A stretch of DNA of 64,000 bases from Fusobacterium massiliense (GTDB lineage Bacteria; Fusobacteriota; Fusobacteriia; Fusobacteriales; Fusobacteriaceae). Location of the stretch: assembly GCF_900095705.1 (NCBI RefSeq), contig NZ_LT608327.1, positions 682,001-746,000 of the forward strand, read 5' to 3'. The notes beneath the pieces are model-generated. The model was given only the letters and a program-made list of their open reading frames with translations, searched no databases and was not told where the DNA came from. The translations under genes and the position numbers were made by a program. Positions 1 through 64,000 of this stretch are shown here, one piece after another; positions within the stretch are counted from its first letter, which is position 1, and each line of letters starts with the position of its first letter.

Positions 1-168
1 TGGTCCATAAAAAATAGAGTTAGATAAAGTTGAATTTAAAATTAATTTTCTTATAATCCCATCTTTTCCTAACAATTTTTCTTGACCTACAAAATCATCT
101 AAAGTTTTTGGTCTCAATTTATATGCAAGTGGTTCTACATTTTTATAATTTCCTTGAAATAAATTCAT
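1..168 (-). CDS. rarA: RarA/MgsA replication-associated recombination ATPase, N-terminal part (cut by window edge)
   Basis: Reading leftwards from an ATG at 168, 56 residues are visible before the window ends. They include YKLRPKTLDDFVGQEKLLG and end in IFYGP, where the Walker A loop (GPPGxGKT) would begin. This is the typical N-terminus of the RarA/MgsA/WRNIP1 family of AAA+ ATPases, which act at stalled replication forks and resemble clamp-loader subunits. The protein continues outside the window, so nothing can be said about its ATPase motifs or length. The 194-bp gap to the next gene holds a degenerate copy of the palindromic repeat described below. RuvB shares some of the RPxxLxDFVGQ signature, but the PLAYKLRP lead-in fits RarA better. 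Confidence 0.82.
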   Translation of the reverse strand, partial: MNLFQGNYKNVEPLAYKLRPKTLDDFVGQEKLLGKDGIIRKLILNSTLSNSIFYGP

Positions 169-276
169 AACAATTCCCCAAATCTTTTATTTTATATTTT
201 AACATAAATTTAACAATAATAGAATATTTATAATTTAATCATTAGGAAAGCATAGATTTAAACAGTAAAAATTAAT

Positions 277-344
277 CCCTGACGTCCGTATTATTTCAAA
301 AAGTATTTTTTGAATTTAAAACCTCATACGTCTGTCAAGGGACT
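277..344. repeat. Palindromic intergenic repeat, copy 1 (degenerate)
   Basis: This is a divergent copy of the roughly 76-bp palindrome found across the window. It begins TCCCTGACGTCCGTATT and ends CTGTCAAGGGACT. The outer stem has changed from TCTC/GAGA to TCCC/GGGA, so pairing is kept on both sides. A tail resembling TAGGAAAGTATAAA lies to its left at about 243-262. It sits just beyond the stop of the alarmone synthetase gene. Confidence 0.75.
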
Positions 345-362
345 TTATTTGCTATTCAATTT

Positions 363-1142
363 TTACTTAAATTTCATATCAAGTTCTCTTTGAACTTCTT
401 CAATTCCTTTATTAGAGCCAAAGTTTGTTTTTACTTTTTTTAAAAAAGTCCCCATCTCATCTGCTGATCCAACTATACGATTAAATATAGCTAAATATTC
501 TGTTATAATCGGATTATCTACATCATAAGGATATCTCATGATATGGTCTATCTCACTCCAAGCTTCTTCAAAAACTGTCCTAACTTGAATTTCAACAGAA
601 ATATTTATAAGTTTTGTAAGATCTATTCCAACAAGATAATGTACAGAACGATATCCATGTTCTCTTATAATTATTTCACAATCAATGTCTTTTATACTTT
701 CTCTAAGTTGTTCAATATTATAATCTCCTCTCCTAATATTTACTTGAGGAGTTTCTTTCGTATCCCAAAGATTTAAAATTTCATGATGAATACTTTGCCA
801 ATCATCTTTAAAAAGATGTAAAACTCTAATTCCAATTAAATCTGTAACTATCTCTTTATAATTATCTACACTTATATTTCTATCCTTATACTTCTTACCT
901 TTTCTAATTATTTTTTCAATTAAATGAGTTGCTTTCTTAACTCTTCTTCTAACTGAGTGAACAGCGGGTATATCTATTAGTTTTGACACAATATGCTCAG
1001 CTTCCTTTTCCAACAAAGGAACAAGTTTAACATAGTCTTCATATATCAAAACTAAATCATCCCAATTCAAGTCAGTAGATAAAAAATAGTCTTCATCAAT
1101 AGAAAAGTCTTTAAAAAACTTTTCTTTATTCAACTTATCCAC
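363..1142 (-). CDS. RelA/SpoT-domain small alarmone synthetase-like protein
   Basis: This 259-residue protein has a single RelA/SpoT nucleotidyltransferase domain and no HD hydrolase, TGS or ACT domain, so it is a small alarmone synthetase by architecture. The sequence shows the substrate-binding RRRVKK segment, DLIGIRVLHLF with the metal-binding Asp, HGYRSVHYLV, and the catalytic EIQVRTVFEEAWSEIDH block. All key positions look intact. The family transfers pyrophosphate from ATP to GTP or GDP; some members instead act as toxins that pyrophosphorylate adenosine nucleotides or tRNA. The start is GTG at 1142, preceded by AGGAGG. It follows the C-terminal part of the SIR2-like protein by 18 bp and is probably co-transcribed with it. 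Whether it is a stress enzyme or an effector of a defence module cannot be decided from sequence. Confidence 0.85.
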   Translation of the reverse strand: MDKLNKEKFFKDFSIDEDYFLSTDLNWDDLVLIYEDYVKLVPLLEKEAEHIVSKLIDIPAVHSVRRRVKKATHLIEKIIRKGKKYKDRNISVDNYKEIVTDLIGIRVLHLFKDDWQSIHHEILNLWDTKETPQVNIRRGDYNIEQLRESIKDIDCEIIIREHGYRSVHYLVGIDLTKLINISVEIQVRTVFEEAWSEIDHIMRYPYDVDNPIITEYLAIFNRIVGSADEMGTFLKKVKTNFGSNKGIEEVQRELDMKFK

Positions 1143-1160
1143 TGTAAGTCCTCCTCATTT

Positions 1161-2204
1161 TTATATTTTATTATATCTTAATTTTACTCTTCTTTTATTT
1201 ATATCCACATAGCCATCTTTAAAATTTGCTTCAGTCAATGGATTATTCAATTCTATCAATTCTTCTACATCAAAAGACTGCTTTGAAAAATTCATTTTAT
1301 AGACTTTTCTCAAAGTAAGGATATCTCCAACTTTTAAATCCTTTCTAGTTTTAATTTTTCCATTTATCCAACTATCTTCTTCTTTATTTTTTAAAGATTT
1401 ATACATAATTTCTACATCATAAAATTGATTTTCTAAACCAGATAAATTTTTATACTTGTACAACTTTAATTCTTCTACAACGTTTTCATAAGACTTTAAA
1501 ATATCTTTCAACAAACCAAACTTTAAACTTTCTATACCATTAGAAAAATTAAGCTCATACTTATCTTCAGAAAAATAAAATTTTATTGTAGTACCATTAA
1601 AAATATTTATAAATGTATCTATTATAGTTCTTAGTCTATTATTCTTAGTATTTGCATATATTTCGTATTCAAACATACCATTAGCACTTAAAGGATATGT
1701 GTCTTCGTGTGTTATCCCAATACCAAATTTAAAATCTCTTTTTCTAAATTCAACAATCTTAAATCTTGTATATTCTATAATTTTAACTGTTACAGCTTCC
1801 ATTACTTCAAAACCAAAATCAACATTAGTTACTCCTAACGATTTTATTTTTATTGGCTTTAGTAGTTTTGAGAAATTTTTAAATTGAATAGGAAATTTAT
1901 TTAGAAATAATGTTTTATATCTAATTTCTGAATTAGTTTCAACAAAGTCTTCCTCTAAAATATCAACAGTTATATTTCTAGTTTCTACCGGAACATCTTC
2001 ATTATTTTTTCCTATTTCATTTATTTCTTCTAAGTTTTTATTTTCTTCAGTAGAGATATTTTCAACTATTTCTTCTTTTTTTTCTACTTTTGATTCAAAA
2101 ATTTTTATAATTTTACTATCTTCTTTTTCAATTTCTATATTTTCTTCATTTGTTTTAATTTCATTATCTTGTTCTTGAGGATTTTGTTTATCCTCAAAAT
2201 TCAG
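1161..2204 (-). pseudogene. C-terminal part of the frameshifted SIR2-like gene (unrecognised domain)
   Basis: A reading frame stays open from about 2222 down to a stop at 1161, but the first ATG is only at 1802 and has no convincing ribosome binding site. The upstream part encodes a Glu/Lys/Asn-rich linker (for example EENIEIEKEDSKIIKIFES). A compact domain of about 210 residues follows (VKIIEYTRFKIVEF..., ending KRRVKLRYNKI) that I do not recognise. The frame overlaps the end of the SIR2-like gene by a one-base offset, so the simplest reading is one gene of about 600 codons broken by a frameshift near 2204-2240. Alternatively the ATG at 1802 gives a separate 213-residue protein. The alarmone synthetase gene follows 18 bp downstream. 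Confidence 0.6.
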
Positions 2205-3019
2205 GCATAGTTCTGATCGGCATCACCAGCCTTGGTGTCTTCTTTAAAAAATATAGAATTTATCCTTGATAAAAATTCAGCATCTTCTCCTCTTATTATC
2301 TCAAAAGAATATTTCTTTAAAAAATTGTCTATATGCTCTTCATTGTTAAAAATTTTATATGTTTCAGTATCAGAATAAAAGTAAAACTTTGTTTTTTTAG
2401 AATAAGTATTATTTAAAATGAAATTTAATAAATCAACTAAATGTTTATCTTTTAAATTAAGACCTAAAAATATAGTTGGCCTTTCTTGTAATTCACTTTT
2501 TATTTTATTCCAGAACTCTTTATAAAAACTTAATGCCTTTATTCTCTTTAAGTCTTGTGTCGATATTACAAACTTATCTACTGTCTTGTAGTCTCCAAAA
2601 ATTTTATAGAATGGCATTTTTGAAGACTCATCATCAGAAATTTTGAAAGGTGTACTCTTTTTTATATATTCTGAAAAATTATCTTCTAAAACACAATCAT
2701 AATTTGTACTTATTATAGATGAAAAAATTTTATTTTCAAATATTTCTTTATAGAAGCCTAAATCATACTTTGTTTTTCCTGTAAATATTTTATTTACTTT
2801 TTCAACTATCTCACTTTTATCGTACAATACTGCATCTAAAAATTTTTGCACTAATTCAGGCAGAGATAAATTATTATTAATTATTACAAAATCTTTATCA
2901 ATAGTCGAACACAATGATTTCTTTATATCATTTATAGATGGTGCTGATATTATTTTTGAAAATTCATCACCAATAAAAAGATTAAATTTTTTTATTTCTT
3001 TTTCTTGATTTTGTGACAT
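2201..3019 (-). CDS. SIR2-like domain protein with degenerate active-site motifs
   Basis: This 272-residue protein starts at ATG 3019, which has AGGAGG six bases upstream; a longer start at 3052 lacks this. It resembles the SIR2_2 group, which includes NAD-consuming anti-phage effectors. Visible landmarks are LFIGDEFSKIISAP (about 14-27), ISTNYDCVLE (103-112), KIFGDYKT (139-146) and TIFLGLNLKDKHLVDLL. Two expected catalytic features are altered: the GAGxS nucleotide loop reads GDEFS, and the usual HG of the catalytic histidine reads FG. NADase activity is therefore doubtful. Its last 12 or so codons are unusually GC-rich and end in a stop at 2201, while the frame one base over continues into the next entry. 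This suggests a truncation. It is divergent from cls. Confidence 0.68.
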   Translation of the reverse strand: MSQNQEKEIKKFNLFIGDEFSKIISAPSINDIKKSLCSTIDKDFVIINNNLSLPELVQKFLDAVLYDKSEIVEKVNKIFTGKTKYDLGFYKEIFENKIFSSIISTNYDCVLEDNFSEYIKKSTPFKISDDESSKMPFYKIFGDYKTVDKFVISTQDLKRIKALSFYKEFWNKIKSELQERPTIFLGLNLKDKHLVDLLNFILNNTYSKKTKFYFYSDTETYKIFNNEEHIDNFLKKYSFEIIRGEDAEFLSRINSIFFKEDTKAGDADQNYA

Positions 3020-3103
3020 CTCTATCCTCCTAAAAAAAATACAATTACTCATTTTAATTTTAACATAATTATCAATTTTAAGCTACTTTATTTAAAAAAA
3101 TTT

Positions 3104-3134
3104 TTGAAAATTTTTGAAAAAATGTTATTATAAT
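3104..3134 (+). promoter_or_regulatory. Putative promoter of cls
   Basis: A TTGAAA at 3104-3109 and a consensus TATAAT at 3129-3134 are separated by 19 bp, followed about 35 bp later by the cls start. The spacer is longer than ideal, so the -10 box is the stronger part of the call. Confidence 0.45.
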
Positions 3135-3170
3135 CTAATTAGAATATTTTTAAGAAATTAGGTGTTTTTT

Positions 3171-4616
3171 ATGTATGATATTCAAAATATAATTTTATCT
3201 ATAGTTCAATATTTTTTTGACTATATTTGGATTGCTAATCTAGCTTTTATTATAATTATTATTCTAATAGAAAGAAAAAATCCTTTGTATACAATTTTAT
3301 GGATATTTTTACTTATATTAGCTCCATATATAGGGTTTTTTATTTTTCTTTTTCTTGGAATAAGTTTCAAAAAAAGGAGAGTTGCTAACAAAATATATAA
3401 CTTAAAAAAATTAAAAAGTAGAAAAGAAATAAAAAATGATTATTCCGAACTTAATCGTTGGAAAAGTTTAATAACATACTTAGAGATGAGTTCTCAAAAT
3501 TATATAAGTATTGATAATTCAATTCAAACATTTTTTGAGGGCAAAGATTTTTTTACAGAACTGAAAAAATCTATACAGAATGCTAAAAACACTATCAATA
3601 TGGAGTATTATATTTTCAAATTAGATAAAATAGGCAAAGAAATTATAGATTTACTAATTGAAAAAGATAAAGAAGGGGTTAAAATAAATATTATTATTGA
3701 TGGAGTTAATTCACATAACTCTAAATTAAAAAAATATTTAAAAAATACAGGAATAAATTTATCTTTATTCTTTAAGACCTATATTCCTTTTTTTAATCTA
3801 AGAATAAATTATAGAGATCATAGAAAAATCACAATAATAGACAATGAGATAGCTTTTATTGGTGGAATGAATATTGGAGACGAATATCTTGGTGAAAGTA
3901 AAATTGGTTTTTGGAGAGATACTTCTGTAAAAGTTTGTGGAGACATAGTTTATTCTTTAGAAAAAGAATTTTACTTTTCTTTAAGTATTGTACAAAATAA
4001 ACTTGTTAGTAATGAAAATTTAGGTAAAATTTCTAATAAAGCTCTTAGTTCTAGTATAAAGAAAAATAGGACTTCCCTACAAGTTGTTAGTTGTGGCCCT
4101 AATTACGAATTTCCAGTTATAAGAGATAATTTTATTAAACTTATACAGGAAGCTAAAAAAACAATTTTAATTCAAACACCCTATTTTGTACCAGATGATC
4201 TGTTACTAGATACATTAAAAACAGCAATAATATCTGGTATTGATGTAAAAATAATGATACCATCTAAAGCTGACCATCCATTTATTTATTGGGTAAATCA
4301 ATTTTATGCCGGAGAATTATTAAGATTAGGAGCAAATATTTATAGGTATGAAAATGGCTTTATTCACTCTAAAACTTTAAGTGTAGATGATGAAGTTATT
4401 TCTGTTGGAACTTGTAATTTTGATTATAGAAGTTTTTACCTTAATTTTGAAATAAATATAAATATATATAATAAAGAGATTGCAACTGAGTTTAAAAATC
4501 AATTCTATAGAGATATTTCTTATTCTCAAAAAATAACTTTAAAAAAATTTAAAAAAAGAGATATCTTTATAAAAGTAAGAGAATCTGTTTTTAGATTGCT
4601 CTCACCTTTACTATAA
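3171..4616 (+). CDS. cls: Cardiolipin synthase (phospholipase D family)
   Basis: This 481-residue membrane enzyme condenses two phosphatidylglycerol molecules into cardiolipin and glycerol. The first 60 or so residues contain two hydrophobic segments (ANLAFIIIIILIE and TILWIFLLILAPYIGFFIF), as in the ClsA type. Two HKD motifs follow, HRKITIIDNEIAFIGG and HSKTLSVDDEVISVGTCNFD, each with the His-x-Lys-x4-Asp core. Length and order match the family. I chose ATG 3171 because TTAGG lies about seven bases upstream; a GTG at 3162 is in frame but would overlap that site. An APH-fold kinase gene starts 13 bp after its stop, so the two are probably transcribed together. Confidence 0.93.
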   Translation: MYDIQNIILSIVQYFFDYIWIANLAFIIIIILIERKNPLYTILWIFLLILAPYIGFFIFLFLGISFKKRRVANKIYNLKKLKSRKEIKNDYSELNRWKSLITYLEMSSQNYISIDNSIQTFFEGKDFFTELKKSIQNAKNTINMEYYIFKLDKIGKEIIDLLIEKDKEGVKINIIIDGVNSHNSKLKKYLKNTGINLSLFFKTYIPFFNLRINYRDHRKITIIDNEIAFIGGMNIGDEYLGESKIGFWRDTSVKVCGDIVYSLEKEFYFSLSIVQNKLVSNENLGKISNKALSSSIKKNRTSLQVVSCGPNYEFPVIRDNFIKLIQEAKKTILIQTPYFVPDDLLLDTLKTAIISGIDVKIMIPSKADHPFIYWVNQFYAGELLRLGANIYRYENGFIHSKTLSVDDEVISVGTCNFDYRSFYLNFEININIYNKEIATEFKNQFYRDISYSQKITLKKFKKRDIFIKVRESVFRLLSPLL

Positions 4617-4629
4617 GAATAGGAGAAAA

Positions 4630-5550
4630 ATGAGCGTTTACAATAATTTAACTAATTTTGAAAAAGAATTTATTGAAGATATATATTCTATTTCAATAAA
4701 AAAAATTGAAAATATAAATAGTGGTATCCTTAATTCCAATTTTTATATTTTTACAGATAACAAAAAATATGTTCTTAGAATCTTTGAAGAAACTAGAGAC
4801 TATAAAGAAGATGAACAAGAGCTTATCTTATTAGAAAAATTAAAAAATATTATCCCAGTTTCTACTGCAATTAAAAATAAAAAAGAAGAATATATTTCTG
4901 TTTTAAATAATAAAAAATTTTCTCTTTTTGAGTATATTAATGGAGAAAGCATTAAAAAAACGAATCAATTTTTAATAAGGGAAATAGGAAGATATTTGGG
5001 AAAATTTCATGGATTTACTGCAAATATAAAAGCAGAAGATTTTAACAGAAGTACTAGAATTAATTTTGACTTTTACTATAAAAAAATTAAAGAAGCTAAT
5101 ATAAACTTTGAAAATAAAAATCTTATTTTAGAAGAAGCTAAAAAAATTGAAAATATAAACTTTTCTGATTTACCATCAGGAATAATTCACTCTGATATTT
5201 TTCCAGATAATGTACTTATGGAAAACAATAAAATAAATGCTATTATAGATTTTAACGAAAGTTACTATGCTCCTTTTATTATAGATTTGGCAATAGTTAT
5301 AAATTTTTGGATTAAAATATTTGCATTTGATAAATTTGAAGAATTAGAGTTAATTAGAGATTTCTTTAATAATTACTCTCAATTTAGAAAAATCACTAAA
5401 GAAGAATTAAAAAATATGGATTTAGCTTGTAAAAAAGTAGCTTTAACTTTTGTTCTTTTAAGAGCATATAAAGAAAAAGTAGAAAAATCTTACGATACTG
5501 CCGTAAATATTGAAAAAAAATCCTATTTAGATTTGATAAAATTAATATAA
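4630..5550 (+). CDS. APH-fold phosphotransferase, homoserine kinase type II-like
   Basis: This 306-residue protein has a protein-kinase-like (APH) fold. The N-terminal lobe carries INSGILNSNFYIFTDNKKYV and LRIFE. The catalytic loop is GIIHSDIFPDNVLM and the metal-binding segment is IIDFNESYYAPFIIDLAI. These match the ThrB2 group of APH enzymes, which phosphorylate homoserine in threonine synthesis, better than choline or antibiotic kinases. The substrate cannot be proved from sequence, and there are no threonine genes beside it. A ribosome binding site (AGGAG) precedes ATG 4630. It follows cls by 13 bp. Downstream lie two palindromic repeats that separate it from the convergent glgA. Confidence 0.75.
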   Translation: MSVYNNLTNFEKEFIEDIYSISIKKIENINSGILNSNFYIFTDNKKYVLRIFEETRDYKEDEQELILLEKLKNIIPVSTAIKNKKEEYISVLNNKKFSLFEYINGESIKKTNQFLIREIGRYLGKFHGFTANIKAEDFNRSTRINFDFYYKKIKEANINFENKNLILEEAKKIENINFSDLPSGIIHSDIFPDNVLMENNKINAIIDFNESYYAPFIIDLAIVINFWIKIFAFDKFEELELIRDFFNNYSQFRKITKEELKNMDLACKKVALTFVLLRAYKEKVEKSYDTAVNIEKKSYLDLIKLI

Positions 5551-5578
5551 AAATATTACTACAAATTTTAATTTGTTG

Positions 5579-5758
5579 ATTTAAAAATAGTTCGTTATAA
5601 CCAGATTTCTTAACGATTAAAAATCAAGAGTTCGCTACAAATTTGGCAAAACTCGCTAACTTGCTAACAAGTTAGCTCAGACACGCCAAGATTTGTTCGG
5701 CTCACTCTATTTGATTTTTAATCTAAAATCTGGAAAAATAACTCACTTATTTTTAAAT
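5579..5758. repeat. Nested ~180-bp palindromic element of a second family
   Basis: Three nested pairs of inverted arms are visible. The outer pair is ATTTAAAAATAGTT with CCAGATTT on the left, against AAATCTGG and ATTTTTAAAT on the right. The middle pair is GATTAAAAATCAAGAG against CTCTATTTGATTTTTAATC, then ACAAATTTGGC against GCCAAGATTTGT. The centre is CTAACTTG/CAAGTTAG. It encodes nothing and lies between the convergent kinase and glgA genes, directly before a copy of the 76-bp palindrome. It looks like a MITE-type or cruciform element; only this copy is in the window. With the 76-bp copy it fills the 322-bp gap. Confidence 0.75.
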
Positions 5759-5768
5759 TATCCAAAAG

Positions 5769-5845
5769 ATAGCCCCGATGTCCGTATTAGTTCGAAGAGC
5801 CTGTGTTTATTGAGCTCGTAGAACTCATACGGCTATCAGGAGCTA
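5769..5845. repeat. Palindromic intergenic repeat, copy 2
   Basis: This near full-length copy has the outer stem changed to AGCCCC and GGAGCT, so both arms changed and pairing is preserved. It lies between two convergent genes, where it could also act as a bidirectional terminator. Confidence 0.88.
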
Positions 5846-5872
5846 TAATAATGAAGTATTTCAAACATATCA

Positions 5873-7246
5873 TTATATTTTTTTGTAAATTTCTATATAT
5901 TTCTTTGCTGACTTATTCCAAGAATTATCTTTTTTCTTGGCATTTTTTATAATTTTTTGCCATTTTTCAGGCTTATGATAAATTTCAATAGCATATTTCA
6001 AACTGTTTAACATATCAGCTGAATTTAGCTGTTTAAATCCAAATCCATCTCCCTCTTCTGTATATTCATTGTAAGGTATAACAGTATCTTTCAACCCTCC
6101 AGTTTCTCTTACAAGTGGAATAGACCCATATCTCATTGCTAACATTTGAGATAAACCACAAGGTTCAAACACTGATGGCATTAAAAAGATATCAGAACCT
6201 GCATAAACATCAATAGATAGTTCTTGATTAAAACCTATATATGAGCAAACTCTTCCTGGATAAGCATGTTCTTTTTCTCTAAAGAAATTTTCATAATGTT
6301 TTTCTCCACTTCCAAGTAGAACAAATTGAACTCCCAAACTTAAAATTTCATCGAATCTTTCAACTATGAAATCTATTCCCTTTTGTCTATCAAGTCTTGA
6401 AATTATTGAAATAATAGGTGTATTTTCTTCTAAATTTAAACCTAATTTTTCTTGTAATTCGTGTTTTAAAGTTTTATGACTTTTTTTTGTCAAAGGATAA
6501 GATTCTTTATCTATTCCATTAACTACACCTTGCAATTTATAACTATATTTCTCAAATAATCCATGAATACCTTCTCCATATTCAACTGTTTTAATTTCAT
6601 TTGCATAGCTTTCACTAACTGTGGTAATATAATTCGAATATACAACCCCAGCTTTTAAAAACGAAATCATATCATAATATTTTATTCCATCATCGTGAAA
6701 ATAATTATCTCTATTTATTTCTAATAATTTTTCTATTACATCATTATAGAAAAGACCTTGAAATCTTAAATTATGAATAGTAAATATAGTTTTTATATCA
6801 AAAATATTTCTTTCTTTTAAATATATTGGAACTAGACCTGTTTGCCAATCATTACAATGGATTATATCTGGTTTAAACCCTGTTATATCCATAGTTTCAA
6901 CTATAGCTTTTGCAAAAAATAAAAATCTTTCACAATCATCATATTCACCATAAATATTATCTCTTTTAAAATATCTCTCATTATCTACTAAATAATAGAT
7001 ATTTCCTCCATATTCTATTTCTTCTATTCCAACATATTCATTGTGATGTGCAACCCAAATTTCTTTATGACCTAAATGTTTTGCATTTTCAAAATATTTA
7101 TTTTGAATTTTACTATACTTAGGCAAAATAATTCTTACATCTATTTTTTCATTTTTTAATGCTTTTGGTAATGAATAAGCTACATCTCCTAAACCACCAG
7201 TTTTTATTAAAGGATATGCTTCACTTGCTGCAAATAGAATTTTCAT
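5873..7246 (-). CDS. glgA: Glycogen synthase (ADP-glucose type, GT5)
   Basis: This 457-residue cytoplasmic glycosyltransferase extends alpha-1,4-glucan using ADP-glucose. The KTGGLGDV nucleotide-sugar loop is at residues 15-22. The GT-B C-terminal half carries ISIISRLDRQKG, and the retaining-enzyme EX7E element lies in FEPCGLSQMLAMRYGSIPLV. It starts at ATG 7246 after AGGAGG, 24 bp behind bioC, and is probably the last gene of the biotin operon. The usual partners (glgC, glgD, glgB, glgP) are not in the window, so its place at the end of a biotin operon is unusual. A palindromic repeat follows its stop. Confidence 0.93.
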   Translation of the reverse strand: MKILFAASEAYPLIKTGGLGDVAYSLPKALKNEKIDVRIILPKYSKIQNKYFENAKHLGHKEIWVAHHNEYVGIEEIEYGGNIYYLVDNERYFKRDNIYGEYDDCERFLFFAKAIVETMDITGFKPDIIHCNDWQTGLVPIYLKERNIFDIKTIFTIHNLRFQGLFYNDVIEKLLEINRDNYFHDDGIKYYDMISFLKAGVVYSNYITTVSESYANEIKTVEYGEGIHGLFEKYSYKLQGVVNGIDKESYPLTKKSHKTLKHELQEKLGLNLEENTPIISIISRLDRQKGIDFIVERFDEILSLGVQFVLLGSGEKHYENFFREKEHAYPGRVCSYIGFNQELSIDVYAGSDIFLMPSVFEPCGLSQMLAMRYGSIPLVRETGGLKDTVIPYNEYTEEGDGFGFKQLNSADMLNSLKYAIEIYHKPEKWQKIIKNAKKKDNSWNKSAKKYIEIYKKI

Positions 7247-7270
7247 TTTTCCCTCCTATAATTTCTAAGT

Positions 7271-7942
7271 TTATTTATCACATACAAAATATGCAACTTT
7301 ATAAGTTAGTTTTTTATCTTTAAAACTTCTAATTTTAGAAACAGAATTAACTTTTTGAAAGCCTGTTACTCCAGTATACTTCAGATGTTTTAATAAAGAC
7401 ATAGGACTATCAAATTCAAGAATCATTTCTTCATCATAAAAATTAACATTTGAGAAATATTTTTTTAAAACATCTTTTATAAAATTAACATCATGGTAAT
7501 CTAAAGAAATTCCAAAATGATTTTTTATCTCTGCTAAATTTCCAGTAATATATATAGAAAAACAAAAATTATTACTCGAATTAGCTATTTTTTTTACTAA
7601 CTTTTCAAAATCTTTTATCCATTGTAACACAGAACTTGAAACTATTAAATCCACTCTTGGTATTTTTATTTCTTCTATATCACCACAAATGAAATCATTG
7701 TAACTATAATTTTCAAAAAATTCTTTAGTATTAAATATATCATTCAAAAAAATCTTACTTTCTTTAAATAATTCCATATATTTTTTTGTAAAAATTCCTG
7801 TTCCACAACCTATTTCAAATATAGTTTCAATCTTTTTATTCTCTATTCCTGAGTTTTTTATAAAATTTGATAAATTCTCAGCTACTTTTTTTTGTACTAT
7901 TGAGTAATTATCATAAACATTGTAATATTTATCAAATTTCAT
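7271..7942 (-). CDS. bioC: Malonyl-ACP O-methyltransferase BioC
   Basis: This 223-residue SAM-dependent methyltransferase would methylate malonyl-ACP to disguise it as a fatty-acid primer for pimeloyl synthesis. The N-terminus FDKYYNVYDNYSIVQKKVAE is typical of BioC. The SAM-binding glycine loop is IFEIGCGTGIFTKK and a later motif reads DLIVSSSVLQWIKD. I place the start at ATG 7942, which keeps the conserved N-terminus and overlaps bioG by 11 bp, with GGTGA upstream. The neighbours bioF and bioG make the assignment firm. The protein is slightly shorter than many BioC homologues (about 250). Confidence 0.9.
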   Translation of the reverse strand: MKFDKYYNVYDNYSIVQKKVAENLSNFIKNSGIENKKIETIFEIGCGTGIFTKKYMELFKESKIFLNDIFNTKEFFENYSYNDFICGDIEEIKIPRVDLIVSSSVLQWIKDFEKLVKKIANSSNNFCFSIYITGNLAEIKNHFGISLDYHDVNFIKDVLKKYFSNVNFYDEEMILEFDSPMSLLKHLKYTGVTGFQKVNSVSKIRSFKDKKLTYKVAYFVCDK

Positions 7943-8540
7943 TTTTTTCACCATCCACAATATCACTAATATCTTTAAAATAAGAAAAAGGATAATGTCC
8001 ACATTCTATATTTTTATAATTTATATTTTTTTCTTTACAAAATTTTTCTAATTTTAAAGCTGGAATTATTCTATCTTTTACTCCAATAAAATAAAAATCA
8101 ATAAAATTTTCTTCTAATTCAACATAATTTTTTTTAAAATATTCCAATTCATATTTTATACTTTGAAATTCTTTTTGACTTTTATTAAAAGTTTTGTCTA
8201 TATCCATATTTATCAAAAATTTTTCTAAATTTTCTTCTGACAATGTATTTAACGTCATATTAAACATTTTTTCATTTATGCCATATTTACCAATAATTAA
8301 TGGCAGTCCATTTATTGCTATAGACTTTTTATATTTTAAATCTCTATTTGATGATAAAAATTTATTCAAATAATAAACTCCAAAAGACCAAGAAACTAAT
8401 ATATCATCTGTGTTTATTTGACTTTTATCAATTGTATAAGGAAAATTTATTTCAATAATTTCATATCCCTCTATGTTTTTTAATGGTTTTAAAATATTTT
8501 TATCCATACCCCAACCATTAAAGAAAAATATCTTACTCAT
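7932..8540 (-). CDS. bioG: Pimeloyl-ACP methyl ester esterase BioG
   Basis: This 202-residue alpha/beta-fold esterase removes the methyl group from pimeloyl-ACP methyl ester and so ends the BioC-primed elongation cycle. It has the BioG (DUF452) hallmarks: FFNGWGMD near the start, the nucleophile in VSWSFGVYY, an Asp in IGVKDRIIP and the C-terminal histidine in ECGHYPF. BioG is the isozyme used in place of BioH in several Gram-negative lineages. It overlaps bioF by 8 bp and bioC by 11 bp, so the three are translationally coupled. Confidence 0.9.
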   Translation of the reverse strand: MSKIFFFNGWGMDKNILKPLKNIEGYEIIEINFPYTIDKSQINTDDILVSWSFGVYYLNKFLSSNRDLKYKKSIAINGLPLIIGKYGINEKMFNMTLNTLSEENLEKFLINMDIDKTFNKSQKEFQSIKYELEYFKKNYVELEENFIDFYFIGVKDRIIPALKLEKFCKEKNINYKNIECGHYPFSYFKDISDIVDGEKNEI

Positions 8541-9678
8541 TTATAACACCTATTTTCATCATTTCATCAGCTAAAATCACAAAAAACTTATCTAAATCTT
8601 CTTTTTCCATATCTGCCGTTAAACTAATTCTTAATCTAGCTGTATTTTTAGGAACTGTTGGTTCTTTTATAGAATAAGCTAAATATCCTTTTTCTTTCAA
8701 TTTTTCAGAAAGATTTATAGTTTTCAAATTATCCCCTATAATTACACTTATTATATGAGTATCAGAAACCGTTTTTATTTTTAATTCTTTCATTTTTTTT
8801 AGGGAATAACTAACTAATTCATCTAATTTCTGAATTCTATCAGAAAAATCTAACATTTTATTTAATATAAACAAATTCCAACTATGATTTACTGGTGGTA
8901 AAGCTGTTGAGTAAATAAACTTTCTATTTTTATTAATCATATATTTTTTATAAATCTCATCACAAATAATATAAGCTCCCATTGAAGCTCCTGCTTTACC
9001 TAAAGGTATCACTAGAAAATCTACTTCATTTACTAATTTTTCATTGTAAACTATTCCATAGCCTTTCACTCCATAAGAATGTGCTTCATCTACCATCAAT
9101 AAAAATTTATACTTTTCTTTTAATTTTACAATTTCTTTTATATTAGCACAATCCCCGTCCATACTGTAAATTGTTTCAGTCACTACCAATATATCTTCAT
9201 ATTCTTTTGTATATTTTTCTAGTAACTTTTCTAAAGCAAAGTTATCTAAATGATTGTATCTTAAAATTTTAGCTCCAGAGTTAACACAACCCTCATAAAT
9301 ACTAGCATGATTTAGTCTATCTGTTATAATTAAAGATTTTTTATCAAAAAAAGTTTCTATCAAAGAAGAGTTTGCATCAAAACCAGAATTAAAAACAAGG
9401 CATGATTTTTTATATATTTCTTCTACTCTTTTTTCCAAGTTCATAACAGTTTGATAAGAACCATCTATCAATCTTGATGATGATGACGATAGCTTATATT
9501 TAGTATAATCCGCTTCCTTATTAGAATAAAATTCTTTCAATAATTCTTTATTGTTAGCTAAACCTAAATAATCGTTTGATGAAAAATTAAAAAGATTCTT
9601 GTCATTAGTTTTTATAGTTCTAAATCTATTTTCAGATTTAAATTGTTCTAACTCTTTTAAAATTTCTTCCTTTAACAT
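8533..9678 (-). CDS. bioF: 8-amino-7-oxononanoate synthase BioF
   Basis: This 381-residue PLP enzyme (alpha-oxoamine synthase family) joins pimeloyl-ACP and alanine to form KAPA. It shows NFSSNDYLGLANN, the SSSSRLIDG segment, VDEAHSYG with the PLP-binding Asp and His, and a PLP lysine probably in IPLGKAGASMG. ATG 9678 is preferred because AAAGGA lies just upstream; a GTG at 9693 would overlap that site. It is the first gene of bioF-bioG-bioC-glgA. Later biotin genes (bioA, bioD, bioB) are not in the window. Confidence 0.93.
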   Translation of the reverse strand: MLKEEILKELEQFKSENRFRTIKTNDKNLFNFSSNDYLGLANNKELLKEFYSNKEADYTKYKLSSSSSRLIDGSYQTVMNLEKRVEEIYKKSCLVFNSGFDANSSLIETFFDKKSLIITDRLNHASIYEGCVNSGAKILRYNHLDNFALEKLLEKYTKEYEDILVVTETIYSMDGDCANIKEIVKLKEKYKFLLMVDEAHSYGVKGYGIVYNEKLVNEVDFLVIPLGKAGASMGAYIICDEIYKKYMINKNRKFIYSTALPPVNHSWNLFILNKMLDFSDRIQKLDELVSYSLKKMKELKIKTVSDTHIISVIIGDNLKTINLSEKLKEKGYLAYSIKEPTVPKNTARLRISLTADMEKEDLDKFFVILADEMMKIGVINE

Positions 9679-9732
9679 TTTAATTCCTTTCACAATAAGA
9701 ATAAAGTATTTAATATTAATTCTTATTAAATA

Positions 9733-9810
9733 AAGTCTCTTGATAGCCGTATGAGTTCTACAAGCTCAATGAACACAAGCTCTTCGGACTAATATAGACG
9801 TCAGAGACTA
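9733..9810. repeat. Palindromic intergenic repeat, copy 3 (inverted)
   Basis: A full-length copy reading AGTCTCTTGATAGCCG to GACGTCAGAGACT, opposite in orientation to copies 1 and 2. The AT-rich tail ending TATACTTTCCTA follows at about 9825-9840. It lies between bioF and the downstream end of gmhA. Confidence 0.9.
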
Positions 9811-9850
9811 ATTTTCTTTATTTATTTTTATACTTTCCTATATAAAAAAA

Positions 9851-9896
9851 ATTTTAAAATAGCGAACCTATATCAAATAATATTTCGGTTCGCTAC
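9851..9896 (-). terminator. Rho-independent terminator of gmhA
   Basis: On the minus strand a GTAGCGAACC/GGTTCGCTA stem is followed by TTTTAAAATTTTTTT, just after the gmhA stop. Confidence 0.8.
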
Positions 9897-9902
9897 ATTT
9901 TT

Positions 9903-10487
9903 TTATTCGTTTATATAATTTTCTGGAAACATTATTCTTTCAACACCTTCAATAATAATATGAAGTATCATCATGTGTATTTCTTGTACTCTATCAGATG
10001 TTTTTCCTGGGATTATAAATTCATAATCACACATTCCCTTTAATTTTCCACCATCTTTTCCAAGTAAAGATACAGTAGTTAATCCTTGTTGTTTAGCTTG
10101 TTCTACTGCTTTAATAACATTTCCTGAGTTTCCACTTGTAGATATTCCTATAAACATATCTCCTTCTTGTCCGTATGCTTCAACCCCTTTGGAAAAAATA
10201 TAATCAAAGCCATAATCATTTCCAACACAAGTGATGTGAGATGGGTCTGATATAGAGATAGCCGGCAAAGGTCTTCTTTCTTTTCTAAATCTTCCTGTAA
10301 ATTCTTCTATAAAATGCATTGCATCACAATTACTTCCACCATTTCCACAAATAAGAACTTTTTTCCCTTTTGAGAAAATATCTGCTAATTTTTCTGCAAC
10401 CCTTTCTGTCTCTTTTCTTTGTTCTTCTTCCTCTATAAATTTCTTTAATAACTCTAATTCTGTTTTGTATGAAGAAATTAAATTCAT
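9903..10487 (-). CDS. gmhA: Sedoheptulose-7-phosphate isomerase GmhA
   Basis: This 194-residue SIS-domain enzyme converts sedoheptulose 7-phosphate to D-glycero-manno-heptose 7-phosphate, the first step to the heptose of LPS inner core. It is very close to the E. coli type: LICGNGGSNCDAMHF, TGRF, CVGNDYGFD, GISTSGNSGNVIKA and DRVQEIHMMILH are all present. The start ATG 10487 follows AGGAGG. It stands alone here, with a LysR gene upstream and its own terminator. Its presence supports a Gram-negative envelope. Confidence 0.94.
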   Translation of the reverse strand: MNLISSYKTELELLKKFIEEEEQRKETERVAEKLADIFSKGKKVLICGNGGSNCDAMHFIEEFTGRFRKERRPLPAISISDPSHITCVGNDYGFDYIFSKGVEAYGQEGDMFIGISTSGNSGNVIKAVEQAKQQGLTTVSLLGKDGGKLKGMCDYEFIIPGKTSDRVQEIHMMILHIIIEGVERIMFPENYINE

Positions 10488-10530
10488 ATTTTACCTCCTC
10501 TATCCATACTTATACTTAAATCTTATATTC

Positions 10531-11415
10531 TTATCTATGAGATTCCATAACAATTTTATGTGATTTCACTAATTCTACAAATTTCTTTATTTGAGATAAA
10601 TCTTTTTTATCTTTAGTGTAAACTAATTCATATCCATCTTTTACTTCATCAATTTTACTAATTATTTTTAAATTTCCTTTTTTTATATCTTTATAAACAG
10701 CATAGTAAGGAAGAATTACATTCCCAATTCCTTCATATACCATTCCTTTAATTACTTCTAAATTTCCTGCTATATCAATTTTAGAAGTAAAAGAAATTCC
10801 ATATTTATCTTCAATAGTTTCTATAACTTTATTATTATTAGGCACAGCACTTCTAGTTATTAAAGGATCATTTTCTATATCTTCTACATTTGCATATTGT
10901 TTTGAACTCACTAAAACATAAGGGCCTTTTTCTATAAAGATAATCTCTAAATTTGTATCGTTTATATGTTCACTGTCAATTATAATAACATCTAATTCAC
11001 CTTCTTTTAAAAGTTTTAAAAGATGATTTTTATTTGAAATTATTATGCTATATTCTATTTCTTGATGGGTCATTGAAAATTCTTTCATTAAACTAGGTAA
11101 TAATGGTTCTGCAATTATTGAAGAAGCTCCTATAGAAATCTTAGCTTTATCAACTTCTATGACTCTTGAAATTTCTTTTTCAGCTCTTTTTACTTTTTCA
11201 AAAATCTCTTCTGCCATTTTATATAAATTTTCTCCGACATAAGTCAATTTTATTTTTTTTGAACTTCTATCAAATAATTTTACTTTTAATATATCTTCAA
11301 ACTTTTTTACTTGAATAGATACAGCTGATTGATTAATATATAGCTTTTCAGCTGCTTTTGTGAAACTTTTTGCTTTTGCAACCTCATAAAATATTTCTAA
11401 ATAATGTAAATCCAA
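10531..11415 (-). CDS. LysR-family transcriptional regulator
   Basis: This protein of about 294 residues has an N-terminal winged HTH (DLHYLEIFYEVAKAKSFTKA, then INQSAVSIQVKKFED) and a C-terminal periplasmic-binding-like effector domain. There is no ATG near the expected N-terminus. TTG at 11415 gives the standard LysR start and has GGAAG eight bases upstream; a TTG at 11430 is the alternative. It is divergent from the decarboxylase/arginase-like fusion gene at 11740, the usual arrangement for a LysR protein and its target, so regulation of that gene is a reasonable inference. gmhA follows 43 bp downstream. Confidence 0.87.
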   Translation of the reverse strand: MDLHYLEIFYEVAKAKSFTKAAEKLYINQSAVSIQVKKFEDILKVKLFDRSSKKIKLTYVGENLYKMAEEIFEKVKRAEKEISRVIEVDKAKISIGASSIIAEPLLPSLMKEFSMTHQEIEYSIIISNKNHLLKLLKEGELDVIIIDSEHINDTNLEIIFIEKGPYVLVSSKQYANVEDIENDPLITRSAVPNNNKVIETIEDKYGISFTSKIDIAGNLEVIKGMVYEGIGNVILPYYAVYKDIKKGNLKIISKIDEVKDGYELVYTKDKKDLSQIKKFVELVKSHKIVMESHR

Positions 11416-11527
11416 AATTATCACTTCCAAGTCTAAATATAGTATATTAATAATTTTAACATATTTTTTTTATAATTTCTATAAATTTTTAATATTAATT
11501 TTATATATAATTTTAAATAAATTTTTC

Positions 11528-11556
11528 TTGACTTTTATCCATCATAATTATAGAAT
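11528..11556 (+). promoter_or_regulatory. Promoter of the decarboxylase/arginase-like fusion gene
   Basis: TTGACT (11528-11533) and TAGAAT (11551-11556) are separated by exactly 17 bp. A small palindrome, AATACATAGTATT, overlaps the -10 box and start region (11555-11567) and could be part of a LysR operator. The rest of the 324-bp divergent gap holds repeat copy 4. Confidence 0.65.
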
Positions 11557-11605
11557 ACATAGTATTTTAATTTATAGGGAAAATATAAAATTAAATAGAA
11601 ATATT

Positions 11606-11681
11606 AGTCTCTGACGTCCGTATTAGTTCGAAGAGCCTATATTTATTGAGCTCGTAGAACTCATACAGCTGTCAAGAGACT
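11606..11681. repeat. Palindromic intergenic repeat, copy 4
   Basis: Full-length forward copy (AGTCTCTGACGTCCG to GTCAAGAGACT), with the tail TAGGGAAAATATAAAATTAA on its left at about 11575-11594. It lies between a promoter and the start of the gene it serves, so it would be transcribed into that mRNA's leader. Confidence 0.9.
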
Positions 11682-11739
11682 TTATTTAAAATAATACAAT
11701 AATTTATATACATTTTACAATATAAAAGGAGGTAGATAT

Positions 11740-14091
11740 ATGTCAAAATTAGATCAAAATAAAACACCTTTATTTACTGTTTTGAAAGATGAATATGTTG
11801 GAAGAAACATTTTGCCTTTTCATGTTCCAGGACACAAAAGAGGTAAAGGGGTTGATCAAGAATTTTATAACTTTATGGGAGATGGTCCATTTTCAATGGA
11901 TGTAACAATTTTTAAAATGGTAGATGGTTTACATCATCCAAAAAGTTGTATAAAAGAAGCTCAAGAATTAGTTGCAGATGCCTATGGAGTTAAACATAGT
12001 TTTTTTGCTGTCAATGGAACTTCTGGTGCAATCCAAGCTATGATTATGTCTGTTGTTAAAGCTGGAGAAAAAATCTTAGTTCCTAGAAATGTTCATAAAT
12101 CTGTTTCTGCCGGAATTATATTATCAGGTTCTGAACCAGTTTATATGAACCCTGAAATTGATGAAAATTTAGGAATTGCTTTAGGAGTTAAACCTCAAAC
12201 AGTAGAGAACATGCTAAAACAAGATCCTGATATAGCTGCTGTACTTATAATTAATCCGACTTATTATGGAGTTGCTACTGATATTAAAAAGATTGCTGAT
12301 ATAGTTCATAGCTATGACATACCTCTTATTGTAGATGAAGCTCATGGACCACATTTGCATTTCCATGAAGATTTACCTGTATCAGCCGTTGATGCTGGAG
12401 CTGATATCTGTACTCAAAGTACTCATAAAATACTTGGAGCTATGACTCAAATGTCTCTTATACATGTTAATTCAGATAGAGTTGATGTTGAAAAAGTAAA
12501 ACAAATTTTAAGCTTATTACACACAACTTCTCCTTCATATCCTTTAATGGCATCTCTTGATTGTGCAAGAAGACAAATTGCTACTCAAGGTAGAGAATTA
12601 CTTACAAAAACTATTGAACTAGCTAGATATTTTAGAAGAGAAGCTAATAGAATACCTGGAATATATTGTTTTGGAGAAGAACTTATTGGAAAGGACGGTT
12701 TCTTTGCTTTTGACCCAACAAAAATTACTATTTCTGCCAAAGAATTAGGACTAAAAGGTGGAGAATTAGAAACTTTACTTGTTGATGATTATAATATTCA
12801 AATGGAACTTTCTGATTACTATAACACTTTAGGACTTGTAACTATTGGAGATTCTGAAGAAAGCATTAATAGACTTCTTGATGCACTAAAAGATATTAGC
12901 AAAAGATATTTTGGTAAAGGAAAAACTTTAGAAAAGAATTTTATAAAATTACCAGAAACTCCTGAATTAGTACAAATGCCAAGAGAAGCATTTTATAGTG
13001 AAAAAAATAAAGTTTTATTCAAAGAAAGTGTGGGAAAAATCTCTGGTGAAATGATAATGGCTTATCCTCCTGGTATCCCAATAATTATTGCAGGGGAAAG
13101 AATCACTCAAGAAGTTATTGATCATATTGAAGAATTAAAAGAAGCAGACTTACATATTCAAGGAATGGAAGATCCTGAACTAAAATATATTAATGTTATT
13201 GAAGAAGAAGATGCTATTTATTTATATACAGAAAAAATGAAAAACATTTTAATTGGAGTTCAAACAAATCTTGGGGCCAATAAAACTGGTACTGAGTTTG
13301 GTCCTGATGAACTTCTTCAATCTTACCCAGATACTTTTGATGAAATGGAATTAATTTCAGTTGAAAGACAAAAAGAAGATTTTAATGATAAAAAATTAAA
13401 ATTCAAAAATACTATTTTAAATACTTGTGAAAAAATTGCTAAAAGAGTTAACGAAGCTGTTATCGATGGATATAGACCTATACTTATCGGAGGAGACCAC
13501 TCTATATCTTTAGGAAGTATTGCTGGTGTTTCTCTTGAAAAAGAAATTGGTGTATTATGGGTAAGTGCTCATGGAGATATGAATACTCCTGAAAGTACAT
13601 TAACTGGAAATATCCATGGAATGCCTCTTGCTTTAGTTCAAGGTCTAGGAGATAGAGAACTTATCAACTGTTTCTATGAAGGAGCTAAAATTGATAGTAG
13701 AAATATTGTTATTTTTGGTGCTAGAGAAGTTGAAATAGAAGAAAGAGAAATTATAGAAAAAACTGGAGTAAAAATTGTTTATTATGATGAAATTTTAAGA
13801 AAAGGAATAGATAATGTTTTAGATGAAATTAAAGATTATCTAAAAGTTGACAATCTTCATATCAGTATAGATATGAATGTTTTTGACCCTGAAATTGCTC
13901 CGGGTGTTAGTATGCCTGTTAGAAACGGTATGACTTACGACGAAATGTTTAAATCATTAAAGTTTGCATTTAAAAATTATTCTGTAACATCTGCTGATAT
14001 AACAGAATTTAACCCATTAAACGATATTAATGGAAAAACTGCTGAACTTGTTGATGAAATAGTTCAATATATGACTAACCCTGATTATTAA
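11740..14091 (+). CDS. Orn/Lys/Arg decarboxylase fused to an arginase/agmatinase-like domain
   Basis: This is a 783-residue fusion. Residues 1 to about 480 form a fold-I PLP decarboxylase of the Orn/Lys/Arg group: PFHVPGHKRG, AVNGTSGAIQAM, DEAHGPHLHF and the PLP lysine K230 in STHKILGAM, then MAYPPGIPIIIAGE. Residues about 500-783 form an arginase-family domain: IGGDHSISLG (H587), SAHGDMNTP (609-617), HISIDMNVFDPEIAPG and ITEFNP. Arginases have Asp where this protein has S609 and N713, so two Mn ligands, one of them bridging, are missing and hydrolysis is doubtful. A strong ribosome binding site (GGAGG) precedes ATG 11740. The fusion suggests polyamine formation from arginine or ornithine, with the second domain either a weak hydrolase or a regulatory part. 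A divergent LysR gene is the likely regulator. Confidence 0.9.
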   Translation: MSKLDQNKTPLFTVLKDEYVGRNILPFHVPGHKRGKGVDQEFYNFMGDGPFSMDVTIFKMVDGLHHPKSCIKEAQELVADAYGVKHSFFAVNGTSGAIQAMIMSVVKAGEKILVPRNVHKSVSAGIILSGSEPVYMNPEIDENLGIALGVKPQTVENMLKQDPDIAAVLIINPTYYGVATDIKKIADIVHSYDIPLIVDEAHGPHLHFHEDLPVSAVDAGADICTQSTHKILGAMTQMSLIHVNSDRVDVEKVKQILSLLHTTSPSYPLMASLDCARRQIATQGRELLTKTIELARYFRREANRIPGIYCFGEELIGKDGFFAFDPTKITISAKELGLKGGELETLLVDDYNIQMELSDYYNTLGLVTIGDSEESINRLLDALKDISKRYFGKGKTLEKNFIKLPETPELVQMPREAFYSEKNKVLFKESVGKISGEMIMAYPPGIPIIIAGERITQEVIDHIEELKEADLHIQGMEDPELKYINVIEEEDAIYLYTEKMKNILIGVQTNLGANKTGTEFGPDELLQSYPDTFDEMELISVERQKEDFNDKKLKFKNTILNTCEKIAKRVNEAVIDGYRPILIGGDHSISLGSIAGVSLEKEIGVLWVSAHGDMNTPESTLTGNIHGMPLALVQGLGDRELINCFYEGAKIDSRNIVIFGAREVEIEEREIIEKTGVKIVYYDEILRKGIDNVLDEIKDYLKVDNLHISIDMNVFDPEIAPGVSMPVRNGMTYDEMFKSLKFAFKNYSVTSADITEFNPLNDINGKTAELVDEIVQYMTNPDY

Positions 14092-14108
14092 AATTTATAA
14101 AATTATAA

Positions 14109-14184
14109 AGTCTCTTGACAGCCGTGTGAGTTCTATGAACTCAATAAATACATGTTCTTCAAACTAATACGGATGTCAGAGACT
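14109..14184. repeat. Palindromic intergenic repeat, copy 5 (inverted)
   Basis: AGTCTCTTGACAGCCGTGTG to GATGTCAGAGACT, between the end of the fusion gene and the end of the hsdR relic. It may double as a terminator for either. Confidence 0.9.
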
Positions 14185-14208
14185 ATTTTTTTGTTATTTA
14201 TTTTTAAA

Positions 14209-14722
14209 TTTTAAATATGAATTTTAGGCACATTAGAATTTATCTTATTTACAATATCAACAATTTTTTCTAAATCATTCCTATCTGTAAAAATATTATC
14301 AATTGATTTCCCTAAAATATCATTTGAAAGTTTAGGAATTTCACTTTTAGAATAAGCACCATATTTCACTATGTTTTCAATTATTAAATTAATTAATTCA
14401 ATTTGGTTAGAGTTAAATTTTTCCTTATTTAAAAATTCAGAAAATTCTTTATTAATAGCTTCTCTATCTAAACCAATAAGTGAACGAATAAAGATTCCAA
14501 AACCTTCATTTTCTCCATAAAGACTAGATATTTTTTTCAATTTCTGAATTATTTTCGTTCTTTAAAACTTCAAGATTAACTTCCTCATTACTATATAGAA
14601 ATTGTTTTAGTTCTTTTAAATCTTCATTATCTAGCTCTATATTGTTTCTTAATTTCTTTATAGAAAGCAGTTCCTTATTTTTATCTAAGTATTTTTGAAA
14701 TTTCGCTTTAGAGTTAATCAGA
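14209..14722 (-). pseudogene. hsdR 3' relic, frameshifted
   Basis: About 510 bp match the last 170 codons of the intact hsdR at 23173, at roughly 90 percent identity by eye. The last 109 codons remain open (starting MKKISSLYG), but upstream a run of seven A replaces the six A of intact hsdR at about 14530-14536, which shifts the frame. The match begins abruptly at about 14720 inside the end of a transporter gene. The divergence suggests a remnant of another type I restriction allele rather than a fresh copy. No function is expected. Confidence 0.85.
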
Positions 14723-15338
14723 AAGTTTTATTTTTTGGAATTACAAAATTTTCTATTGGATATTGAATAAAAAAAGAAAATAGAGATACCCAAGCAAATT
14801 GTAATACTCCTAGAGCTGTTGGGTTATTATTTTTTACGATTCTTTCAGTCAATATTATATGAAATGTAAAAAGAGAAGTACAAATTAGACAAAGGATATC
14901 TCCAATATGAAATTTTAAATTTTTATCTAATGTTAATAGTATAATTCCAATAAGTGAAATAATAAGAACAATAAAAATACTTTTCTTAGGTCTTTCTTTA
15001 TTAAGAAACCAAGAAAAAAAAGGGATAAGAATAACTGATAAACTTATTAAAAAGCTTGCATTGGTTGCAGTAGTATATTTTACTCCAATAGTCATTGTAA
15101 CAAAAATTAGAAACAATAATGCTCCCAAAAAAAGAGAATAAAAAAATACTTTTCTTTTTATTGGAAATATCTTTTTATATAAAAAGACTAATGAAACTAC
15201 GAATGCTATTAAAAATCTAAAACTTATTATATGAAATTCTTTTGTATAATTTAAACATATTTTAGTTAATACATAAGTCATTCCAAAAAAGATAGTGACA
15301 ACAAACATGTAAATATTATATTTATAATTTTCTTGCAT
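14718..15338 (-). CDS. EamA/DMT-family transporter, 3'-truncated
   Basis: This 206-residue protein is all hydrophobic segments: six or seven membrane helices, with the first EamA repeat (FFGMTYVLTKICLNY) and the YTTATNASFLISLSVILIP signature. Full DMT exporters of this type have ten helices and about 300 residues. The reading frame runs into the hsdR relic and stops there with an unrelated tail (VIPKNKTF), so the second half is missing and the transporter is probably inactive. ATG 15338 is chosen because AGAGGTG lies upstream. The substrate is unknown. Confidence 0.8.
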   Translation of the reverse strand: MQENYKYNIYMFVVTIFFGMTYVLTKICLNYTKEFHIISFRFLIAFVVSLVFLYKKIFPIKRKVFFYSLFLGALLFLIFVTMTIGVKYTTATNASFLISLSVILIPFFSWFLNKERPKKSIFIVLIISLIGIILLTLDKNLKFHIGDILCLICTSLFTFHIILTERIVKNNNPTALGVLQFAWVSLFSFFIQYPIENFVIPKNKTF

Positions 15339-15360
15339 TCTCACACCTCTTTAAAATTTT

Positions 15361-15825
15361 TTATATTTGACATACATCTATCCATTCAATGTAATTTGAA
15401 GCTTTTTCAAGTTCTTCTAAAGTAAGTTCAATAGCACTGTTTGGAGTTCCACAAGCTGGTAGCATAGTTTCAAATCTTTTCATTGATTCATCAAGATAAA
15501 CTTTAACATTATCCTTAATACCAAAAGGACAAACCCCACCAATAGGATGACCTATTAACTTTTCAACATCACTACCTGCTATCATTTTAGCCTTAGTTTT
15601 AAATTTAGCTTTAAACTTTTGATTATTAATTTTTGCATCTCCTGCAACAACTATAATAGTCGGAACATCATTTATTATAAACGATAAAGATTTAGCTATT
15701 CTAGCAGGTTCACATGAATTAACTTTGGCTGCTTCTTCAACTGTTGCCGTAGACTCTGTAAATTCTCTTATTTTGCTATCTAAACCATATTTTTCTAAAT
15801 GTTTTCTAACTGCTTCTATTGACAT
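15361..15825 (-). CDS. ybaK: YbaK/EbsC-family aminoacyl-tRNA deacylase
   Basis: This 154-residue protein belongs to the YbaK/ProX/INS family, which clears mischarged tRNA(Pro) in trans (typically Cys-tRNA(Pro)). It shows EFTESTATVEEAAKV, RIAKSLSFI with the substrate-contacting lysine, IGGVCPFGI and MLPACGTPNSAIELTLEELE. Length is normal. The start ATG 15825 has AGGAGG upstream. The ATPase gene at 15847 ends 21 bp before it, so both may be on one transcript. Confidence 0.9.
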   Translation of the reverse strand: MSIEAVRKHLEKYGLDSKIREFTESTATVEEAAKVNSCEPARIAKSLSFIINDVPTIIVVAGDAKINNQKFKAKFKTKAKMIAGSDVEKLIGHPIGGVCPFGIKDNVKVYLDESMKRFETMLPACGTPNSAIELTLEELEKASNYIEWIDVCQI

Positions 15826-15846
15826 TTTTATTCCTCCTAAGTCATA

Positions 15847-17163
15847 CTATAATATATTTTCATCAAGTAGAAAATCTACTAATCTTATGATTTTAATTCC
15901 ATCATGTACTCCTAGATAGCTTTCATCATTAGTGATTATTATTTTTTCAAAGTTATCTTGAATTTTATAGAATGGAGCTAACTCTCTTTCTCTTGTGCTA
16001 GAGCTAGCAATATTTTCAGTTACTTGTATGTAGATTTTTGTATTTGCATTTGTAGCAATGAAATCTATTTCATTATCTCCAATTTTACCTATTGCCACAT
16101 CATATCCACGACGTAATAATTCAAAATATACTATATTTTCAATAATATGTCCTATGTCTCTATTTCTAAATCCTAATAGATAATTTCTTAGTCCAATGTC
16201 TACTATATAATATTTTCCTAAAGTTTTTAAAAATTCTTTACCTTTGATGTCAAATCTTTTTATTTCATAAAAAACATATGCTTCAAGAAGAGTTGCCACA
16301 TAAGACTGTACCGTTTGAACAGCAGGTTTAGTTTCAATTAATTTTTCATTTAACAAAACATTAGAAATGGAATTAATAGAAGTATTATTTCCAATGTTAT
16401 CTGCTAAAAACATTATAATTTTTCTTAGTAGACTTGAATCAGTTACCTGTCTTCTATCTTTTTGTTTTTCACGCTCTAAGATATCTCTTATTACTACACT
16501 TGAATAAATTCCATCAAGAATAGTTAGAGCCTTATCTATTTCTAAAGGAAGTTCTGTAAGACTAGGCATACCACCAAAAGTGATATAAGCATCAAAAAGT
16601 TCTTTTATTTCATATACTTCACCATTTTCATTTTCAACTTTTCTACTTATCCCTCCAGTTAGACTTTTCTTTTCAATAATTTTATATCCATGAAAGTCAA
16701 TAAATTCAATAAAAGATAAAGGATAAACTTTAATCTCAATACTTCTTCCTGCTAAGTAAGTTGCATACTCACTTGATAGTAAAAAAGCATTAGAACCAGT
16801 TATATAGATATCACATTCAAAATCAACTCTAAATGAATTTATAGCATCTTGCCATTCTGGAATTTTTTGAATTTCATCAAAAAACAAACAAGCTTTTTTA
16901 TCTTTAGGTAAATTACTTTTAACATAATTATATAGATCTTCAACAGTCATTCTTTTGAACTCCATTGATTCAAAATTTATTTGTATAATTTGATTTTTTT
17001 CTATACCATTATCTAAAAGATGTTTTATCATTAATTTTATTAGACTTGATTTTCCACAACGGCGAATACCAGTGATAATTTTAATAAAATCAGTATCTTT
17101 GAATTCAATTAGTTTTTCTAAGTAGTGACTACGATTTTTTAATTCACTTTCTTTTTTTAACAT
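15847..17163 (-). CDS. AAA+ ATPase with DUF4143 C-terminal domain
   Basis: This 438-residue protein has Walker A in GIRRCGKSSLIKLM, Walker B in ACLFFDEIQKIPEW, sensor ITGSNAFLLSSEY, and a C-terminal DUF4143 part (YYIVDIGLRNYLLGFRNRD, then YFELLRRGYDVAIG). The C-terminal NEIDFIA is like a PD-(D/E)XK core. These ATPases are common, mobile and of unknown function in anaerobes. ATG 17163 has AGAGGTG upstream; a GTG at 17172 overlaps that site. Two AT-rich palindromes lie in its promoter region. Regulation by itself or by a neighbour is possible but not shown. Confidence 0.85.
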   Translation of the reverse strand: MLKKESELKNRSHYLEKLIEFKDTDFIKIITGIRRCGKSSLIKLMIKHLLDNGIEKNQIIQINFESMEFKRMTVEDLYNYVKSNLPKDKKACLFFDEIQKIPEWQDAINSFRVDFECDIYITGSNAFLLSSEYATYLAGRSIEIKVYPLSFIEFIDFHGYKIIEKKSLTGGISRKVENENGEVYEIKELFDAYITFGGMPSLTELPLEIDKALTILDGIYSSVVIRDILEREKQKDRRQVTDSSLLRKIIMFLADNIGNNTSINSISNVLLNEKLIETKPAVQTVQSYVATLLEAYVFYEIKRFDIKGKEFLKTLGKYYIVDIGLRNYLLGFRNRDIGHIIENIVYFELLRRGYDVAIGKIGDNEIDFIATNANTKIYIQVTENIASSSTRERELAPFYKIQDNFEKIIITNDESYLGVHDGIKIIRLVDFLLDENIL

Positions 17164-17212
17164 GAATTTCACCTCTATACAAAGTATAACATAAAATTCA
17201 ATATTTTAAAAG

Positions 17213-17272
17213 TTTTTAGTATTGATACTAAAAAAATAAAATTTTAAAAAGTTTTTAGTATTAATATTAAAT
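17213..17272. promoter_or_regulatory. Pair of TTTAGTAT-type palindromes upstream of the DUF4143 ATPase gene
   Basis: TTTTTAGTATTGATACTAAA (17213-17232) is a near-perfect palindrome. It is followed by a diverged copy, TTTTTAGTATTAATATTAAA (17252-17271), each preceded by ATTTTAAAA. They lie 50-110 bp upstream of the ATPase start and look like a repeated operator. Confidence 0.45.
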
Positions 17273-17324
17273 TTTTATAAAAAATGATATATTATTGATT
17301 ATATATTTCATTTACTTTAATTAA

Positions 17325-17386
17325 AAGAAGTTTATAATAGTTATCTTACACTTTATTTTTATTAATAACTAAATTATAAACTTCTT
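17325..17386 (-). terminator. Long hairpin after the YcjY-like hydrolase gene
   Basis: AAGAAGTTTATAATAGTTAT and its near-perfect complement flank a 20-bp loop just after the stop at 17393, and a T-rich stretch follows on the minus strand. It is probably a terminator, possibly bidirectional. Confidence 0.6.
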
Positions 17387-17392
17387 AATTTT

Positions 17393-18388
17393 TTATAAAT
17401 TCTTATTATAGAATTGAGTTAATCTTTCACTTATTTGTTTTACATATTCTGGTTTCCAATATGTTTGAATATGAGTTGCACCTTTTACTAAAAATAATTC
17501 TTTATTATTTGTTCCAGTTGCATTTTTAAAAACTTCTTCTGTCATATATAAACTATCAGCTTTATCACCAGCTATCATTAATAATGGCTGATTTATTAAA
17601 TCTACATTAGTATTAACATCAAAAGACATTAAATCTAATAAGCTACTAACTGTATTATTAGTTTGAGAATTTGGATGTTTATGAGTTACTCCATAATATT
17701 CATAACCTTCTCTATATAGTTCAAATGGTAATGCTGCTATTTCTTCTTTTGTCATTCCATCTGCAAAAGCTGGTGTGTATCTAACTTCTCCACCTGCTGC
17801 TTCTTGTGCTCTTGCATCTGAAGCATCTTTTAAACGAGCTTGTATAGTATCCATTTGTGTACGATTATATCCATTACGTCTAACATCACCTGTATTAAAC
17901 ATACTTACAGTCGCTACAGTTTTAAATCTTTTATCTGTTTGTGCTACTTTTATTGAGTAGCCACCTCCACCACAAATTCCTAATAAACCTAATCTATTTT
18001 TATCTACACCAGGATATTGAGTTATGAAATCAGCTGCAGCTCTTATATCTTCCATACGATTTGCAGGTTTATCTACATAACGAGGTTTTCCTCCACTTGC
18101 TCCTTGATAAGCAGCATCAAAAGCTATTGTAACATATCCTTGTTCTGCTAATTTTTGTGCATATAACCCTGCAACTTGTTCTTTAACTCCACCATTTGGA
18201 TGTGCTACCACTATTGCTGGAAATTTACCATTTGAAATATAATTTGCAGGTTTGTATACATTAGCTACAATATCTATTCCATTAATCTTATAACTTACTG
18301 TTTCTACATTTACTTTTCCTTTTTCATTTTTTGTAATTGCTCCATCATATACAAAGGTAAAAGGATTATTTCTATAATTTACTGTCAT
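17393..18388 (-). CDS. Dienelactone hydrolase-like alpha/beta hydrolase (YcjY type)
   Basis: This 331-residue alpha/beta hydrolase has no signal peptide. It has an oxyanion strand FPAIVVAHPNGG and a nucleophile elbow LLGICGGGGYS in which Cys takes the usual Ser place, as in dienelactone hydrolases. It also has an acid loop LLMIAGDKADS and the catalytic His in VKGATHIQTYW. The YcjY group is close but its substrates are poorly known. AGGAGG precedes ATG 18388 and lies right after the duplicated carboxylesterase tail, which suggests this gene once directly followed the carboxylesterase gene. Confidence 0.85.
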   Translation of the reverse strand: MTVNYRNNPFTFVYDGAITKNEKGKVNVETVSYKINGIDIVANVYKPANYISNGKFPAIVVAHPNGGVKEQVAGLYAQKLAEQGYVTIAFDAAYQGASGGKPRYVDKPANRMEDIRAAADFITQYPGVDKNRLGLLGICGGGGYSIKVAQTDKRFKTVATVSMFNTGDVRRNGYNRTQMDTIQARLKDASDARAQEAAGGEVRYTPAFADGMTKEEIAALPFELYREGYEYYGVTHKHPNSQTNNTVSSLLDLMSFDVNTNVDLINQPLLMIAGDKADSLYMTEEVFKNATGTNNKELFLVKGATHIQTYWKPEYVKQISERLTQFYNKNL

Positions 18389-18399
18389 TACAATACCTC

Positions 18400-18711
18400 C
18401 TAATATTTTAAAAATTATAGTCAGTTGCTAATAATTTCATTAACTCCTCATCATGTTTATATTTAACTTCTGACTTATCATCAAAAATCATAACTGCTCC
18501 ATTTTTAGTATTATATGGTAACCACTTTGGTAAGCCTTTCACATTAGGATTTCCTATTCTTGCAAAATTTATCCAAGCTTGACTTACTTTATCTGCTAAT
18601 TTATAAGCTTCTTTTTCTCTACCTTTTATAAGTCCTTCAATCTTATCTATATTATTAAATACAAATGGAATTTCTGCTGTGTGGAAAGACATTGCCATAC
18701 CCTCAACCATA
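18400..18711 (-). pseudogene. Duplicated 3' fragment of the carboxylesterase gene
   Basis: This 312-bp segment repeats 19700-20011 with only a handful of differences (about 99 percent identity by eye). It carries the last 100 or so codons of the type B carboxylesterase (MVEGMAMSFHTAEIPFVFNN to DYNF), but nothing before them. It has no catalytic serine and is not expected to function. Together with the complete gene it forms a direct repeat flanking the acetyl-esterase-like gene. Confidence 0.9.
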
Positions 18712-18717
18712 AGTTAG

Positions 18718-19620
18718 TCACTTTTCATATCTTACACTTTGCTTTTCCCAAAATTTTATAGCACTATCTATCCAATTTTCTGCTGAAGTTCCAATGCCTA
18801 ATCCAAAGCCATGCTCTACATTTTTATATTTATGAAATTCTACTTTTAAGCCTGCTTTTTTCATTTCATTAAATCTATTTTCAACAACTCTTGGATTAGC
18901 AATTCTATCTCTGTCGCCAACTGCCATAAATGTAGGAGGATCATTTAGTGTAAAACTAGCTAATCCTGTGTAAAGCATAACTATTGTATTGGGTTTAGTA
19001 TAATTTTTTTCTCCAAAAGGAACTAAACCTCTTGAGCCAATTGCTGCAACCATCCTAGCTCCTGCTGAACTTCCCCATAAAGAGTAATTATTTATATTAA
19101 CTTCAAATAAATCTTTATTTTCAATTATATATGATATTGCTCTTGCTAGGTCCTGAGTTGCCCTATAACCATCTTCAACTCTATATTGTAAAACAAAAGC
19201 ATTATAACCTCTTTTATTTAATTCTATTGCATAAGGAAAACCCTCATGTATAGAACCAACATAGGAAAAGCCTCCACCCGCATTGATTATAGCAAAAGGT
19301 GCATTTTTATTTCCTTTAAAGAAAAATATTCCTGTATTTGCTTTGCTCTTATCTTCTTTTATTTCTTTATCGGTATAAATTTTATAGAATATCTCTTCAC
19401 CCTTTTCACTTCTATCAATTATATAATTAATACTCTTCAAAGTTGTATCAGTATTTATATTATTATGATATGGTAATAAATAAGCTATATCTTTTAATTT
19501 TGAGTTTGGATTGTAACCATTTTCAAGAGGTAAAATAAATTTTGAAAACTCTTTTATACTTGGATAAGTTAAAAGGTCTTTTATTGTACTATCTTTATTT
19601 AAGTATTCTTTGTTTAACAT
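18718..19620 (-). CDS. Acetyl esterase/BD-FAE-like alpha/beta hydrolase
   Basis: This 300-residue alpha/beta hydrolase shows the oxyanion motif AIINAGGGFSYVG, nucleophile elbow SLWGSSAGARMVA, acid MAVGDRDRIANP and catalytic His in VEHGFGLG, as in acetylxylan or polysaccharide deacetylase esterases. ATG 19620 has GGAG six bases upstream. In the same frame just before it, a perfect signal-peptide-like run is encoded (RRLSILILIIINFFYIKSIEA), but with no ATG, GTG or TTG. The original start may have been cut off by the duplication joint at about 19700. Its stop is next to the start of the duplicated fragment. Confidence 0.82.
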   Translation of the reverse strand: MLNKEYLNKDSTIKDLLTYPSIKEFSKFILPLENGYNPNSKLKDIAYLLPYHNNINTDTTLKSINYIIDRSEKGEEIFYKIYTDKEIKEDKSKANTGIFFFKGNKNAPFAIINAGGGFSYVGSIHEGFPYAIELNKRGYNAFVLQYRVEDGYRATQDLARAISYIIENKDLFEVNINNYSLWGSSAGARMVAAIGSRGLVPFGEKNYTKPNTIVMLYTGLASFTLNDPPTFMAVGDRDRIANPRVVENRFNEMKKAGLKVEFHKYKNVEHGFGLGIGTSAENWIDSAIKFWEKQSVRYEK

Positions 19621-19707
19621 TTTTTCTCCAACACTTGCTTCTATACTTTTTATATAGAAAAAGTTAATAATAATTAAAATTAATATACTCAGCCTTCTTA
19701 TAATATT

Positions 19708-21381
19708 TTAGAAATTATAGTCAGGTGCTAATAATTTCATTAACTCCTCATCATGTTTATATTTAACTTCTGACTTATCATCAAAAATCATAACTGCTCC
19801 GTTTTTAGTATTATATGGTAACCATTTTGGTAAGCCTTTCACATTAGGATTTCCTGTTCTTGCAAAATTTATCCAAGCTTGACTTACTTTATCTGCTAAT
19901 TTATAAGCTTCTTTTTCTCTACCTTTTATAAGTCCTTCAATCTTATCTATATTATTAAATACAAATGGAATTTCTGCTGTGTGGAAAGACATTGCCATAC
20001 CCTCAACCATTGGATTATCCCAAGCAAAAATATAACTATATACAGGAGCTCCATTTTGCTCTGCTTTCAATCTAGTTGTTTTAAATGTTTGTTTTCTTAA
20101 TAAGCTTTCAACATAAAGTGCATCTGTTTCTTTTCTATTAGGGTAAGCCTTTTTAAATTCTTTTGCTATTGCTTCTGCTCTATCACCATATTTTTCTTCC
20201 ATTTTTTTTCTTAATTCTGTATTAGTCATCTTATTTTTATTTTCAACTTTATTATTTGATAGTACAAATGGCATTGTTTCCCATTCAGTTAAGTTAGTAC
20301 CTATCAATAAAGGAATATCTCTTGATTGTTCTGAATATTTTTCTCCAACAGGTTCTACAGGAATATAGCTATCCAATTTAGGTGCCCAGCCAAGTCCTGG
20401 TTGTCCTGTTAAAACATTTTTATAACCTTGTTCTTCAGCAGTTTTTGATAATGCTTTATTTGTTGCTTCCATAAGTTTTTCATAAGGTATTTTTTGAATT
20501 TCATCAATATTTGAAGCATTTAATCCTAAATTTTCTAAAGTTAATTCTGCAACTCTTCTAGTAGCTTTTTCTGGTAAAAGTGTCATTCCCATTTTTTCTA
20601 CTGCTCCACTTTCAGATATAGCTTTGTGGAATAAACCTTTTGCAGCTGGTGTTGCCATAAGAGTTAAAACTTTTGCTCCTCCTCCTGACTCTCCAAATAT
20701 AGTTACATTATTAGGATCTCCTCCAAATTCTTCTATGTTATCTCTTATCCATTCAAGAGAAGCAACTAAATCCATAATTCCAGCATTGGCAGAATTTTTA
20801 TATTTTTCTCCATAAGCTGATAAATCTAAGAAACCTAGTGAATTTAATCTATGATTTACAGAAACTACTACTACATCTCCTTTTTTACTTAAATTTTTTC
20901 CATCAAAAATATAATTTTCAGCAGATGAACCGCTACTAAAACCACCTCCATGTAACCATACCATTACTGGTCTTTTCTTTCCATCTTTTATACCAGGAGT
21001 CCATATATTTAAGTTATGAGAATTTTCACTCATCTCTAATTTAGGTCCTGTAAACCAACCTCCACTTGAAACCATACTCTCACCTTGTGAAAAATATGTT
21101 CCAAAAGTTACAGTTTGTTTAATACCATTCCATTTTTCTACTTTTTTAGGTGCCATAAATCTTTCGGCTCTTGCATAAGGTACACCTAAGTAAGTATATA
21201 TTTCATCTTGAATAAATCCTTGTATTTTTCCACTTTCTGTTGTAGCTATTGTATTAGTATTTTGATTTACAGTATTTTCAATTTTTTTAACTACATTTTT
21301 ATTTTCATTTGTTTCAGAAAATAATAAATTTCCAGTTCCAATTTGTAATAAAAATAAAGCTACTAATAACATTTTTTTCAT
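19708..21381 (-). CDS. Exported type B carboxylesterase (PnbA family)
   Basis: This 557-residue esterase has a signal peptide (MKKMLLVALFLLQIGTGNLL, then FSE). It shows the family's GKIQGF start, VMVWLHGGGFSSGSS oxyanion hole, and NVTIFGESGGGAKVLTLMA with the catalytic serine. The acid is probably in the YSEQS-to-TNLTEWE region and the histidine in MSFHTAEIPFVF. It probably hydrolyses esters in the periplasm. The substrate is unknown. It lies 36 bp after an exported flavodoxin gene and is probably co-transcribed with it. Its 3' end is duplicated 1.3 kb downstream. Confidence 0.92.
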   Translation of the reverse strand: MKKMLLVALFLLQIGTGNLLFSETNENKNVVKKIENTVNQNTNTIATTESGKIQGFIQDEIYTYLGVPYARAERFMAPKKVEKWNGIKQTVTFGTYFSQGESMVSSGGWFTGPKLEMSENSHNLNIWTPGIKDGKKRPVMVWLHGGGFSSGSSAENYIFDGKNLSKKGDVVVVSVNHRLNSLGFLDLSAYGEKYKNSANAGIMDLVASLEWIRDNIEEFGGDPNNVTIFGESGGGAKVLTLMATPAAKGLFHKAISESGAVEKMGMTLLPEKATRRVAELTLENLGLNASNIDEIQKIPYEKLMEATNKALSKTAEEQGYKNVLTGQPGLGWAPKLDSYIPVEPVGEKYSEQSRDIPLLIGTNLTEWETMPFVLSNNKVENKNKMTNTELRKKMEEKYGDRAEAIAKEFKKAYPNRKETDALYVESLLRKQTFKTTRLKAEQNGAPVYSYIFAWDNPMVEGMAMSFHTAEIPFVFNNIDKIEGLIKGREKEAYKLADKVSQAWINFARTGNPNVKGLPKWLPYNTKNGAVMIFDDKSEVKYKHDEELMKLLAPDYNF

Positions 21382-21417
21382 TTTTCAACAACTCCTTTTA
21401 ATCTATTATTCAATTTA

Positions 21418-21984
21418 TTATTTTATGTTAAAATTTTTAAGCCAACTTAAAACTTCTCTTTCACTATAACTACTTGAAAATCTTTTACCTAAAAGCCATC
21501 TACCAGTACCTGCTAATTTTTCTAATCTTTTACTACTTTCTCCTGATCCTGTTGATATTGACGTAGCAAATGCTATTACTCTCTTTCCTGTAAAATCATT
21601 TTTTTCAACAAACTCATCTACCACCCAAGCGGCTTCACTCCACCAGATAGGATAACCTATAAAAACAGTATCATAAGTATCAAAATTCTTTATCTTAGCA
21701 TTTTTTAATTCAACATGTACTTTATCAAGATTTTCGTGTTCTTTTACTACTCTACTATTTTTATCTCTCCAATTTAAATCTGCTTCTGTATAAGGAATTT
21801 TAGGTTCTAATTTAACTAAATCACCATTAGTTTCTTTTGCTATAATTTTAGCAACTCCTTCTGTTGTTCCTGTATCTGAATAATATACTACCAATGTCTT
21901 TTTATTATTTGTTGCAAAAGCATTATTTCCAGATATTCCAAATCCTAATAAAATTGCTATACTTAATATTAATTTTTTCATCAT
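21418..21984 (-). CDS. Exported flavodoxin
   Basis: This 188-residue protein has a clear signal peptide (MMKKLILSIAILLGFGISG, cut near AFA) followed by a flavodoxin domain: TLVVYYSDTGTTEGVAKII (FMN phosphate loop), TVFIGYPIWWSEAAWVVDEF (isoalloxazine loop) and a closing WLKNFNIK. Exported flavodoxins of this kind are recurrent in anaerobes and may carry electrons to periplasmic reductases. AGGAGG precedes ATG 21984. A LysR gene lies upstream and a carboxylesterase gene downstream. Confidence 0.9.
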   Translation of the reverse strand: MMKKLILSIAILLGFGISGNNAFATNNKKTLVVYYSDTGTTEGVAKIIAKETNGDLVKLEPKIPYTEADLNWRDKNSRVVKEHENLDKVHVELKNAKIKNFDTYDTVFIGYPIWWSEAAWVVDEFVEKNDFTGKRVIAFATSISTGSGESSKRLEKLAGTGRWLLGKRFSSSYSEREVLSWLKNFNIK

Positions 21985-22051
21985 AATTATTCCTCCTTAT
22001 AAAATTATTTTATTTTTTTCTTAACTCAGTATAACAAGAATATTAGTTTAA

Positions 22052-22094
22052 CAGAAGTCTGTATTAGTTAGTAAGTATAAACTTTTAGTTCATA
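22052..22094. repeat. Possible decayed copy of the palindromic repeat
   Basis: AGAAGTCTGTATTAGTTAG and TAGTTCATAC recall parts of the core (GACGTCCGTATTAGTTCG; AGAACTCATAC). It is too decayed to be sure. Confidence 0.35.
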
Positions 22095-22095
22095 C

Positions 22096-22129
22096 AAAAA
22101 AAGAATTTATTTCTCAATAGATTCTTTTT
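22096..22129 (-). terminator. Terminator of the LysR gene
   Basis: On the minus strand an AAAAAGAAT/ATTCTTTTT stem ends in a T run and overlaps the stop codon at 22128. Confidence 0.6.
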
Positions 22130-23021
22130 ATTTTTTTATTATTTTTGTAATTGCATTTAAAAAATTCTCTACATTTTTACTTGGATTAGGTGAATGTAAA
22201 ATTCCATATGGAGTTTTAAAATTCCAATTAACTTCAACATTTTTTAATAATGGATGTATTACAAATTGTTTATTCATACCTATTAAAATACTATTAGTGT
22301 TCTCAGCTTGATTGAATACATCTAAATTGAAAAAATCAAAATCTACAATATTAATTTGAGAATGATTTTTTTCAATTTCATCTCTCAAATTATCCATAAC
22401 TAAAAAGTTTCCCCTATTTAATAACATTATATTTTCTCCATAAAAATCTTCTATATTTAGAATATTCTTATTTATTAATTTATGATTTAAAGGAATAGCA
22501 CAAGACAATTTTATAGTTTCTAAATAAAATGCAGAACATCCTGCTTTTTTCAACATTTTATTATCATATATTCCTGCAACTATATCTATTTTTTCTCCAA
22601 AATTCCCTAAAATCTCTTTTGCATTTTCAGGAGTATTTTCAAAAGGAATTAATTGCAGTTTTAAATTTTCTTCTTTAATTTTAAGGTTTGCCCATAAATC
22701 TATTATAGAAGTTTCAGGTGTCATTGGTGAAGTCCCAACTCTTATAGTATTTTGTATTTTTTTTTGTATGTTTTGAGCCTTTTCAATAGCAATTTTTGAA
22801 AATTTAATAATCTGTTTAGAATCTTTATAAAAAGATTTACCAGCTTCAGTAAGTTTTAATCCTCTATGTGTTCTTATAAAAAGTTTTATTCCTATTCTGT
22901 CTTCAAGAATATTTATTTGTTTTATAATTGCAGTTGGGCTGATATATAGGATTTCTGCTGCCCTTGTAAAACTTCCACTATCAGCAACTTTTAAAAAAGT
23001 ATTAAGTTGTAAATTATACAT
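22128..23021 (-). CDS. LysR-family transcriptional regulator
   Basis: This 297-residue protein has an N-terminal winged HTH (LNTFLKVADSGSFTRAAEIL, then ISPTAIIKQINILEDR) and an effector-binding domain. The genes for the exported flavodoxin and esterases lie just downstream on the same strand, a plausible target set, but its own terminator separates them. The start ATG 23021 has only a weak ribosome binding site. The effector is unknown. Confidence 0.88.
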   Translation of the reverse strand: MYNLQLNTFLKVADSGSFTRAAEILYISPTAIIKQINILEDRIGIKLFIRTHRGLKLTEAGKSFYKDSKQIIKFSKIAIEKAQNIQKKIQNTIRVGTSPMTPETSIIDLWANLKIKEENLKLQLIPFENTPENAKEILGNFGEKIDIVAGIYDNKMLKKAGCSAFYLETIKLSCAIPLNHKLINKNILNIEDFYGENIMLLNRGNFLVMDNLRDEIEKNHSQINIVDFDFFNLDVFNQAENTNSILIGMNKQFVIHPLLKNVEVNWNFKTPYGILHSPNPSKNVENFLNAITKIIKK

Positions 23022-23172
23022 TTTATTTCACTGATCCTTTTTCTAATCATAAAATAATTACTTTATTTTATTATAAATAAAATATAATGTTAAGAGTATT
23101 ATTAAAATTTTTAACATTAAAAAGAAAGAAAATTGATATCTTTTTAAAGATAAAAGTTCTCTTACTAAAGTT

Positions 23173-26100
23173 TTAAAGTAACTTAGGTACATTAGAGTTT
23201 ATTTTATCTATAATGTCAACTATTTTTTGTAAATCATTCCTATCTGTAAAAATATTATCAATTGATTTCCCTAAAATATCATTTGAAAGTTTAGGAATTT
23301 CACTTTTAGAGTAAGCTCCATATTTTACTATATTTTCAATTATTAAATTGATCAATTCAATTTGATTAGAGTTGAACTTTTCAGTATTTAAAAATTCAGA
23401 AAATTCTTTGTTAATAGCTTCTCTATCTAAACCAACCAAAGAACGAATAAAAATACCAAAACTTTCATTTTTACCATAGAGATTAGATATTTTTTCAATT
23501 TCAGAGTTATTTTCATTTTTTAGATTTTTAAGACTAACTTCTTCATTACTATATAGAAGTTGTCTTAGTTCTTTTAAATCTTCTTCATCTAATTCTATAT
23601 TGTTTCTTAATTTCTTTATAGAAAGAAGTTCTTTATTTTTATCCAAGTATTTTTGAAACTTTTCTTTAGAATTAATATATGCAGAAGCAAAAATATTTAT
23701 ATCTTTTACTTCTGTAGAGATATATGCATCCTCAAAATCTCCTACAACATAATTTAAATGTTTTCCATCAGTATCTAAAAATATTGTTAATGGTTCAATA
23801 ATATCCTTTAAATTTTTTAATTCTAAAATATCAATATTTTTTAGATAATTTTCCTCTTTTATTATTTTCATAATATAGTTAGCATTCTTTTGAATTTCTT
23901 TTATAGTTCCCTTCTTTGCCAAACCTTTTGCAATATCAGAAATCTCCATTTTTTCATTTTCTACTTTTTTATTATCAAATAATTTAAGTTGAATTTTTAA
24001 AATGAGATTTTCAAATTTCTTCTCCATCTCAGTTTTTTCTTTAAGAGAGAAAGGCAAAGAGCTTAGATTTTTTATAATTTCATCAACATCTTTTTCTTCT
24101 AAATTTTTTAAGACATCAATATTTTTATATTTTTTTACATAAGAAATTTTAGTTCTTACTGAGATATTCTCTTCATTTAAAGAAGCTATTAAATCATATA
24201 TTTCACTCACTAAATCTTCCCAAAGTTTTTTATAGTTTTCATCCATTTGATATTCTAAATTTTGAAGTTTGTAAATCATTTTAATTTTATTTTCAAAAAT
24301 TCTGCTAGATAATGATTTTCCTAATTTTGTATTATCTTCATCAAAGCTATCTTTCATTTCAAAATATGAGAAATTTCTACAAAAATCCAAAATTAAAAAA
24401 TCCTTCTTGTCTTGACCAACTCCATATATATCTTTACACTTTCTTGTACCTCTACCTATCATTTGCCAAAATTTAGCTTTTGATTTAACTTTTTTATAAA
24501 AAACTAAATTTAATATTTGGGGAATATCTATCCCTGTATCAAGCATATCTACAGATACAGCTATTTGAGGAAGACTATTAGGATTAACAAATCTTTCTAT
24601 TAATGTTTGTGCTTTTTCAACTTTTGTTGTTATCTTTTGACAAAATTCTCCATCAAGATTTTTATATAATTTATTAAAAGTTTCTACAATATGCTCAGCA
24701 TGTTTATCGTTTTTAGCAAATATTATAGTTTTTCCTAATTTATCTCCAGATTCAATTTTATAGCCTTCTTCCATAAGAGTAGTAAGCACTTTACTGGTTG
24801 TTCCTTCATTAAAAAACCACGAATTTAAACTATCTCCAGAAATTTCTTCCGGTATATTATCTTCTTCATCAAAAAGACTTTCATATTTTTCTTTTTCTTC
24901 TTCTGAAAGTTTACTATAAACTATTCCATTTTCAGGATAATTTAAAGATATTTCTCTAATGTTAGGCAATAATAAAAACTCATCTTTTGCTGCTTCAAAT
25001 AAATCATAAGAGTCTGTAGGTTCTTTTGAATTCATATCAAAAACTTTAAATGTATTTCTATCTATTTCATTTTTTGGAGTTGCAGTAAGTCCTAAAATTA
25101 AGCTATCAAAATATTCAAATAAATCTCCGTATTTTTGATAAATACTTCTATGTGCTTCATCAACGATAATTAAATCAAATGCTCCTACTCCATATTTATT
25201 AGTTCCATCCTCTCTACTTTTTTCTGATTCCGTCATCATTGTTTGATAAGTTGAAAATACAATTTTTGCATTATCTCTATCTTTTTCTGATACTAAATCA
25301 ACAAAAGTATAGTCAGGTAAAGAATTTTTAAAACTATTTAATGCTTGTTTAACAAGAGCTACTCTATCCGCTAAAAATAAAGTTCTTTTAACCATATTTA
25401 ATTTTGACAAACAGTCTACAACTGAAATAGCGACTCTTGTTTTCCCAGAACCTGTTGCCATAACAAGTAAAGATTTTCTATTCCCTGAAATATAATTTTC
25501 TATCGCTTTTTTTACAGCTCTCTCTTGATAATATCTATTTATTATTTTTTCATTTATAGAAATATCATTTGAAGTAATCTTTTTATTCCTTCTAGCTACA
25601 ATTTTTAAAAGTTCTTCTTTTCTATAAAAACCATATACTCTTCTAGGGATTGAATTTTTATTCTCATATATAAAAATTTCAAAACCATTAGTAACAAATC
25701 TTATTGGAAAGAAATTGAATTTTTTCTCTAAGGCTTCTGCATATTCTAAAGCTTGAAATTCTCCTTTTTTTGCATTACATGAAGTTTTTTTAGCTTCTAT
25801 TATTGCAAGTGGAAAAGTAGAGTCTCCCCATAAAATATAATCTACATTTCCTTTTCCAGAGCCTGTACTTTTTAATCCTTCAACCTCATATTCAACCATA
25901 TTCCTATCATTTACATTCCAACCTGCTTTCATAAGCAAGAAATCTATAAACAATTTTCTAGTTTCTTTTTCAGAAAAGTTACTATTGTTTATTTTTGTAT
26001 TACGTTTTTTAATAGGTACTTCCTCTATTTTTTCGATATTATTTTTTACATCATCATCTGTTATCTTAATATCATTTATGTTTTCTTCTTTAAATGATGA

Positions 26101-26556
26101 ATTTATAATATATTTTTCATCAAATTTTATATCATCACTTTTTAGAGTATTTCCATAACAATAAGCTATCCAAATTGTAAAATCAAAAATTCCTTTTAAA
26201 CAATTTAAAGCAATATCTTTGCTTAAAGATAGGTTTTTATTTGTATCAGTAATTATATTTTTTAACATATGAGCAGCATCATTACCAAATTTTCTAATAA
26301 GATTGAGACCTGCTACTTGACTATCATTTTGAAATAAATCTTTAAATTCTCTTTTATTGATAAGTTCATTTAAAGAAAGTCCAGTATATGAAGTCTGAAT
26401 ATTTTCAAATTTATATACTAGGGCAACACAAAATTCAAGTGCCAATCTTGAGTAAATAGCACTTGTCCTAGGCTTGATATAACAATTTTTTTCAGCTTCT
26501 AAACACAGTTCATATAAATCTACAAACTCATCTTTTAAAAAATCAAAATTACTCAT
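23173..26556 (-). CDS. hsdR: Type I restriction endonuclease subunit R
   Basis: This protein of about 1127 residues is the motor and nuclease subunit of a type I restriction enzyme. It starts with a DUF4145 domain (FLKDEFVDLYELCLEAEKNC). The HsdR N-terminal nuclease core follows, with GNVDYILWGD and AIIEAKK. The superfamily II helicase has Walker A SLLVMATGSGKTRVA, DEAH in LIIVDEAHRSIY, GLTATP, and motif VI QMIGRGTRKC. ATG 26556 follows GAGGGGG; a longer in-frame start at 26613 lacks support. Its last 170 codons are repeated as a relic at 14.2-14.7 kb. It is the last gene of hsdM-hsdS-fic-recombinase-hsdR. Confidence 0.94.
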   Translation of the reverse strand: MSNFDFLKDEFVDLYELCLEAEKNCYIKPRTSAIYSRLALEFCVALVYKFENIQTSYTGLSLNELINKREFKDLFQNDSQVAGLNLIRKFGNDAAHMLKNIITDTNKNLSLSKDIALNCLKGIFDFTIWIAYCYGNTLKSDDIKFDEKYIINSSFKEENINDIKITDDDVKNNIEKIEEVPIKKRNTKINNSNFSEKETRKLFIDFLLMKAGWNVNDRNMVEYEVEGLKSTGSGKGNVDYILWGDSTFPLAIIEAKKTSCNAKKGEFQALEYAEALEKKFNFFPIRFVTNGFEIFIYENKNSIPRRVYGFYRKEELLKIVARRNKKITSNDISINEKIINRYYQERAVKKAIENYISGNRKSLLVMATGSGKTRVAISVVDCLSKLNMVKRTLFLADRVALVKQALNSFKNSLPDYTFVDLVSEKDRDNAKIVFSTYQTMMTESEKSREDGTNKYGVGAFDLIIVDEAHRSIYQKYGDLFEYFDSLILGLTATPKNEIDRNTFKVFDMNSKEPTDSYDLFEAAKDEFLLLPNIREISLNYPENGIVYSKLSEEEKEKYESLFDEEDNIPEEISGDSLNSWFFNEGTTSKVLTTLMEEGYKIESGDKLGKTIIFAKNDKHAEHIVETFNKLYKNLDGEFCQKITTKVEKAQTLIERFVNPNSLPQIAVSVDMLDTGIDIPQILNLVFYKKVKSKAKFWQMIGRGTRKCKDIYGVGQDKKDFLILDFCRNFSYFEMKDSFDEDNTKLGKSLSSRIFENKIKMIYKLQNLEYQMDENYKKLWEDLVSEIYDLIASLNEENISVRTKISYVKKYKNIDVLKNLEEKDVDEIIKNLSSLPFSLKEKTEMEKKFENLILKIQLKLFDNKKVENEKMEISDIAKGLAKKGTIKEIQKNANYIMKIIKEENYLKNIDILELKNLKDIIEPLTIFLDTDGKHLNYVVGDFEDAYISTEVKDINIFASAYINSKEKFQKYLDKNKELLSIKKLRNNIELDEEDLKELRQLLYSNEEVSLKNLKNENNSEIEKISNLYGKNESFGIFIRSLVGLDREAINKEFSEFLNTEKFNSNQIELINLIIENIVKYGAYSKSEIPKLSNDILGKSIDNIFTDRNDLQKIVDIIDKINSNVPKLL

Positions 26557-26627
26557 TAATTTTGTTCCCCCTCTTGATGTTTTAAATAAATTTATTTGAA
26601 ATTGAAGAAACATTTTAACTTAACAAC

Positions 26628-27617
26628 TTAACCAATATATTTTCTATGTGAAATTTTTACATTATTTTGGCTAACCATTGCATATTGCAAAGTAGTATCT
26701 ATTTTTTGATGTCCTAATAATTGTTGAACTTGTTCTATAGGCATACCCTTATCTATTGCTTTTGTTGCTAAAGTTCGTCTAAATTTATGTGGGTGTACCT
26801 TAGTAATATTTAATTTTTTCCCAAGTTCTCTAAGCATTATTTCAACACCACTAATTTGCAATCTTTTATGTGGCTTTAAAAGAGAAACAAAAAGTGCAGA
26901 ATTATCATCATCTCTTGTTTTCAAATAATTATGCAGATGAATTTTAGTTCTTGCATCAAAATATACCTTTCTTTCTTTATCTCCCTTTCCAAATACAACA
27001 CATTCTCTTCCTTCAAAATCAATATCTTCTATATTTAATTTTACCAATTCTCCAACTCTCATTCCTGTTGAAGCTAAAATATCAATAATAGCTAAATCTC
27101 TCAAAGATTTACAATTATCTCTCATAATTTCCATTGCTTCATCAGAATAAGTTTCTTTTACTACTGTTCCTGTTTTTACTTTATGTATTCTTCTAACAGG
27201 GCTTTTTAAAATATAGTCTTCCTCTTCAAGCCAAGCAAAAAAGCTTGAAAAAATTCTTCTAATATTATCTATTGTTATTTTACTTGCATTTCCTTCTTTT
27301 TGATAATTATCTAAATATTCTCTTAAATCATTTGTTGTAATATGTTTAATAGACTTCTCTATTTTTTTAAATAAGTTTTCTATTGTTGCCTTATAGTATT
27401 TTAATGATTTTCTTGAACAACCTTCAACATGTTTAGCTGATAAAAAAGCTTCTAAATATTCAATATTTTGCTTTTCATCTATATCAGCACCTTCTTTTTT
27501 TACAATTTCTAAATCATATAAATAATGTGCAAGCACCTTATGTAATTTTTCCATTTGACCATTTGTTAATGTTGAAGACATAGCTTGTTTTATGTCTAAA
27601 ATTAAAGTATCTACCAT
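26628..27617 (-). CDS. XerC/D-like tyrosine recombinase within the type I R-M locus
   Basis: This 329-residue site-specific recombinase has an N-terminal SAM-like core-binding domain (SRKSLKYYKATIENLF). The catalytic domain carries ASTGMRVGELVKL (Arg), HPHKFRRTLATKA (His/Arg), QLLGHQKIDTTLQYAMV (His, Tyr) and a probable Lys in VFGKGDKERKV. All six positions look intact. ATG 27617 follows AGGAGG. Recombinases inside type I loci often invert hsdS segments to change specificity, but no second hsdS piece is seen here. It could instead be a stray integrase. No phage genes are near. Confidence 0.9.
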   Translation of the reverse strand: MVDTLILDIKQAMSSTLTNGQMEKLHKVLAHYLYDLEIVKKEGADIDEKQNIEYLEAFLSAKHVEGCSRKSLKYYKATIENLFKKIEKSIKHITTNDLREYLDNYQKEGNASKITIDNIRRIFSSFFAWLEEEDYILKSPVRRIHKVKTGTVVKETYSDEAMEIMRDNCKSLRDLAIIDILASTGMRVGELVKLNIEDIDFEGRECVVFGKGDKERKVYFDARTKIHLHNYLKTRDDDNSALFVSLLKPHKRLQISGVEIMLRELGKKLNITKVHPHKFRRTLATKAIDKGMPIEQVQQLLGHQKIDTTLQYAMVSQNNVKISHRKYIG

Positions 27618-27658
27618 TTTTATTCCTCCTAAAATATTATACTTTAATTTTATCATAT

Positions 27659-28360
27659 TCATATTTGTAAATTTGATGAATTTTTAAATCCTAAAATTCT
27701 CTTTTTTTCTTCCTCTATCAATGGTTCTACTAAAGATATGAAAGTTTCAATATCTTGATTTCTTAAAATACTCATATATTTTGCTCTATTTTCTACTGTA
27801 ATAACAAAAGGAGTTAAGTTATTTTCTAACATTAAAGCAAGCATAATTAATCTTCCTGTTCTTCCATTCCCATCAGAAAAAGGATGTATTCTCTCAAATT
27901 TTATATGATATTCAAGAATTATTTTTAATTTTTCTCTATCAGAATAAGATTTTTTCAATTGAAAATTCATATTTTCAAACCATTCATTCATTTTATATGG
28001 AGTTTCACTTGGACTTGCTGTTTCAAAATTTGCTCCTCTTATATAGTTATAATCAGTTTTAAAATTTCCAGCATTATGATTTAATCTATTCAATAAAATT
28101 TTGTTAATTTCTTTTATCATATAAATATCTATTGTATTATTCTGTAATTCAGCTAGTAAAAATTTTAAAGCATCTGAATGTTTTAAAACTTCTAAAAATT
28201 CTCTCTTAGACATTGCATTGGGAATAATATCATCTAAAATAATAGTTGCAGTTTCATTTAATGTTAATGTATTTCCTTCAATTGCATTTGAATGATAAGT
28301 TATCCTTATATTTAAATCTTCTATATAGTCTTTAAAGAAGTTAGTTAATAAATTAAACAC
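27659..28360 (-). CDS. Fic-domain protein with N-terminal inhibitory motif
   Basis: This 233-residue Fic/DOC protein has the full active loop HPFSDGNGRTGR (159-170) needed for AMP transfer. An N-terminal inhibitory motif SNAIEG (24-29) matches the [S/T]xxxE[G/N] pattern that makes class II Fic proteins self-restrained. Such enzymes modify proteins, often GyrB or ParE in toxin families; the target here is unknown. It begins with GTG 28360 after GGAG and sits between hsdS and the recombinase gene, with a 41-bp gap to the latter. Fic genes inside type I R-M loci recur in bacteria. Confidence 0.9.
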   Translation of the reverse strand: MFNLLTNFFKDYIEDLNIRITYHSNAIEGNTLTLNETATIILDDIIPNAMSKREFLEVLKHSDALKFLLAELQNNTIDIYMIKEINKILLNRLNHNAGNFKTDYNYIRGANFETASPSETPYKMNEWFENMNFQLKKSYSDREKLKIILEYHIKFERIHPFSDGNGRTGRLIMLALMLENNLTPFVITVENRAKYMSILRNQDIETFISLVEPLIEEEKKRILGFKNSSNLQI

Positions 28361-28465
28361 CTTTAACTCCTTTATTTATCGTAGTTTTATAAGGTTTTAA
28401 AATAATTGCTGAAATGATAAATTTCAATAAGTAGTGGAGTCTTTTTGAAATATTTTTATGAAAAA

Positions 28466-29569
28466 TTAATTATCAAAATATTTAGATATTAAACTATCAT
28501 ATAAATTTTGAGCTATTTCTATAGATTTTTCAATTTCAAATTTCAATTTTTCAATTTTTTCTACTTTTTCAGCAAATTTATTTTGTAATTCTATTGGAGG
28601 TAATATTATAGAAAAATCTTCTAATTCTTTTGCATTAATATTTGCCATTCCAACAATATTTTTAGCTTTATTGTATAATAGTTTTTTCATAAATTCACTA
28701 TTCATAAAAAATAATAAAAATTTAGAATGAATTAGATTAGAAGGTTTTATTCTTATTAGATAACCAGCAAAAGCCATAGGAATATCTAAATTAAATAAAC
28801 CTGTCTTTCCTACTAACTCTTTACTGTTAGTTCTATTAAATAATAATTCCCCTTTTTTTAATAAAAATTTTTCTTTTTCACTATCACTAAGTTCTATATA
28901 TTTTAAATCCTTATAATCCATTTCACCAGAATATGTTATATTATTCATTCTTAAAATAGGAAATTCACCTACTATAGAAGTTGCCTTTTTACTAGTTCCA
29001 TATTGAGTTTGTACGACTTCTCCTAATTTTTTAATTTCCCAATTTTTATCATTAGTTTTTATATCACCAAACATCATAGTAAATAAAGATTTGTTAAAAT
29101 TAGATAAAAGATTTATTTTTTTTTCATACATATCTAAAACTTCTTTTAAAGTATCTAGTTTCTTAACAATTTTATTTTGGATTTCTATTGTTGGTAAATC
29201 TAAAACAGGATTTATAAGGTTTTCTAATTTTATGTATTTTATTACTCCACCTATTGATACAGAACGCAAGGTTTCTAAATATTTATCTAAAAAATAGTAA
29301 ATATATTTTATATTAACTTTTAGATTTTCTTTTTTTGTTAAAATATATGTTCGTTGATAGGCATTAAATTTCCCATAAAAATATTTTACATTTAAATTTC
29401 CATTCCCAGCAACTAAAACTGCTTCATCATCATAAGCATATGTATCTATTTTAAAAGTTTCTTCTGATGTTGTAAAAAATGGATATTTTCCTTTGTTATT
29501 AGCAGCATTAGCATCTAACTTTCCAGTTTTTATATTTACTAGTTCACCTAATTTTACTTTATTCTTCAT
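28466..29569 (-). CDS. hsdS: Type I restriction enzyme specificity subunit S
   Basis: This 367-residue protein has two target-recognition domains. The first runs from KVKLGELVNIKTGKL and the second from WEIKKLGEVVQTQYG. Each is followed by a conserved helical spacer (PTIEIQNKIVKKLDTLKE and PPIELQNKFAEKVEKIEK). It defines the bipartite DNA target of the complex. It overlaps hsdM by 11 bp, so translation is coupled. Each half alone is variable between strains, so the target cannot be predicted here. Confidence 0.93.
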   Translation of the reverse strand: MKNKVKLGELVNIKTGKLDANAANNKGKYPFFTTSEETFKIDTYAYDDEAVLVAGNGNLNVKYFYGKFNAYQRTYILTKKENLKVNIKYIYYFLDKYLETLRSVSIGGVIKYIKLENLINPVLDLPTIEIQNKIVKKLDTLKEVLDMYEKKINLLSNFNKSLFTMMFGDIKTNDKNWEIKKLGEVVQTQYGTSKKATSIVGEFPILRMNNITYSGEMDYKDLKYIELSDSEKEKFLLKKGELLFNRTNSKELVGKTGLFNLDIPMAFAGYLIRIKPSNLIHSKFLLFFMNSEFMKKLLYNKAKNIVGMANINAKELEDFSIILPPIELQNKFAEKVEKIEKLKFEIEKSIEIAQNLYDSLISKYFDN

Positions 29570-31052
29570 CTAGCATCACTTTTAATTCTTTCAACTTTTC
29601 ATCAATAGATTTTGAAAGTTCTTCTAATTTTTCTAAAATAACTTTAGGTTCTTCATATTCAACTTTTTCATAAACAATTTCTTTATATTTATTAATTGAT
29701 AAATCATAGTCATTATCAACTATTTCTTGTTTAGAAACAAAGAAAGATTTATCAGTTCTTTTTCTATCTTTTTCACTTTCTAAGTTAGTAAATCTTTCTA
29801 TAATATCTGGAATATCATTTTCTTCAACAGGATTTCTTTTATCATCAAGTGAATATCCATCAGCTGTCATATCATAAAACCAAACATTATCTGTTCCACC
29901 ATTTCCAGTTTTAGTAAAAATTAAAATACCTGTTGATACCCCAGCATAAGGTTTAAACACTCCACTTGGCATAGAAATAACAGCTTCTAATTGATTATTT
30001 TCAATTAATTCTTTTCTTAAATTTTTATGTGCATTTGAAGCTCCAAACAATACTCCATCAGGAACAATAACAGCTCCTCTTCCTCCTATTTTTAAAAGTC
30101 TTAAAAATAAAGCAATGAATAATAATTCTGTTTTTTTAGTTTTTACTACTCTTGTTAGTGTATTAGAAAGTAGAGATTCATCAACACTTCCCTTAAATGG
30201 TGGATTAGCAAGGATTAATGTATAATCATTTTCTTCACTATAATCTGTTGAAAGTGAATCTATTCTTTTTAATTTAGGTGTTTTCATATCATGAAGTAAT
30301 AAGTTCATTGCTGAAATACCTAACATTGTTGCATCGGTATCATTTCCATGTATCATAGAAGTTGAAAAATATTTCAAAATCTCTGGAGAAGTTGCTAAAA
30401 TATCTCTGAAATTTTTCTTTATATATTCTATTGAACTTACTAAGAATCCAGATGTTCCACAAGCAGGGTCGATTATTTTATCATCAACAGTTGGTTTCAT
30501 AAGTTCAACCATCATATTTATAATATGTTTAGGTGTTCTAAATTGTCCATTTTTACCAGAAGTTGATAATTTAGAAAGTAAATATTCGTATAAATCCCCT
30601 TTAGTATCTTTATCTTCAACCATTTGAGGATTATTAAATATTTCTTCAATAGTATCCATTGTATTTTGTAAAACAGCTGGTGTAGGAACTTTAAAAATAG
30701 CATTTTCCATATATTGAGAAAACACACTATCTTTATCTTCATCTAATTTTTTTATAAATTCAAAAGCTTCATTTCTAACCTTATCGTATAATTGTTTAGG
30801 GTCACCTAATTGTATAAGATTACTCCATCTAATATCTTGATGTTTTTCATCGAAAATAAATTTTTCATCAATATTTCCAAAAATACTTGCAAGTTGTTTT
30901 TCTTTTTCTTTTCTTTGTTCTTCTTGATCTAATCTCTTCATAAAAATAAGATAGGTAAGTTGTTCTATTACATCAACAGGGTTTGTTAAACCGCCAACCC
31001 AGAAATACTCCCACATTCTATCAACTTTGTTTTTAATTTCGCCAGTAATCAT
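29559..31052 (-). CDS. hsdM: Type I DNA methyltransferase subunit M
   Basis: This 497-residue N6-adenine methyltransferase has an N-terminal HsdM helical domain (DRMWEYFWVGGLTNPVDVIE). The AdoMet motif is IIDPACGTSGFLVSS and the catalytic motif IV is LILANPPFKGS. A GQFRTPKHIINMMV segment is also conserved. A C-terminal helical tail (DEKLKELKVMLDEE) probably contacts HsdS. It begins at ATG 31052 with GGAGGGGG upstream and is the first gene of the operon. Confidence 0.95.
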   Translation of the reverse strand: MITGEIKNKVDRMWEYFWVGGLTNPVDVIEQLTYLIFMKRLDQEEQRKEKEKQLASIFGNIDEKFIFDEKHQDIRWSNLIQLGDPKQLYDKVRNEAFEFIKKLDEDKDSVFSQYMENAIFKVPTPAVLQNTMDTIEEIFNNPQMVEDKDTKGDLYEYLLSKLSTSGKNGQFRTPKHIINMMVELMKPTVDDKIIDPACGTSGFLVSSIEYIKKNFRDILATSPEILKYFSTSMIHGNDTDATMLGISAMNLLLHDMKTPKLKRIDSLSTDYSEENDYTLILANPPFKGSVDESLLSNTLTRVVKTKKTELLFIALFLRLLKIGGRGAVIVPDGVLFGASNAHKNLRKELIENNQLEAVISMPSGVFKPYAGVSTGILIFTKTGNGGTDNVWFYDMTADGYSLDDKRNPVEENDIPDIIERFTNLESEKDRKRTDKSFFVSKQEIVDNDYDLSINKYKEIVYEKVEYEEPKVILEKLEELSKSIDEKLKELKVMLDEE

Positions 31053-31129
31053 TTATCCCCCTCCATATTATCAATTTTAATAGTTTGACAAATTATTAAA
31101 ATTTACTTTATTTTTATATAAAATAATAA

Positions 31130-31205
31130 AGTCTCTGACGTCCGTATTAGTTTGAAGAGCCTGTGTTCATTGAGCTCGTAGAACTCATACGGCTGTCAAG
31201 AGACT
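31130..31205. repeat. Palindromic intergenic repeat, copy 6
   Basis: Full-length forward copy upstream of hsdM. Here the tail lies on the right-hand side, ending TATACTTTCCTA at about 31224-31236, showing that either arm can carry the tail. Confidence 0.92.
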
Positions 31206-31247
31206 AATTTTTGCTATTTAATTTTATACTTTCCTAAAATAAAAAGA

Positions 31248-31292
31248 AACACAATAAACAAATTTAGTAAACTAAAATTTATCTATTGTGTT
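31248..31292 (-). terminator. Terminator after yigZ
   Basis: AACACAATA/TATTGTGTT encloses a second small stem (AAATTTAGT/ACTAAAATTT). On the minus strand it is followed by TTCTTTTTATTTT, just after the yigZ stop. Confidence 0.75.
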
Positions 31293-31307
31293 ATATTATA
31301 ACATAAA

Positions 31308-31889
31308 TTAAAAAATATCTAAAATATTAATATACAAATATTTTTTTATATTTTCATAAAAACTTTTATCTATCTTTATTTTTACAATCACCTTATCTAA
31401 AAAAGATTTTTCTACATTATCAACCTCATAATCTTCTAAAACTTTTTCAAATTCAGATAATTTTTCATAAGGCAACTCTAACATAAGATTTATTTTTTCA
31501 ACAAAATCAACTATCTCACTTTCACTTATAGAAAGTTTAGCTCCTTTTGCATAATTTCTTACCAGTCCTCCAGCTCCTAACTTTATTCCACCAAAATACC
31601 TTGTTACAACGACAACCAAATTAGTTACTCCCATATATGTTATTATTTCTCCAATTGGTTTTCCTGCTGTTCCACTAGGCTCTCCATCATCATCAACCTT
31701 AAAAAATTCTAAACCATTGTTAGTTATCTTATATGCCGAACAGTTATGAGTTGCATCTTTATGTTTGTTTTTTATATAATTTATAAAATCTTCTGCTTCT
31801 TCCTTAGTTTGTACTGGTTTTACATACCCTATAAAGCGAGATTTTTTTTCTTCAAATTCTATGTTTGTTTCATTTTTTATTGTTTTCAT
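31308..31889 (-). CDS. yigZ: YigZ/IMPACT-family protein
   Basis: This 193-residue protein belongs to the YigZ/Impact family. It shows KKSRFIGYVKPVQTKEEA, HNCSAYKI, DDGEPSGTAGKPI and VVVTRYFGGIKLGAGGLVRNY, followed by a ferredoxin-like C-terminal domain. The molecular role in bacteria is uncertain; eukaryotic relatives regulate translation. It overlaps comEC by 4 bp (ATGA), so they are coupled. Confidence 0.9.
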   Translation of the reverse strand: MKTIKNETNIEFEEKKSRFIGYVKPVQTKEEAEDFINYIKNKHKDATHNCSAYKITNNGLEFFKVDDDGEPSGTAGKPIGEIITYMGVTNLVVVVTRYFGGIKLGAGGLVRNYAKGAKLSISESEIVDFVEKINLMLELPYEKLSEFEKVLEDYEVDNVEKSFLDKVIVKIKIDKSFYENIKKYLYINILDIF

Positions 31890-33064
31890 TTATTCACCTT
31901 TTGATATTTTTTAACTATAATTACAATACTTATTAATATATAAACATATAGCAATTTTGGGTTGGAGTAAGTTAGAGACATATACGGAACATCTGAAAAT
32001 ACTTTTATTAGATACTCCAATATATAATACAAAACTTTTATAAAAGGACTTAAAATAAAGCCTAAATAAAAATTTTCTAAAAATAATGCTATATAATTTA
32101 ATGAAATATAAAATGTTGCTAAAGGTAGTATTAATAAGTTAGAAAAAATTGATAAGAATGGAATAGTTTCAAAATAATATACTGTAATTGGAGCTAAAAA
32201 TAATTGTATACTGAGAGTAAAAATGAGATAATCTAATACTTTAAATCTTTTTAAATTTATCTTTCTAGCAATCGGATATATGTAAATAATAGAAATCATT
32301 GCTAAGTAAGATAATTGAAATGAAATTGAAAAAATAACTGTTGGATTTATCATAGCAGAAATATAAGCACTAATAAAAAGTGTCTTTTCCATATCCACTT
32401 TTTCGTATAATATTTTTCCAAAAATATAAATAATAACCATTATATATGCCCTAGTAAACGATGGACTTTCCTTTACTGAAAAATAGTATATCGTTGTTGT
32501 TATCAATAAAACTATTTCTATTATTTTTTTATTATTAAAAAATTTTTTAAAGAAAAAATAAAATATACTCACAACTAAGCCAATATGTAAACCAGACATA
32601 GCAAACATATGAGAAAGTCCAATATATCTTATTTTTTCCTGTAAATCTTTTTTTATTCGAGTGTTATCTCCCAATAAAATTGCCCTATTCATATTTTTTA
32701 TGGAATAATAATAATTTTTTTCTAGTCTTTCAAAAACATTTGATAAATACTTTTCAAAAAAATTTCCTTCTATTTTTTGTGATTTTATTTCTTCTAAATT
32801 CAAAAAACTTAAATCGTTATAATATTTTATAGATTGAATCTGATAATATCCTAAATAATGACCATTTTCTTTTAAATTTATTCTGGCATAATATTTTTTT
32901 AAAGGATACTTCCCATTAATTTTTAAAATTTTAGCTTTTCCATCTTCTACATTCAATTCTATTTTATAAACTTCTTTCTGAAAAATTTCTGTTATTCTAA
33001 TTGCTGTAGAAAATCTAAGCATAAAAGCAATAGATAAAAACATAATTATAAATAACTTTTTCAT
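31886..33064 (-). CDS. comEC: ComEC/Rec2-family DNA-uptake channel, short form
   Basis: This 392-residue membrane protein has a Competence domain: IRYIGLSHMFAMSGLHIGLV, then FTRAYIMVIIYIFGKI, and SISFQLSYLAMISIIYIYP. An N-terminal membrane segment and an extracytoplasmic DUF4131-like part precede it. Classical ComEC of 700-800 residues also carries a C-terminal metallo-beta-lactamase-like nuclease, which is absent here. In the family it forms the inner-membrane pore for single-stranded DNA. No other competence gene is beside it. Confidence 0.85.
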   Translation of the reverse strand: MKKLFIIMFLSIAFMLRFSTAIRITEIFQKEVYKIELNVEDGKAKILKINGKYPLKKYYARINLKENGHYLGYYQIQSIKYYNDLSFLNLEEIKSQKIEGNFFEKYLSNVFERLEKNYYYSIKNMNRAILLGDNTRIKKDLQEKIRYIGLSHMFAMSGLHIGLVVSIFYFFFKKFFNNKKIIEIVLLITTTIYYFSVKESPSFTRAYIMVIIYIFGKILYEKVDMEKTLFISAYISAMINPTVIFSISFQLSYLAMISIIYIYPIARKINLKRFKVLDYLIFTLSIQLFLAPITVYYFETIPFLSIFSNLLILPLATFYISLNYIALFLENFYLGFILSPFIKVLYYILEYLIKVFSDVPYMSLTYSNPKLLYVYILISIVIIVKKYQKVNK

Positions 33065-33079
33065 AATCAGTCTCCTGTT

Positions 33080-34408
33080 TTATTTTTTTTCTTCATATTT
33101 ATAATAAAAAATAAAAGAAATCACAAAGAAAAATACAGAGCTCAAAGCAGATAAATAAATTCCACTTTTTTCAACTTTTGAAACTCCACTAGTTATTGCA
33201 GATAGAATGTTAACATCATTTCCCATAACTAATATTATAGGTAAACTTACTATTGAAATCAAAAATGACATCTTCATAAAGAAACCTTGTATTCCAAAAG
33301 ATATACCTTCTATTCTAGCTCCACTTTCTTCACTTATTTGACTACTTATTTCACTAAGCATAGCAGGTGGAAATATAAAAGCTGCTCCAGCTAAAGGTAT
33401 TCCCATCAGACCAAATAAAACAAATCCAAAACTTTCTGGAATAATTTTTCCTAAAAAATATAATAAAAATGTTACAACTATAAGCATAGCTAAGCAATAC
33501 AACATAATTTTTCTGTATCCATATTTTTTAGATAATTTATTTGTTGGATAAAAACAAAGTGCTGACATTCCAAATAGTATTGCAGATGCAAGTGTTATTG
33601 CTTGTTTCCCATAACCCATAATATCTTCAACATAATAATTCATAATTGCTCTTAAATTATTAAATCCTATAAAGAAAAATAACATTCCAAATAAATATAA
33701 AATAAAATTTCTATTTTTTAAAATAATTCCTATTGTATCTTTAAAGCTGACATTTGAAACTTCTCCCGTTGAGTAATCTCTCTCTTTAACAGTAAAAACA
33801 GTTATAGCAAGTCCTATAAAAACTATTACACAAAGAGCTAAAATCATTCCCCTTATTCCAAATTGAACATCATTACCACCAATAGCTTTGATTAACATTC
33901 CTGGAAGTATTATAGCTATTGCTGTATATGACAATCTAAATACAGACTGCCAAGTTGATAAATTTAATCTATCCTCAGCTGTTCTTCCTATTTCTGGAAT
34001 CAATGCATTATATGGTGCTCCAACAATAGTATAAAATGTAAAGAACAAAGATCCAACTATCATCAAATAATAAAAACTTGCTGTATCATTACCTCTTGGT
34101 GGATAAAAGAATGCTATTGTTGACAATATTAAGGGAATTGTCCCTACAGCAACAAAAGGAATTCTTCTTCCATACTTGCTATTAAACTTATCAGAAAGAA
34201 AACCAACCAAAGGATCTGTTATCATATCTACAAATCTAGAAATAGCTAAAGCTAATGAAATAAAAATTGGTGCCATTACTGGCTTTAATCCTGAACTTTC
34301 CGGTGGTAAATAAAAATACAGTATCCACTGTGCAAAAATTTGATCTACTATGGCATAGCTCACTCCTAAAGCATATAGAATTTGTATTTTTGTTGTAAGT
34401 TTTTTCAT
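33080..34408 (-). CDS. GPH/MelB-type sugar:cation symporter (MFS)
   Basis: This 442-residue protein has about 12 membrane helices and the GPH signature segment RFVDMITDPLVGFLSDKFNSKYGRR. Members carry sugars or glycosides with Na+ or H+; the substrate is not evident. ATG 34408 follows AAGGAG, which lies within the stop region of tmcAL, so the two genes are coupled. A nearby alternative start (34414) would overlap the ribosome site. Confidence 0.88.
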   Translation of the reverse strand: MKKLTTKIQILYALGVSYAIVDQIFAQWILYFYLPPESSGLKPVMAPIFISLALAISRFVDMITDPLVGFLSDKFNSKYGRRIPFVAVGTIPLILSTIAFFYPPRGNDTASFYYLMIVGSLFFTFYTIVGAPYNALIPEIGRTAEDRLNLSTWQSVFRLSYTAIAIILPGMLIKAIGGNDVQFGIRGMILALCVIVFIGLAITVFTVKERDYSTGEVSNVSFKDTIGIILKNRNFILYLFGMLFFFIGFNNLRAIMNYYVEDIMGYGKQAITLASAILFGMSALCFYPTNKLSKKYGYRKIMLYCLAMLIVVTFLLYFLGKIIPESFGFVLFGLMGIPLAGAAFIFPPAMLSEISSQISEESGARIEGISFGIQGFFMKMSFLISIVSLPIILVMGNDVNILSAITSGVSKVEKSGIYLSALSSVFFFVISFIFYYKYEEKK

Positions 34409-34410
34409 AA

Positions 34411-35619
34411 TCACTCCTTGTCAATAATTATCGGATAAGAAATAGATTTATAACTACTTTTTATCTGATAAATATTAGAACACATTTCATTGTACTCAAA
34501 TAATTTTAATTCTTCATCACTTAAAATTTCTTTTATATTTCTATTTGATGTAAGAATTTTATTATTTTTATAGACATCTTTTTTCTTTAAATAGTTTAAA
34601 TATTCTTGTCCTTTTTGAGAAAATCCTAAAATTTTTACAAAAGGAATATCTTTTTTTACTCTCTCAGTTATATTTTTATCTAATTTTAATAAAATATGAA
34701 TTAAAATTCTTTGTAATCTTGATACAGTTAATCTCTTTGTAAGAACTTTATTAAAAAATTCATCGAAAGACAAATTTTCTAAACAACACTTATAAATTCT
34801 ATTTTCTAAACCAACTTCCATATCTTGAATATCCTTTAGAGAATCAAAATCTGTTAGAATTTTATATTTTATAATATCATAAAATTTTTTTAAATCTAAA
34901 ATTTTTTCTATATTTTCTTTTAAAACTTCAAAAGAATATATAGGCATAAGCTTTTTTAAATTCTCTAATTCTTCTTTTATTTCTATATTGTTATCTTCTG
35001 AAAAAAATGAAAATAATGTCTTTCTAATATAAGAAGCACTTGCTAAATTATCTATTTCTCCATCATAATAACCAACTTTTTCTCTTTTTATTGTATATGG
35101 AACTATTTTAGAATTAAAAAAGTCTAACGACCTTAGATACTCAAGACCTAAAATGTCGTTGGACTTTAAATTCAAGTTATTAATTGCATTTGAAAAAGCA
35201 TTTGGGTATGATAATCCTTCCTTCAAAAATGATTTTATTTTTTCTTGAAACTCCTTACTATCAGTTTCATATTTTATAGCCATTAATTTTTGAATATCAT
35301 TATTTTCTGAACCAAATACTAATTTATTACAAAAAAGTTTATCTAGAGTTCCAATAGCTCCTCTTGCAAAGAGCTCAGCACTCTGAGTTGAATAAAAAAC
35401 TGGTAACTCTACTACAATATCTAGTCCTTGAGATAAAGCTATTTTTGTTTTCTCAATTTTATTAATCAAAGATGGCTCTCCTCTTTGAACAAAATCTCCA
35501 CTCATAACTGCAATTTTTATATTATTTTGAAAAAGTTTGTTAATCTCGTTAATATGATGTAGATGCCCATTATGAAAAGGATTATATTCAACCACTAAGC
35601 CAACTACATTTTCAAACAT
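34411..35619 (-). CDS. tmcAL: tRNA(Met) cytidine acetate ligase TmcAL
   Basis: This 402-residue enzyme activates acetate with ATP and makes N4-acetylcytidine at the wobble base of elongator tRNA(Met). The nucleotidyltransferase motif is VVEYNPFHNGHLHHI (HxGH type), followed by AVMSGDFVQRGEPSLINK, VELPVFYSTQSAELFARGA and LVFGSEN. Length is typical. It starts at ATG 35619 with AAGGAG upstream. Confidence 0.9.
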   Translation of the reverse strand: MFENVVGLVVEYNPFHNGHLHHINEINKLFQNNIKIAVMSGDFVQRGEPSLINKIEKTKIALSQGLDIVVELPVFYSTQSAELFARGAIGTLDKLFCNKLVFGSENNDIQKLMAIKYETDSKEFQEKIKSFLKEGLSYPNAFSNAINNLNLKSNDILGLEYLRSLDFFNSKIVPYTIKREKVGYYDGEIDNLASASYIRKTLFSFFSEDNNIEIKEELENLKKLMPIYSFEVLKENIEKILDLKKFYDIIKYKILTDFDSLKDIQDMEVGLENRIYKCCLENLSFDEFFNKVLTKRLTVSRLQRILIHILLKLDKNITERVKKDIPFVKILGFSQKGQEYLNYLKKKDVYKNNKILTSNRNIKEILSDEELKLFEYNEMCSNIYQIKSSYKSISYPIIIDKE

Positions 35620-35631
35620 ATTAACTCCTTG

Positions 35632-36165
35632 TTATTTCTTTAATTCTTTATATATTCTAATAGCTCCTTGAATATATGCTTTTTGTGATGTATAGTCATT
35701 AGGATATTCTGTTCTTGCATACTCTTGGATTTTTTCTAACTCTTTTTGAGCTATTCCAGATTCAGAAACTATATTTTCTATTTCTTCTTTATTCTTCTTA
35801 TTTTCGTTTTCAATTTTTTGTTGAACTGCAAGTTGTTCTTCTTTTATTCTGGTAACTAAATTTTGATAATCTGCAATTTCATCATTAACTCTAGATAATT
35901 GTTTAGGATAGTTTGCTCCATACATAGAAGTTAATCTTTTTACAATTACCTCTTTATCTGTATTAGGTATCCCAGATTTATCTAATCTTTCCATCATCTC
36001 AAAATAAGAATCTTTATACCAATCATAGTTGTCTCTTCTATCTGAACCTGAATAAGTAGAAACAGCTCCACGAATAGCTCTGTCAACATTATCTGGTAGA
36101 TTTTTTGTTTCCGAATAAGTTAAGCTCCCTATAACTAAGAAAGTTGTCAATAATAACTTTTTCAT
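35632..36165 (-). CDS. Exported hypothetical protein with coiled-coil
   Basis: This 177-residue protein has a signal peptide (MKKLLLTTFLVIGSLTYSE) with likely cleavage near TYS-ET. The rest is charged and largely helical; the middle (NDEIADYQNLVTRIKEEQLA onwards) looks like a coiled coil. I recognise no family. It lies 12 bp upstream of tmcAL and 19 bp after gpmA, so all may be one transcript. It is probably periplasmic. Confidence 0.75.
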   Translation of the reverse strand: MKKLLLTTFLVIGSLTYSETKNLPDNVDRAIRGAVSTYSGSDRRDNYDWYKDSYFEMMERLDKSGIPNTDKEVIVKRLTSMYGANYPKQLSRVNDEIADYQNLVTRIKEEQLAVQQKIENENKKNKEEIENIVSESGIAQKELEKIQEYARTEYPNDYTSQKAYIQGAIRIYKELKK

Positions 36166-36184
36166 TTTTATACCTCTCTTTAAA

Positions 36185-36871
36185 TTAGAATAATTCAGGT
36201 GCTTTTAAAACTTTTAAATCTTTATCTATTTCAAAAACTAATGGTTTTCCAGTAGTTAAATTTAAGTTTAGTATTTCATCATCAGATATATTTAATAAAT
36301 ATTTTATTAATGCTCTCAAACTATTTCCATGAGCAGCAACTATAACATTCTTTCCAGCTTCTAAACTTTTAGAAATATCTGAATGCCAATAAGGTAATAC
36401 TCTTGCTATAGTGTCTTTTAAACTTTCTCCCATAGGAATTTCTGCATCAGGTACATCTGCATATCTTCTATCTGACTTTGGATAATATTCACTGTTTTCA
36501 TCTATTGCTGGTGGATTAATATCAAAACTTCTTCTCCAAATATGAACTTGTTCATCTCCATATTTTTTTGCAGTTTCAGCTTTATTCAATCCTTGTAAAG
36601 CACCGTAGTGTCTTTCATTTAGTCTCCAAGATTTATTTACAGGAATATATAATTCATCCATTTCTTCTAAAACATAGTTTAAAGTTTTTATAGCTCTTTT
36701 TAAGTATGAAGTATAAGCTACATCAAAAACTAATCCCATTTCTTTTAAAGCTCTTCCAGCTGCTTTAGCTTCTTCTGTTCCTTTAGGGCTTAAATCTACA
36801 TCTTTCCACCCTGTAAATCTATTTTCTAAATTCCATTGACTTTCTCCATGACGAATTAAAACTAATTTCAT
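36185..36871 (-). CDS. gpmA: 2,3-bisphosphoglycerate-dependent phosphoglycerate mutase
   Basis: This 228-residue glycolytic enzyme interconverts 3- and 2-phosphoglycerate. It shows the RHG motif [35 protein letters not shown] and [14 protein letters not shown] with the second catalytic histidine. Length is normal. AGGAGG precedes ATG 36871. It is the first gene of the minus-strand series that continues to yigZ. Confidence 0.95.
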
Positions 36872-37045
36872 TATTGCCTCCTAAAATTTATTTTTTATTA
36901 ATTTAAAATATTTTACTATATATACTATAACATTTCAAATATTTTTTAATCATTATTTATTTATGATTTTTTATTTCTCTATTTTGATAAATAATTTTTC
37001 TTTTTTTGCACTGTAGCTAAAATCTTATCTATAGAATAAATAGAA

Positions 37046-37093
37046 TCTCCTGACAGCGCTTTTAGTATTTAATTTTATACTTTCCTAAAATAA
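37046..37093. repeat. Internally deleted remnant of the palindromic repeat
   Basis: TCTCCTGACAGC (one end of the core) is joined almost directly to the tail TATTTAATTTTATACTTTCC. The rest of the core is missing. It stands next to the fuller copy 7 in the 537-bp divergent gap between gpmA and the acyl-CoA dehydrogenase gene. Confidence 0.7.
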
Positions 37094-37097
37094 ATAA

Positions 37098-37170
37098 AGT
37101 TGACGTCCGTATTAGTTCGAAGAGCCTGTATTCATTGAGCTCGTAGAACTCATACGGCTGTCAAGAGACT
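37098..37170. repeat. Palindromic intergenic repeat, copy 7
   Basis: Forward copy lacking the first few bases of its left arm. A tail copy follows on the right (about 37176-37200) and another, from the deleted remnant, precedes it. Left of this pair, 36872-37045 is AT-rich and I see nothing in it. To the right lies the promoter at 37272. Confidence 0.9.
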
Positions 37171-37271
37171 AATTTTAATATTTAAAATTATACTTTCTTA
37201 TATAATAAAAAATCAATTTATAATGTTGCACTTAATATAAATATATACAAAATAATATCTAATTTATTTAG

Positions 37272-37300
37272 TTGACTTTATATATTTAAAGTATTATAAT
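37272..37300 (+). promoter_or_regulatory. Promoter of the acyl-CoA dehydrogenase fusion operon
   Basis: TTGACT (37272-37277) and TATAAT (37295-37300) have a 17-bp spacer, a near-consensus sigma-70 promoter. It leaves a leader of about 100 bases containing an AATAAGT/ACTTATT hairpin (about 37307-37338). Confidence 0.75.
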
Positions 37301-37408
37301 AAACTCAATAAGTAAAGTTTTTTTGAAACTTATTTTTAATTCAATTTTACTGTTTGCTTTTAACACAATTATTTGTAATTTTTTAACTATATTTAAGGAG
37401 GTTTTTAT

Positions 37409-39319
37409 ATGTTATTTAAGACGACTGAAGAACATGAAACACTTCGTATGCAAGTTAGAGAATTTGTTGAAACAGAAATTAAACCTATTGCAGCAATACT
37501 TGACAAAGAAAACAAATTCCCACACGAAGCGATTAAGAAATTTGGAAAAATGGGATTTATGGGCTTACCTTATCCAAAGGAATACGGTGGAGCAGGAAAA
37601 GATATTTTAAGTTATGCTATAGCTGTTGAAGAACTATCTAGAGTTGACGGTGGAACAGGAGTTATTCTATCTGCTCATGTATCATTAGGTTCATATCCTA
37701 TATATGCTTTTGGTACAGAAGAACAAAAGAAAAAATATCTTACACCATTAGCTAAAGGGGAAAAATTAGGAGCATTCGGTTTAACAGAACCTAATGCTGG
37801 TTCAGATGCTGGTGGAACTGAAACAACTGCTGTCAAAGAAGGAGATTACTATATATTAAATGGTGAAAAAATCTTTATAACAAATGCTGATGTTGCAGAA
37901 ACTTATGTAGTTTTTGCTGTTACTACTCCTGATATTGGAACAAAAGGTATAAGTGCCTTTATTGTTGAAAAAGGTTGGGAAGGATTTACATTTGGAGATC
38001 ACTATGATAAATTAGGTATCCGTTCATCTTCAACTTGTCAATTATTATTTAATAATGTTAAAGTTCCTAAAGAAAATCTTTTAGGAAAAGAAGGAGAAGG
38101 ATTTAAAATAGCTATGTCTACTCTTGATGGAGGACGTATAGGTATAGCTGCACAAGCACTAGGAATTGCACAAGGAGCTTTTGAACATGCTCTTGAATAT
38201 GCAAAAGAAAGAGAACAATTTGGAAAACCAATAGCTTTCCAACAAGCTGTTTCATTTAAACTTGCTGATATGGCAACTAAACTAAGAACAGCTAGATTTT
38301 TAATATATAGTGCTGCTGAATTAAAAGAACACCACGAACCTTATGGAATGGAATCTGCTATGGCTAAACAATATGCTTCTGATATAGCTCTTGAAGTAGT
38401 TAATGATGCATTACAAATATTTGGAGGTTCTGGATACTTAAAAGGAATGGAAGTAGAAAGAGCATACAGAGATGCAAAAATCACTACTATTTATGAAGGA
38501 ACAAACGAAATTCAAAGAGTTGTTATAGCAGCTCATTTAATAGGAAAAGCTCCTAAATCAGATGCAGTAGCAGTTGCTAAAAAGAAAAAAGGCCCAGTTA
38601 CAGGACCTAGAAAGAATATAATTTTTAAAGATGGATCTGCTAAAGATAAAGTTGTTGCACTAGTTGCTGCACTAAAAGCAGATGGCTATGATTTTACTGT
38701 TGGTATTCCTCTTGACACTCCAATTGGAAAATCTGAAAGAGTTGTAAGTGCCGGTAAAGGAATTGGAGATAAGAAAAATATGAAGCTAATTGAAAAATTA
38801 GCTCAACAAGCAGGTGCTTCAGTTGGCTGCTCTAGACCAGTAGCAGAAACATTACAATATTTGCCACTTGATCGTTATGTAGGAATGTCTGGACAAAAAT
38901 TTATGGGAAATCTTTATATAGCTTGTGGAATTTCAGGGGCTTTACAACATCTAAAAGGAATTAAAGATGCAACAACAATCGTTGCTATAAACACAAATGC
39001 AAATGCACCAATATTCAAAAATGCCGACTATGGAATAGTTGGAGATGTAACAGAAATTTTACCTTTACTTACAAAAGAATTAGATAATGGAGAAGCTAAA
39101 AAAGATGCACCTCCTATGAAAAAAATGAAAAGAAATATACCTAAGGTTACATATAACCCTCATGTGTATGTATGTAGTGGTTGTGGTCATGAATATAATC
39201 CTGAAATAGGAGATGAAAATTCTGATATCAAACCAGGAACTAGATTTAAAGATTTACCTGAAGATTGGACTTGTCCTGACTGTGGAGATCCAAAATCTGG
39301 ATATATAGATGCTAAATAG
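37409..39319 (+). CDS. Acyl-CoA dehydrogenase - EtfA FAD domain - rubredoxin fusion
   Basis: This 636-residue protein has three parts. Residues 1 to about 385 are a short-chain acyl-CoA dehydrogenase: [23 protein letters not shown]-like [18 protein letters not shown], and the catalytic Glu region [12 protein letters not shown]. Residues about 430-560 match the FAD-binding C-terminal domain of Etf[49 protein letters not shown]. Residues 582-636 are a rubredoxin with four cysteines (589, 592, 622, 625; VCSGCG and TCPDCG). The full ETF nucleotide domain of EtfA/EtfB is absent. It starts at ATG 37409 after AGGAGG and is followed 26 bp on by a flavodiiron protein gene, whose usual electron donor is rubredoxin. 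This suggests electrons pass from acyl-CoA to the flavodiiron protein. Confidence 0.93.
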
Positions 39320-39345
39320 ATAAATATAATTGAGGAGGATATCTT

Positions 39346-40563
39346 ATGTATAATGTTAGAAAAATAACTAAAGATCTTTATTGGATTGGAGCAAACGATC
39401 GTCGTCTTGCACTTTTTGAAAATATACACCCTATCCCAGAAGGAGTGTCATATAATTCATATATGCTACTAGATGAAAAAACAGTAGTTTTCGATACTGT
39501 TGATTGGTCTGTAACAAGACAATATATTGAAAATATAGAATATTTATTAAACGGTAGAGAATTAGACTACTTAGTAGTACATCATATGGAACCTGATCAT
39601 TGTGGTTCAATTGAAGAGTTAACTCTTCGTTATCCAAATTTAAAAATAATCTCTTCTGAAAAAGGATTTATGTTCATGAGACAATTTGGATATAAAAGCA
39701 TAAATAGTCATCAATTAATTGAAGTAAAGGAAGGAGATAAATTCAATTTTGGTAAACATGAAATTGTGTTCCTAGAAGCTCCTATGGTTCACTGGCCAGA
39801 AGTTTTAGTAAGTTTTGATACAACTAATGGTGCTTTATTCTCAGCTGATGCCTTTGGTTCATTTAAGTCTCTTGATGGAAGATTATTTAATGATGAAGTA
39901 AATTGGGATAAAGATTGGTTAGACGAAGGACGTCGTTATCTAACAAATATTGTTGGAAAATATGGACCTCATATACAACTTTTATTAAAAAAAGCAGCTC
40001 CCATTGTAGATAAAATTAAATTTATATGTCCTTTACACGGGGTAGTTTGGAGAAACGATTTTGGATATTTAATTGATAAATATGATAAATGGAGTAGATA
40101 TGAACCTGAAGAAAAAGGGATTGTAGTTGCTTATGCATCAATGTATGGAAATACAGAAAATGCTGTAGAAATTCTAGTATCTAAATTGGCAGAAAAAGGA
40201 ATTACAAATATAAAAATGTTTGATGTATCTAACACTCATGTTTCTTATTTAATTTCAAATGTTTTTAAATATAGCCATTTAGTTATAGCTTCTCCTACAT
40301 ATAATTTAGGAATTTATCCAGTTATCCATAATTTTGTAATGGATATGAAAGCATTAAATTTACAAAATAGAACAGTTGCAATAGTTGAAAATGGTTCTTG
40401 GGCAAGAAAATCTGGAGATTTGTTACAAGAATTCTTTGAAACTGAAATAAAAGAAATGACTGTTTTAAATGAAAAAGTTGGATTAACTTCTGCAGCTAAC
40501 AATGTTAACCTTGAAGAAATAGATACACTTGTTGATGCTTTGGTTGAATCTTTGAATAAATAA
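39346..40563 (+). CDS. Flavodiiron protein (O2/NO reductase, FprA type)
   Basis: This 405-residue protein has an N-terminal metallo-beta-lactamase-like diiron domain: HHMEPDHCGS (79-88), APMVHWPEV, SADAFGSF and CPLHGVVWR, so the diiron ligands look intact. A C-terminal flavodoxin domain follows (VVAYASMYGNTENAVEILV). Such enzymes reduce O2 to water or NO to N2O and take electrons from rubredoxin. It has no rubredoxin domain of its own, but the gene before it ends in one. AGGAGG precedes ATG 39346. It ends in a strong terminator. Confidence 0.94.
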   Translation: MYNVRKITKDLYWIGANDRRLALFENIHPIPEGVSYNSYMLLDEKTVVFDTVDWSVTRQYIENIEYLLNGRELDYLVVHHMEPDHCGSIEELTLRYPNLKIISSEKGFMFMRQFGYKSINSHQLIEVKEGDKFNFGKHEIVFLEAPMVHWPEVLVSFDTTNGALFSADAFGSFKSLDGRLFNDEVNWDKDWLDEGRRYLTNIVGKYGPHIQLLLKKAAPIVDKIKFICPLHGVVWRNDFGYLIDKYDKWSRYEPEEKGIVVAYASMYGNTENAVEILVSKLAEKGITNIKMFDVSNTHVSYLISNVFKYSHLVIASPTYNLGIYPVIHNFVMDMKALNLQNRTVAIVENGSWARKSGDLLQEFFETEIKEMTVLNEKVGLTSAANNVNLEEIDTLVDALVESLNK

Positions 40564-40572
40564 TTATAATTT

Positions 40573-40617
40573 AAAATGCACTCTTATTCTTAAAAAAGAA
40601 TAAAAGTGCATTTTTTT
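40573..40617 (+). terminator. Terminator of the acyl-CoA dehydrogenase/flavodiiron operon
   Basis: AAAATGCACTCTTATTCTT pairs with AAGAATAAAAGTGCATTTT, followed by TTTTATTTT. Confidence 0.93.
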
Positions 40618-40654
40618 ATTTTATAGGAAAGCATAAAATCAAATAACAAAAATT

Positions 40655-40730
40655 AGTCTCCAACGTCCGTATTAGTTCGAAGAGCCTGTGTTCATTGAGC
40701 TCGTAGAACTCATACGGCTGTCAAGAGACT
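40655..40730. repeat. Palindromic intergenic repeat, copy 8
   Basis: Forward copy (AGTCTCCAACGTCCG to GTCAAGAGACT) with the tail TAGGAAAGCATAAAATC on its left. It lies between convergent genes. Confidence 0.92.
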
Positions 40731-40746
40731 TTTCTTATTTAATATA

Positions 40747-41487
40747 TTATCTGCTCCATCTATCTAATGGGGATAAATATTGAGGATATGCTAAATACAT
40801 AGCTTTAGAATTTATATTGTTTAGTTCTAACTTTGTCTTATTTTCTTTTTTAGATAAATTATCTAGTTGCATAACTCTATCAGAAACTTCTACTTGATAC
40901 CATGTATCTGCATTAAAAAAGTTTGGTCTTTTCATAAAAGATGATAAAAGATTTCTTAATTTTTTAACATCTTTTTCTTTTAAATCATCTTTTTTAGAAA
41001 AATTCACAATTTTTTCCCATTCTTCTTTATCAGCAACAACTTCTTTTATATATTTTGAGGGATTATCTAAACGTGAATTTGAAGACATTACCATATATCT
41101 TACTAATCCTATCGGATCTTTGATATTTGTTTCTTCTAAGAAAAATTTTCTAGGCATTCTTTTTACATATCCATTCATTATTTCTACAAAATGATCAAAG
41201 TCTTCATCTGACATTTGTTCAGCAGGTATTTTTGATAATGCATCTAAGAAATAATACTCTTTTTCAGTCATTCTTCCATGTCTTCTTAAATTTAATATAG
41301 GATTTTCTTCTCCATACCAATCTGGTAATTTAGCTTCAGAAACCATAACTTGAGATATAGTTACATCCCAATTGTGAGCAGCTTCTTTAGTTATAGAGTA
41401 TTTTTGTACTAAATTTTCTTTAGTTTTTGTTGAACTACAAGATGCAAAAGTAAAAACTATTGCTAAAATAAATAATATTTTTTTCAT
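40747..41487 (-). CDS. Lipoprotein of unknown function
   Basis: This 246-residue protein begins MKKILFILAIVFTFASCSST, a lipoprotein signal with cysteine 17. The remainder is helical and charged and I do not recognise a family. ATG 41487 has GGGGGG upstream; a longer in-frame start at 41562 would overlap secA and lacks the signal. It lies 10 bp after secA and is probably co-transcribed with it. Confidence 0.82.
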   Translation of the reverse strand: MKKILFILAIVFTFASCSSTKTKENLVQKYSITKEAAHNWDVTISQVMVSEAKLPDWYGEENPILNLRRHGRMTEKEYYFLDALSKIPAEQMSDEDFDHFVEIMNGYVKRMPRKFFLEETNIKDPIGLVRYMVMSSNSRLDNPSKYIKEVVADKEEWEKIVNFSKKDDLKEKDVKKLRNLLSSFMKRPNFFNADTWYQVEVSDRVMQLDNLSKKENKTKLELNNINSKAMYLAYPQYLSPLDRWSR

Positions 41488-41497
41488 TTTACCCCCC

Positions 41498-44134
41498 TTA
41501 TAATCTTCCACAACATTTATCATAAGCTTTTCCACTACCACAAGGACAACTATCTCCTTCATTTACAACTTCATTAACTTCTTCTTCATCTTCGTTGTTT
41601 TCTATTTTTTCTTCTTCAGAACTTACCATAACTTTAAACATAAATGATGAAACTTGCTCTTGAATATTTTCTATCATTACTTCAAATATTTCACTTGATA
41701 TTAATTTATACTCAGTTACAGGGTCTCTTTGTCCATAAGCTCTCAAATAGATACTTTCTCTAAGACCATCTAAAGATTTTAAGTGTTCTCTCCATCTATT
41801 ATCAACAACTTCGAATAAAATATACTTTTCTAGTTTTCTCATAAAATCTGAACCTATTTGAGCTTCTTTTTCATTGTATCTATTTTCTAAAATAGTATAA
41901 ATTCTTTCTGCATATTCTTCTTTAGTCATTCTTAGATATGCTTTATCATCTTCTTCTTCATAGTTATAGTAATCTTTTAAATATTCATTTAATCCATTAA
42001 TATCCCAATCTTCTCTCATTTCTGTAGAGAATCTAGCAAAAACTTTTTCTGTAACATTTCTCTTTAACATTCCTAAAATTCTATCTTTTAAATTAGATAT
42101 AGCTAAAGCTTCATTTCTACTTTGATATATAGCCGTTCTTTGCTTATTCATAACATCATCAAATTCAAGTAAGTTCTTTCTTATACCAAAGTTTCTAGCT
42201 TCTATTTTCTTTTGAGCTTTTTCTATAGCTGAATTTATCATTCCATGAGTTATTGGTTCTCCTTCTGGAAGTTTTAATTTATCCATCCAAACCATTACTC
42301 TCTCTGAACCGAATAATCTCATTAAATCATCTTCAAGTGAAAGATAAAATTCTGATTCTCCCGGGTCTCCTTGTCTACCAGATCTTCCTCTTAATTGGTT
42401 ATCTATTCTTCTTGATTCGTGTCTTTCAGTTCCTAATATGAATAATCCTCCAAGAGCCAATACTTTCTCTTTTTCTTCTTTACATTGCTCTTGATATTTT
42501 TCTAATACCTCTGTATAATTTTCAGCATCTCTTGAACCAACTTCTGCTATTGCCATAAACTCAGCATTTCCTCCAAGCATAATATCAGTTCCTCTACCTG
42601 CCATATTTGTTGCTATTGTTACAGATTTATATCTTCCAGCTTGAGCAACAATTTCAGCTTCTTTTTCATGATACTTTGCATTTAATACATTATGAGGTAT
42701 ATTCTTTTTCTTTAATAATTCTGATAATTCTTCTGAACTTTTTATAGAAATTGTCCCTACTAATACAGGTTGTCCTTTTTCATATAATTGAACTATTCTG
42801 TCAACTATTGCATTTATTTTTTCATTTTTTGTCTTATAAACAAGATCTGCATCATCTTTTCTTTGTACAGGTAAATTTGTTGGTATTACGATAACTTCAA
42901 GACCGTAAGTATGCATAAATTCTGTTGCTTCTGTTTCTGCTGTACCTGTCATTCCAGATAATTTTTCATACATTCTAAAATAATTTTGAAGTGTAATTGT
43001 TGCTAATGTTTGGTTTTCTCCGGCAATATTTACTCCCTCTTTAGCTTCAATAGCTTGGTGTAAACCATCAGAATATCTTCTACCTTCCATAGCTCTTCCA
43101 GTAAATTCATCAATTATTACAACTTCTCCATTTTCTCTTACTAAATAATCTCTATCTCTTTTAAATAACTCTTTAGCCTTTAAAGCTTGATTTAAATAAT
43201 GAGTTAATTCTACATGTTCTGGAGAGTATAAATTATCTATTTTCAAGATTTTTTCTACGTTCTTAACTCCCTTTTCTGTAAAAACTATAACTCTCGATTT
43301 TTCATCAACTTCATAATCTCCCCATTTTTCATCTGGTATATCCATTGCTTTCTTTTCTTTTATATTTTTTATTTTTTCAGTTTCATAGCTTCTCTTAAGC
43401 ATTGAAACAACTTGGAAAGAAATTTGATACCATTTTACTTTATCTTCAGCAGCTCCAGATATTATAAGAGGAGTTCTTGCTTCGTCTATAAGTATAGAGT
43501 CAACTTCGTCAACTATACAAAAATTTAAAGGTCTTTGAACTTTTTTATCCAAAGAATCAACCATATTGTCTCTCAAGTAATCAAAACCAAATTCTGAGTT
43601 TGTACCATAAGTTATATCAGAATTGTATGAGTTTTTTCTTTGTTCAGTTGGTAATCCGTTTAAAATAACTCCTGATGTCAATCCAAGAAAACCATATAAT
43701 CTTGACATTTGATCTCTGTCTCTCTTTGCTAGATAGTCATTTACTGTAATTACATGAACACCTTTTCCAGCAAGAGCATTTAAATAAACTGCTGAAGTTG
43801 CAACTAAAGTTTTCCCTTCCCCAGTTTTCATTTCTGTTATTTTCCCTTGATGTAAAACTATTCCACCAATCAATTGAACATCATAATGTCTTAATCCTAA
43901 AACTCTCTTAGAAGCTTCTCTTACTGTTGCAAAAGCTTCAACTAAAATATCATCTAAAGTTTCTCCATTTGCTAGTCTTTCTTTAAAAATATTAGTTTTA
44001 TTTTTTAGCTCCTCATCTGAAAGTTTTTCGTATTCTGGCTCCAAATCATTAATTTTTGCCACTATTTTTCTTAAGTTTTTTACTTCTCTATCATTTTTAG
44101 TACCAAAAATCTTTTTTAGTAAGCTACTAATCAT
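41498..44134 (-). CDS. secA: Preprotein translocase ATPase SecA
   Basis: This 878-residue motor drives secretory proteins through SecYEG. It has Walker [15 protein letters not shown], Walker B-type [33 protein letters not shown] and [20 protein letters not shown]. The C-terminal zinc motif is [13 protein letters not shown]. An acidic stretch precedes the zinc tail. Domain order and length are normal. AGGAG precedes ATG 44134. The small lipoprotein gene follows 10 bp downstream, and ligA ends 55 bp upstream of its start. Confidence 0.97.
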
Positions 44135-44189
44135 TCTAAATCTCCTTTTTAGTTTATTTTTTATACTCTAACATAATTTATAACCTTAG

Positions 44190-46202
44190 TCAAATTTTAT
44201 CTTTTAAGTCAATAAATTCGTCTTCAGTTAAAATTTTTATTGTTTCTATTTCTTGTGCTTTTTTTAGTTTACTTCCTGCTTTTTCTCCAACAATCAAATA
44301 ATCTAAGTTTTTACTAACTGCACTAAGATTTTTTCCTCCAAGCTTTTCTATTTCCTCTTTTATTTGATCTCTTGTGAAGTGTTTTAAAGTTCCGGTAAAT
44401 AAAAAAGTTTTTCCAGAAAAATTTGAATTTATACTTTCTTCAGTTTTACTTTCACTTAATTCAAACTTTAATCCTTGTTCTTTTAAACCCGATATAATTT
44501 TTTGAGATTTTTCTTTTAGAAAAAACTCTATAATTTCTTTAGCTGCTATTTCTCCTATTCCTTCTATTTGAATTAATTCTTCAAATGTCATAGACATTAA
44601 TTTATCTATATTTTTAGAATTTTTAGCCAAAATTTTTGATGCAACTTTACCAATAAATGGTATTCCTAAAGAATATATTACTTTATCATATTCTCTTGCT
44701 TTACTACTTTCAATAGAATTTAAAAGATTATCTATACTTTTTTTACCCATTTTATCTATTTGTTCTAAATCATCTCTATGATTTTTCAAATTAAAAATAT
44801 CAACAACAGTCTTTATATAGCCCAAATCTATGAACTTTTCAACTATTTTTGAGCCTAAACCCATAATATTTAAAGCATCTCTTGAAACAAAGTACTCAAT
44901 TTCTCCTTGAATTTTTGCTGGACACTCATCATTGACACATTTTATATCAACTAAACCTTCTTCTCTTTCAAGTTTATGAGAACAAACTGGACATTCAGTA
45001 GGTTCTTCTATTATTTTTTCAGTTCCAACTCTTTCTTCTTTTATAGCTTTAACAACTTGTGGTATAATTTCGGCTGCTTTTTCTATAAAAACCCTATCTC
45101 CTATTCTTATGTCTTTTCTCTCTATTTCATTTATATTATGTAAACTTGCTCTTTTTACTTTGCTTCCTGACAATTCAACTTCTTGAAGTTCTGCAACGGG
45201 GGTTAATTTACCTGTTCTACCGACTTGCCAAGTTACCCCTTTTAAGAGAGTTGAAACTTGATGTGCTGGAAATTTATAAGCTATTGCCCATCTAGGTGTC
45301 TTACTCGTATAGCCTATCTCTTCCCACAAATCTATTTCATCAACTTTTATTACTAGACCATCAGTTTCATAAGGTAAATTTTCTCTTTCTTTTCCCCAAT
45401 ACTCTATTCTATTTTCAATCTCTTTAGAATTTTCTAAAACTTCAAAAATTCCAGTTGTTTTAATTCCTAAACTCTCTAAATATTTTATACTTTCACTATG
45501 AGAATGTAAACCTAACTTTTCTGCTTCTACTAAAAAATAAAAATAAGCATCTAAGCCCCTTTCTCTCACAATATTTGAATCAAGTTGTCTTAGTGTTCCA
45601 CTTGCAGCATTTCTTGGATTAGCAAAAACTTCCTCTCCTTTTTCTAATCTTTCTTTATTTAGTTTTTCAAAGTTTACCAACGGTAATACAACTTCTCCTC
45701 TTATCTCTATATCTATTGGTTCAGACAAAATTTTCATAACACTTTCAATTTGCATTATATTTTCAGTTACATCTTCTCCAACAAAACCATCTCCACGAGT
45801 AACTGCTTTTATAAGTTTTCCTTGTCTGTAAGTTAGACTGATAGAAAGTCCATCAAGTTTAACTTCTAAACAATATTTTAACTCTTTTTTTTCAGAAATT
45901 CTTTTTTTTATTCTTTCTATAAAGTCTACAATCTCTCCAGTATTATAACTATTTGCTAGACTTAACATTGGATGTTCATGTTCCACTTTTTTAAATTTAT
46001 TTTCTCTAACACTTGCTCCAACTGACATTGTTGGAGAAAATAAATCCATACATTCAGGATTTGCTTTTTCCAATTCATTTAATTTTTCTAATAACTTATC
46101 ATATTCATAGTCAGAAATTAAACTTTCGTTCTCATTATAATAGCTTTCACTATATTTTTTTAAAAGTTCTCTCAAATCTCTAATTTCTTTTTTTATATCC
46201 AT
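44190..46202 (-). CDS. ligA: NAD-dependent DNA ligase
   Basis: This 670-residue ligase seals nicks with NAD. It has the Ia domain (YYNENESLISDYEYDKLL), the adenylated lysine in CLEVKLDGLSISL, the OB-fold and the zinc finger (CPVCSHKL and CVNDECP). Helix-hairpin-helix repeats follow, and a C-terminal BRCT domain (SGKTFLFTGTLKHFTRDQIK). All parts are present and length is typical. It starts at ATG 46202 after AGGGGA. Confidence 0.97.
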   Translation of the reverse strand: MDIKKEIRDLRELLKKYSESYYNENESLISDYEYDKLLEKLNELEKANPECMDLFSPTMSVGASVRENKFKKVEHEHPMLSLANSYNTGEIVDFIERIKKRISEKKELKYCLEVKLDGLSISLTYRQGKLIKAVTRGDGFVGEDVTENIMQIESVMKILSEPIDIEIRGEVVLPLVNFEKLNKERLEKGEEVFANPRNAASGTLRQLDSNIVRERGLDAYFYFLVEAEKLGLHSHSESIKYLESLGIKTTGIFEVLENSKEIENRIEYWGKERENLPYETDGLVIKVDEIDLWEEIGYTSKTPRWAIAYKFPAHQVSTLLKGVTWQVGRTGKLTPVAELQEVELSGSKVKRASLHNINEIERKDIRIGDRVFIEKAAEIIPQVVKAIKEERVGTEKIIEEPTECPVCSHKLEREEGLVDIKCVNDECPAKIQGEIEYFVSRDALNIMGLGSKIVEKFIDLGYIKTVVDIFNLKNHRDDLEQIDKMGKKSIDNLLNSIESSKAREYDKVIYSLGIPFIGKVASKILAKNSKNIDKLMSMTFEELIQIEGIGEIAAKEIIEFFLKEKSQKIISGLKEQGLKFELSESKTEESINSNFSGKTFLFTGTLKHFTRDQIKEEIEKLGGKNLSAVSKNLDYLIVGEKAGSKLKKAQEIETIKILTEDEFIDLKDKI

Positions 46203-46245
46203 AGTTTCCCCTAATTTATTTTTGTTTTATTATACCATAAATTTA

Positions 46246-46278
46246 AAAATGCACCTTTACTTTTTTAAGGTGCATTTT
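46246..46278. terminator. Bidirectional terminator between crr and ligA
   Basis: AAAATGCACCTT/AAGGTGCATTTT with A- and T-rich flanks on both sides. Confidence 0.8.
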
Positions 46279-46319
46279 ATTCATTCTACAGGAAAGTATA
46301 AAAATAAACATCAAAAATT

Positions 46320-46395
46320 AGTCTCTGACGTCCGTATTAGTTCGAAGAGCCTGTGTTCATTGAGCTCGTAGAACTCATACGGCTGTCAGGAGACT
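46320..46395. repeat. Palindromic intergenic repeat, copy 9
   Basis: Full-length forward copy with the tail AGGAAAGTATAAAAATAAAC on the left (46290-46309), between the terminator and the end of crr. Confidence 0.93.
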
Positions 46396-46472
46396 TTTTT
46401 ATATTTTGAAAAAAACTCTTTTTATTCTTTTTATAAATTTTTATACACTTAATAAAAATTTTACTTAAATTT

Positions 46473-46970
46473 TTATTTTAAAGTAACTTTTAAAATTGGT
46501 TCTCCAATTTTTACAACTTTTCCAAGTGATAATACTTCTATTTTTTCAACTCTATCCATATTATTAATTATAACTGGAGATTTTGTAGATGGAACTTTTT
46601 GACTAATTAAATCAAGGTCGTATTTTATAATTGCCTCTCCTTGCTTTATAGCTCCAGCATCTCTAAGTTTTGTGAATCCTTCTCCCTCTAATTTTACTGT
46701 GTCTATCCCAAAATGTACTATCATTTCTAACCCTTCAACAGATTCAAAAATAACTGCATGGTTAGTTGGAAATACATTCATTAACTGTCCGTTGATAGGA
46801 GAACATATATTTCCTTTATCTGGCTCTATAGCACACCCATCTCCTACCATTTTTTGAGCAAAAGCTTCGTCTGGAACCTCACTTAAAGGTATTACTTTTC
46901 CATTAAGTGGTGAATATACAATAACTACTTCACTTTCTTTTTGTTTTTTAAAAAAATCAAATAATCCCAT
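46473..46970 (-). CDS. crr: PTS glucose-type enzyme IIA (Crr)
   Basis: This 165-residue cytoplasmic phosphocarrier accepts phosphate from HPr for sugar uptake. It is a free-standing EIIA of the glucose type: MGLFDFFKK start, APLNG-like YSPLNGKVIPLSEV, TNHAVIFES and the phosphorylated His in MIVHFGIDTVKLEGEGF. Length is normal. Its start MGLFD is conserved in the family, but the only good Shine-Dalgarno lies 39 bases upstream and a 30-base perfect hairpin fills the space. It follows the META lipoprotein gene and may share its transcript. Confidence 0.95.
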   Translation of the reverse strand: MGLFDFFKKQKESEVVIVYSPLNGKVIPLSEVPDEAFAQKMVGDGCAIEPDKGNICSPINGQLMNVFPTNHAVIFESVEGLEMIVHFGIDTVKLEGEGFTKLRDAGAIKQGEAIIKYDLDLISQKVPSTKSPVIINNMDRVEKIEVLSLGKVVKIGEPILKVTLK

Positions 46971-46977
46971 AACATTT

Positions 46978-47015
46978 AAGACGATTTAAATCTTCTTCAA
47001 TCGTCTTTTCCTCCT
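46978..47015 (-). promoter_or_regulatory. Hairpin between a Shine-Dalgarno and the crr start codon
   Basis: On the minus strand AGGAGG (47015-47010) is followed two bases later by a 9-bp perfect stem, AAGACGATT/AATCGTCTT (47007-46978), with a 12-base loop, and then 7 bases to ATG at 46970. With the hairpin folded the effective spacing is about nine bases, which is ideal. No other ribosome site is near the ATG. Confidence 0.65.
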
Positions 47016-47018
47016 TTA

Positions 47019-47504
47019 CTATTTTTTTCTTTTTATTTCTTGAACTTCTTCTTTAGCATTTACATCTTTAAATTCTAATTTAAAATCTTCATTAGAAATT
47101 AAAATTAATTTATCTCCCTCTAATTTTATACTTTTGTTATCTTTTAAAATAGTAAGAAATTTTAATTCTAAAATCATATCTTGTTCTTTACCATCCATCT
47201 TAGTTGTTCCCATATTTTCTATAACTAATTTCCCACCATTTATTTCATATTGACCAAAATATCTATTAATACCACTGTATCCAAAAAATCTATCTCCTTC
47301 AAAACCTATGCTAACTTCTTTGTTATACTCATCTCCAAGTATTTTAAATTCTCTTCCATTTAGTTCTTGTTTTAAATTTGGAAGTATTGTATCTGTAACT
47401 TTACTAACTCCTGATTTCAAAGATGATATTTTATCACTTATTTCTGCTGTCGTACAAGCAGTTAATGCTAATACTAGAGTGCTTAATATCAAAATTTTTT
47501 TCAT
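47019..47504 (-). CDS. META-domain lipoprotein (HslJ-like)
   Basis: This 161-residue protein has a lipoprotein signal (MKKILILSTLVLALTACTT, lipidated Cys 17). After a short linker comes a META domain: GREFKILG, VSIGFEGDRFFGYSGINRYF, GQYEINGGKLVIENMGTTKM. META domains are found in HslJ, linked to heat and novobiocin resistance in E. coli; their molecular role is unclear. GGGGG precedes ATG 47504. crr lies 48 bp downstream. Confidence 0.87.
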   Translation of the reverse strand: MKKILILSTLVLALTACTTAEISDKISSLKSGVSKVTDTILPNLKQELNGREFKILGDEYNKEVSIGFEGDRFFGYSGINRYFGQYEINGGKLVIENMGTTKMDGKEQDMILELKFLTILKDNKSIKLEGDKLILISNEDFKLEFKDVNAKEEVQEIKRKK

Positions 47505-47656
47505 TTGCTTTCCCCCTAATTATTTTTCTTCTAATTACTTCTGATTTATTATACAATATTTTTTTGAATTATGATAGTATAGTATTTTTGTTTTTATATG
47601 ATAGAATATAAAATAATAAGTATTAACCTTAATAAAGATTAAGTTTTGGAGGATTT

Positions 47657-48673
47657 ATGATTTATTTTATTTATGGGAATTCTCCCACTATAGAATTTGA
47701 AACCGAAAAGATTACTGCTGAAATTTCTAAACAACTAGAAGGAATTAGTCCTGTTTTTTTTGATTGCTCTCAAAAAGAAGAAGAAAATTTTATAGAAACC
47801 ATTCAAGTGAACTCAATTTTTTCAACTACAGATTTTTTAATTTTAAAAAGAGCAGAGTTACTAAAAAGTTCAGGTATTCAAAAACTTTTTAAAAGTATGA
47901 AAAATTTTAATTTAGATAGAAAAGAAATAATCATCACGTACAATGTTCCTATTCAGTATAATAAAGTTGTTTCTGAATATGAGCTAACTAAAGCTACTAT
48001 AAAAAATATAGAAGAACTTGCTAACTTTAAAAATTTTTTAGTTTTAAACTCTGAAAATTTAGTTTTAGATTACATTAAGAAAAAACTAACTATTAATGAA
48101 AAAGACAGTAAGCAATTAGCTGAACTTTTAGGAGATGACTATTATCATATAAAAAATGAAGTTGATAAGATAGTAACTTTTTTAGATGGAGAAGAATTTT
48201 CATTAGATAAAATTAAGAATATAGTAAGTTTTGATAAAGAACATAATTTAAAAGAATTAATTGATAATTTTTTTAAAGATTTTGATTGTAAACCTATTTT
48301 AGATTTTTTAGAAAAAAATAAAGATATGTATCTTGCATTTATTTATGCTTTTAGTGAAGAATTAATAATATTTTTAAAACTAAGTTCTCTTATTAATGAT
48401 GGTAAAATTTCAAAGTCTATGAATTATAATGTTTTTAAAGAAATATACGAAGATTTTTCAGATATTTTTATTGGAAGAAACTTTAAAGTTTCTCACCCTT
48501 ATACTGTGTATTTAAAACTTTCTAATTTTCCTTATAATTTTCCTTATAATTTTAATATCAATTTTTTAGAAGAAAAATTAAAGGAACTTTTATATATAGA
48601 ATATTTTATGAAGAGTGGAGAAAAAGACATTGACATTGAAGTTGAGCTTTTTTTAAAATGCTTTATAAAATAG
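47657..48673 (+). CDS. holA: DNA polymerase III delta subunit
   Basis: This 338-residue protein matches the delta subunit that opens the sliding clamp during loading. It begins IYFIYGNSPTIEFETEKI, includes SIFSTTDFLILKRAELLKS and the AAA+ lid region ELLGDDYYHIKNEVDKIVTF, and ends in a helical collar domain. Delta subunits are poorly conserved, so the call rests on domain order and length. AGGAGG-like TGGAGG precedes ATG 47657. It is divergent from the META lipoprotein gene. Confidence 0.8.
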   Translation: MIYFIYGNSPTIEFETEKITAEISKQLEGISPVFFDCSQKEEENFIETIQVNSIFSTTDFLILKRAELLKSSGIQKLFKSMKNFNLDRKEIIITYNVPIQYNKVVSEYELTKATIKNIEELANFKNFLVLNSENLVLDYIKKKLTINEKDSKQLAELLGDDYYHIKNEVDKIVTFLDGEEFSLDKIKNIVSFDKEHNLKELIDNFFKDFDCKPILDFLEKNKDMYLAFIYAFSEELIIFLKLSSLINDGKISKSMNYNVFKEIYEDFSDIFIGRNFKVSHPYTVYLKLSNFPYNFPYNFNINFLEEKLKELLYIEYFMKSGEKDIDIEVELFLKCFIK

Positions 48674-48795
48674 TTAAATTTATTTGTGTCTTATTATTTC
48701 TATTGTGTTCTGTTTTAGTGTTTTTTAGAAATACTTTCTTTCTTTTTTTCTTTTTGATATAATAAAAATATAAAATATTTTTAAGGAGGTTTTTT

Positions 48796-49476
48796 ATGAA
48801 AAAAGTTTTATTAGGATTATTTGTACTAGCTTCAGTTTCTGCTGTAGCAGCTGAAGGAGTAAATGTATACGGAAGATTAGGACTTGATGTTTATTCTCAT
48901 TATAATAAAATTGTAGATGAAGATAATGGCGAAACTATGTTAAAAGCTAAAGGAAAACTAGCTCCTAGTATAGCGGTGGAAGTAACTAAAGATTTAGGTT
49001 CTAATTTTGAAACAGGACTTGGATTAGGATATGTATGGCATGGTAAAAGGGATTATAAAATCAATAATGTAGTTGGAGATGATGGAAATGAATATGAAGA
49101 AGATAGGGGAAAATATCCAGCAATAAATTCTATTCCTTTATATGTTACTGGTAAATATAAATTTGATACTGGTTCAGATATAAAACCTTATGTTAAAGTT
49201 GACTTAGGATATTCTTTCAATAAAATGAAAAAATCTATGATAGGAACTGGAAAAAATCTTACTACTGGAGATACTGGAACAGTTACAGTAGAAGGATTAA
49301 AAGCTAAAAATGGTCTTTATGCAGGAATAGGGGTTGGACTTGAATACAATAATGTAACTGCTGATTTATCTTATGTATTTACTGGAGCAAAATATAAATA
49401 TACAGATGAAAGTGATGCAGATAAAGCAAACAACAGTGCTGTAAGATTAACTGTTGGTTATAAATTCGCATTCTAA
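48796..49476 (+). CDS. Small outer-membrane beta-barrel protein, tandem copy 1
   Basis: This 226-residue protein has a signal peptide (MKKVLLGLFVLASVSAVAAE, cleavage after AVAA). The rest consists of alternating beta strands such as VNVYGRLGLDVYSHYN and IPLYVTGKYKFDTG, ending LTVGYKFAF with the terminal Phe typical of proteins inserted by BamA. It is probably an eight-stranded barrel. A near-identical paralogue lies 994 bp downstream with the same flanks. TATAAT (48758-48763) and AAGGAGG stand before ATG 48796. Function is unknown. Confidence 0.87.
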   Translation: MKKVLLGLFVLASVSAVAAEGVNVYGRLGLDVYSHYNKIVDEDNGETMLKAKGKLAPSIAVEVTKDLGSNFETGLGLGYVWHGKRDYKINNVVGDDGNEYEEDRGKYPAINSIPLYVTGKYKFDTGSDIKPYVKVDLGYSFNKMKKSMIGTGKNLTTGDTGTVTVEGLKAKNGLYAGIGVGLEYNNVTADLSYVFTGAKYKYTDESDADKANNSAVRLTVGYKFAF

Positions 49477-49500
49477 TTCTTAAAATAGAATAAAAAAATT

Positions 49501-49549
49501 AAGTCCTTAGTATTTGTATTAGAAATTTTTATACAAATGCTAGGGACTT
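49501..49549 (+). terminator. Terminator hairpin after outer-membrane gene 1
   Basis: AAGTCCTTAGTATTTGTAT pairs with ATACAAATGCTAGGGACTT, followed by a T-rich run. The same structure follows the second gene at 50471-50518. Confidence 0.8.
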
Positions 49550-49564
49550 TGTTATTATTTATTT

Positions 49565-49640
49565 AGTCTCTGACGTCTGTATTAGTTCGAAGAGTTTATA
49601 TTTATTGAACTAGTAGAACTCATGCGGCTGTCATGAGACT
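49565..49640. repeat. Palindromic intergenic repeat, copy 10
   Basis: Forward copy with several changes (AGTCTCTGACGTCTG to GTCATGAGACT). It stands inside the 313-bp space between the two outer-membrane genes. The rest of the space holds the terminator and a promoter. Confidence 0.88.
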
Positions 49641-49728
49641 TTATTTATTATCTTTATTATGTTTATTGTGTTTAATGTATTTAATATGTTCTGTTTTCGA
49701 CTTTTTTATAATATTTATTCTTAAATGC

Positions 49729-49757
49729 TTGTTTTATTTTGTTTTTTTTGATACAAT
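49729..49757 (+). promoter_or_regulatory. Promoter of outer-membrane gene 2
   Basis: TTGTTT (49729-49734) and TACAAT (49752-49757) with a 17-bp spacer, followed by AAATATTTTTAAGGAGG, as in front of gene 1. Confidence 0.55.
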
Positions 49758-49789
49758 AAAAATATAAAATATTTTTAAGGAGGATTTTT

Positions 49790-50446
49790 ATGAAAAAAGT
49801 TTTATTAGGATTATTTGCATTAGCTTCAGTTTCTGCTGTAGCAGCTGAAGGAGTAAATGTATACGGAAGATTAGGTCTAGATGTTTATTCTCATTATAAT
49901 AAACTTGTAGATAGAGAAGATGGACAAACTTTATTAAAAGCTAAAGGAAAAGTGGCTCCTAGTATAGCACTTGAAGTAACTAAAGATTTAGGTTCTAATT
50001 TTGAGGCAGGGCTTGGATTAGGATACGTATGGCATGGTAAAAGAGATTATAAAGAAACTGATGACAAAGATGAATACACTGCAAAATTTCCAGCAATAAA
50101 TTCTATTCCTTTATATGTTACTGGTAAATATAAATTTGATACTGGTTCAGATATAAAGCCTTATGTTAAAGCTGACTTAGGATATTCTTTCAATAAAATG
50201 AAAAAATCTATAGCAGTAACAGAAAAAGACCTAACTACTGGAGAAACTGAAACAGTTACAGCAGAAGGATTAAAAGCTAAAAATGGTCTTTATGCGGGAA
50301 TAGGAGCAGGGGTAGAATACAATAATGTAACTGCTGATTTATCTTATGTATTTACTGGAGCAAAATATAAAGATATAGATGGTGATACAGCTAAAGCAAA
50401 CAAAGGTGCTTTAAGATTAACTGTTGGTTATAAATTTGCATTCTAA
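49790..50446 (+). CDS. Small outer-membrane beta-barrel protein, tandem copy 2
   Basis: This 218-residue paralogue is close to the preceding protein: the same signal peptide, barrel strands and final VGYKFAF. The differences cluster in two places that should be surface loops (after WHGKRDY, about 75-85, and around VTEKDLTTGETETVTAE), which are shorter or altered. That pattern suggests divergence of exposed loops. Upstream and downstream non-coding flanks are also duplicated. Confidence 0.87.
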   Translation: MKKVLLGLFALASVSAVAAEGVNVYGRLGLDVYSHYNKLVDREDGQTLLKAKGKVAPSIALEVTKDLGSNFEAGLGLGYVWHGKRDYKETDDKDEYTAKFPAINSIPLYVTGKYKFDTGSDIKPYVKADLGYSFNKMKKSIAVTEKDLTTGETETVTAEGLKAKNGLYAGIGAGVEYNNVTADLSYVFTGAKYKDIDGDTAKANKGALRLTVGYKFAF

Positions 50447-50470
50447 TTCTTAAAATAGAATAAAAAAATT

Positions 50471-50518
50471 AAGTCCCTAGTATTTGTATTAGATACCTTA
50501 TACAAATGCTAGGGATTT
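50471..50518 (+). terminator. Terminator hairpin after outer-membrane gene 2
   Basis: AAGTCCCTAGTATTTGTAT pairs with ATACAAATGCTAGGGATTT. It is a paralogue of the hairpin at 49501. Confidence 0.8.
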
Positions 50519-50555
50519 TATTTATTAGGAAAGTATAAAATTAAATAAAAAAATT

Positions 50556-50631
50556 AGTCTCTTGACAGCCGTATGAGTTCTACGAGCTCAATGAACGTAG
50601 GCTCTTCGAACTAATACGGACATCAGAGACT
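50556..50631. repeat. Palindromic intergenic repeat, copy 11 (inverted)
   Basis: Full-length inverted copy with the tail TAGGAAAGTATAAAATTAAA on its left (50527-50546). An extra half-arm, TGTCAAGAGACTTTA, repeats at 50639-50653. It separates the outer-membrane gene from the convergent csoR-like gene. Confidence 0.93.
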
Positions 50632-50654
50632 TTATTTGTGTCAAGAGACTTTAT

Positions 50655-50930
50655 TTACCCCATATTAGAGAATCTTTCTATAGACTTTGCAAATTTTTCT
50701 ATAGTTTCATCTAATTCTCCGTTTTCAATTCCATCTTTTATACAATGTTTTATATGACCTTCAAGAATTATTTGTCCACATTTATGTAAAGCAGACTTTG
50801 CTGCATTAATTTGAGATAGAATATCTTCACAAGGAACATCTTCTTCTATCATTCTCTCTATAGCTTGTACTTGTCCACCAATTTTTCTAAGTCTTCTATG
50901 TAAATTATTAGAATCCATACATTGTTTCAT
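50655..50930 (-). CDS. CsoR/FrmR-family metal-sensing repressor
   Basis: This 91-residue all-helical protein shows HRRLRKIGGQVQAIERMIEE and DVPCEDILSQI. It also has ILEGHIKHCI, giving the Cys-His-Cys set used by CsoR to bind Cu(I); RcnR/FrmR members differ at these sites. That makes a copper sensor likely but not certain. No copper exporter is beside it. AGGAGG precedes ATG 50930. It follows murI by 17 bp. Confidence 0.9.
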   Translation of the reverse strand: MKQCMDSNNLHRRLRKIGGQVQAIERMIEEDVPCEDILSQINAAKSALHKCGQIILEGHIKHCIKDGIENGELDETIEKFAKSIERFSNMG

Positions 50931-50947
50931 AATATCTCCTCCTTATT

Positions 50948-51754
50948 TCAATTTAATTTTTTATTAGGTATTCTATAAATGTCTATTTCTCTCTCCAATA
51001 TTTTTTCTACGATTGCTTGAAAATATTTACTTTCTCCTGTTACAAAAAATATTAATTTTCCCTTTTCAGATTTTGTATTCAATATATTTAGACTTTTTAA
51101 AGTTCTTTTTACTTCCTCAACTGCTTGAAAAGCAGGGTCTACTATTTTTATGTTCGTATGTTGTTCTATCACATCTCTAATAAGTGGATAGTGTGTACAA
51201 CCTAAAACTAAAGTATCTGCGTTTTCAGGAATTTTTGAAAGATACTTATTTAAAAGCTCTTCAGAATTGCTAAAAGTTTCCCAACCTTTTTCTATCATAT
51301 TAGGAAATTCTTTACAAGCAATCTCTGTAATATTTAAATCACTATCTAAATTATCAGCCTGTTTTTTGTAACCATGAGCTTCAGCTGTAAACTTTGTAGA
51401 GATAACAGCTACATTTTTATTTATTGTATTTTTTATAGCTCCCTTTACCCCTGATTCAATTATACCAATTATTGGTAAGGAAAAATTTTCTCTCAAATAT
51501 TCAATGGCAGCTATAGAAGCAGTATTACACGCAACTACAACTAATTTACAATTATTCATTAAGAAAAATTTTAATATTCTTTCACATAATTTTTGTAAAT
51601 CTTCTTTTGTTTTTCCAGAACCATATGGAAAATTTCCATTATCTCCATAATAAATATAATCTTCATTAGGAAGAGCTTTTATAAGTTCTCTTAAAACTGT
51701 TGTTCCTCCTATTCCTGAATCAAATATACCAATTTTTCCACTTTTATCGTTCAT
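50948..51754 (-). CDS. murI: Glutamate racemase
   Basis: This 268-residue enzyme makes D-glutamate for peptidoglycan. It shows GIFDSGIGGTTVLREL, the first catalytic cysteine in VVACNTASIAA, and the second in VLGCTHYPLI. Length is typical. A ribosome site (AAGGAAG) precedes ATG 51754. It is followed by the csoR-like gene on the same strand. Confidence 0.95.
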   Translation of the reverse strand: MNDKSGKIGIFDSGIGGTTVLRELIKALPNEDYIYYGDNGNFPYGSGKTKEDLQKLCERILKFFLMNNCKLVVVACNTASIAAIEYLRENFSLPIIGIIESGVKGAIKNTINKNVAVISTKFTAEAHGYKKQADNLDSDLNITEIACKEFPNMIEKGWETFSNSEELLNKYLSKIPENADTLVLGCTHYPLIRDVIEQHTNIKIVDPAFQAVEEVKRTLKSLNILNTKSEKGKLIFFVTGESKYFQAIVEKILEREIDIYRIPNKKLN

Positions 51755-51825
51755 TTTTTCTTCCTTTTTTTATAAATTTAGCTTAGTTTTTATTTATAGA
51801 ATATTATAAATTTAAATATCAAAAA

Positions 51826-51868
51826 TTAATTCCTAACATAGAAACTCATACAACTACTTAGGAACCTT
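51826..51868. repeat. Short decayed copy of the palindromic repeat
   Basis: ATTCCTAACATAGAAACTCA to TACTTAGGAACC keeps the AACTCATAC piece and a rearranged stem (TTCCTAA/TTAGGAA), with a tail-like TATAAATTTAAATATC on its left. It is downstream of the MacB permease gene and could act as its terminator. Confidence 0.5.
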
Positions 51869-51909
51869 ATTATAATAACATAATTTTCATATAATAGCAA
51901 TTTATTATC

Positions 51910-53136
51910 TTATTCTGTTCTAAGTGCATCAATAGGATTAAGTCTTGCCGCTCTTCTTGCCGGACTAACTCCAAATATAACTCCTACAATAACAGATATT
52001 CCCATAGATACTACTATTGATACTAAAGAGAAAACAGGTTTTATTTGAATTATAGCTCCTATTAAAAAACTTAATAATATTCCTATTACTACTCCTGCAA
52101 TACCACCTATAACTGTCAAAAAAATTGCTTCAAATAAAAATTGTTTTAAAATATCCCTATTTTTTGCTCCCAATGCTTTTCTTATCCCAATCTCTTTCGT
52201 TCTTTCTACTATAGTTACAAGCATAATATTCATTACTCCAATACCACCGACTAAAAGAGATACACTTGCTGCTAAAGTAACAAATAAACTAAGTGTTGAT
52301 AAAACTCTATCAAAAGACTCAATGTCACTAGATAATGCATTAGTTACATATAAGTTTTTATTATTTTTATAAAATTCAAGTATTGATTTTGTTTCGAGCA
52401 TAGCTTTACCTAATTCTCCACCATCTTTTACTTCAATTATCAAAGTATCAAATACATCTGGATCTTGATTAAATGAATTAGAATAAGTTTTATATGGCAT
52501 TCTCAAACTAATAGCAAAATCTTCATCTTCTCCAAATAATTTCCCAAATGATTCATATGGATTTCTATACACACCGACTATTTTATATTTATATCCTGCT
52601 TTTTTTCTATCTTTACTCACCTCAAGATATTGACCTAAGGCTTTTTTTTCTTCTCCATAAAGGTTCTTAGCTGAAAGATTATCAATTATTATTACTCTTT
52701 CATTACTTGCATATTCAAAAGGTAAAAAATTTCTACCAGCAATTATTTTAACTGGAGAAATTTTCTCAAAATCTTCCGTACTTATATCTCCAAAAGCAAA
52801 TCTAGGTCTGTTATCTTTTGTTACTCTAAATCTTTCTTCAATGCTTACTGCAACACTCTTAAATTTATTTGTTTTTTTCAGCATATTTACTGTTTCTTGA
52901 GTAAAATAATCTTTGTATTTAAAATTTTCAGATCTAAAGTCTATAGTTACAGTAAATTTACCATAACCTATTTTTTTTAAATCTCCTAAAATATTATCTC
53001 TTCCACCATTTCCTATTGCCCACATAGCTATAACTGACGATATGCCTATTATTATTCCAAGCATAGTCAACATCGTTCTTAACTTATTGCCTTTTAGTGT
53101 AAGTAAACTATCTTTTAAAATATCTAGAAAACTCAT
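51910..53136 (-). CDS. MacB-type ABC transporter permease
   Basis: This 408-residue inner-membrane protein has the MacB topology: one N-terminal helix (LRTMLTMLGIIIGISSVIAMW), a large periplasmic domain, and three C-terminal helices with EIGIRKALGAKNRDIL. Here the ATPase is a separate gene, so it is the membrane half only. It overlaps the ATPase gene by 4 bp. Together with MacA- and TolC-like partners it would pump substrates (peptides, toxins or drugs) across the outer membrane. Confidence 0.9.
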   Translation of the reverse strand: MSFLDILKDSLLTLKGNKLRTMLTMLGIIIGISSVIAMWAIGNGGRDNILGDLKKIGYGKFTVTIDFRSENFKYKDYFTQETVNMLKKTNKFKSVAVSIEERFRVTKDNRPRFAFGDISTEDFEKISPVKIIAGRNFLPFEYASNERVIIIDNLSAKNLYGEEKKALGQYLEVSKDRKKAGYKYKIVGVYRNPYESFGKLFGEDEDFAISLRMPYKTYSNSFNQDPDVFDTLIIEVKDGGELGKAMLETKSILEFYKNNKNLYVTNALSSDIESFDRVLSTLSLFVTLAASVSLLVGGIGVMNIMLVTIVERTKEIGIRKALGAKNRDILKQFLFEAIFLTVIGGIAGVVIGILLSFLIGAIIQIKPVFSLVSIVVSMGISVIVGVIFGVSPARRAARLNPIDALRTE

Positions 53137-53798
53137 ATTATCTCACCATCTTTAAAAACTAATTTTCTTTGAGCACTTTCTCCTATATTAGGTTCATGAG
53201 TTACAACAATAATAGTTTTCCCTGATTTATTTAATTCTTTCAATATTTCCATAACTTCTTCTTCAGATTTACTATCTAAATTCCCAGTTGGTTCATCTGC
53301 TAAAATTATGCTTGGTTCATTTATTAATGCCCTAGCTATTGCAACTCTCTGTCTTTGACCCCCAGAGAGTTCATTAGGTCTATGATGCAATCTTTCTTTT
53401 AAGCCCACCATTTCTAAAAGTTTTACAGCTCTTTCGTATCTTTCTTTTTTAGGAACAGATGAATATAGTAAAGGTAATTCAACATTTTCAACTGCTGTTA
53501 ATTTAGGCAACAAATTAAATGTTTGAAATATAAAACCTATTTTCTTATTTCTTATTTCACTCAATTCATCTTCTGAAGATTTAGATATGTCAATATTATC
53601 TAAAATATATTCCCCTTCATATTGATTATCTAAGCAAGCTAAAATATTCATCATAGTGGATTTTCCACTACCACTACTTCCCATTATTGCTAAAAATTCA
53701 CCTTTTTGCACTTGAAAGGAAATATTTTTTAATGCCTGCAATTCCATTGTACCATTTTTATATTTTTTATTAATATTATTAATTTTTATTATTTCCAT
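53133..53798 (-). CDS. MacB/LolD-type ABC transporter ATPase
   Basis: This 221-residue ATPase has Walker A AIMGSSGSGKSTMMN, Q-loop GFIFQTFNLLPKLTA, signature LSGGQRQRVAIARAL and Walker B IILADEPTGNLDS. It energises the permease encoded next. AAAGGA precedes ATG 53798. The gap to the adaptor gene is 17 bp. Confidence 0.95.
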   Translation of the reverse strand: MEIIKINNINKKYKNGTMELQALKNISFQVQKGEFLAIMGSSGSGKSTMMNILACLDNQYEGEYILDNIDISKSSEDELSEIRNKKIGFIFQTFNLLPKLTAVENVELPLLYSSVPKKERYERAVKLLEMVGLKERLHHRPNELSGGQRQRVAIARALINEPSIILADEPTGNLDSKSEEEVMEILKELNKSGKTIIVVTHEPNIGESAQRKLVFKDGEII

Positions 53799-53815
53799 TC
53801 ATTTTCCTTTTTTAT

Positions 53816-54883
53816 TTACTGTACCAATTTCAATCCATCTTTTAGTTTATCATCTGGAGTTACTATCAAATTTTCTCCTACTTCAAGACCAGAAGTTATT
53901 AAAATATTTTCTCCTACTACATTTTTTATTTCTACTTTTTTCTCTCTCACAATATTTTCCTTGTCCAAAACATAGACATAATATTGTCCATCTCTATTTT
54001 GTAAAGCTATTTTCGGTATAATTATATTCATACTATCTGATTTTATATCCAAAACAGCTTTTATTTTAAACCCAGGTGTAAGATTAGGAATTTCTTCTTT
54101 TGTTTTAACATCTGCTTCCAATACATTTTCAGAAGTTAAAGTAGATGCTGTTGAAAGTTTTGAAATTTTAACTATCTCTCCATCATAAAACTTATTATCT
54201 TCAGAAATATCTTGTCTTACCCTTATACTTTGTCCAACTTTTACAACTTCCGAATTATATTCAGGTATTTCAATAACTATTCTCAAATTAGAAGAATCTA
54301 TAATTTCTAAAAGAGAATTATCTGTGTCAACTAAGTAATTAGCTTGAGCTTTTAAATTAGACACAACTCCATCAACAGGGCTTCTAACTTCTTTTACAGT
54401 CTTACTCAATACTTCGTTTAATTCCTCAATGTTTAATTCAGAAATTCTATAGCTATCCTCTAAGTTTTTTATTTCATCTTTACTAGCTCCACCTATTTTA
54501 TATAATTCTCTAGTAGTGTTCAAATCTCTTCTTATTTTTGATAAATTTATTTGTTCTTTTTCAATGTTTCTATACAGTTTATTTTTTTCATCATCATCAA
54601 ATGTCATTAATACTTGATTTTTTTGAACAAAATCTCCATTTTTTATAAAAACTTCTTTAACTTTTAATTTCTTATCAACAAATATCCCTATTGGATTATT
54701 TGCAGTAATTCTTCCATTTAGATTTAGTGAACCTATGTTATCGCTTTTTTCAGTTATCATATATGAATAATCTTTTACACTAACTTTTTCTTTTGAACTT
54801 TTACCAAAAAAATAATAAAAACAAATCAAAACTATTGTCACTATAACTACATATATTTTTTTACTTTTAAATATTTCTTTCAC
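53816..54883 (-). CDS. MacA-like periplasmic adaptor (HlyD family)
   Basis: This 355-residue membrane-fusion protein has an N-terminal membrane anchor (KIYVVIVTIVLICFYYFFGK). The lipoyl halves are IGIFVDKKLKVKEVFIKNGD with NQVLMTF, and VRSPVDGVVSNL. A helical hairpin lies between them and beta-barrel and membrane-proximal domains follow. It joins the pump to TolC. The start is GTG 54883 after GGAGAG. Confidence 0.9.
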   Translation of the reverse strand: MKEIFKSKKIYVVIVTIVLICFYYFFGKSSKEKVSVKDYSYMITEKSDNIGSLNLNGRITANNPIGIFVDKKLKVKEVFIKNGDFVQKNQVLMTFDDDEKNKLYRNIEKEQINLSKIRRDLNTTRELYKIGGASKDEIKNLEDSYRISELNIEELNEVLSKTVKEVRSPVDGVVSNLKAQANYLVDTDNSLLEIIDSSNLRIVIEIPEYNSEVVKVGQSIRVRQDISEDNKFYDGEIVKISKLSTASTLTSENVLEADVKTKEEIPNLTPGFKIKAVLDIKSDSMNIIIPKIALQNRDGQYYVYVLDKENIVREKKVEIKNVVGENILITSGLEVGENLIVTPDDKLKDGLKLVQ

Positions 54884-54895
54884 TTCAACTCTCCA

Positions 54896-56191
54896 CTAAT
54901 TTCTTATTTTAACTTTATACATAAAAGCATTTAAATCATTTTTTACTTTTTTTGTTGCAATTCCTTGAGATAAATACTTATTATATTCATCAATAACATC
55001 TAAATAACTTGCTCTATTAAGTTCATATTCCTTTTCTTTAATTTTATATTTTTTATATAAATTTTCCAACTTTTTATCACTAATAGAAGCTAATTTTTTC
55101 AACTCTACATATTCAGCTTTTAATTTCAATTTTTCATCTTTTATTTTTTTTGTTTTTTCTTTTAATTCATTTTCAATTTTTTCTACTTCTAATTTATTTG
55201 TTTTATATTCACTATCAGTTGAAAATAATTTTTTTGAGAACTTTATAAAACCAGTATCTTGATTTCTGTAATATCTATCCTCTCTTAAATTCTTATCCAC
55301 TCTCTCATAACCTAAATATAAATCTGGCATAAATCTATCATAATTACTGTATTTCTCTTTTTCTTTTGCCACTTTCAAGCTATTTTCAAGTTCTTCAATA
55401 TCAGTTTGCATATAATTCTTTAATAAGTCTTCAAAATTTTCTTGTAGACTTTCAAATTCTCCTAAACTATATTGATTAAAGTCCACATTATATTGATTTT
55501 TTGCTATCTCATACAAACTTTTTATTTTTTCTTCCAATATATTTATTCTAATTTCAGCCTCTTCTACTTCTAACTCTATACTTTCAACATTTATTTTTGG
55601 ACTTGCTCCTAATTCATAAGACTTTTTAAGTTTTTCAAATTCCAATCTATAATGCTCATAAGAAGATTTCCTATATTCTAACTCATCTTTTGCATTCAAA
55701 ATATCTTGATATAAATTAACCAATTCAATTTTTTTATTTTGAATATTTTTTTTGTAAGATAAGTCATTTAAGTTTAAATTCAGCTTATTAATTTTTAAAT
55801 CACTATCATACTTAGAATAAAATAAATCTTTTAAATTTTTTTCAACTCCATAGCTTACATAAGAATTGTCTTTTTCAACAAAATTGTAGTTCACAAAAAA
55901 ATTACCATAAGTCATTCTATTTTGAATGCTTTTATCGTATTTTTTAATTTTATCCTCAAAAACATTTTCAGAAACATTATAAGTACTTGTAATTGTTACT
56001 CCGTTATAATCTCCTAGTTTATCATCTTTTATTCTTACATTTATATTATCTTGTGTATTTTTAAAATTTTTATATTCGTAGTTTTCTCTATCATTTTCAA
56101 TTTTTGTTAACAAGCTAGAAAAATTTAAACTGTTTTCTGTTGCAAACACCAAATTTGAACTTAATAGAAAAAATAAAATAGTTTTTTTCAT
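54896..56191 (-). CDS. TolC-family outer-membrane efflux protein
   Basis: This 431-residue protein has a signal peptide (MKKTILFFLLSSNLVFATE) and long coiled-coil helices in two repeats (KIELVNLYQDILNAKDELEY and LKLKAEYVELKKLASISDKK), the TolC pattern. It is shorter than E. coli TolC. It would give the MacAB-like pump its outer-membrane exit. It overlaps neither neighbour; gaps are 12 bp on each side, so one operon is likely. Confidence 0.87.
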   Translation of the reverse strand: MKKTILFFLLSSNLVFATENSLNFSSLLTKIENDRENYEYKNFKNTQDNINVRIKDDKLGDYNGVTITSTYNVSENVFEDKIKKYDKSIQNRMTYGNFFVNYNFVEKDNSYVSYGVEKNLKDLFYSKYDSDLKINKLNLNLNDLSYKKNIQNKKIELVNLYQDILNAKDELEYRKSSYEHYRLEFEKLKKSYELGASPKINVESIELEVEEAEIRINILEEKIKSLYEIAKNQYNVDFNQYSLGEFESLQENFEDLLKNYMQTDIEELENSLKVAKEKEKYSNYDRFMPDLYLGYERVDKNLREDRYYRNQDTGFIKFSKKLFSTDSEYKTNKLEVEKIENELKEKTKKIKDEKLKLKAEYVELKKLASISDKKLENLYKKYKIKEKEYELNRASYLDVIDEYNKYLSQGIATKKVKNDLNAFMYKVKIRN

Positions 56192-56203
56192 AAATTCCTC
56201 ACA

Positions 56204-57058
56204 TTAATTCTCTTTTAATTTTTTTAAAGCATTTTCATATCTTTCAATAAACCAATCTTTCAATTCCTTAGGCTCCAAGATTATAGCATCGTCAAAAAAA
56301 TATGAAAAATATCTTTTTACTTGTTCTTCAGATGCCTCAAATTCATAAATATTATTTTCTGACGAAATTAATTTTGGTCTATTTACTTTTATTGATTTTA
56401 ATAATTTTTCTCCATTTTTACTCAACCAAATTTTTATATTATTTCCTTTTGATAGAAAAGGGTCAAAATTTTTAATAACATTTTCAATATATTCTTTATC
56501 TTTCCAATTTCCATTTTCTGATATAGTATAGACTTGCTTCAAGTAATTTAACTTATAATTTTTATATTTTCCCTCTAAAACATCATAACAAAATATATAA
56601 TTAGCTATTTCTAAATCAGAACTTCCTATATAATAAGGAGTTATTTTTACTTTTCTATCGTCATTAAAAGTTATATAAACATTTTTTTTATCTTTTATGG
56701 CTAAATTCAATCTCTCAAAAAATTCTTTAAAAATAAAAAGCTCTCTTTTATTTTTTGGATTTGTTGCATATCTTATAAGTAGAGACCTCATAAATTCAGA
56801 TTCATTTTGAGCATTATTTTCTCTCAAAACATCATAGTAAATCAAACTATTCTGTTTATTTAAATTAAATTGTATGCTCTCTTTTTTCTGTTCTTCTTCC
56901 ACAAGATGAGGATTTCCCTTTAAATCTTTATACTTATCATTTAAGTTAAAAAATATAAAGTTCATGAAATAGTTACTTGTCATATTAAAATCTTCAATAT
57001 CATTTTTGACTATTTCATAAATATTTTGTGGTAAGGTAACTTTTATCTTTTTACTCAA
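56204..57058 (-). CDS. Ribbon-helix-helix/WYL-domain regulator
   Basis: This 284-residue protein has two N-terminal segments with the beta-helix-helix look of RHH DNA-binding units: KIKVTLPQNIYEIVKNDIED (about 3-22) and ESIQFNLNKQNSLIYYDVLR. A WYL domain follows (VKITPYYIGSSDLEIANYIF, then NYKLNYLKQVYTI) with its C-terminal WCX extension. WYL proteins bind small ligands or nucleic acid and are often regulators. It starts with TTG 57058 after GGAGG and heads the pump operon, so regulating that operon is the natural guess. Confidence 0.72.
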   Translation of the reverse strand: MSKKIKVTLPQNIYEIVKNDIEDFNMTSNYFMNFIFFNLNDKYKDLKGNPHLVEEEQKKESIQFNLNKQNSLIYYDVLRENNAQNESEFMRSLLIRYATNPKNKRELFIFKEFFERLNLAIKDKKNVYITFNDDRKVKITPYYIGSSDLEIANYIFCYDVLEGKYKNYKLNYLKQVYTISENGNWKDKEYIENVIKNFDPFLSKGNNIKIWLSKNGEKLLKSIKVNRPKLISSENNIYEFEASEEQVKRYFSYFFDDAIILEPKELKDWFIERYENALKKLKEN

Positions 57059-57100
57059 ATTTTTCCTCCAATTTTTGTGCTTTCCTATAAATTAAATAAA

Positions 57101-57176
57101 TTCTCTTGACAGCCGTATGAGTTCTACAAACTCAATGAACACAGACTTTTTCGAACTAATATGGACGTCAGAGACT
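57101..57176. repeat. Palindromic intergenic repeat, copy 12 (inverted)
   Basis: TTCTCTTGACAGCCG to GACGTCAGAGACT. Tail-like sequences are on both sides (GCTTTCCTATAAATTAAATA on the left; TATTTAATTTTATACTTTAC on the right), which suggests the complete element is a longer palindrome with a tail on each arm. Confidence 0.9.
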
Positions 57177-57246
57177 AATTTTGCTATTTAATTTTATACT
57201 TTACTATAAAAATATAAAATACAATACTTACTAAAATTTATTTAAT

Positions 57247-59049
57247 TTATGAAAGAATATATTTCCCCAACAAATTATATTCTTTTTCATTTAATATTAC
57301 TTCAATTAATATTCCATTATCTGCATACTCTTCACTTTTTACTATTGCATTTCTGTGTAACATAGCCACCAAATCCGTATTTGAATAAGGTATTAAAACT
57401 TTACAATTATAAGAAGTCATAGGTAGATATTCTTGAATCAAATCTATTAATTCTCCTAAATTTTCTTGTGTTACTGCACTTGTAACTATGATGTGATAAT
57501 TAGGATATTTTTCTTTAATTTCATTTATTCTTTCATCAACAATATCTTGTCCTTTTCCCTCTATAGCTTTATCTATTTTATTTAAAACTAATATTTTCAC
57601 TTTGTCCAAGCACTTTAATTCAGTCAATACATTTTCAACTGCCTCAATTTGTTCAAATATATCTTGAGATGCTAGGTCTGCTACATGTAATATTAAATCT
57701 GAAAATATGACTTCTTCCAAAGTCGATTTAAATGATTCTATTAAATCATGAGGCAACTTTTGAATAAATCCAACTGTATCGGTTAGAGATATAACCCTCT
57801 TATCTTTTAATGCTATTGTTCTTGTAGTTGTATCAAGTGTTGCAAAAAGCATATCCTTTGATAATACTTCTTCTTTTTTTAAATTTTTATCACTAGGATA
57901 CAAGTCTACTAATATATTTCTAAGTGTAGATTTACCAACATTTGTATAACCAACTAAAGATACTTTTGGCATTCCAGAATCTTCTCTTTTTTCTCTTTGA
58001 GTTGCTCTTATCTTTTTAACGGCTTCCAACTCATTTTTTAAGTAAGTTATATTTTTTTTGATAATTCTTCTATCAATTTCAAGTTTCTTTTCCCCTGGTC
58101 CTTTTGTTCCAACTCCACCACCAAGTCTTGACATTGTTATTCCAAAACCTATAAGTCTATTTGCTCTATATTTTAACTGAGCTAACTCAACTTGTAGTTT
58201 AGCTTCTCTTGTTCTTGCTCTTCTTGCAAATATCTCTAAAATTAATGTAGTTCTATCTATAACTTTGCAACCCGTAAATTCTTCTAACATTTTTAATTGT
58301 AAGCCACTTAATTCTTCATCAAATATTATTAAATTTGCTTTTCTTATTTGCCTAACCAATGAAAGCTCTTGAACTTTACCAGAACCTATCAAAAAAACAG
58401 GGTCAACTTTTTTTCTTTTTTGAAAAAATTTCCCTACAACTTTAACATCACAAGCATAAGCAAGCTCTTCTAATTCGTCCAAATACTTCTCTTCATCTAT
58501 TCCAACTAAAATAGCATATTCTGAATCATCTTCTTTTATTTCTCTTTTTCTTAAAAGCTCTTCAACTTCTTTTATCTCATCTAAATAGTCAAAACTATTT
58601 AAATCAGTTAAAGGAGTTCTGTCATAACTAAGTTCATCATTTACTATACTACAAATGGCAACTTCATATCCAGTTATTCCATTATCAGATACACCTATTG
58701 ACACTATGCAATCTAGTTTTAATTTTATTAAAGCAGAGACATCTACTGAAGATAGATGTGGATTTCCTCCAGGGTGAGTATGAACTATTCTAACTCCAGA
58801 TAATTTTTTATCATATACTGGAATTAAGGGTAAATTAACTGTACTACTATCCCCTATTGAAATATCTATAACATTTCCATTTCTATCTATAGCAATATTG
58901 ATTTCTCTATTTATTTTATTACTAATCTCACTTATATAATTTGCCGTTTCCTCGTCAAGAATCTTACCTTTTTCTATTTTCTTTTCATAAATTTTCTCCA
59001 AATTTTCAAGTACATAATCTTTTAATCCAGAAATATTACCATTTATCAT
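57247..59049 (-). CDS. hflX: GTPase HflX with N-terminal JAMM-like domain
   Basis: This 600-residue ribosome-associated GTPase splits stalled or dormant ribosomes. The HflX core has GSGKVQEL, the LGGGVGTKGPGEKKLEIDRR linker, G1 VSLVGYTNVGKSTLRN, G3 LTDTVGFIQKLP and G4 VLNKID. About 180 residues at the N-terminus are additional compared with E. coli HflX and carry HTHPGGNPHLSSVD (90-103), the His-x-His-Pro...Ser-x-x-Asp pattern of JAMM metalloproteases. Long HflX forms of this kind are known in anaerobic Firmicutes. AGGAGG precedes ATG 59049. aroK lies 14 bp upstream. Confidence 0.93.
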   Translation of the reverse strand: MINGNISGLKDYVLENLEKIYEKKIEKGKILDEETANYISEISNKINREINIAIDRNGNVIDISIGDSSTVNLPLIPVYDKKLSGVRIVHTHPGGNPHLSSVDVSALIKLKLDCIVSIGVSDNGITGYEVAICSIVNDELSYDRTPLTDLNSFDYLDEIKEVEELLRKREIKEDDSEYAILVGIDEEKYLDELEELAYACDVKVVGKFFQKRKKVDPVFLIGSGKVQELSLVRQIRKANLIIFDEELSGLQLKMLEEFTGCKVIDRTTLILEIFARRARTREAKLQVELAQLKYRANRLIGFGITMSRLGGGVGTKGPGEKKLEIDRRIIKKNITYLKNELEAVKKIRATQREKREDSGMPKVSLVGYTNVGKSTLRNILVDLYPSDKNLKKEEVLSKDMLFATLDTTTRTIALKDKRVISLTDTVGFIQKLPHDLIESFKSTLEEVIFSDLILHVADLASQDIFEQIEAVENVLTELKCLDKVKILVLNKIDKAIEGKGQDIVDERINEIKEKYPNYHIIVTSAVTQENLGELIDLIQEYLPMTSYNCKVLIPYSNTDLVAMLHRNAIVKSEEYADNGILIEVILNEKEYNLLGKYILS

Positions 59050-59063
59050 AATATACCTCCTTG

Positions 59064-59582
59064 CTAAGAAACAATGTATTTTTCTTTTATTTTAGTTATA
59101 GTTTCATAAATATTTGTATTACTGTCTATATCTATTATGCAATCTGCTGACATCATATATAAAAATTTTCTTTTCTCCAAAAGTTCTTCTATTAATTTTC
59201 TTTTATCTTCACTATCATTTAGTATCGGTCTTGTTGTATTATTTTTTAATCTTAAATAAAGACAATCTATTGTTGCATTCAAAAAAACAATGAAAGATGT
59301 TTCTTTAAGTCTTTTAACATTTTCATTGTCTAATATAGAACCTCCTCCTGTTGCTATAACACAATTATTTCTTAAAGCTTCTTGTGAAATTACTTCTCTT
59401 TCTAAATCTCTAAAATAAATCTGCCCTTTCTCTTCAAAAATTTTTGCAACAGATTTTTTTTCATGAGCTTCTATAACTTTATCTATATCTACAAATTTCA
59501 TTTCCATTAATTTTGCTAATGCTTTTCCTATGGTTGTTTTTCCACTTCCCATAAATCCTATTAAAGTTATATTATCCTTCAT
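59064..59582 (-). CDS. aroK: Shikimate kinase
   Basis: This 172-residue enzyme phosphorylates shikimate in the chorismate pathway. It has Walker [26 protein letters not shown], the shikimate-contacting [23 protein letters not shown] and [10 protein letters not shown]. Length is normal. AAGGA precedes ATG 59582. It is probably in one unit with hflX. Confidence 0.93.
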
Positions 59583-59652
59583 ATTTTTCCTTCAGATTTT
59601 TAAATTTGATTAATTATGTTTATTATATCATAAAATTTTAATAAATAAATAA

Positions 59653-59731
59653 AATCCATTGACAACAGTCTGAATTTTACGAGCTCAATGAACATAACCT
59701 TTTTTACTATTTAATTTTATACTTTCCTATA
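59653..59731. repeat. Palindromic intergenic repeat, copy 13 (internally deleted)
   Basis: TTGACAACAGTCTGAATTTT then ACGAGCTCAATGAACA, after which the second arm is missing and the sequence runs straight into the tail TATTTAATTTTATACTTTCC. It is the same kind of deletion as in the remnant at 37046. Confidence 0.75.
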
Positions 59732-59743
59732 AATAATAATCAA

Positions 59744-59817
59744 AGACTCCTGACAGCCGTATGACTCTTCTGAGCTCACCGAAATACTCTCCAGAATTAA
59801 TATGGACGTTGGAGACT
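59744..59817. repeat. Palindromic intergenic repeat, copy 14 (inverted, diverged)
   Basis: AGACTCCTGACAGCCGTATG to GACGTTGGAGACT. The outer stem has compensating changes (CTCC/GGAG). It lies in tandem with copy 13 in the 344-bp gap between aroK and the transporter, which otherwise holds only the terminator at 59855. Confidence 0.82.
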
Positions 59818-59854
59818 AATTTTCATATTAAATTTATATTTTTTTATAAAATAA

Positions 59855-59897
59855 AAACTGTATCCAAAATTTTTAAATAAAATTTTAAATACAGTTT
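59855..59897 (-). terminator. Terminator of the NhaC-family transporter gene
   Basis: AAACTGTAT/ATACAGTTT encloses an A/T loop; on the minus strand TTTTATTTT follows. Confidence 0.75.
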
Positions 59898-59926
59898 AAA
59901 TTAATATTTTTTATTTTTATAATTAA

Positions 59927-61381
59927 TTATTTGTTAGCAAATTTTTTTAATCTAACATCTGGTTCAGCTGGTAATTTGAATAAAGGTATAAGTCTATCAA
60001 GACCAGTTAATGTCAGAATTAACATACTAAATACAGCTATCATAGCTATAAAATTATATTTTATAATATCAATTGGAACAAATGTATGTAATGGATAAAC
60101 TATTGAAGCTATTCCTACATAAAATCCTATGTATACATGCCAAGGAATAAGTTGAGAACCAAATACACCCATAGCATCACTAAATGTGGCATTTCTTAAT
60201 TTTAACACATAAATATCTTCTGGTTTCCCATCAACATTGTTATCAACCATTTCTCTAATAATAGGTCCTATTGTAACTATTTGTGCCATTTCATCTGCAA
60301 GGGCAGCATTTCCAAATATACATAGAAGTCCATTGTAAAACATTAATTGTCTTACACTTCCAGAAATTTTAGATAATAATTTAGATATAGGTTCAAATGC
60401 ATTCATACTTTTCATAATACCACCAAAAGCAGCAACCCACATCATCATAACAATTACCCAACCTCCAGCTGAAGCAAAACCACTCATCATCATATTTAGA
60501 TAATCCATAGTACTTGTAACTGTTCCTGCCATTAATCCAAACAAGTAAGCAAAAAATAATCCTGAGAATAAACAAATAAATGTTTGATATCCCATAAATG
60601 CTAATATTAAAACTATTAACAAAGGTACTGCCATATATAAAGGAACCCCTGCCTTAACTTGTTCTAATAATTTTACAGCAGATTCTCTTTTTTCAGCAAG
60701 TGCTGTCCACACATCAGCAGGAATACTATCTATAGCTTGCTTAGGGTCTCCTATTGTAGATGGTAAATCCATACTAAATCCTACAACTGCAAATAAAATT
60801 ATTCCAGTTAATAAAACTAATCCTGACCAAACACCTTGGTGTCTAACTCTTTTAATAACTTCAACTTTTTGAATCCCTGAACTTACTATTGTAGTATCTG
60901 AAATAAGACCTATGTTATCTCCAAAACAAGCTCCCCCAGCTATTGCTGCTGTTGTAAGTAAAACATTTCCACCAACTATATGATTTAACCATAAGAATAT
61001 AGGTGCACAAGCTGCAAATGTTCCCCAACTTGTTCCTGTTGCTATTGAAAGTATAGAAGTAACAACAGCTCCAACTACTGCAACAGTTTTAGCTGTAATT
61101 CCAATTTTTAAAGCTATCAAAATAAGTGAAGCACCAACACCAGTTGACATAAATGCTTCTGCCATTGCATAAGCTGCCATCAATATAAATAATGCAACTT
61201 GAATTTCCTTAACATTATCTATTGCATGATCTATAACATTAGAAAATTTTTCTTTTGAAAAAACCATTGCAATAATACACGCATAAATAGTAGCAAGTGG
61301 TGCAGCAAGTAGAGCATCAAAACCTCTCATCATAAGTATCGCCAGCAATAATACTGGACTTAGTTTAAAAAAAGCCTTCAT
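59927..61381 (-). CDS. NhaC-family transporter under a lysine riboswitch (probable lysine carrier)
   Basis: This 484-residue protein has 11-12 membrane helices and the NhaC superfamily motifs ATGTSWGTFAACAPIFL, GGACFGDNIGLISDTTIVSS and NAALADEMAQIVTIGPI. NhaC proteins are annotated as Na+/H+ antiporters, but members under lysine riboswitches are predicted lysine transporters, and this gene has such a riboswitch directly upstream. The lysine 5,6-aminomutase genes lie next to it on the same strand, which supports lysine as substrate. ATG 61381 has GGAGG seven bases upstream. An in-frame start further up (61474) would sit inside the riboswitch terminator and is rejected. Confidence 0.88.
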   Translation of the reverse strand: MKAFFKLSPVLLLAILMMRGFDALLAAPLATIYACIIAMVFSKEKFSNVIDHAIDNVKEIQVALFILMAAYAMAEAFMSTGVGASLILIALKIGITAKTVAVVGAVVTSILSIATGTSWGTFAACAPIFLWLNHIVGGNVLLTTAAIAGGACFGDNIGLISDTTIVSSGIQKVEVIKRVRHQGVWSGLVLLTGIILFAVVGFSMDLPSTIGDPKQAIDSIPADVWTALAEKRESAVKLLEQVKAGVPLYMAVPLLIVLILAFMGYQTFICLFSGLFFAYLFGLMAGTVTSTMDYLNMMMSGFASAGGWVIVMMMWVAAFGGIMKSMNAFEPISKLLSKISGSVRQLMFYNGLLCIFGNAALADEMAQIVTIGPIIREMVDNNVDGKPEDIYVLKLRNATFSDAMGVFGSQLIPWHVYIGFYVGIASIVYPLHTFVPIDIIKYNFIAMIAVFSMLILTLTGLDRLIPLFKLPAEPDVRLKKFANK

Positions 61382-61433
61382 ACCAAAACCTCCATAATAT
61401 AATTTATTTTTCATCTTGTCATACAGTGAGAAA

Positions 61434-61690
61434 TAAAAAAACTTTGCCTTTAAAACAGCAAAGTTAAAAATCATATTACAAAAATATATATTTAGCCTTT
61501 GATGTTCTAAGATAAGCTCAACTTTGTAATTATTTTTACAAAGACAGTTATATGCTTGTTCAACATATCCCCAGCAAATTTTTTGACAAATTCACTTCGG
61601 CATCTTTCCCTTTCCTTAATCTTCATAGACTTTCGGTCTCCAAATAAGTACTATTGATTAATGCAACCTCTTTTCTCAAAAACAAGTTTA
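61434..61690 (-). promoter_or_regulatory. Lysine riboswitch (L box) with terminator
   Basis: On the minus strand the aptamer shows its conserved landmarks in order: AGAGGTTGC, AAGTA-like AGTACTTATT, GGAGACCGAAAGTC, GGGAAAGATGCCGAAGTGA and TTGCTGGGG. The closing stem P1 pairs GAGAAAAG with CTTATCTT. An intrinsic terminator follows, AACTTTGC/GCAAAGTT (61465-61440), then seven T. A segment of the aptamer 3' side, CAAAGTT (61526-61520), can pair with the 5' side of the terminator as an antiterminator, so lysine binding should favour termination (OFF switch). Confidence 0.93.
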
Positions 61691-61693
61691 CTA

Positions 61694-61722
61694 ATATTAA
61701 CATATTTTTTTTAGTATTGCAA
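61694..61722 (-). promoter_or_regulatory. Promoter of the riboswitch-transporter unit
   Basis: On the minus strand TTGCAA (61722-61717), a 17-bp spacer and TAATAT (61699-61694) lie a few bases upstream of the aptamer. The transporter therefore has its own promoter, separate from kamDE. The remaining gap to kamE (61723-61809) shows nothing else. Confidence 0.65.
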
Positions 61723-61809
61723 CTATTTTTTCTTTGCTATTTTATTTTTTATTTCCAACCATATCCCTTATAATAAATTCTTTTAAAGCCTTATAACAAA
61801 TACCTTTTC

Positions 61810-62598
61810 TTATTTCATACCTCTTTGAACCATTTCTTTTAAAACAAATGTAGCTACATCATCTGCATATTTCCCAGGACCAAAACCTGCATCATAACCT
61901 AATTCTTTGGCAAGATCATTAGTTATTCTAGCTCCTCCAGCTATTAAGATTATTTTGTCTCTTAGCCCTTCTGCTTCTAATAATTCAACTAAGTTAGTCA
62001 AATTTTCTATGTGAACATCTTTTTGAGTAACTGTTTGTGATACTAAAAGTGCATCAGCTTTAAGCTCTATTGCTTTTTTAATAAAATCTTCGTTCGGAAC
62101 TTGACTTCCTAAATTATAAGCTCTAACTCCTTTATATCTTTCAAGTCCATAATGTCCAGCATAACCTTTCATATTCATAATGGCATCAATACCAACTGTA
62201 TGAGCGTCTGTTCCTGTACTTGCTCCAACCATTACTACTTCTCTACCAATATTTTCTTCTATATATTTTTCACATTCATGCATATCCATAGTATCTATTT
62301 CTAATGCTTGAACTTTTATCGAAGTATAATCTACACTAAAAGAAGTTGCTCCATAAACTACATAAAATGAAAATTCTTTATCAAGTGCTTCAGAAAATGC
62401 TACAGCAGGATTTATAAATCCCATTTTTCTAGCAAGTTGCAAAGCCGCTTCTATTCCTTTTTCATTACAAGGAACTGGTAAAGTAAAACTCATTTGAATT
62501 TTACCATCATTCATTGTATCTCCATAAGGTCTAACTTGAGTCAAATCAAGTGTTGTATCAAAATCTCTTTTTTCTGTTGAATATAAACCTGAACTCAT
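61810..62598 (-). CDS. kamE: Lysine 5,6-aminomutase beta subunit
   Basis: This 262-residue subunit binds adenosylcobalamin and PLP for the radical 1,2-amino shift of beta-lysine or D-lysine in lysine fermentation. The B12 base-off motif is TGTDAHTVGID (D131, H133, G136) and the lysine forming the PLP aldimine is K144 in NMKGYAG, matching the known enzyme. A Rossmann-like B12 domain follows (LLVSQTVTQKDVHIENLTNL, IAGGARI). GGAGGGG precedes ATG 62598, which overlaps the kamD stop by one base (TAATG). Confidence 0.95.
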   Translation of the reverse strand: MSSGLYSTEKRDFDTTLDLTQVRPYGDTMNDGKIQMSFTLPVPCNEKGIEAALQLARKMGFINPAVAFSEALDKEFSFYVVYGATSFSVDYTSIKVQALEIDTMDMHECEKYIEENIGREVVMVGASTGTDAHTVGIDAIMNMKGYAGHYGLERYKGVRAYNLGSQVPNEDFIKKAIELKADALLVSQTVTQKDVHIENLTNLVELLEAEGLRDKIILIAGGARITNDLAKELGYDAGFGPGKYADDVATFVLKEMVQRGMK

Positions 62599-64000
62599 TA
62601 TTTATCCCCTCCTAACATCAATGGAATGAAAGGATTAAAATATGTACTATCTTTTTCAAATACACCAGCAAGACCTTTTCCACCATCTATAGGTCTTCTA
62701 ACCCCACCAAATATACCTTTTTCTATTGTTTTAAATATTCCTATGCTTTCTATTGTTTTTAATAAATCAGCTGCTTTTTTAAGAACTTCTTGAGCTCTTG
62801 TATTCATTATTCCACCTTTTTTAAATTCTATATCATTTCCAAAATCTTTTAAATTATTGAAAATATATCTTGCATTTTCTATAGATAATGCTCTGTCAGA
62901 CATAAAAGGTGTATGAATTGCTTCTGTAAGCATTCCTAATAAGTGAACTTTTTGTCCTGTTGTTATTGTAACAATATTAAATAAAGCATCTTGTATATGC
63001 CCTTTAAATATATTTCCTGTCATAAATTTTGTAGGTGGCATATATTTTAAAGGTGCTTTAGGGAATATTTCTCTTGCCATTTGTGCTTGAGCAAGTTCTA
63101 ATAAAAATCCGTTTTCAGTTCCTGGTTCCATTTCAAAAGCATGTCCAAGTCCCATTTGTTCTTCAGGTAAACCAGCAATCAATGCAAATTGCTCGTTGAT
63201 AAATTGAGAAGCTAAAACTGTATGAGCTTCTTCTATTGCATCAGCTGTTGTTAAATAGTTGTCTTCCCCTGTATTTATAATAACTCCAGCAAATCCATTA
63301 ATAATTCTTGAGAAGAATTGATCAACCAATGTTCTTTTCATATTTATATCTCTAAATAGTATTCCGTATAAAGCGTCATTTAACATCATATCAAGTCTTT
63401 CTAATGCTCCCATTGCTGCTATTTCTGGCATACAAAGTCCAGAGCAATAGTTGCATAGTCTTATGTATCTTCCAAGTTCAACTCCAACATCATCAAGGGC
63501 TTTTCTCATTATCCTAAAGTTTTCTTGAGTTGCCATTGTTCCCCCGAAACCTTCAGTTGTTGCTCCAAATGGAACAAAGTCTAGTAAAGATTGACCTGTT
63601 GTTCTAATAACAGCAACAACATCTGCTCCTTGTCTAGCTGCTGCAACTGCTTGAGTAACATCTTCATATATATTTCCTGTTGCAACTATAACATAGATAT
63701 AAGGTCCTTTTTTATCTCCACCAAATTGTTCTAAATAATTTTCTCTAGCCTTTCTATTAGCCTTTATTCTCTCTACTGTACTATGAGTTATATCCTTTAA
63801 GGCTAACTTGATATCAAAATCATCATGCCAACTAAATTTTGTTATATCCAATTCTTTTTTTGCAATTTTTTCAGCTATTTCTTGAGGTTGTAGCTTAGTT
63901 TCTATCATAGCATTCCCAATATATTTTGCTACTCCTAGACTTATATTTCCATTGTCTTTTATGAAATCTACAACAACATTTGGTAAAGGAACACCAAACT
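62598..64000 (-). CDS. kamD: Lysine 5,6-aminomutase alpha subunit (N-terminus cut by window edge)
   Basis: The frame stays open to the window edge at 64000, so the true start lies outside; an internal ATG at 63908 is not the start because family residues continue upstream (VPLPNVVVDFIKDNG, SLGVAKYIGNAM). About 467 residues are visible. They form the TIM-barrel catalytic part: VIVATGNIYEDVTQAVAAAR, IRTTGQSLLDFVPFGATTEG, RLCNYCSGLCMPEIA, YGILFRDINMKRT and YMPPTKFMTGNIFKGH. All are near identical to the characterised clostridial enzyme. It pairs with KamE. Confidence 0.95.
   Translation of the reverse strand, partial: FGVPLPNVVVDFIKDNGNISLGVAKYIGNAMIETKLQPQEIAEKIAKKELDITKFSWHDDFDIKLALKDITHSTVERIKANRKARENYLEQFGGDKKGPYIYVIVATGNIYEDVTQAVAAARQGADVVAVIRTTGQSLLDFVPFGATTEGFGGTMATQENFRIMRKALDDVGVELGRYIRLCNYCSGLCMPEIAAMGALERLDMMLNDALYGILFRDINMKRTLVDQFFSRIINGFAGVIINTGEDNYLTTADAIEEAHTVLASQFINEQFALIAGLPEEQMGLGHAFEMEPGTENGFLLELAQAQMAREIFPKAPLKYMPPTKFMTGNIFKGHIQDALFNIVTITTGQKVHLLGMLTEAIHTPFMSDRALSIENARYIFNNLKDFGNDIEFKKGGIMNTRAQEVLKKAADLLKTIESIGIFKTIEKGIFGGVRRPIDGGKGLAGVFEKDSTYFNPFIPLMLGGDK

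What the first reader, a model, noticed from the sequence alone, without database searches (positions are those of the whole stretch)
11740..14091. Decarboxylase fused to an arginase-like domain that has lost two Mn ligands
Seen: the N-terminal half has an intact PLP decarboxylase site (K230), but the arginase domain has Ser609 where arginases have the bridging Asp (DAHxD) and Asn713 where they have the second Asp of DxD. H587, H611, D613 and D711 remain. Known: these Asp residues hold the two manganese ions. Inferred: the second domain may be a ligand-sensing or structural module (pseudo-arginase) that tunes polyamine formation, or it may bind one metal only. The usual name agmatinase could be wrong.
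Basis: partly seen in the sequence, partly recalled or inferred. Interest (0 to 1): 0.66.

Follow-up and report, generated by a model that had tools for sequence, protein, structure and literature searches.

The report
Ornithine decarboxylase carrying a dead arginase

Summary
Window 11740-14091 (+) encodes a 783-aa ornithine decarboxylase (ODC) fused to an arginase domain. Ser609 and Asn713 replace the two manganese-binding Asp residues that are invariant in all 46 fused relatives with an intact site.

It is already known. Li 2021 (PMC8503589) reported the fusion, its ODC activity and the Ser/Asn changes. Xu 2025 (PMC12826042) names Ser609 and Asn713, calls the arginase non-functional (citing Mothersole 2022, Biochemistry) and shows that the ODC half alone restores growth. 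A PDB entry (8d27, "Arginase") is 90.5% identical to the domain.

What I add is modest:
1. Two more active-site Asp (663 and 665) became Glu in the same three-genome clade.
2. Two other fusions (L050, L060) lost metal ligands separately.
3. ODCs without the arginase domain are sister to the inactive-domain clade, so one lineage probably deleted what the other kept.
4. The inactive domain is still under purifying selection (dN/dS about 0.04-0.14) but evolves about 1.9 times as fast as the ODC half, against 1.07 in intact lineages.
5. Two congeners carry a separate, intact arginase; the window genome does not.

The "agmatinase" name is indeed wrong. A sensing role is unproven.

The parts
11740..14091 (+). 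oda: fused ornithine decarboxylase / inactive arginase-like protein, 783 aa
   Evidence: ORF; Pfam; F. nucleatum oda is also a 783-aa protein (PMC12826042)
11764..13170 (+). AAT-fold ODC region (residues 9-477: OKR_DC_1 plus OKR_DC_1_C)
   Evidence: Pfam E 5.9e-90 and 8.4e-10
12427..12429 (+). Lys230, PLP lysine of the ODC domain
   Evidence: S-x-H-K motif; invariant in 51 of 51 fusions
13246..14070 (+). Arginase-fold domain (residues 503-777), metal site lost
   Evidence: PF00491 E 5.5e-62; 90.5% identical to PDB 8d27_A
13564..13566 (+). Ser609 in place of the bridging Mn ligand Asp (DAHxD)
   Evidence: Asp in 46 of 46 intact fusions, Ser in the three-genome clade
13876..13878 (+). Asn713 in place of the second Asp of DxD
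   Evidence: Asp in 46 of 46 intact fusions, Asn in the three-genome clade
13726..13734 (+). Glu663 and Glu665 in place of two conserved Asp (human arginase D181 and D183 by motif; numbering from memory)
   Evidence: Asp in 46 of 46 intact fusions, Glu in the three-genome clade
13498..13500 (+). His587, retained metal ligand
   Evidence: invariant
13570..13578 (+). His611 and Asp613, retained metal ligands
   Evidence: retained
13870..13872 (+). Asp711, retained metal ligand
   Evidence: invariant
11528..11556 (+). promoter-like TTGACT-17-TAGAAT; TTGACT-type boxes also stand upstream of several relatives
   Evidence: consensus match only; upstream listing
11727..11732 (+). AGGAGG ribosome-binding site
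   Evidence: seen in sequence

Best explanation
The gene is the Fusobacterium oda gene. Its N-terminal half is a working ancestral-form (AAT-fold) ornithine decarboxylase that makes putrescine. Its C-terminal half is an inactive arginase. In the family's ancestor the fusion probably ran arginine to ornithine to putrescine in one protein. In the lineage of the window species the arginase half lost the two Mn-binding aspartates, and two further pocket aspartates became glutamate, so it no longer binds the manganese pair or cuts arginine, and ornithine must come from elsewhere. The fold has been kept, most likely as a structural part of the protein. Shown here: the substitutions, their confinement to this clade and the purifying selection. 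Shown by others for close relatives: ODC activity and a non-functional arginase. Inferred: the ancestral two-step function and the reason the dead domain is kept.
For: Domain hits; ligand table across 51 fusions; the same changes in a solved chain, 8d27_A, 90.5% identical. Published work on close homologues: the ODC activity of the F. nucleatum fusion and the Ser/Asn replacement (PMC8503589); Ser609 and Asn713 named, arginase non-functional, the ODC half alone restores putrescine-independent growth (PMC12826042). The window genome has no other arginase-type enzyme: its only other PF00491 protein is a 318-aa one on another contig. No AdoMet decarboxylase, spermidine synthase or arginine deiminase match was found in it, consistent with putrescine as the end product and external ornithine as the source. 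Pairwise dN/dS of the inactive domain is 0.036-0.136, so it is not drifting freely.
Against: No assay was run here. Four of six metal ligands and the motif His and Glu (H626, E756) remain, so weak single-metal binding is not excluded by sequence alone. dS is near saturation (0.8-1.4), so the selection estimate is rough. I could not read Mothersole 2022 itself, only its title and what later papers say of it. The searches for polyamine and arginine genes used three family models only.
Confidence: 0.93

Rival explanations
1. The inactive arginase pocket has become a ligand-sensing regulatory site that binds ornithine, arginine or putrescine and tunes the decarboxylase.
For: The pocket changes are concentrated: of 88 arginase positions at least 95% conserved in intact fusions, only 7 changed in all three clade members, and 4 of those 7 are pocket Asp residues (hypergeometric p about 0.006 with 12 positions taken as active site). 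H626, E668 and E756 are kept, and selection persists. oda transcript rises when putrescine is depleted (abstract of PMC12826042), so some feedback exists, although that is at the RNA level.
Against: The isolated ODC half had activity similar to the whole protein in yeast extracts (PMC8503589) and restored growth of the oda mutant (PMC12826042). A sister lineage does without the domain altogether.
Confidence: 0.12
2. The domain binds one metal ion and keeps a weak or different hydrolase activity.
For: H587, D613 and D711, three of the four ligands of one arginase metal site, are intact, as is H611.
Against: PMC12826042 states that metal binding and activity are eliminated in the F. nucleatum protein. 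Both Asp of the metal pair and both pocket Asp changed in the same clade.
Confidence: 0.05
3. The domain is simply decaying and will be lost, as in the sister lineage.
For: It evolves about 1.9 times as fast as the ODC half, against 1.07 on intact branches. Domain-less ODCs (L082, L083) are sister to this clade (SH-aLRT 98). L050 and L060 show separate inactivations.
Against: It is still an open, in-frame, full-length domain in all three genomes, with dN/dS well below 1.
Confidence: 0.3

Closest known systems
Oda of Fusobacterium nucleatum (ODC/arginase fusion; Li 2021 PMC8503589, Mothersole 2022, Xu 2025 PMC12826042)
   Same: Same length (783 aa), same fusion, same Ser609 and Asn713; arginase domain 90.5% identical to PDB 8d27_A
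   Different: Only ordinary divergence (about 9% in the arginase domain) from the solved chain
Intact ODC/arginase fusions of other Fusobacteriaceae (46 in this survey)
   Same: Same architecture and homologous along the whole length
   Different: They keep all six metal ligands and D663 and D665; none was assayed here
Standalone ancestral-form ODC of Fusobacterium necrophorum (PMC8503589) and the domain-less ODCs L082 and L083
   Same: Same decarboxylase family; L082 and L083 are sister to this clade in the ODC tree
   Different: No arginase domain
Arginase-like protein of Trypanosoma brucei and MetCb of metformin hydrolase (both discussed in PMC11271267)
   Same: Arginase-fold proteins that lost the binuclear metal site
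   Different: Not fused to a decarboxylase; MetCb supports a catalytic partner of the same fold

Membership tests
Fusobacteriaceae ODC/arginase (Oda), inactive-arginase clade | AAT-fold decarboxylase fused N-terminally to an arginase domain | tested here: met
Fusobacteriaceae ODC/arginase (Oda), inactive-arginase clade | Ser and Asn in place of two Mn-binding Asp, at 609 and 713 | tested here: met
   positions as named in PMC12826042
Fusobacteriaceae ODC/arginase (Oda), inactive-arginase clade | Falls with relatives bearing the same changes in a tree | tested here: met
   ODC-domain tree, clade support 99; 90.5% identity to 8d27_A
Arginase (RocF) | Arginase fold family match | tested here: met
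   PF00491 E 5.5e-62
Arginase (RocF) | All six binuclear Mn ligands (H, DxHxD, DxD) | tested here: not met
   D to S at 609, D to N at 713
Arginase (RocF) | NCBIfam TIGR01229 curated cut-off of 227.6 bits | tested here: not met
   202.5 bits for the isolated domain
Arginase (RocF) | Hydrolyses arginine | not testable with these tools
   Reported non-functional for F. nucleatum (PMC12826042, citing Mothersole 2022)
Agmatinase (SpeB) | TIGR01230 cut-off of 174.3 bits | tested here: not met
   82.3 bits
Ancestral-form AAT-fold ornithine decarboxylase | OKR_DC_1 domain with intact PLP lysine and no N-terminal receiver domain | tested here: met
   Pfam match starts at residue 9; K230 invariant
Ancestral-form AAT-fold ornithine decarboxylase | Prefers ornithine over lysine and arginine | not testable with these tools
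   ODC activity shown for F. nucleatum fusions in PMC8503589

The most novel reading that the evidence does not exclude
The inactive arginase pocket, remodelled at four aspartates rather than decayed at random, is a binding site for ornithine, arginine or putrescine and regulates or organises the decarboxylase assembly in this clade.
Probability: 0.12. Interest if true: 0.5.

Novelty: already known. Interest (0 to 1): 0.2.

Why it matters
The finding corrects a misleading database-style name and shows that this Fusobacterium makes putrescine but should not be credited with arginase or agmatinase activity. That inference was already made for F. nucleatum in print. What stays open is why the dead domain is kept; the sister lineage that lacks it offers a natural comparison.

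Tried and rejected
1. AlphaFold2 on the full protein with seven sequences gave mean pLDDT 41, pTM 0.29: unusable, so nothing was drawn from it.

2. A leader RNA controlling oda: window 11600-11690 folds strongly (z -5.4). It proved to be one copy of a dispersed repeat, with 13 intergenic sites in the window and 40 strong matches scored in the genome, absent from 30 relatives; Rfam has no match. Rejected as a gene-specific riboswitch.

3. Ligands supplied by neighbouring residues: none visible in the alignment.

4. Fusions outside the family: the Clostridia, Orenia, Fusibacter and Peptostreptococcaceae hits (L010-L013) are separate decarboxylase and ureohydrolase genes, not fusions.

5. Mothersole 2022 and the T. 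brucei paper are not held in the library.

Full report
What is there. The ORF at 11740-14091 (+) encodes 783 aa. Pfam places an Orn/Lys/Arg decarboxylase major domain at 9-373, its C-terminal domain at 398-477 and an arginase domain at 503-777. The gene is transcribed away from a LysR-like regulator gene upstream (my reading of its sequence) and is not in an obvious operon; F. nucleatum oda is described as monocistronic (PMC12826042).

In 51 fused proteins from Fusobacteriaceae genomes, Lys230 and the other decarboxylase motif residues I checked are present in all, apart from one S266N in an intact fusion. In the arginase half, D609, H611, D613, D711 and D713 are invariant in 46 fusions; the window protein has S609 and N713 and keeps H587, H611, D613 and D711. 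Both other genomes held for the genus have the same two changes. PDB chain 8d27_A, named Arginase, has them too and is identical at 258 of 285 positions.

It is published. Li et al. 2021 (PMC8503589) reported that the F. [quoted passage not shown] Xu et al. [quoted passage not shown] 2022, Biochemistry, doi 10.1021/acs.biochem.2c00197), and show that the ODC portion alone, but not the arginase portion, restores growth without putrescine. I could not open the 2022 paper. From memory, it reports the crystal structure of the domain without metal and the absence of the changes outside oral species; I mark that as recollection, not a test.

What this survey adds. (a) Two more conserved aspartates, 663 and 665, became glutamate in the same clade. 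Of 88 arginase positions conserved in at least 95% of intact fusions, 7 changed in all three clade members, and 4 of the 7 are pocket aspartates. With 12 positions counted as active site the hypergeometric p is about 0.006; the choice of 12 is mine, so this is a guide only. (b) L050 (D609G, H626N) and L060 (D609G, H611R, D613G, D713G, H626N and more) lost metal or catalytic residues in other genera. The ODC-domain tree needs three separate changes for the inactive state. (c) Domain-less ODCs L082 and L083 group with the inactive-domain clade (SH-aLRT 98) inside the fusions, so the arginase domain was probably deleted there; loss of function in their common ancestor would explain both, but that is inference. 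(d) Pairwise dN/dS of the inactive domain is 0.036-0.136; its branch lengths are 1.90 times those of the ODC half within the clade, against 1.07 over the other branches. The domain is constrained but less so than when active. dS is close to saturation, so the absolute values are rough.

Metabolic setting. The window genome has one other PF00491 protein, a 318-aa protein on another contig. The two congeners each carry in addition a standalone arginase scoring 313.7 and 302.0 bits against the 227.6 cut-off of TIGR01229. None of the three genomes has an arcA-type arginine deiminase or AdoMet decarboxylase match, and the window genome has no spermidine synthase match. This agrees with the published view that ornithine comes from outside and that putrescine is the product (PMC8503589, PMC12826042).

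Name. Against NCBIfam the isolated domain scores 202.5 bits as arginase, 98 as formimidoylglutamase and 82.3 as agmatinase, under every cut-off. Arginase-like is the fair name.

Verdict. True, well read by the first-stage reader, and already known. The unsolved part is why the dead domain persists; the structural and decaying readings are more likely than a sensor, because the ODC half works alone.

Noticed in passing
window 11600-11690 and 12 other sites (268-350, 5777-5842, 9726-9815, 14105-14185, 31130-31205, 37101-37178, 40649-40732, 46314-46400, 49563-49647, 50556-50657, 57092-57182, 59646-59823): A roughly 85-base imperfect palindrome repeated at 13 sites in the window, all between the ORFs of 150 aa or more, in both orientations. 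The whole genome gave 350 first-look candidates, of which the 40 scored were all strong; none of 30 relatives, including two congeners, has it. Two copies bracket oda, one in its leader and one starting 14 bases after its stop. It looks like a species-specific dispersed element (REP- or MITE-like); Rfam has no match.
   Followed up: partly
L050 and L060: Two further ODC/arginase fusions in other genera have separately lost arginase metal or catalytic residues.
   Followed up: partly
L074 (1956-2891) and L075 (1953-2891): Congeners of the window genome carry a separate intact arginase as well as the inactive fused one; the window genome lacks it.
   Followed up: partly
L058 (516-1383, minus strand): An arginase domain of the fusion type occurs as a 289-aa ORF with no decarboxylase in the fetched stretch, which lies on a short contig (3,864 bases); a split gene or a contig-end effect was not distinguished.
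   Followed up: no
window 18408-18710 and 19708-21381: A 100-aa ORF is nearly identical to the C-terminus of the nearby 557-aa carboxylesterase-like protein, as if left by a partial duplication.
   Followed up: no
window 61506-61680 (minus strand): Lysine riboswitch, 94.1 bits against a gathering score of 30.
   Followed up: no

What the first reader, a model, noticed from the sequence alone, without database searches (positions are those of the whole stretch)
37409..40563. Acyl-CoA dehydrogenase-EtfA-rubredoxin fusion paired with a flavodiiron protein: a possible acyl-CoA-driven O2/NO reduction module
Seen: a single 636-residue protein joins a short-chain acyl-CoA dehydrogenase, an EtfA-type FAD domain and a C-terminal rubredoxin (CxxC twice). 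It is followed 26 bp later by a flavodiiron protein without its own rubredoxin, under one promoter and one terminator. Known: flavodiiron proteins take electrons from rubredoxin, and acyl-CoA dehydrogenases pass electrons to ETF. Inferred: the fusion is an internal electron wire from acyl-CoA (for example butyryl-CoA) through FAD to rubredoxin and on to O2 or NO. That would protect an anaerobe without using NADH. No EtfB is encoded here, so this would not be the bifurcating Bcd-EtfAB system.
Basis: partly seen in the sequence, partly recalled or inferred. Interest (0 to 1): 0.78.

Follow-up and report, generated by a model that had tools for sequence, protein, structure and literature searches.

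The report
Known butyryl-CoA-driven oxygen reductase operon
This two-gene unit matches an enzyme already described in Fusobacterium nucleatum, in which a fused dehydrogenase passes electrons from butyryl-CoA to a partner protein that turns oxygen into water, so it is a correct reading of a system that is already in print.

Summary
Window 37409-39319 encodes a 636-aa fusion of a short-chain acyl-CoA dehydrogenase, the FAD-binding C-terminal domain of EtfA and a rubredoxin; 26 bp later 39346-40563 encodes a class A flavodiiron protein (FDP). The same fusion and gene pair in Fusobacterium nucleatum (FN1424-FN1423) was named butyryl-CoA oxygen oxidoreductase (BOOR) by Bystrom and Wolthers in 2024. 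That paper is not held; [quoted passage not shown] My survey agrees: 22 of 22 full-length fusions among 98 Fusobacteriota genomes and 79 of 80 loci from named records have the FDP downstream; the one miss is a contig end. The 20 functional residues checked are identical in 91 of 91 pairs. The fusion carries the only PF00301 rubredoxin found in this genome. Possibly newer side observations: a roughly 70-bp repeat present about 207 times here and in 0 of 20 relatives, and related FDPs without a fusion beside them.

The parts
37272..37300 (+). sigma-70-like promoter candidate (TTGACT-17-TATAAT) ahead of the fusion gene
   Evidence: consensus scan, 11 of 12 matches; not evidence of function by itself
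37409..39319 (+). BCR fusion gene, 636 aa: acyl-CoA dehydrogenase (residues 6-378) + EtfA C-terminal FAD domain (about 439-560) + rubredoxin (587-630, Cys 589/592/622/625)
   Evidence: ORF, Pfam, NCBIfam, PDB sequence match to 5ol2_C over 8-378, alignment of 22
39346..40563 (+). class A flavodiiron protein gene, 405 aa (diiron beta-lactamase domain + flavodoxin-like domain, no rubredoxin)
   Evidence: ORF, Pfam, PDB sequence matches to flavorubredoxin and rubredoxin:oxygen oxidoreductase, alignment of 21
40573..40614 (+). probable operon terminator: 19-nt inverted repeat followed by T-rich DNA
   Evidence: inverted repeat I8 and sequence; not flagged by the terminator scan

Best explanation
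[quoted passage not shown] The fusion (BCR) oxidises butyryl-CoA to crotonyl-CoA on the FAD of its dehydrogenase domain, passes electrons to the FAD of the EtfA-type domain, then to the rubredoxin iron, and from there to the FMN and diiron site of the flavodiiron protein encoded next to it, which reduces O2 to water. Because butyryl-CoA is a weak reductant, the cell spends no NADH, and the crotonyl-CoA formed can again serve as acceptor for the bifurcating Bcd-EtfAB complex, which with Rnf conserves energy. Shown here: domain order, conserved functional residues, pairing, presence of Bcd-EtfAB-like genes and RnfC in the same genome. Reported for the F. nucleatum pair: the alpha4beta4 complex and the coupled reaction. 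Inferred: the order of hops inside the fusion, and that this strain's proteins behave like those of F. nucleatum.
For: Same three-domain order and adjacent FDP as FN1424-FN1423, with biochemistry summarised in PMC12288474 section 8 and cited in PMC12630350; passages of PMC13404960 describe the same pair in gut Clostridia. Architecture. Full-length fusion in 22 of 98 Fusobacteriota genomes; the FDP lies next to it on the same strand, 19-133 nt from match end to match start, in 22 of 22. Of 80 loci from named records, 79 have the FDP downstream on the same strand; the remaining contig ends 89 bp after the fusion. Glu363, four rubredoxin Cys, eight EtfA-domain residues and seven FDP metal-motif residues are identical in 91 of 91 full-length pairs (functional labels recalled). 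Pairwise distances of fusion and FDP correlate at r = 0.84, reached by 0 of 1000 label permutations (shared species history also contributes). The fusion holds the only PF00301 match in the genome. Bcd-, EtfB- and EtfA-like genes lie together on C6 and RnfC on C5.
Against: The primary paper is not held, and no F. nucleatum FN1424/FN1423 sequence could be aligned letter by letter. Substrate choice (butyryl-CoA rather than another acyl-CoA) is inferred: the best NCBIfam match is acryloyl-CoA reductase AcrC (484 bits), below its cut-off of 640. Related FDPs without a fusion beside them exist in other Fusobacteriota, so this type of FDP can have another donor.
Confidence: 0.95

Rival explanations
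1. The module works mainly as an acyl-CoA:NO reductase (nitrosative defence) rather than as an O2 reductase.
For: The FDP's best solved-structure sequence matches are labelled anaerobic nitric oxide reductase flavorubredoxin and nitric oxide reductase; FDPs as a class reduce O2, NO or both (PMC12288474).
Against: The review states that the F. nucleatum BCR-FDP complex did not show NO reductase activity. A rubredoxin:oxygen oxidoreductase is also among the matches.
Confidence: 0.03
2. Electrons run the other way: an external donor reduces the rubredoxin domain and the fusion serves as a crotonyl-CoA (or other enoyl-CoA) reductase.
For: The dehydrogenase domain's best NCBIfam model is acryloyl-CoA reductase AcrC, though below its cut-off; acyl-CoA dehydrogenases are reversible (recalled).
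Against: Near-constant pairing with an FDP points to O2 as the acceptor; the genome has separate Bcd-EtfB-EtfA-like genes for enoyl-CoA reduction; the published direction is butyryl-CoA to O2. I did not search for a rubredoxin reductase.
Confidence: 0.03

Closest known systems
Butyryl-CoA oxygen oxidoreductase (BOOR; BCR FN1424 + FDP FN1423) of Fusobacterium nucleatum, Bystrom and Wolthers 2024 (known through PMC12288474, PMC12630350 and PMC13404960)
   Same: Same Bcd-EtfA(C-terminal)-rubredoxin fusion and same neighbouring class A FDP in a two-gene unit.
   Different: None found at the level of architecture; no direct sequence comparison and no biochemistry on this strain's proteins.
Bifurcating butyryl-CoA dehydrogenase-EtfAB complex (PDB 5ol2, C. 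difficile by recall)
   Same: The dehydrogenase domain aligns with 5ol2_C over residues 8-378; the fused FAD domain is of the EtfA kind.
   Different: No EtfB and no EtfA N-terminal ETF domain at the locus, hence no site for a bifurcating flavin; a rubredoxin is fused instead.
Class A flavodiiron proteins fed by separate rubredoxins (1e5d, 1ycf, 1vme; organisms D. gigas, Moorella and T. maritima by recall)
   Same: The FDP matches these by sequence and has the same two domains.
   Different: Here the rubredoxin is built into an acyl-CoA dehydrogenase, so the electron source would be acyl-CoA rather than NAD(P)H.

Membership tests
Butyryl-CoA oxygen oxidoreductase (BOOR) | Fusion of acyl-CoA dehydrogenase, C-terminal EtfA FAD domain and C-terminal rubredoxin in one chain | tested here: met
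   Pfam domain order; 4 of 4 rubredoxin Cys invariant in 22 and 91 sequences
Butyryl-CoA oxygen oxidoreductase (BOOR) | Class A FDP encoded directly beside the fusion | tested here: met
   26-bp gap; FDP beside 22 of 22 Fusobacteriota fusions and in 79 of 80 named loci
Butyryl-CoA oxygen oxidoreductase (BOOR) | Diiron and Fe(Cys)4 ligand residues present | tested here: met
   FDP H80, E82, D84, H85, H149, D168, H231 and fusion C589, C592, C622, C625 identical in 91 of 91; assignment to the ligand motifs is recalled
Butyryl-CoA oxygen oxidoreductase (BOOR) | Butyryl-CoA-dependent O2 reduction to water, no NO reductase activity, alpha4beta4 assembly | not testable with these tools
   Reported for F. 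nucleatum in PMC12288474 section 8
Butyryl-CoA oxygen oxidoreductase (BOOR) | Sequence orthology to FN1424 and FN1423 themselves | not tested
   No record titled F. nucleatum among the 80 named loci (which says that near records may be left out); the nearest named one is F. gastrosuis, 86% for the fusion
Bifurcating Bcd-EtfAB | EtfB and full EtfA encoded with the dehydrogenase | tested here: not met
   No PF01012 domain in the fusion and no EtfB seen beside it; Bcd-, EtfB- and EtfA-like genes lie together elsewhere on C6
Flavorubredoxin NO reductase (NorV type) | Rubredoxin fused to the FDP and score above the equivalog cut-off | tested here: not met
   No rubredoxin in the FDP; NF008887 213.7 bits against 635 and NF003954 194 against 711

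The most novel reading that the evidence does not exclude
Since the fusion carries the only PF00301 rubredoxin detected in this genome, it may act as a general rubredoxin hub that also feeds the second, unlinked FDP (39% identical, C4:98591; it lies about 350 bp downstream of crotonase-like and 3-hydroxybutyryl-CoA dehydrogenase-like genes), so that butyryl-CoA could drive NO reduction or another stress reaction through a partner other than its operon mate.
Probability: 0.08. Interest if true: 0.4.

Novelty: already known. Interest (0 to 1): 0.15.

Why it matters
The mechanism is of real interest, because an obligate anaerobe uses a fermentation intermediate instead of NADH to remove oxygen, but it has been described and named.

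Tried and rejected
A mobile-cassette reading: the operon is flanked by two copies of a roughly 70-bp repeat (37103-37177 and 40663-40737), which looked like ends of a mobile unit. Rejected, because the repeat is dispersed genome-wide (109 forward and 98 reverse matches to a 34-nt core with up to 3 mismatches) and six matches to a 56-nt stretch of it lie in the window.

An RNA element in the leader: no Rfam match at E up to 0.1 in 36800-41000.

A linked regulator like the Rrf2 factor described in PMC13404960: a tblastn with three Rrf2-like queries found a relative in 21 of 101 loci examined. None of the 21 is among the 22 Fusobacteriota loci from the genome search (only 1500 bp of flank there), nor L042 or L060 (second copies of two of those 22). 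One of the 21, L091, is a record titled Fusobacterium naviforme (placed in Fusobacteriota by the NCBI taxonomy; I did not test its placement), so the regulator is not absent from every record that bears the genus name. Two of the three queries were scanned and are Rrf2 by Pfam; the third was not scanned. Some misses have little or no upstream DNA, and the queries were few, so 21 is a lower bound.

A search for a published description of the repeat (terms Fusobacterium, dispersed repeat, repetitive extragenic palindromic; two of three required) listed 9 papers; going by the listing, none is about such a repeat in Fusobacterium. I opened none of them.

No structure prediction was run, because published biochemistry had settled the main question.

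Full report
Observation. Pfam gives the first the order Acyl-CoA_dh_N, _M, _1, then ETF_alpha (439-519), then Rubredoxin (587-630), each above its cut-off; the second is an ODP-type beta-lactamase domain followed by flavodoxin matches just below cut-off, without a rubredoxin. By sequence the dehydrogenase part is closest to 5ol2_C, and the FDP to flavorubredoxins, 1ycf and 1e5d (that 5ol2 is the C. difficile Bcd-EtfAB complex, 1ycf Moorella FprA and 1e5d the D. gigas enzyme is recalled). Only the C-terminal, FAD-binding part of EtfA is present: the N-terminal ETF domain found in the genome's own EtfA is missing from the fusion.

What it is. A literature search led to a 2025 review (PMC12288474; abstract, passages and the whole of section 8 seen). 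It describes this pair in F. nucleatum: FN1423, a flavodiiron protein, bicistronic with a fusion of butyryl-CoA dehydrogenase, the C-terminus of EtfA and a rubredoxin. The fusion is named BCR and the complex butyryl-CoA oxygen oxidoreductase (BOOR). [quoted passage not shown] the source is Bystrom and Wolthers 2024, Biochemistry 63:2352, which is not held (nothing of it seen beyond its citation). PMC12630350 (abstract, opening and passages) and PMC13404960 (passages) cite and use the same system; the latter reports the pair in gut Clostridia near an Rrf2 regulator.

Independent tests. (1) Pairing within the phylum: among 98 Fusobacteriota genomes, 22 have a full-length fusion, all of them in the family of the window's genome (22 of its 61 genomes; 0 of the other 37). 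In 22 of 22 the FDP follows on the same strand, 19-133 nt from match end to match start; in one of them (G049) the FDP match stops after residue 248, at a broken frame about 50 bp before the contig end. (2) Pairing beyond the phylum: a scan of named records with the EtfA-rubredoxin part found 527 stretches encoding a relative, of which only the best 80 were fetched and examined; by their titles most are Clostridia and other Firmicutes. In 79 of 80 the FDP lies downstream on the same strand (in L038 and L049 cut by the contig end); the 80th contig ends 89 bp after the fusion. The distance is at most 288 nt in 77 of the 79 and 880 nt in L073 and L088; for L053 and L081 I took it from the ORFs, because the blast matches were broken. 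74 of 80 show the fusion as one full-length match; of the other six, four are cut by contig ends, one holds masked bases, and one (L081) has an interrupted frame. Three of the 80 (L035, L042, L060) are the same DNA as three of the 22, so 99 distinct loci were examined in all. (3) Residues: in 91 full-length pairs (the window plus 90 of 100 loci; the other 10 lacked a full-length match for one of the genes; two of the 90 are second copies of the same genome) Glu363, the four rubredoxin Cys, eight EtfA-domain residues and seven FDP metal-motif residues are identical in all (the functional labels are recalled). (4) Co-variation: distances of the two proteins correlate at r = 0.84, not reached by any of 1000 permutations (best 0.13), though common species history accounts for part of this.

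Genome context. The fusion carries the only PF00301 match in the 1.81-Mb genome, so no separate rubredoxin of that family was found to compete as donor; rubredoxin-like domains covered by other models were not searched. Bcd-, EtfB- and EtfA-like genes lie together on C6 and RnfC on C5, the partners with which the review links BOOR to energy conservation. The second FDP, on C4, is 39% identical; the review likewise lists a second, monocistronic FDP for F. nucleatum. The nearest named relative of the window's fusion among the fetched loci is that of F. gastrosuis (86%; one search warns that nearer records may be left out).

Against. No F. nucleatum BCR or FDP sequence was available for direct alignment; substrate specificity is inferred; related FDPs without a fusion beside them occur in some Fusobacteriota, for example G030, G033 (which also has the full pair elsewhere), G067, G081 and G087, so the FDP type does not by itself prove an acyl-CoA donor. 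The promoter is a single consensus match in a region with no excess of such matches, and the terminator was not flagged by the scan.

Verdict. A correct observation and an essentially correct mechanism, already published for a Fusobacterium. Interest is low as a discovery.

Noticed in passing
window 11626-11681, 31150-31205, 37103-37177, 40663-40737, 46340-46395 and 50556-50611 (-): A dispersed repeat of about 70 bp that folds into a long imperfect hairpin (83-nt stretch, -23.7 kcal/mol, z -2.85). A 34-nt core occurs 109 times forward and 98 times reverse in this genome with up to 3 mismatches and in 0 of 20 relatives searched, two of the same genus among them. The only Y1_Tnp (PF01797) match in the genome is a short piece in a 47-aa frame, so the agent that spread it is unknown.
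   Followed up: partly
L115 3975-5174 (G030), L116 3435-4634 (G033), L117 3186-4385 (G067), L118 3377-4600 (G087), L119 3212-4423 (G081): FDPs 51-59% identical to the BOOR FDP with no fusion beside them. By my reading of the ORFs (Pfam was run only on the FDPs of L115 and L117), those in L115 and L116 sit beside thioredoxin-like and CcdA-like genes and those in L117-L119 beside a PTS enzyme I-like gene. Their electron donors are unknown.
   Followed up: partly
L120 2234-5403 (G026:C1, about 3203733-3206890): A second, decaying copy of the fusion-FDP pair, with interrupted frames in both genes; an intact copy lies elsewhere in the same genome.
   Followed up: no
L124 1074-4315 (G000:C4): The genome's second FDP lies about 350 bp downstream of a crotonase-like and a 3-hydroxybutyryl-CoA dehydrogenase-like gene (named by reading the ORFs), on the same strand, with a copy of the dispersed repeat between.
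   Followed up: no
L073 and L088, between fusion and FDP: In two loci (titled Oscillospiraceae bacterium and uncultured Oscillibacter) the fusion and the FDP are 880 nt apart instead of the 18-288 nt of the other 77 paired loci; what lies between was not worked out.
   Followed up: no
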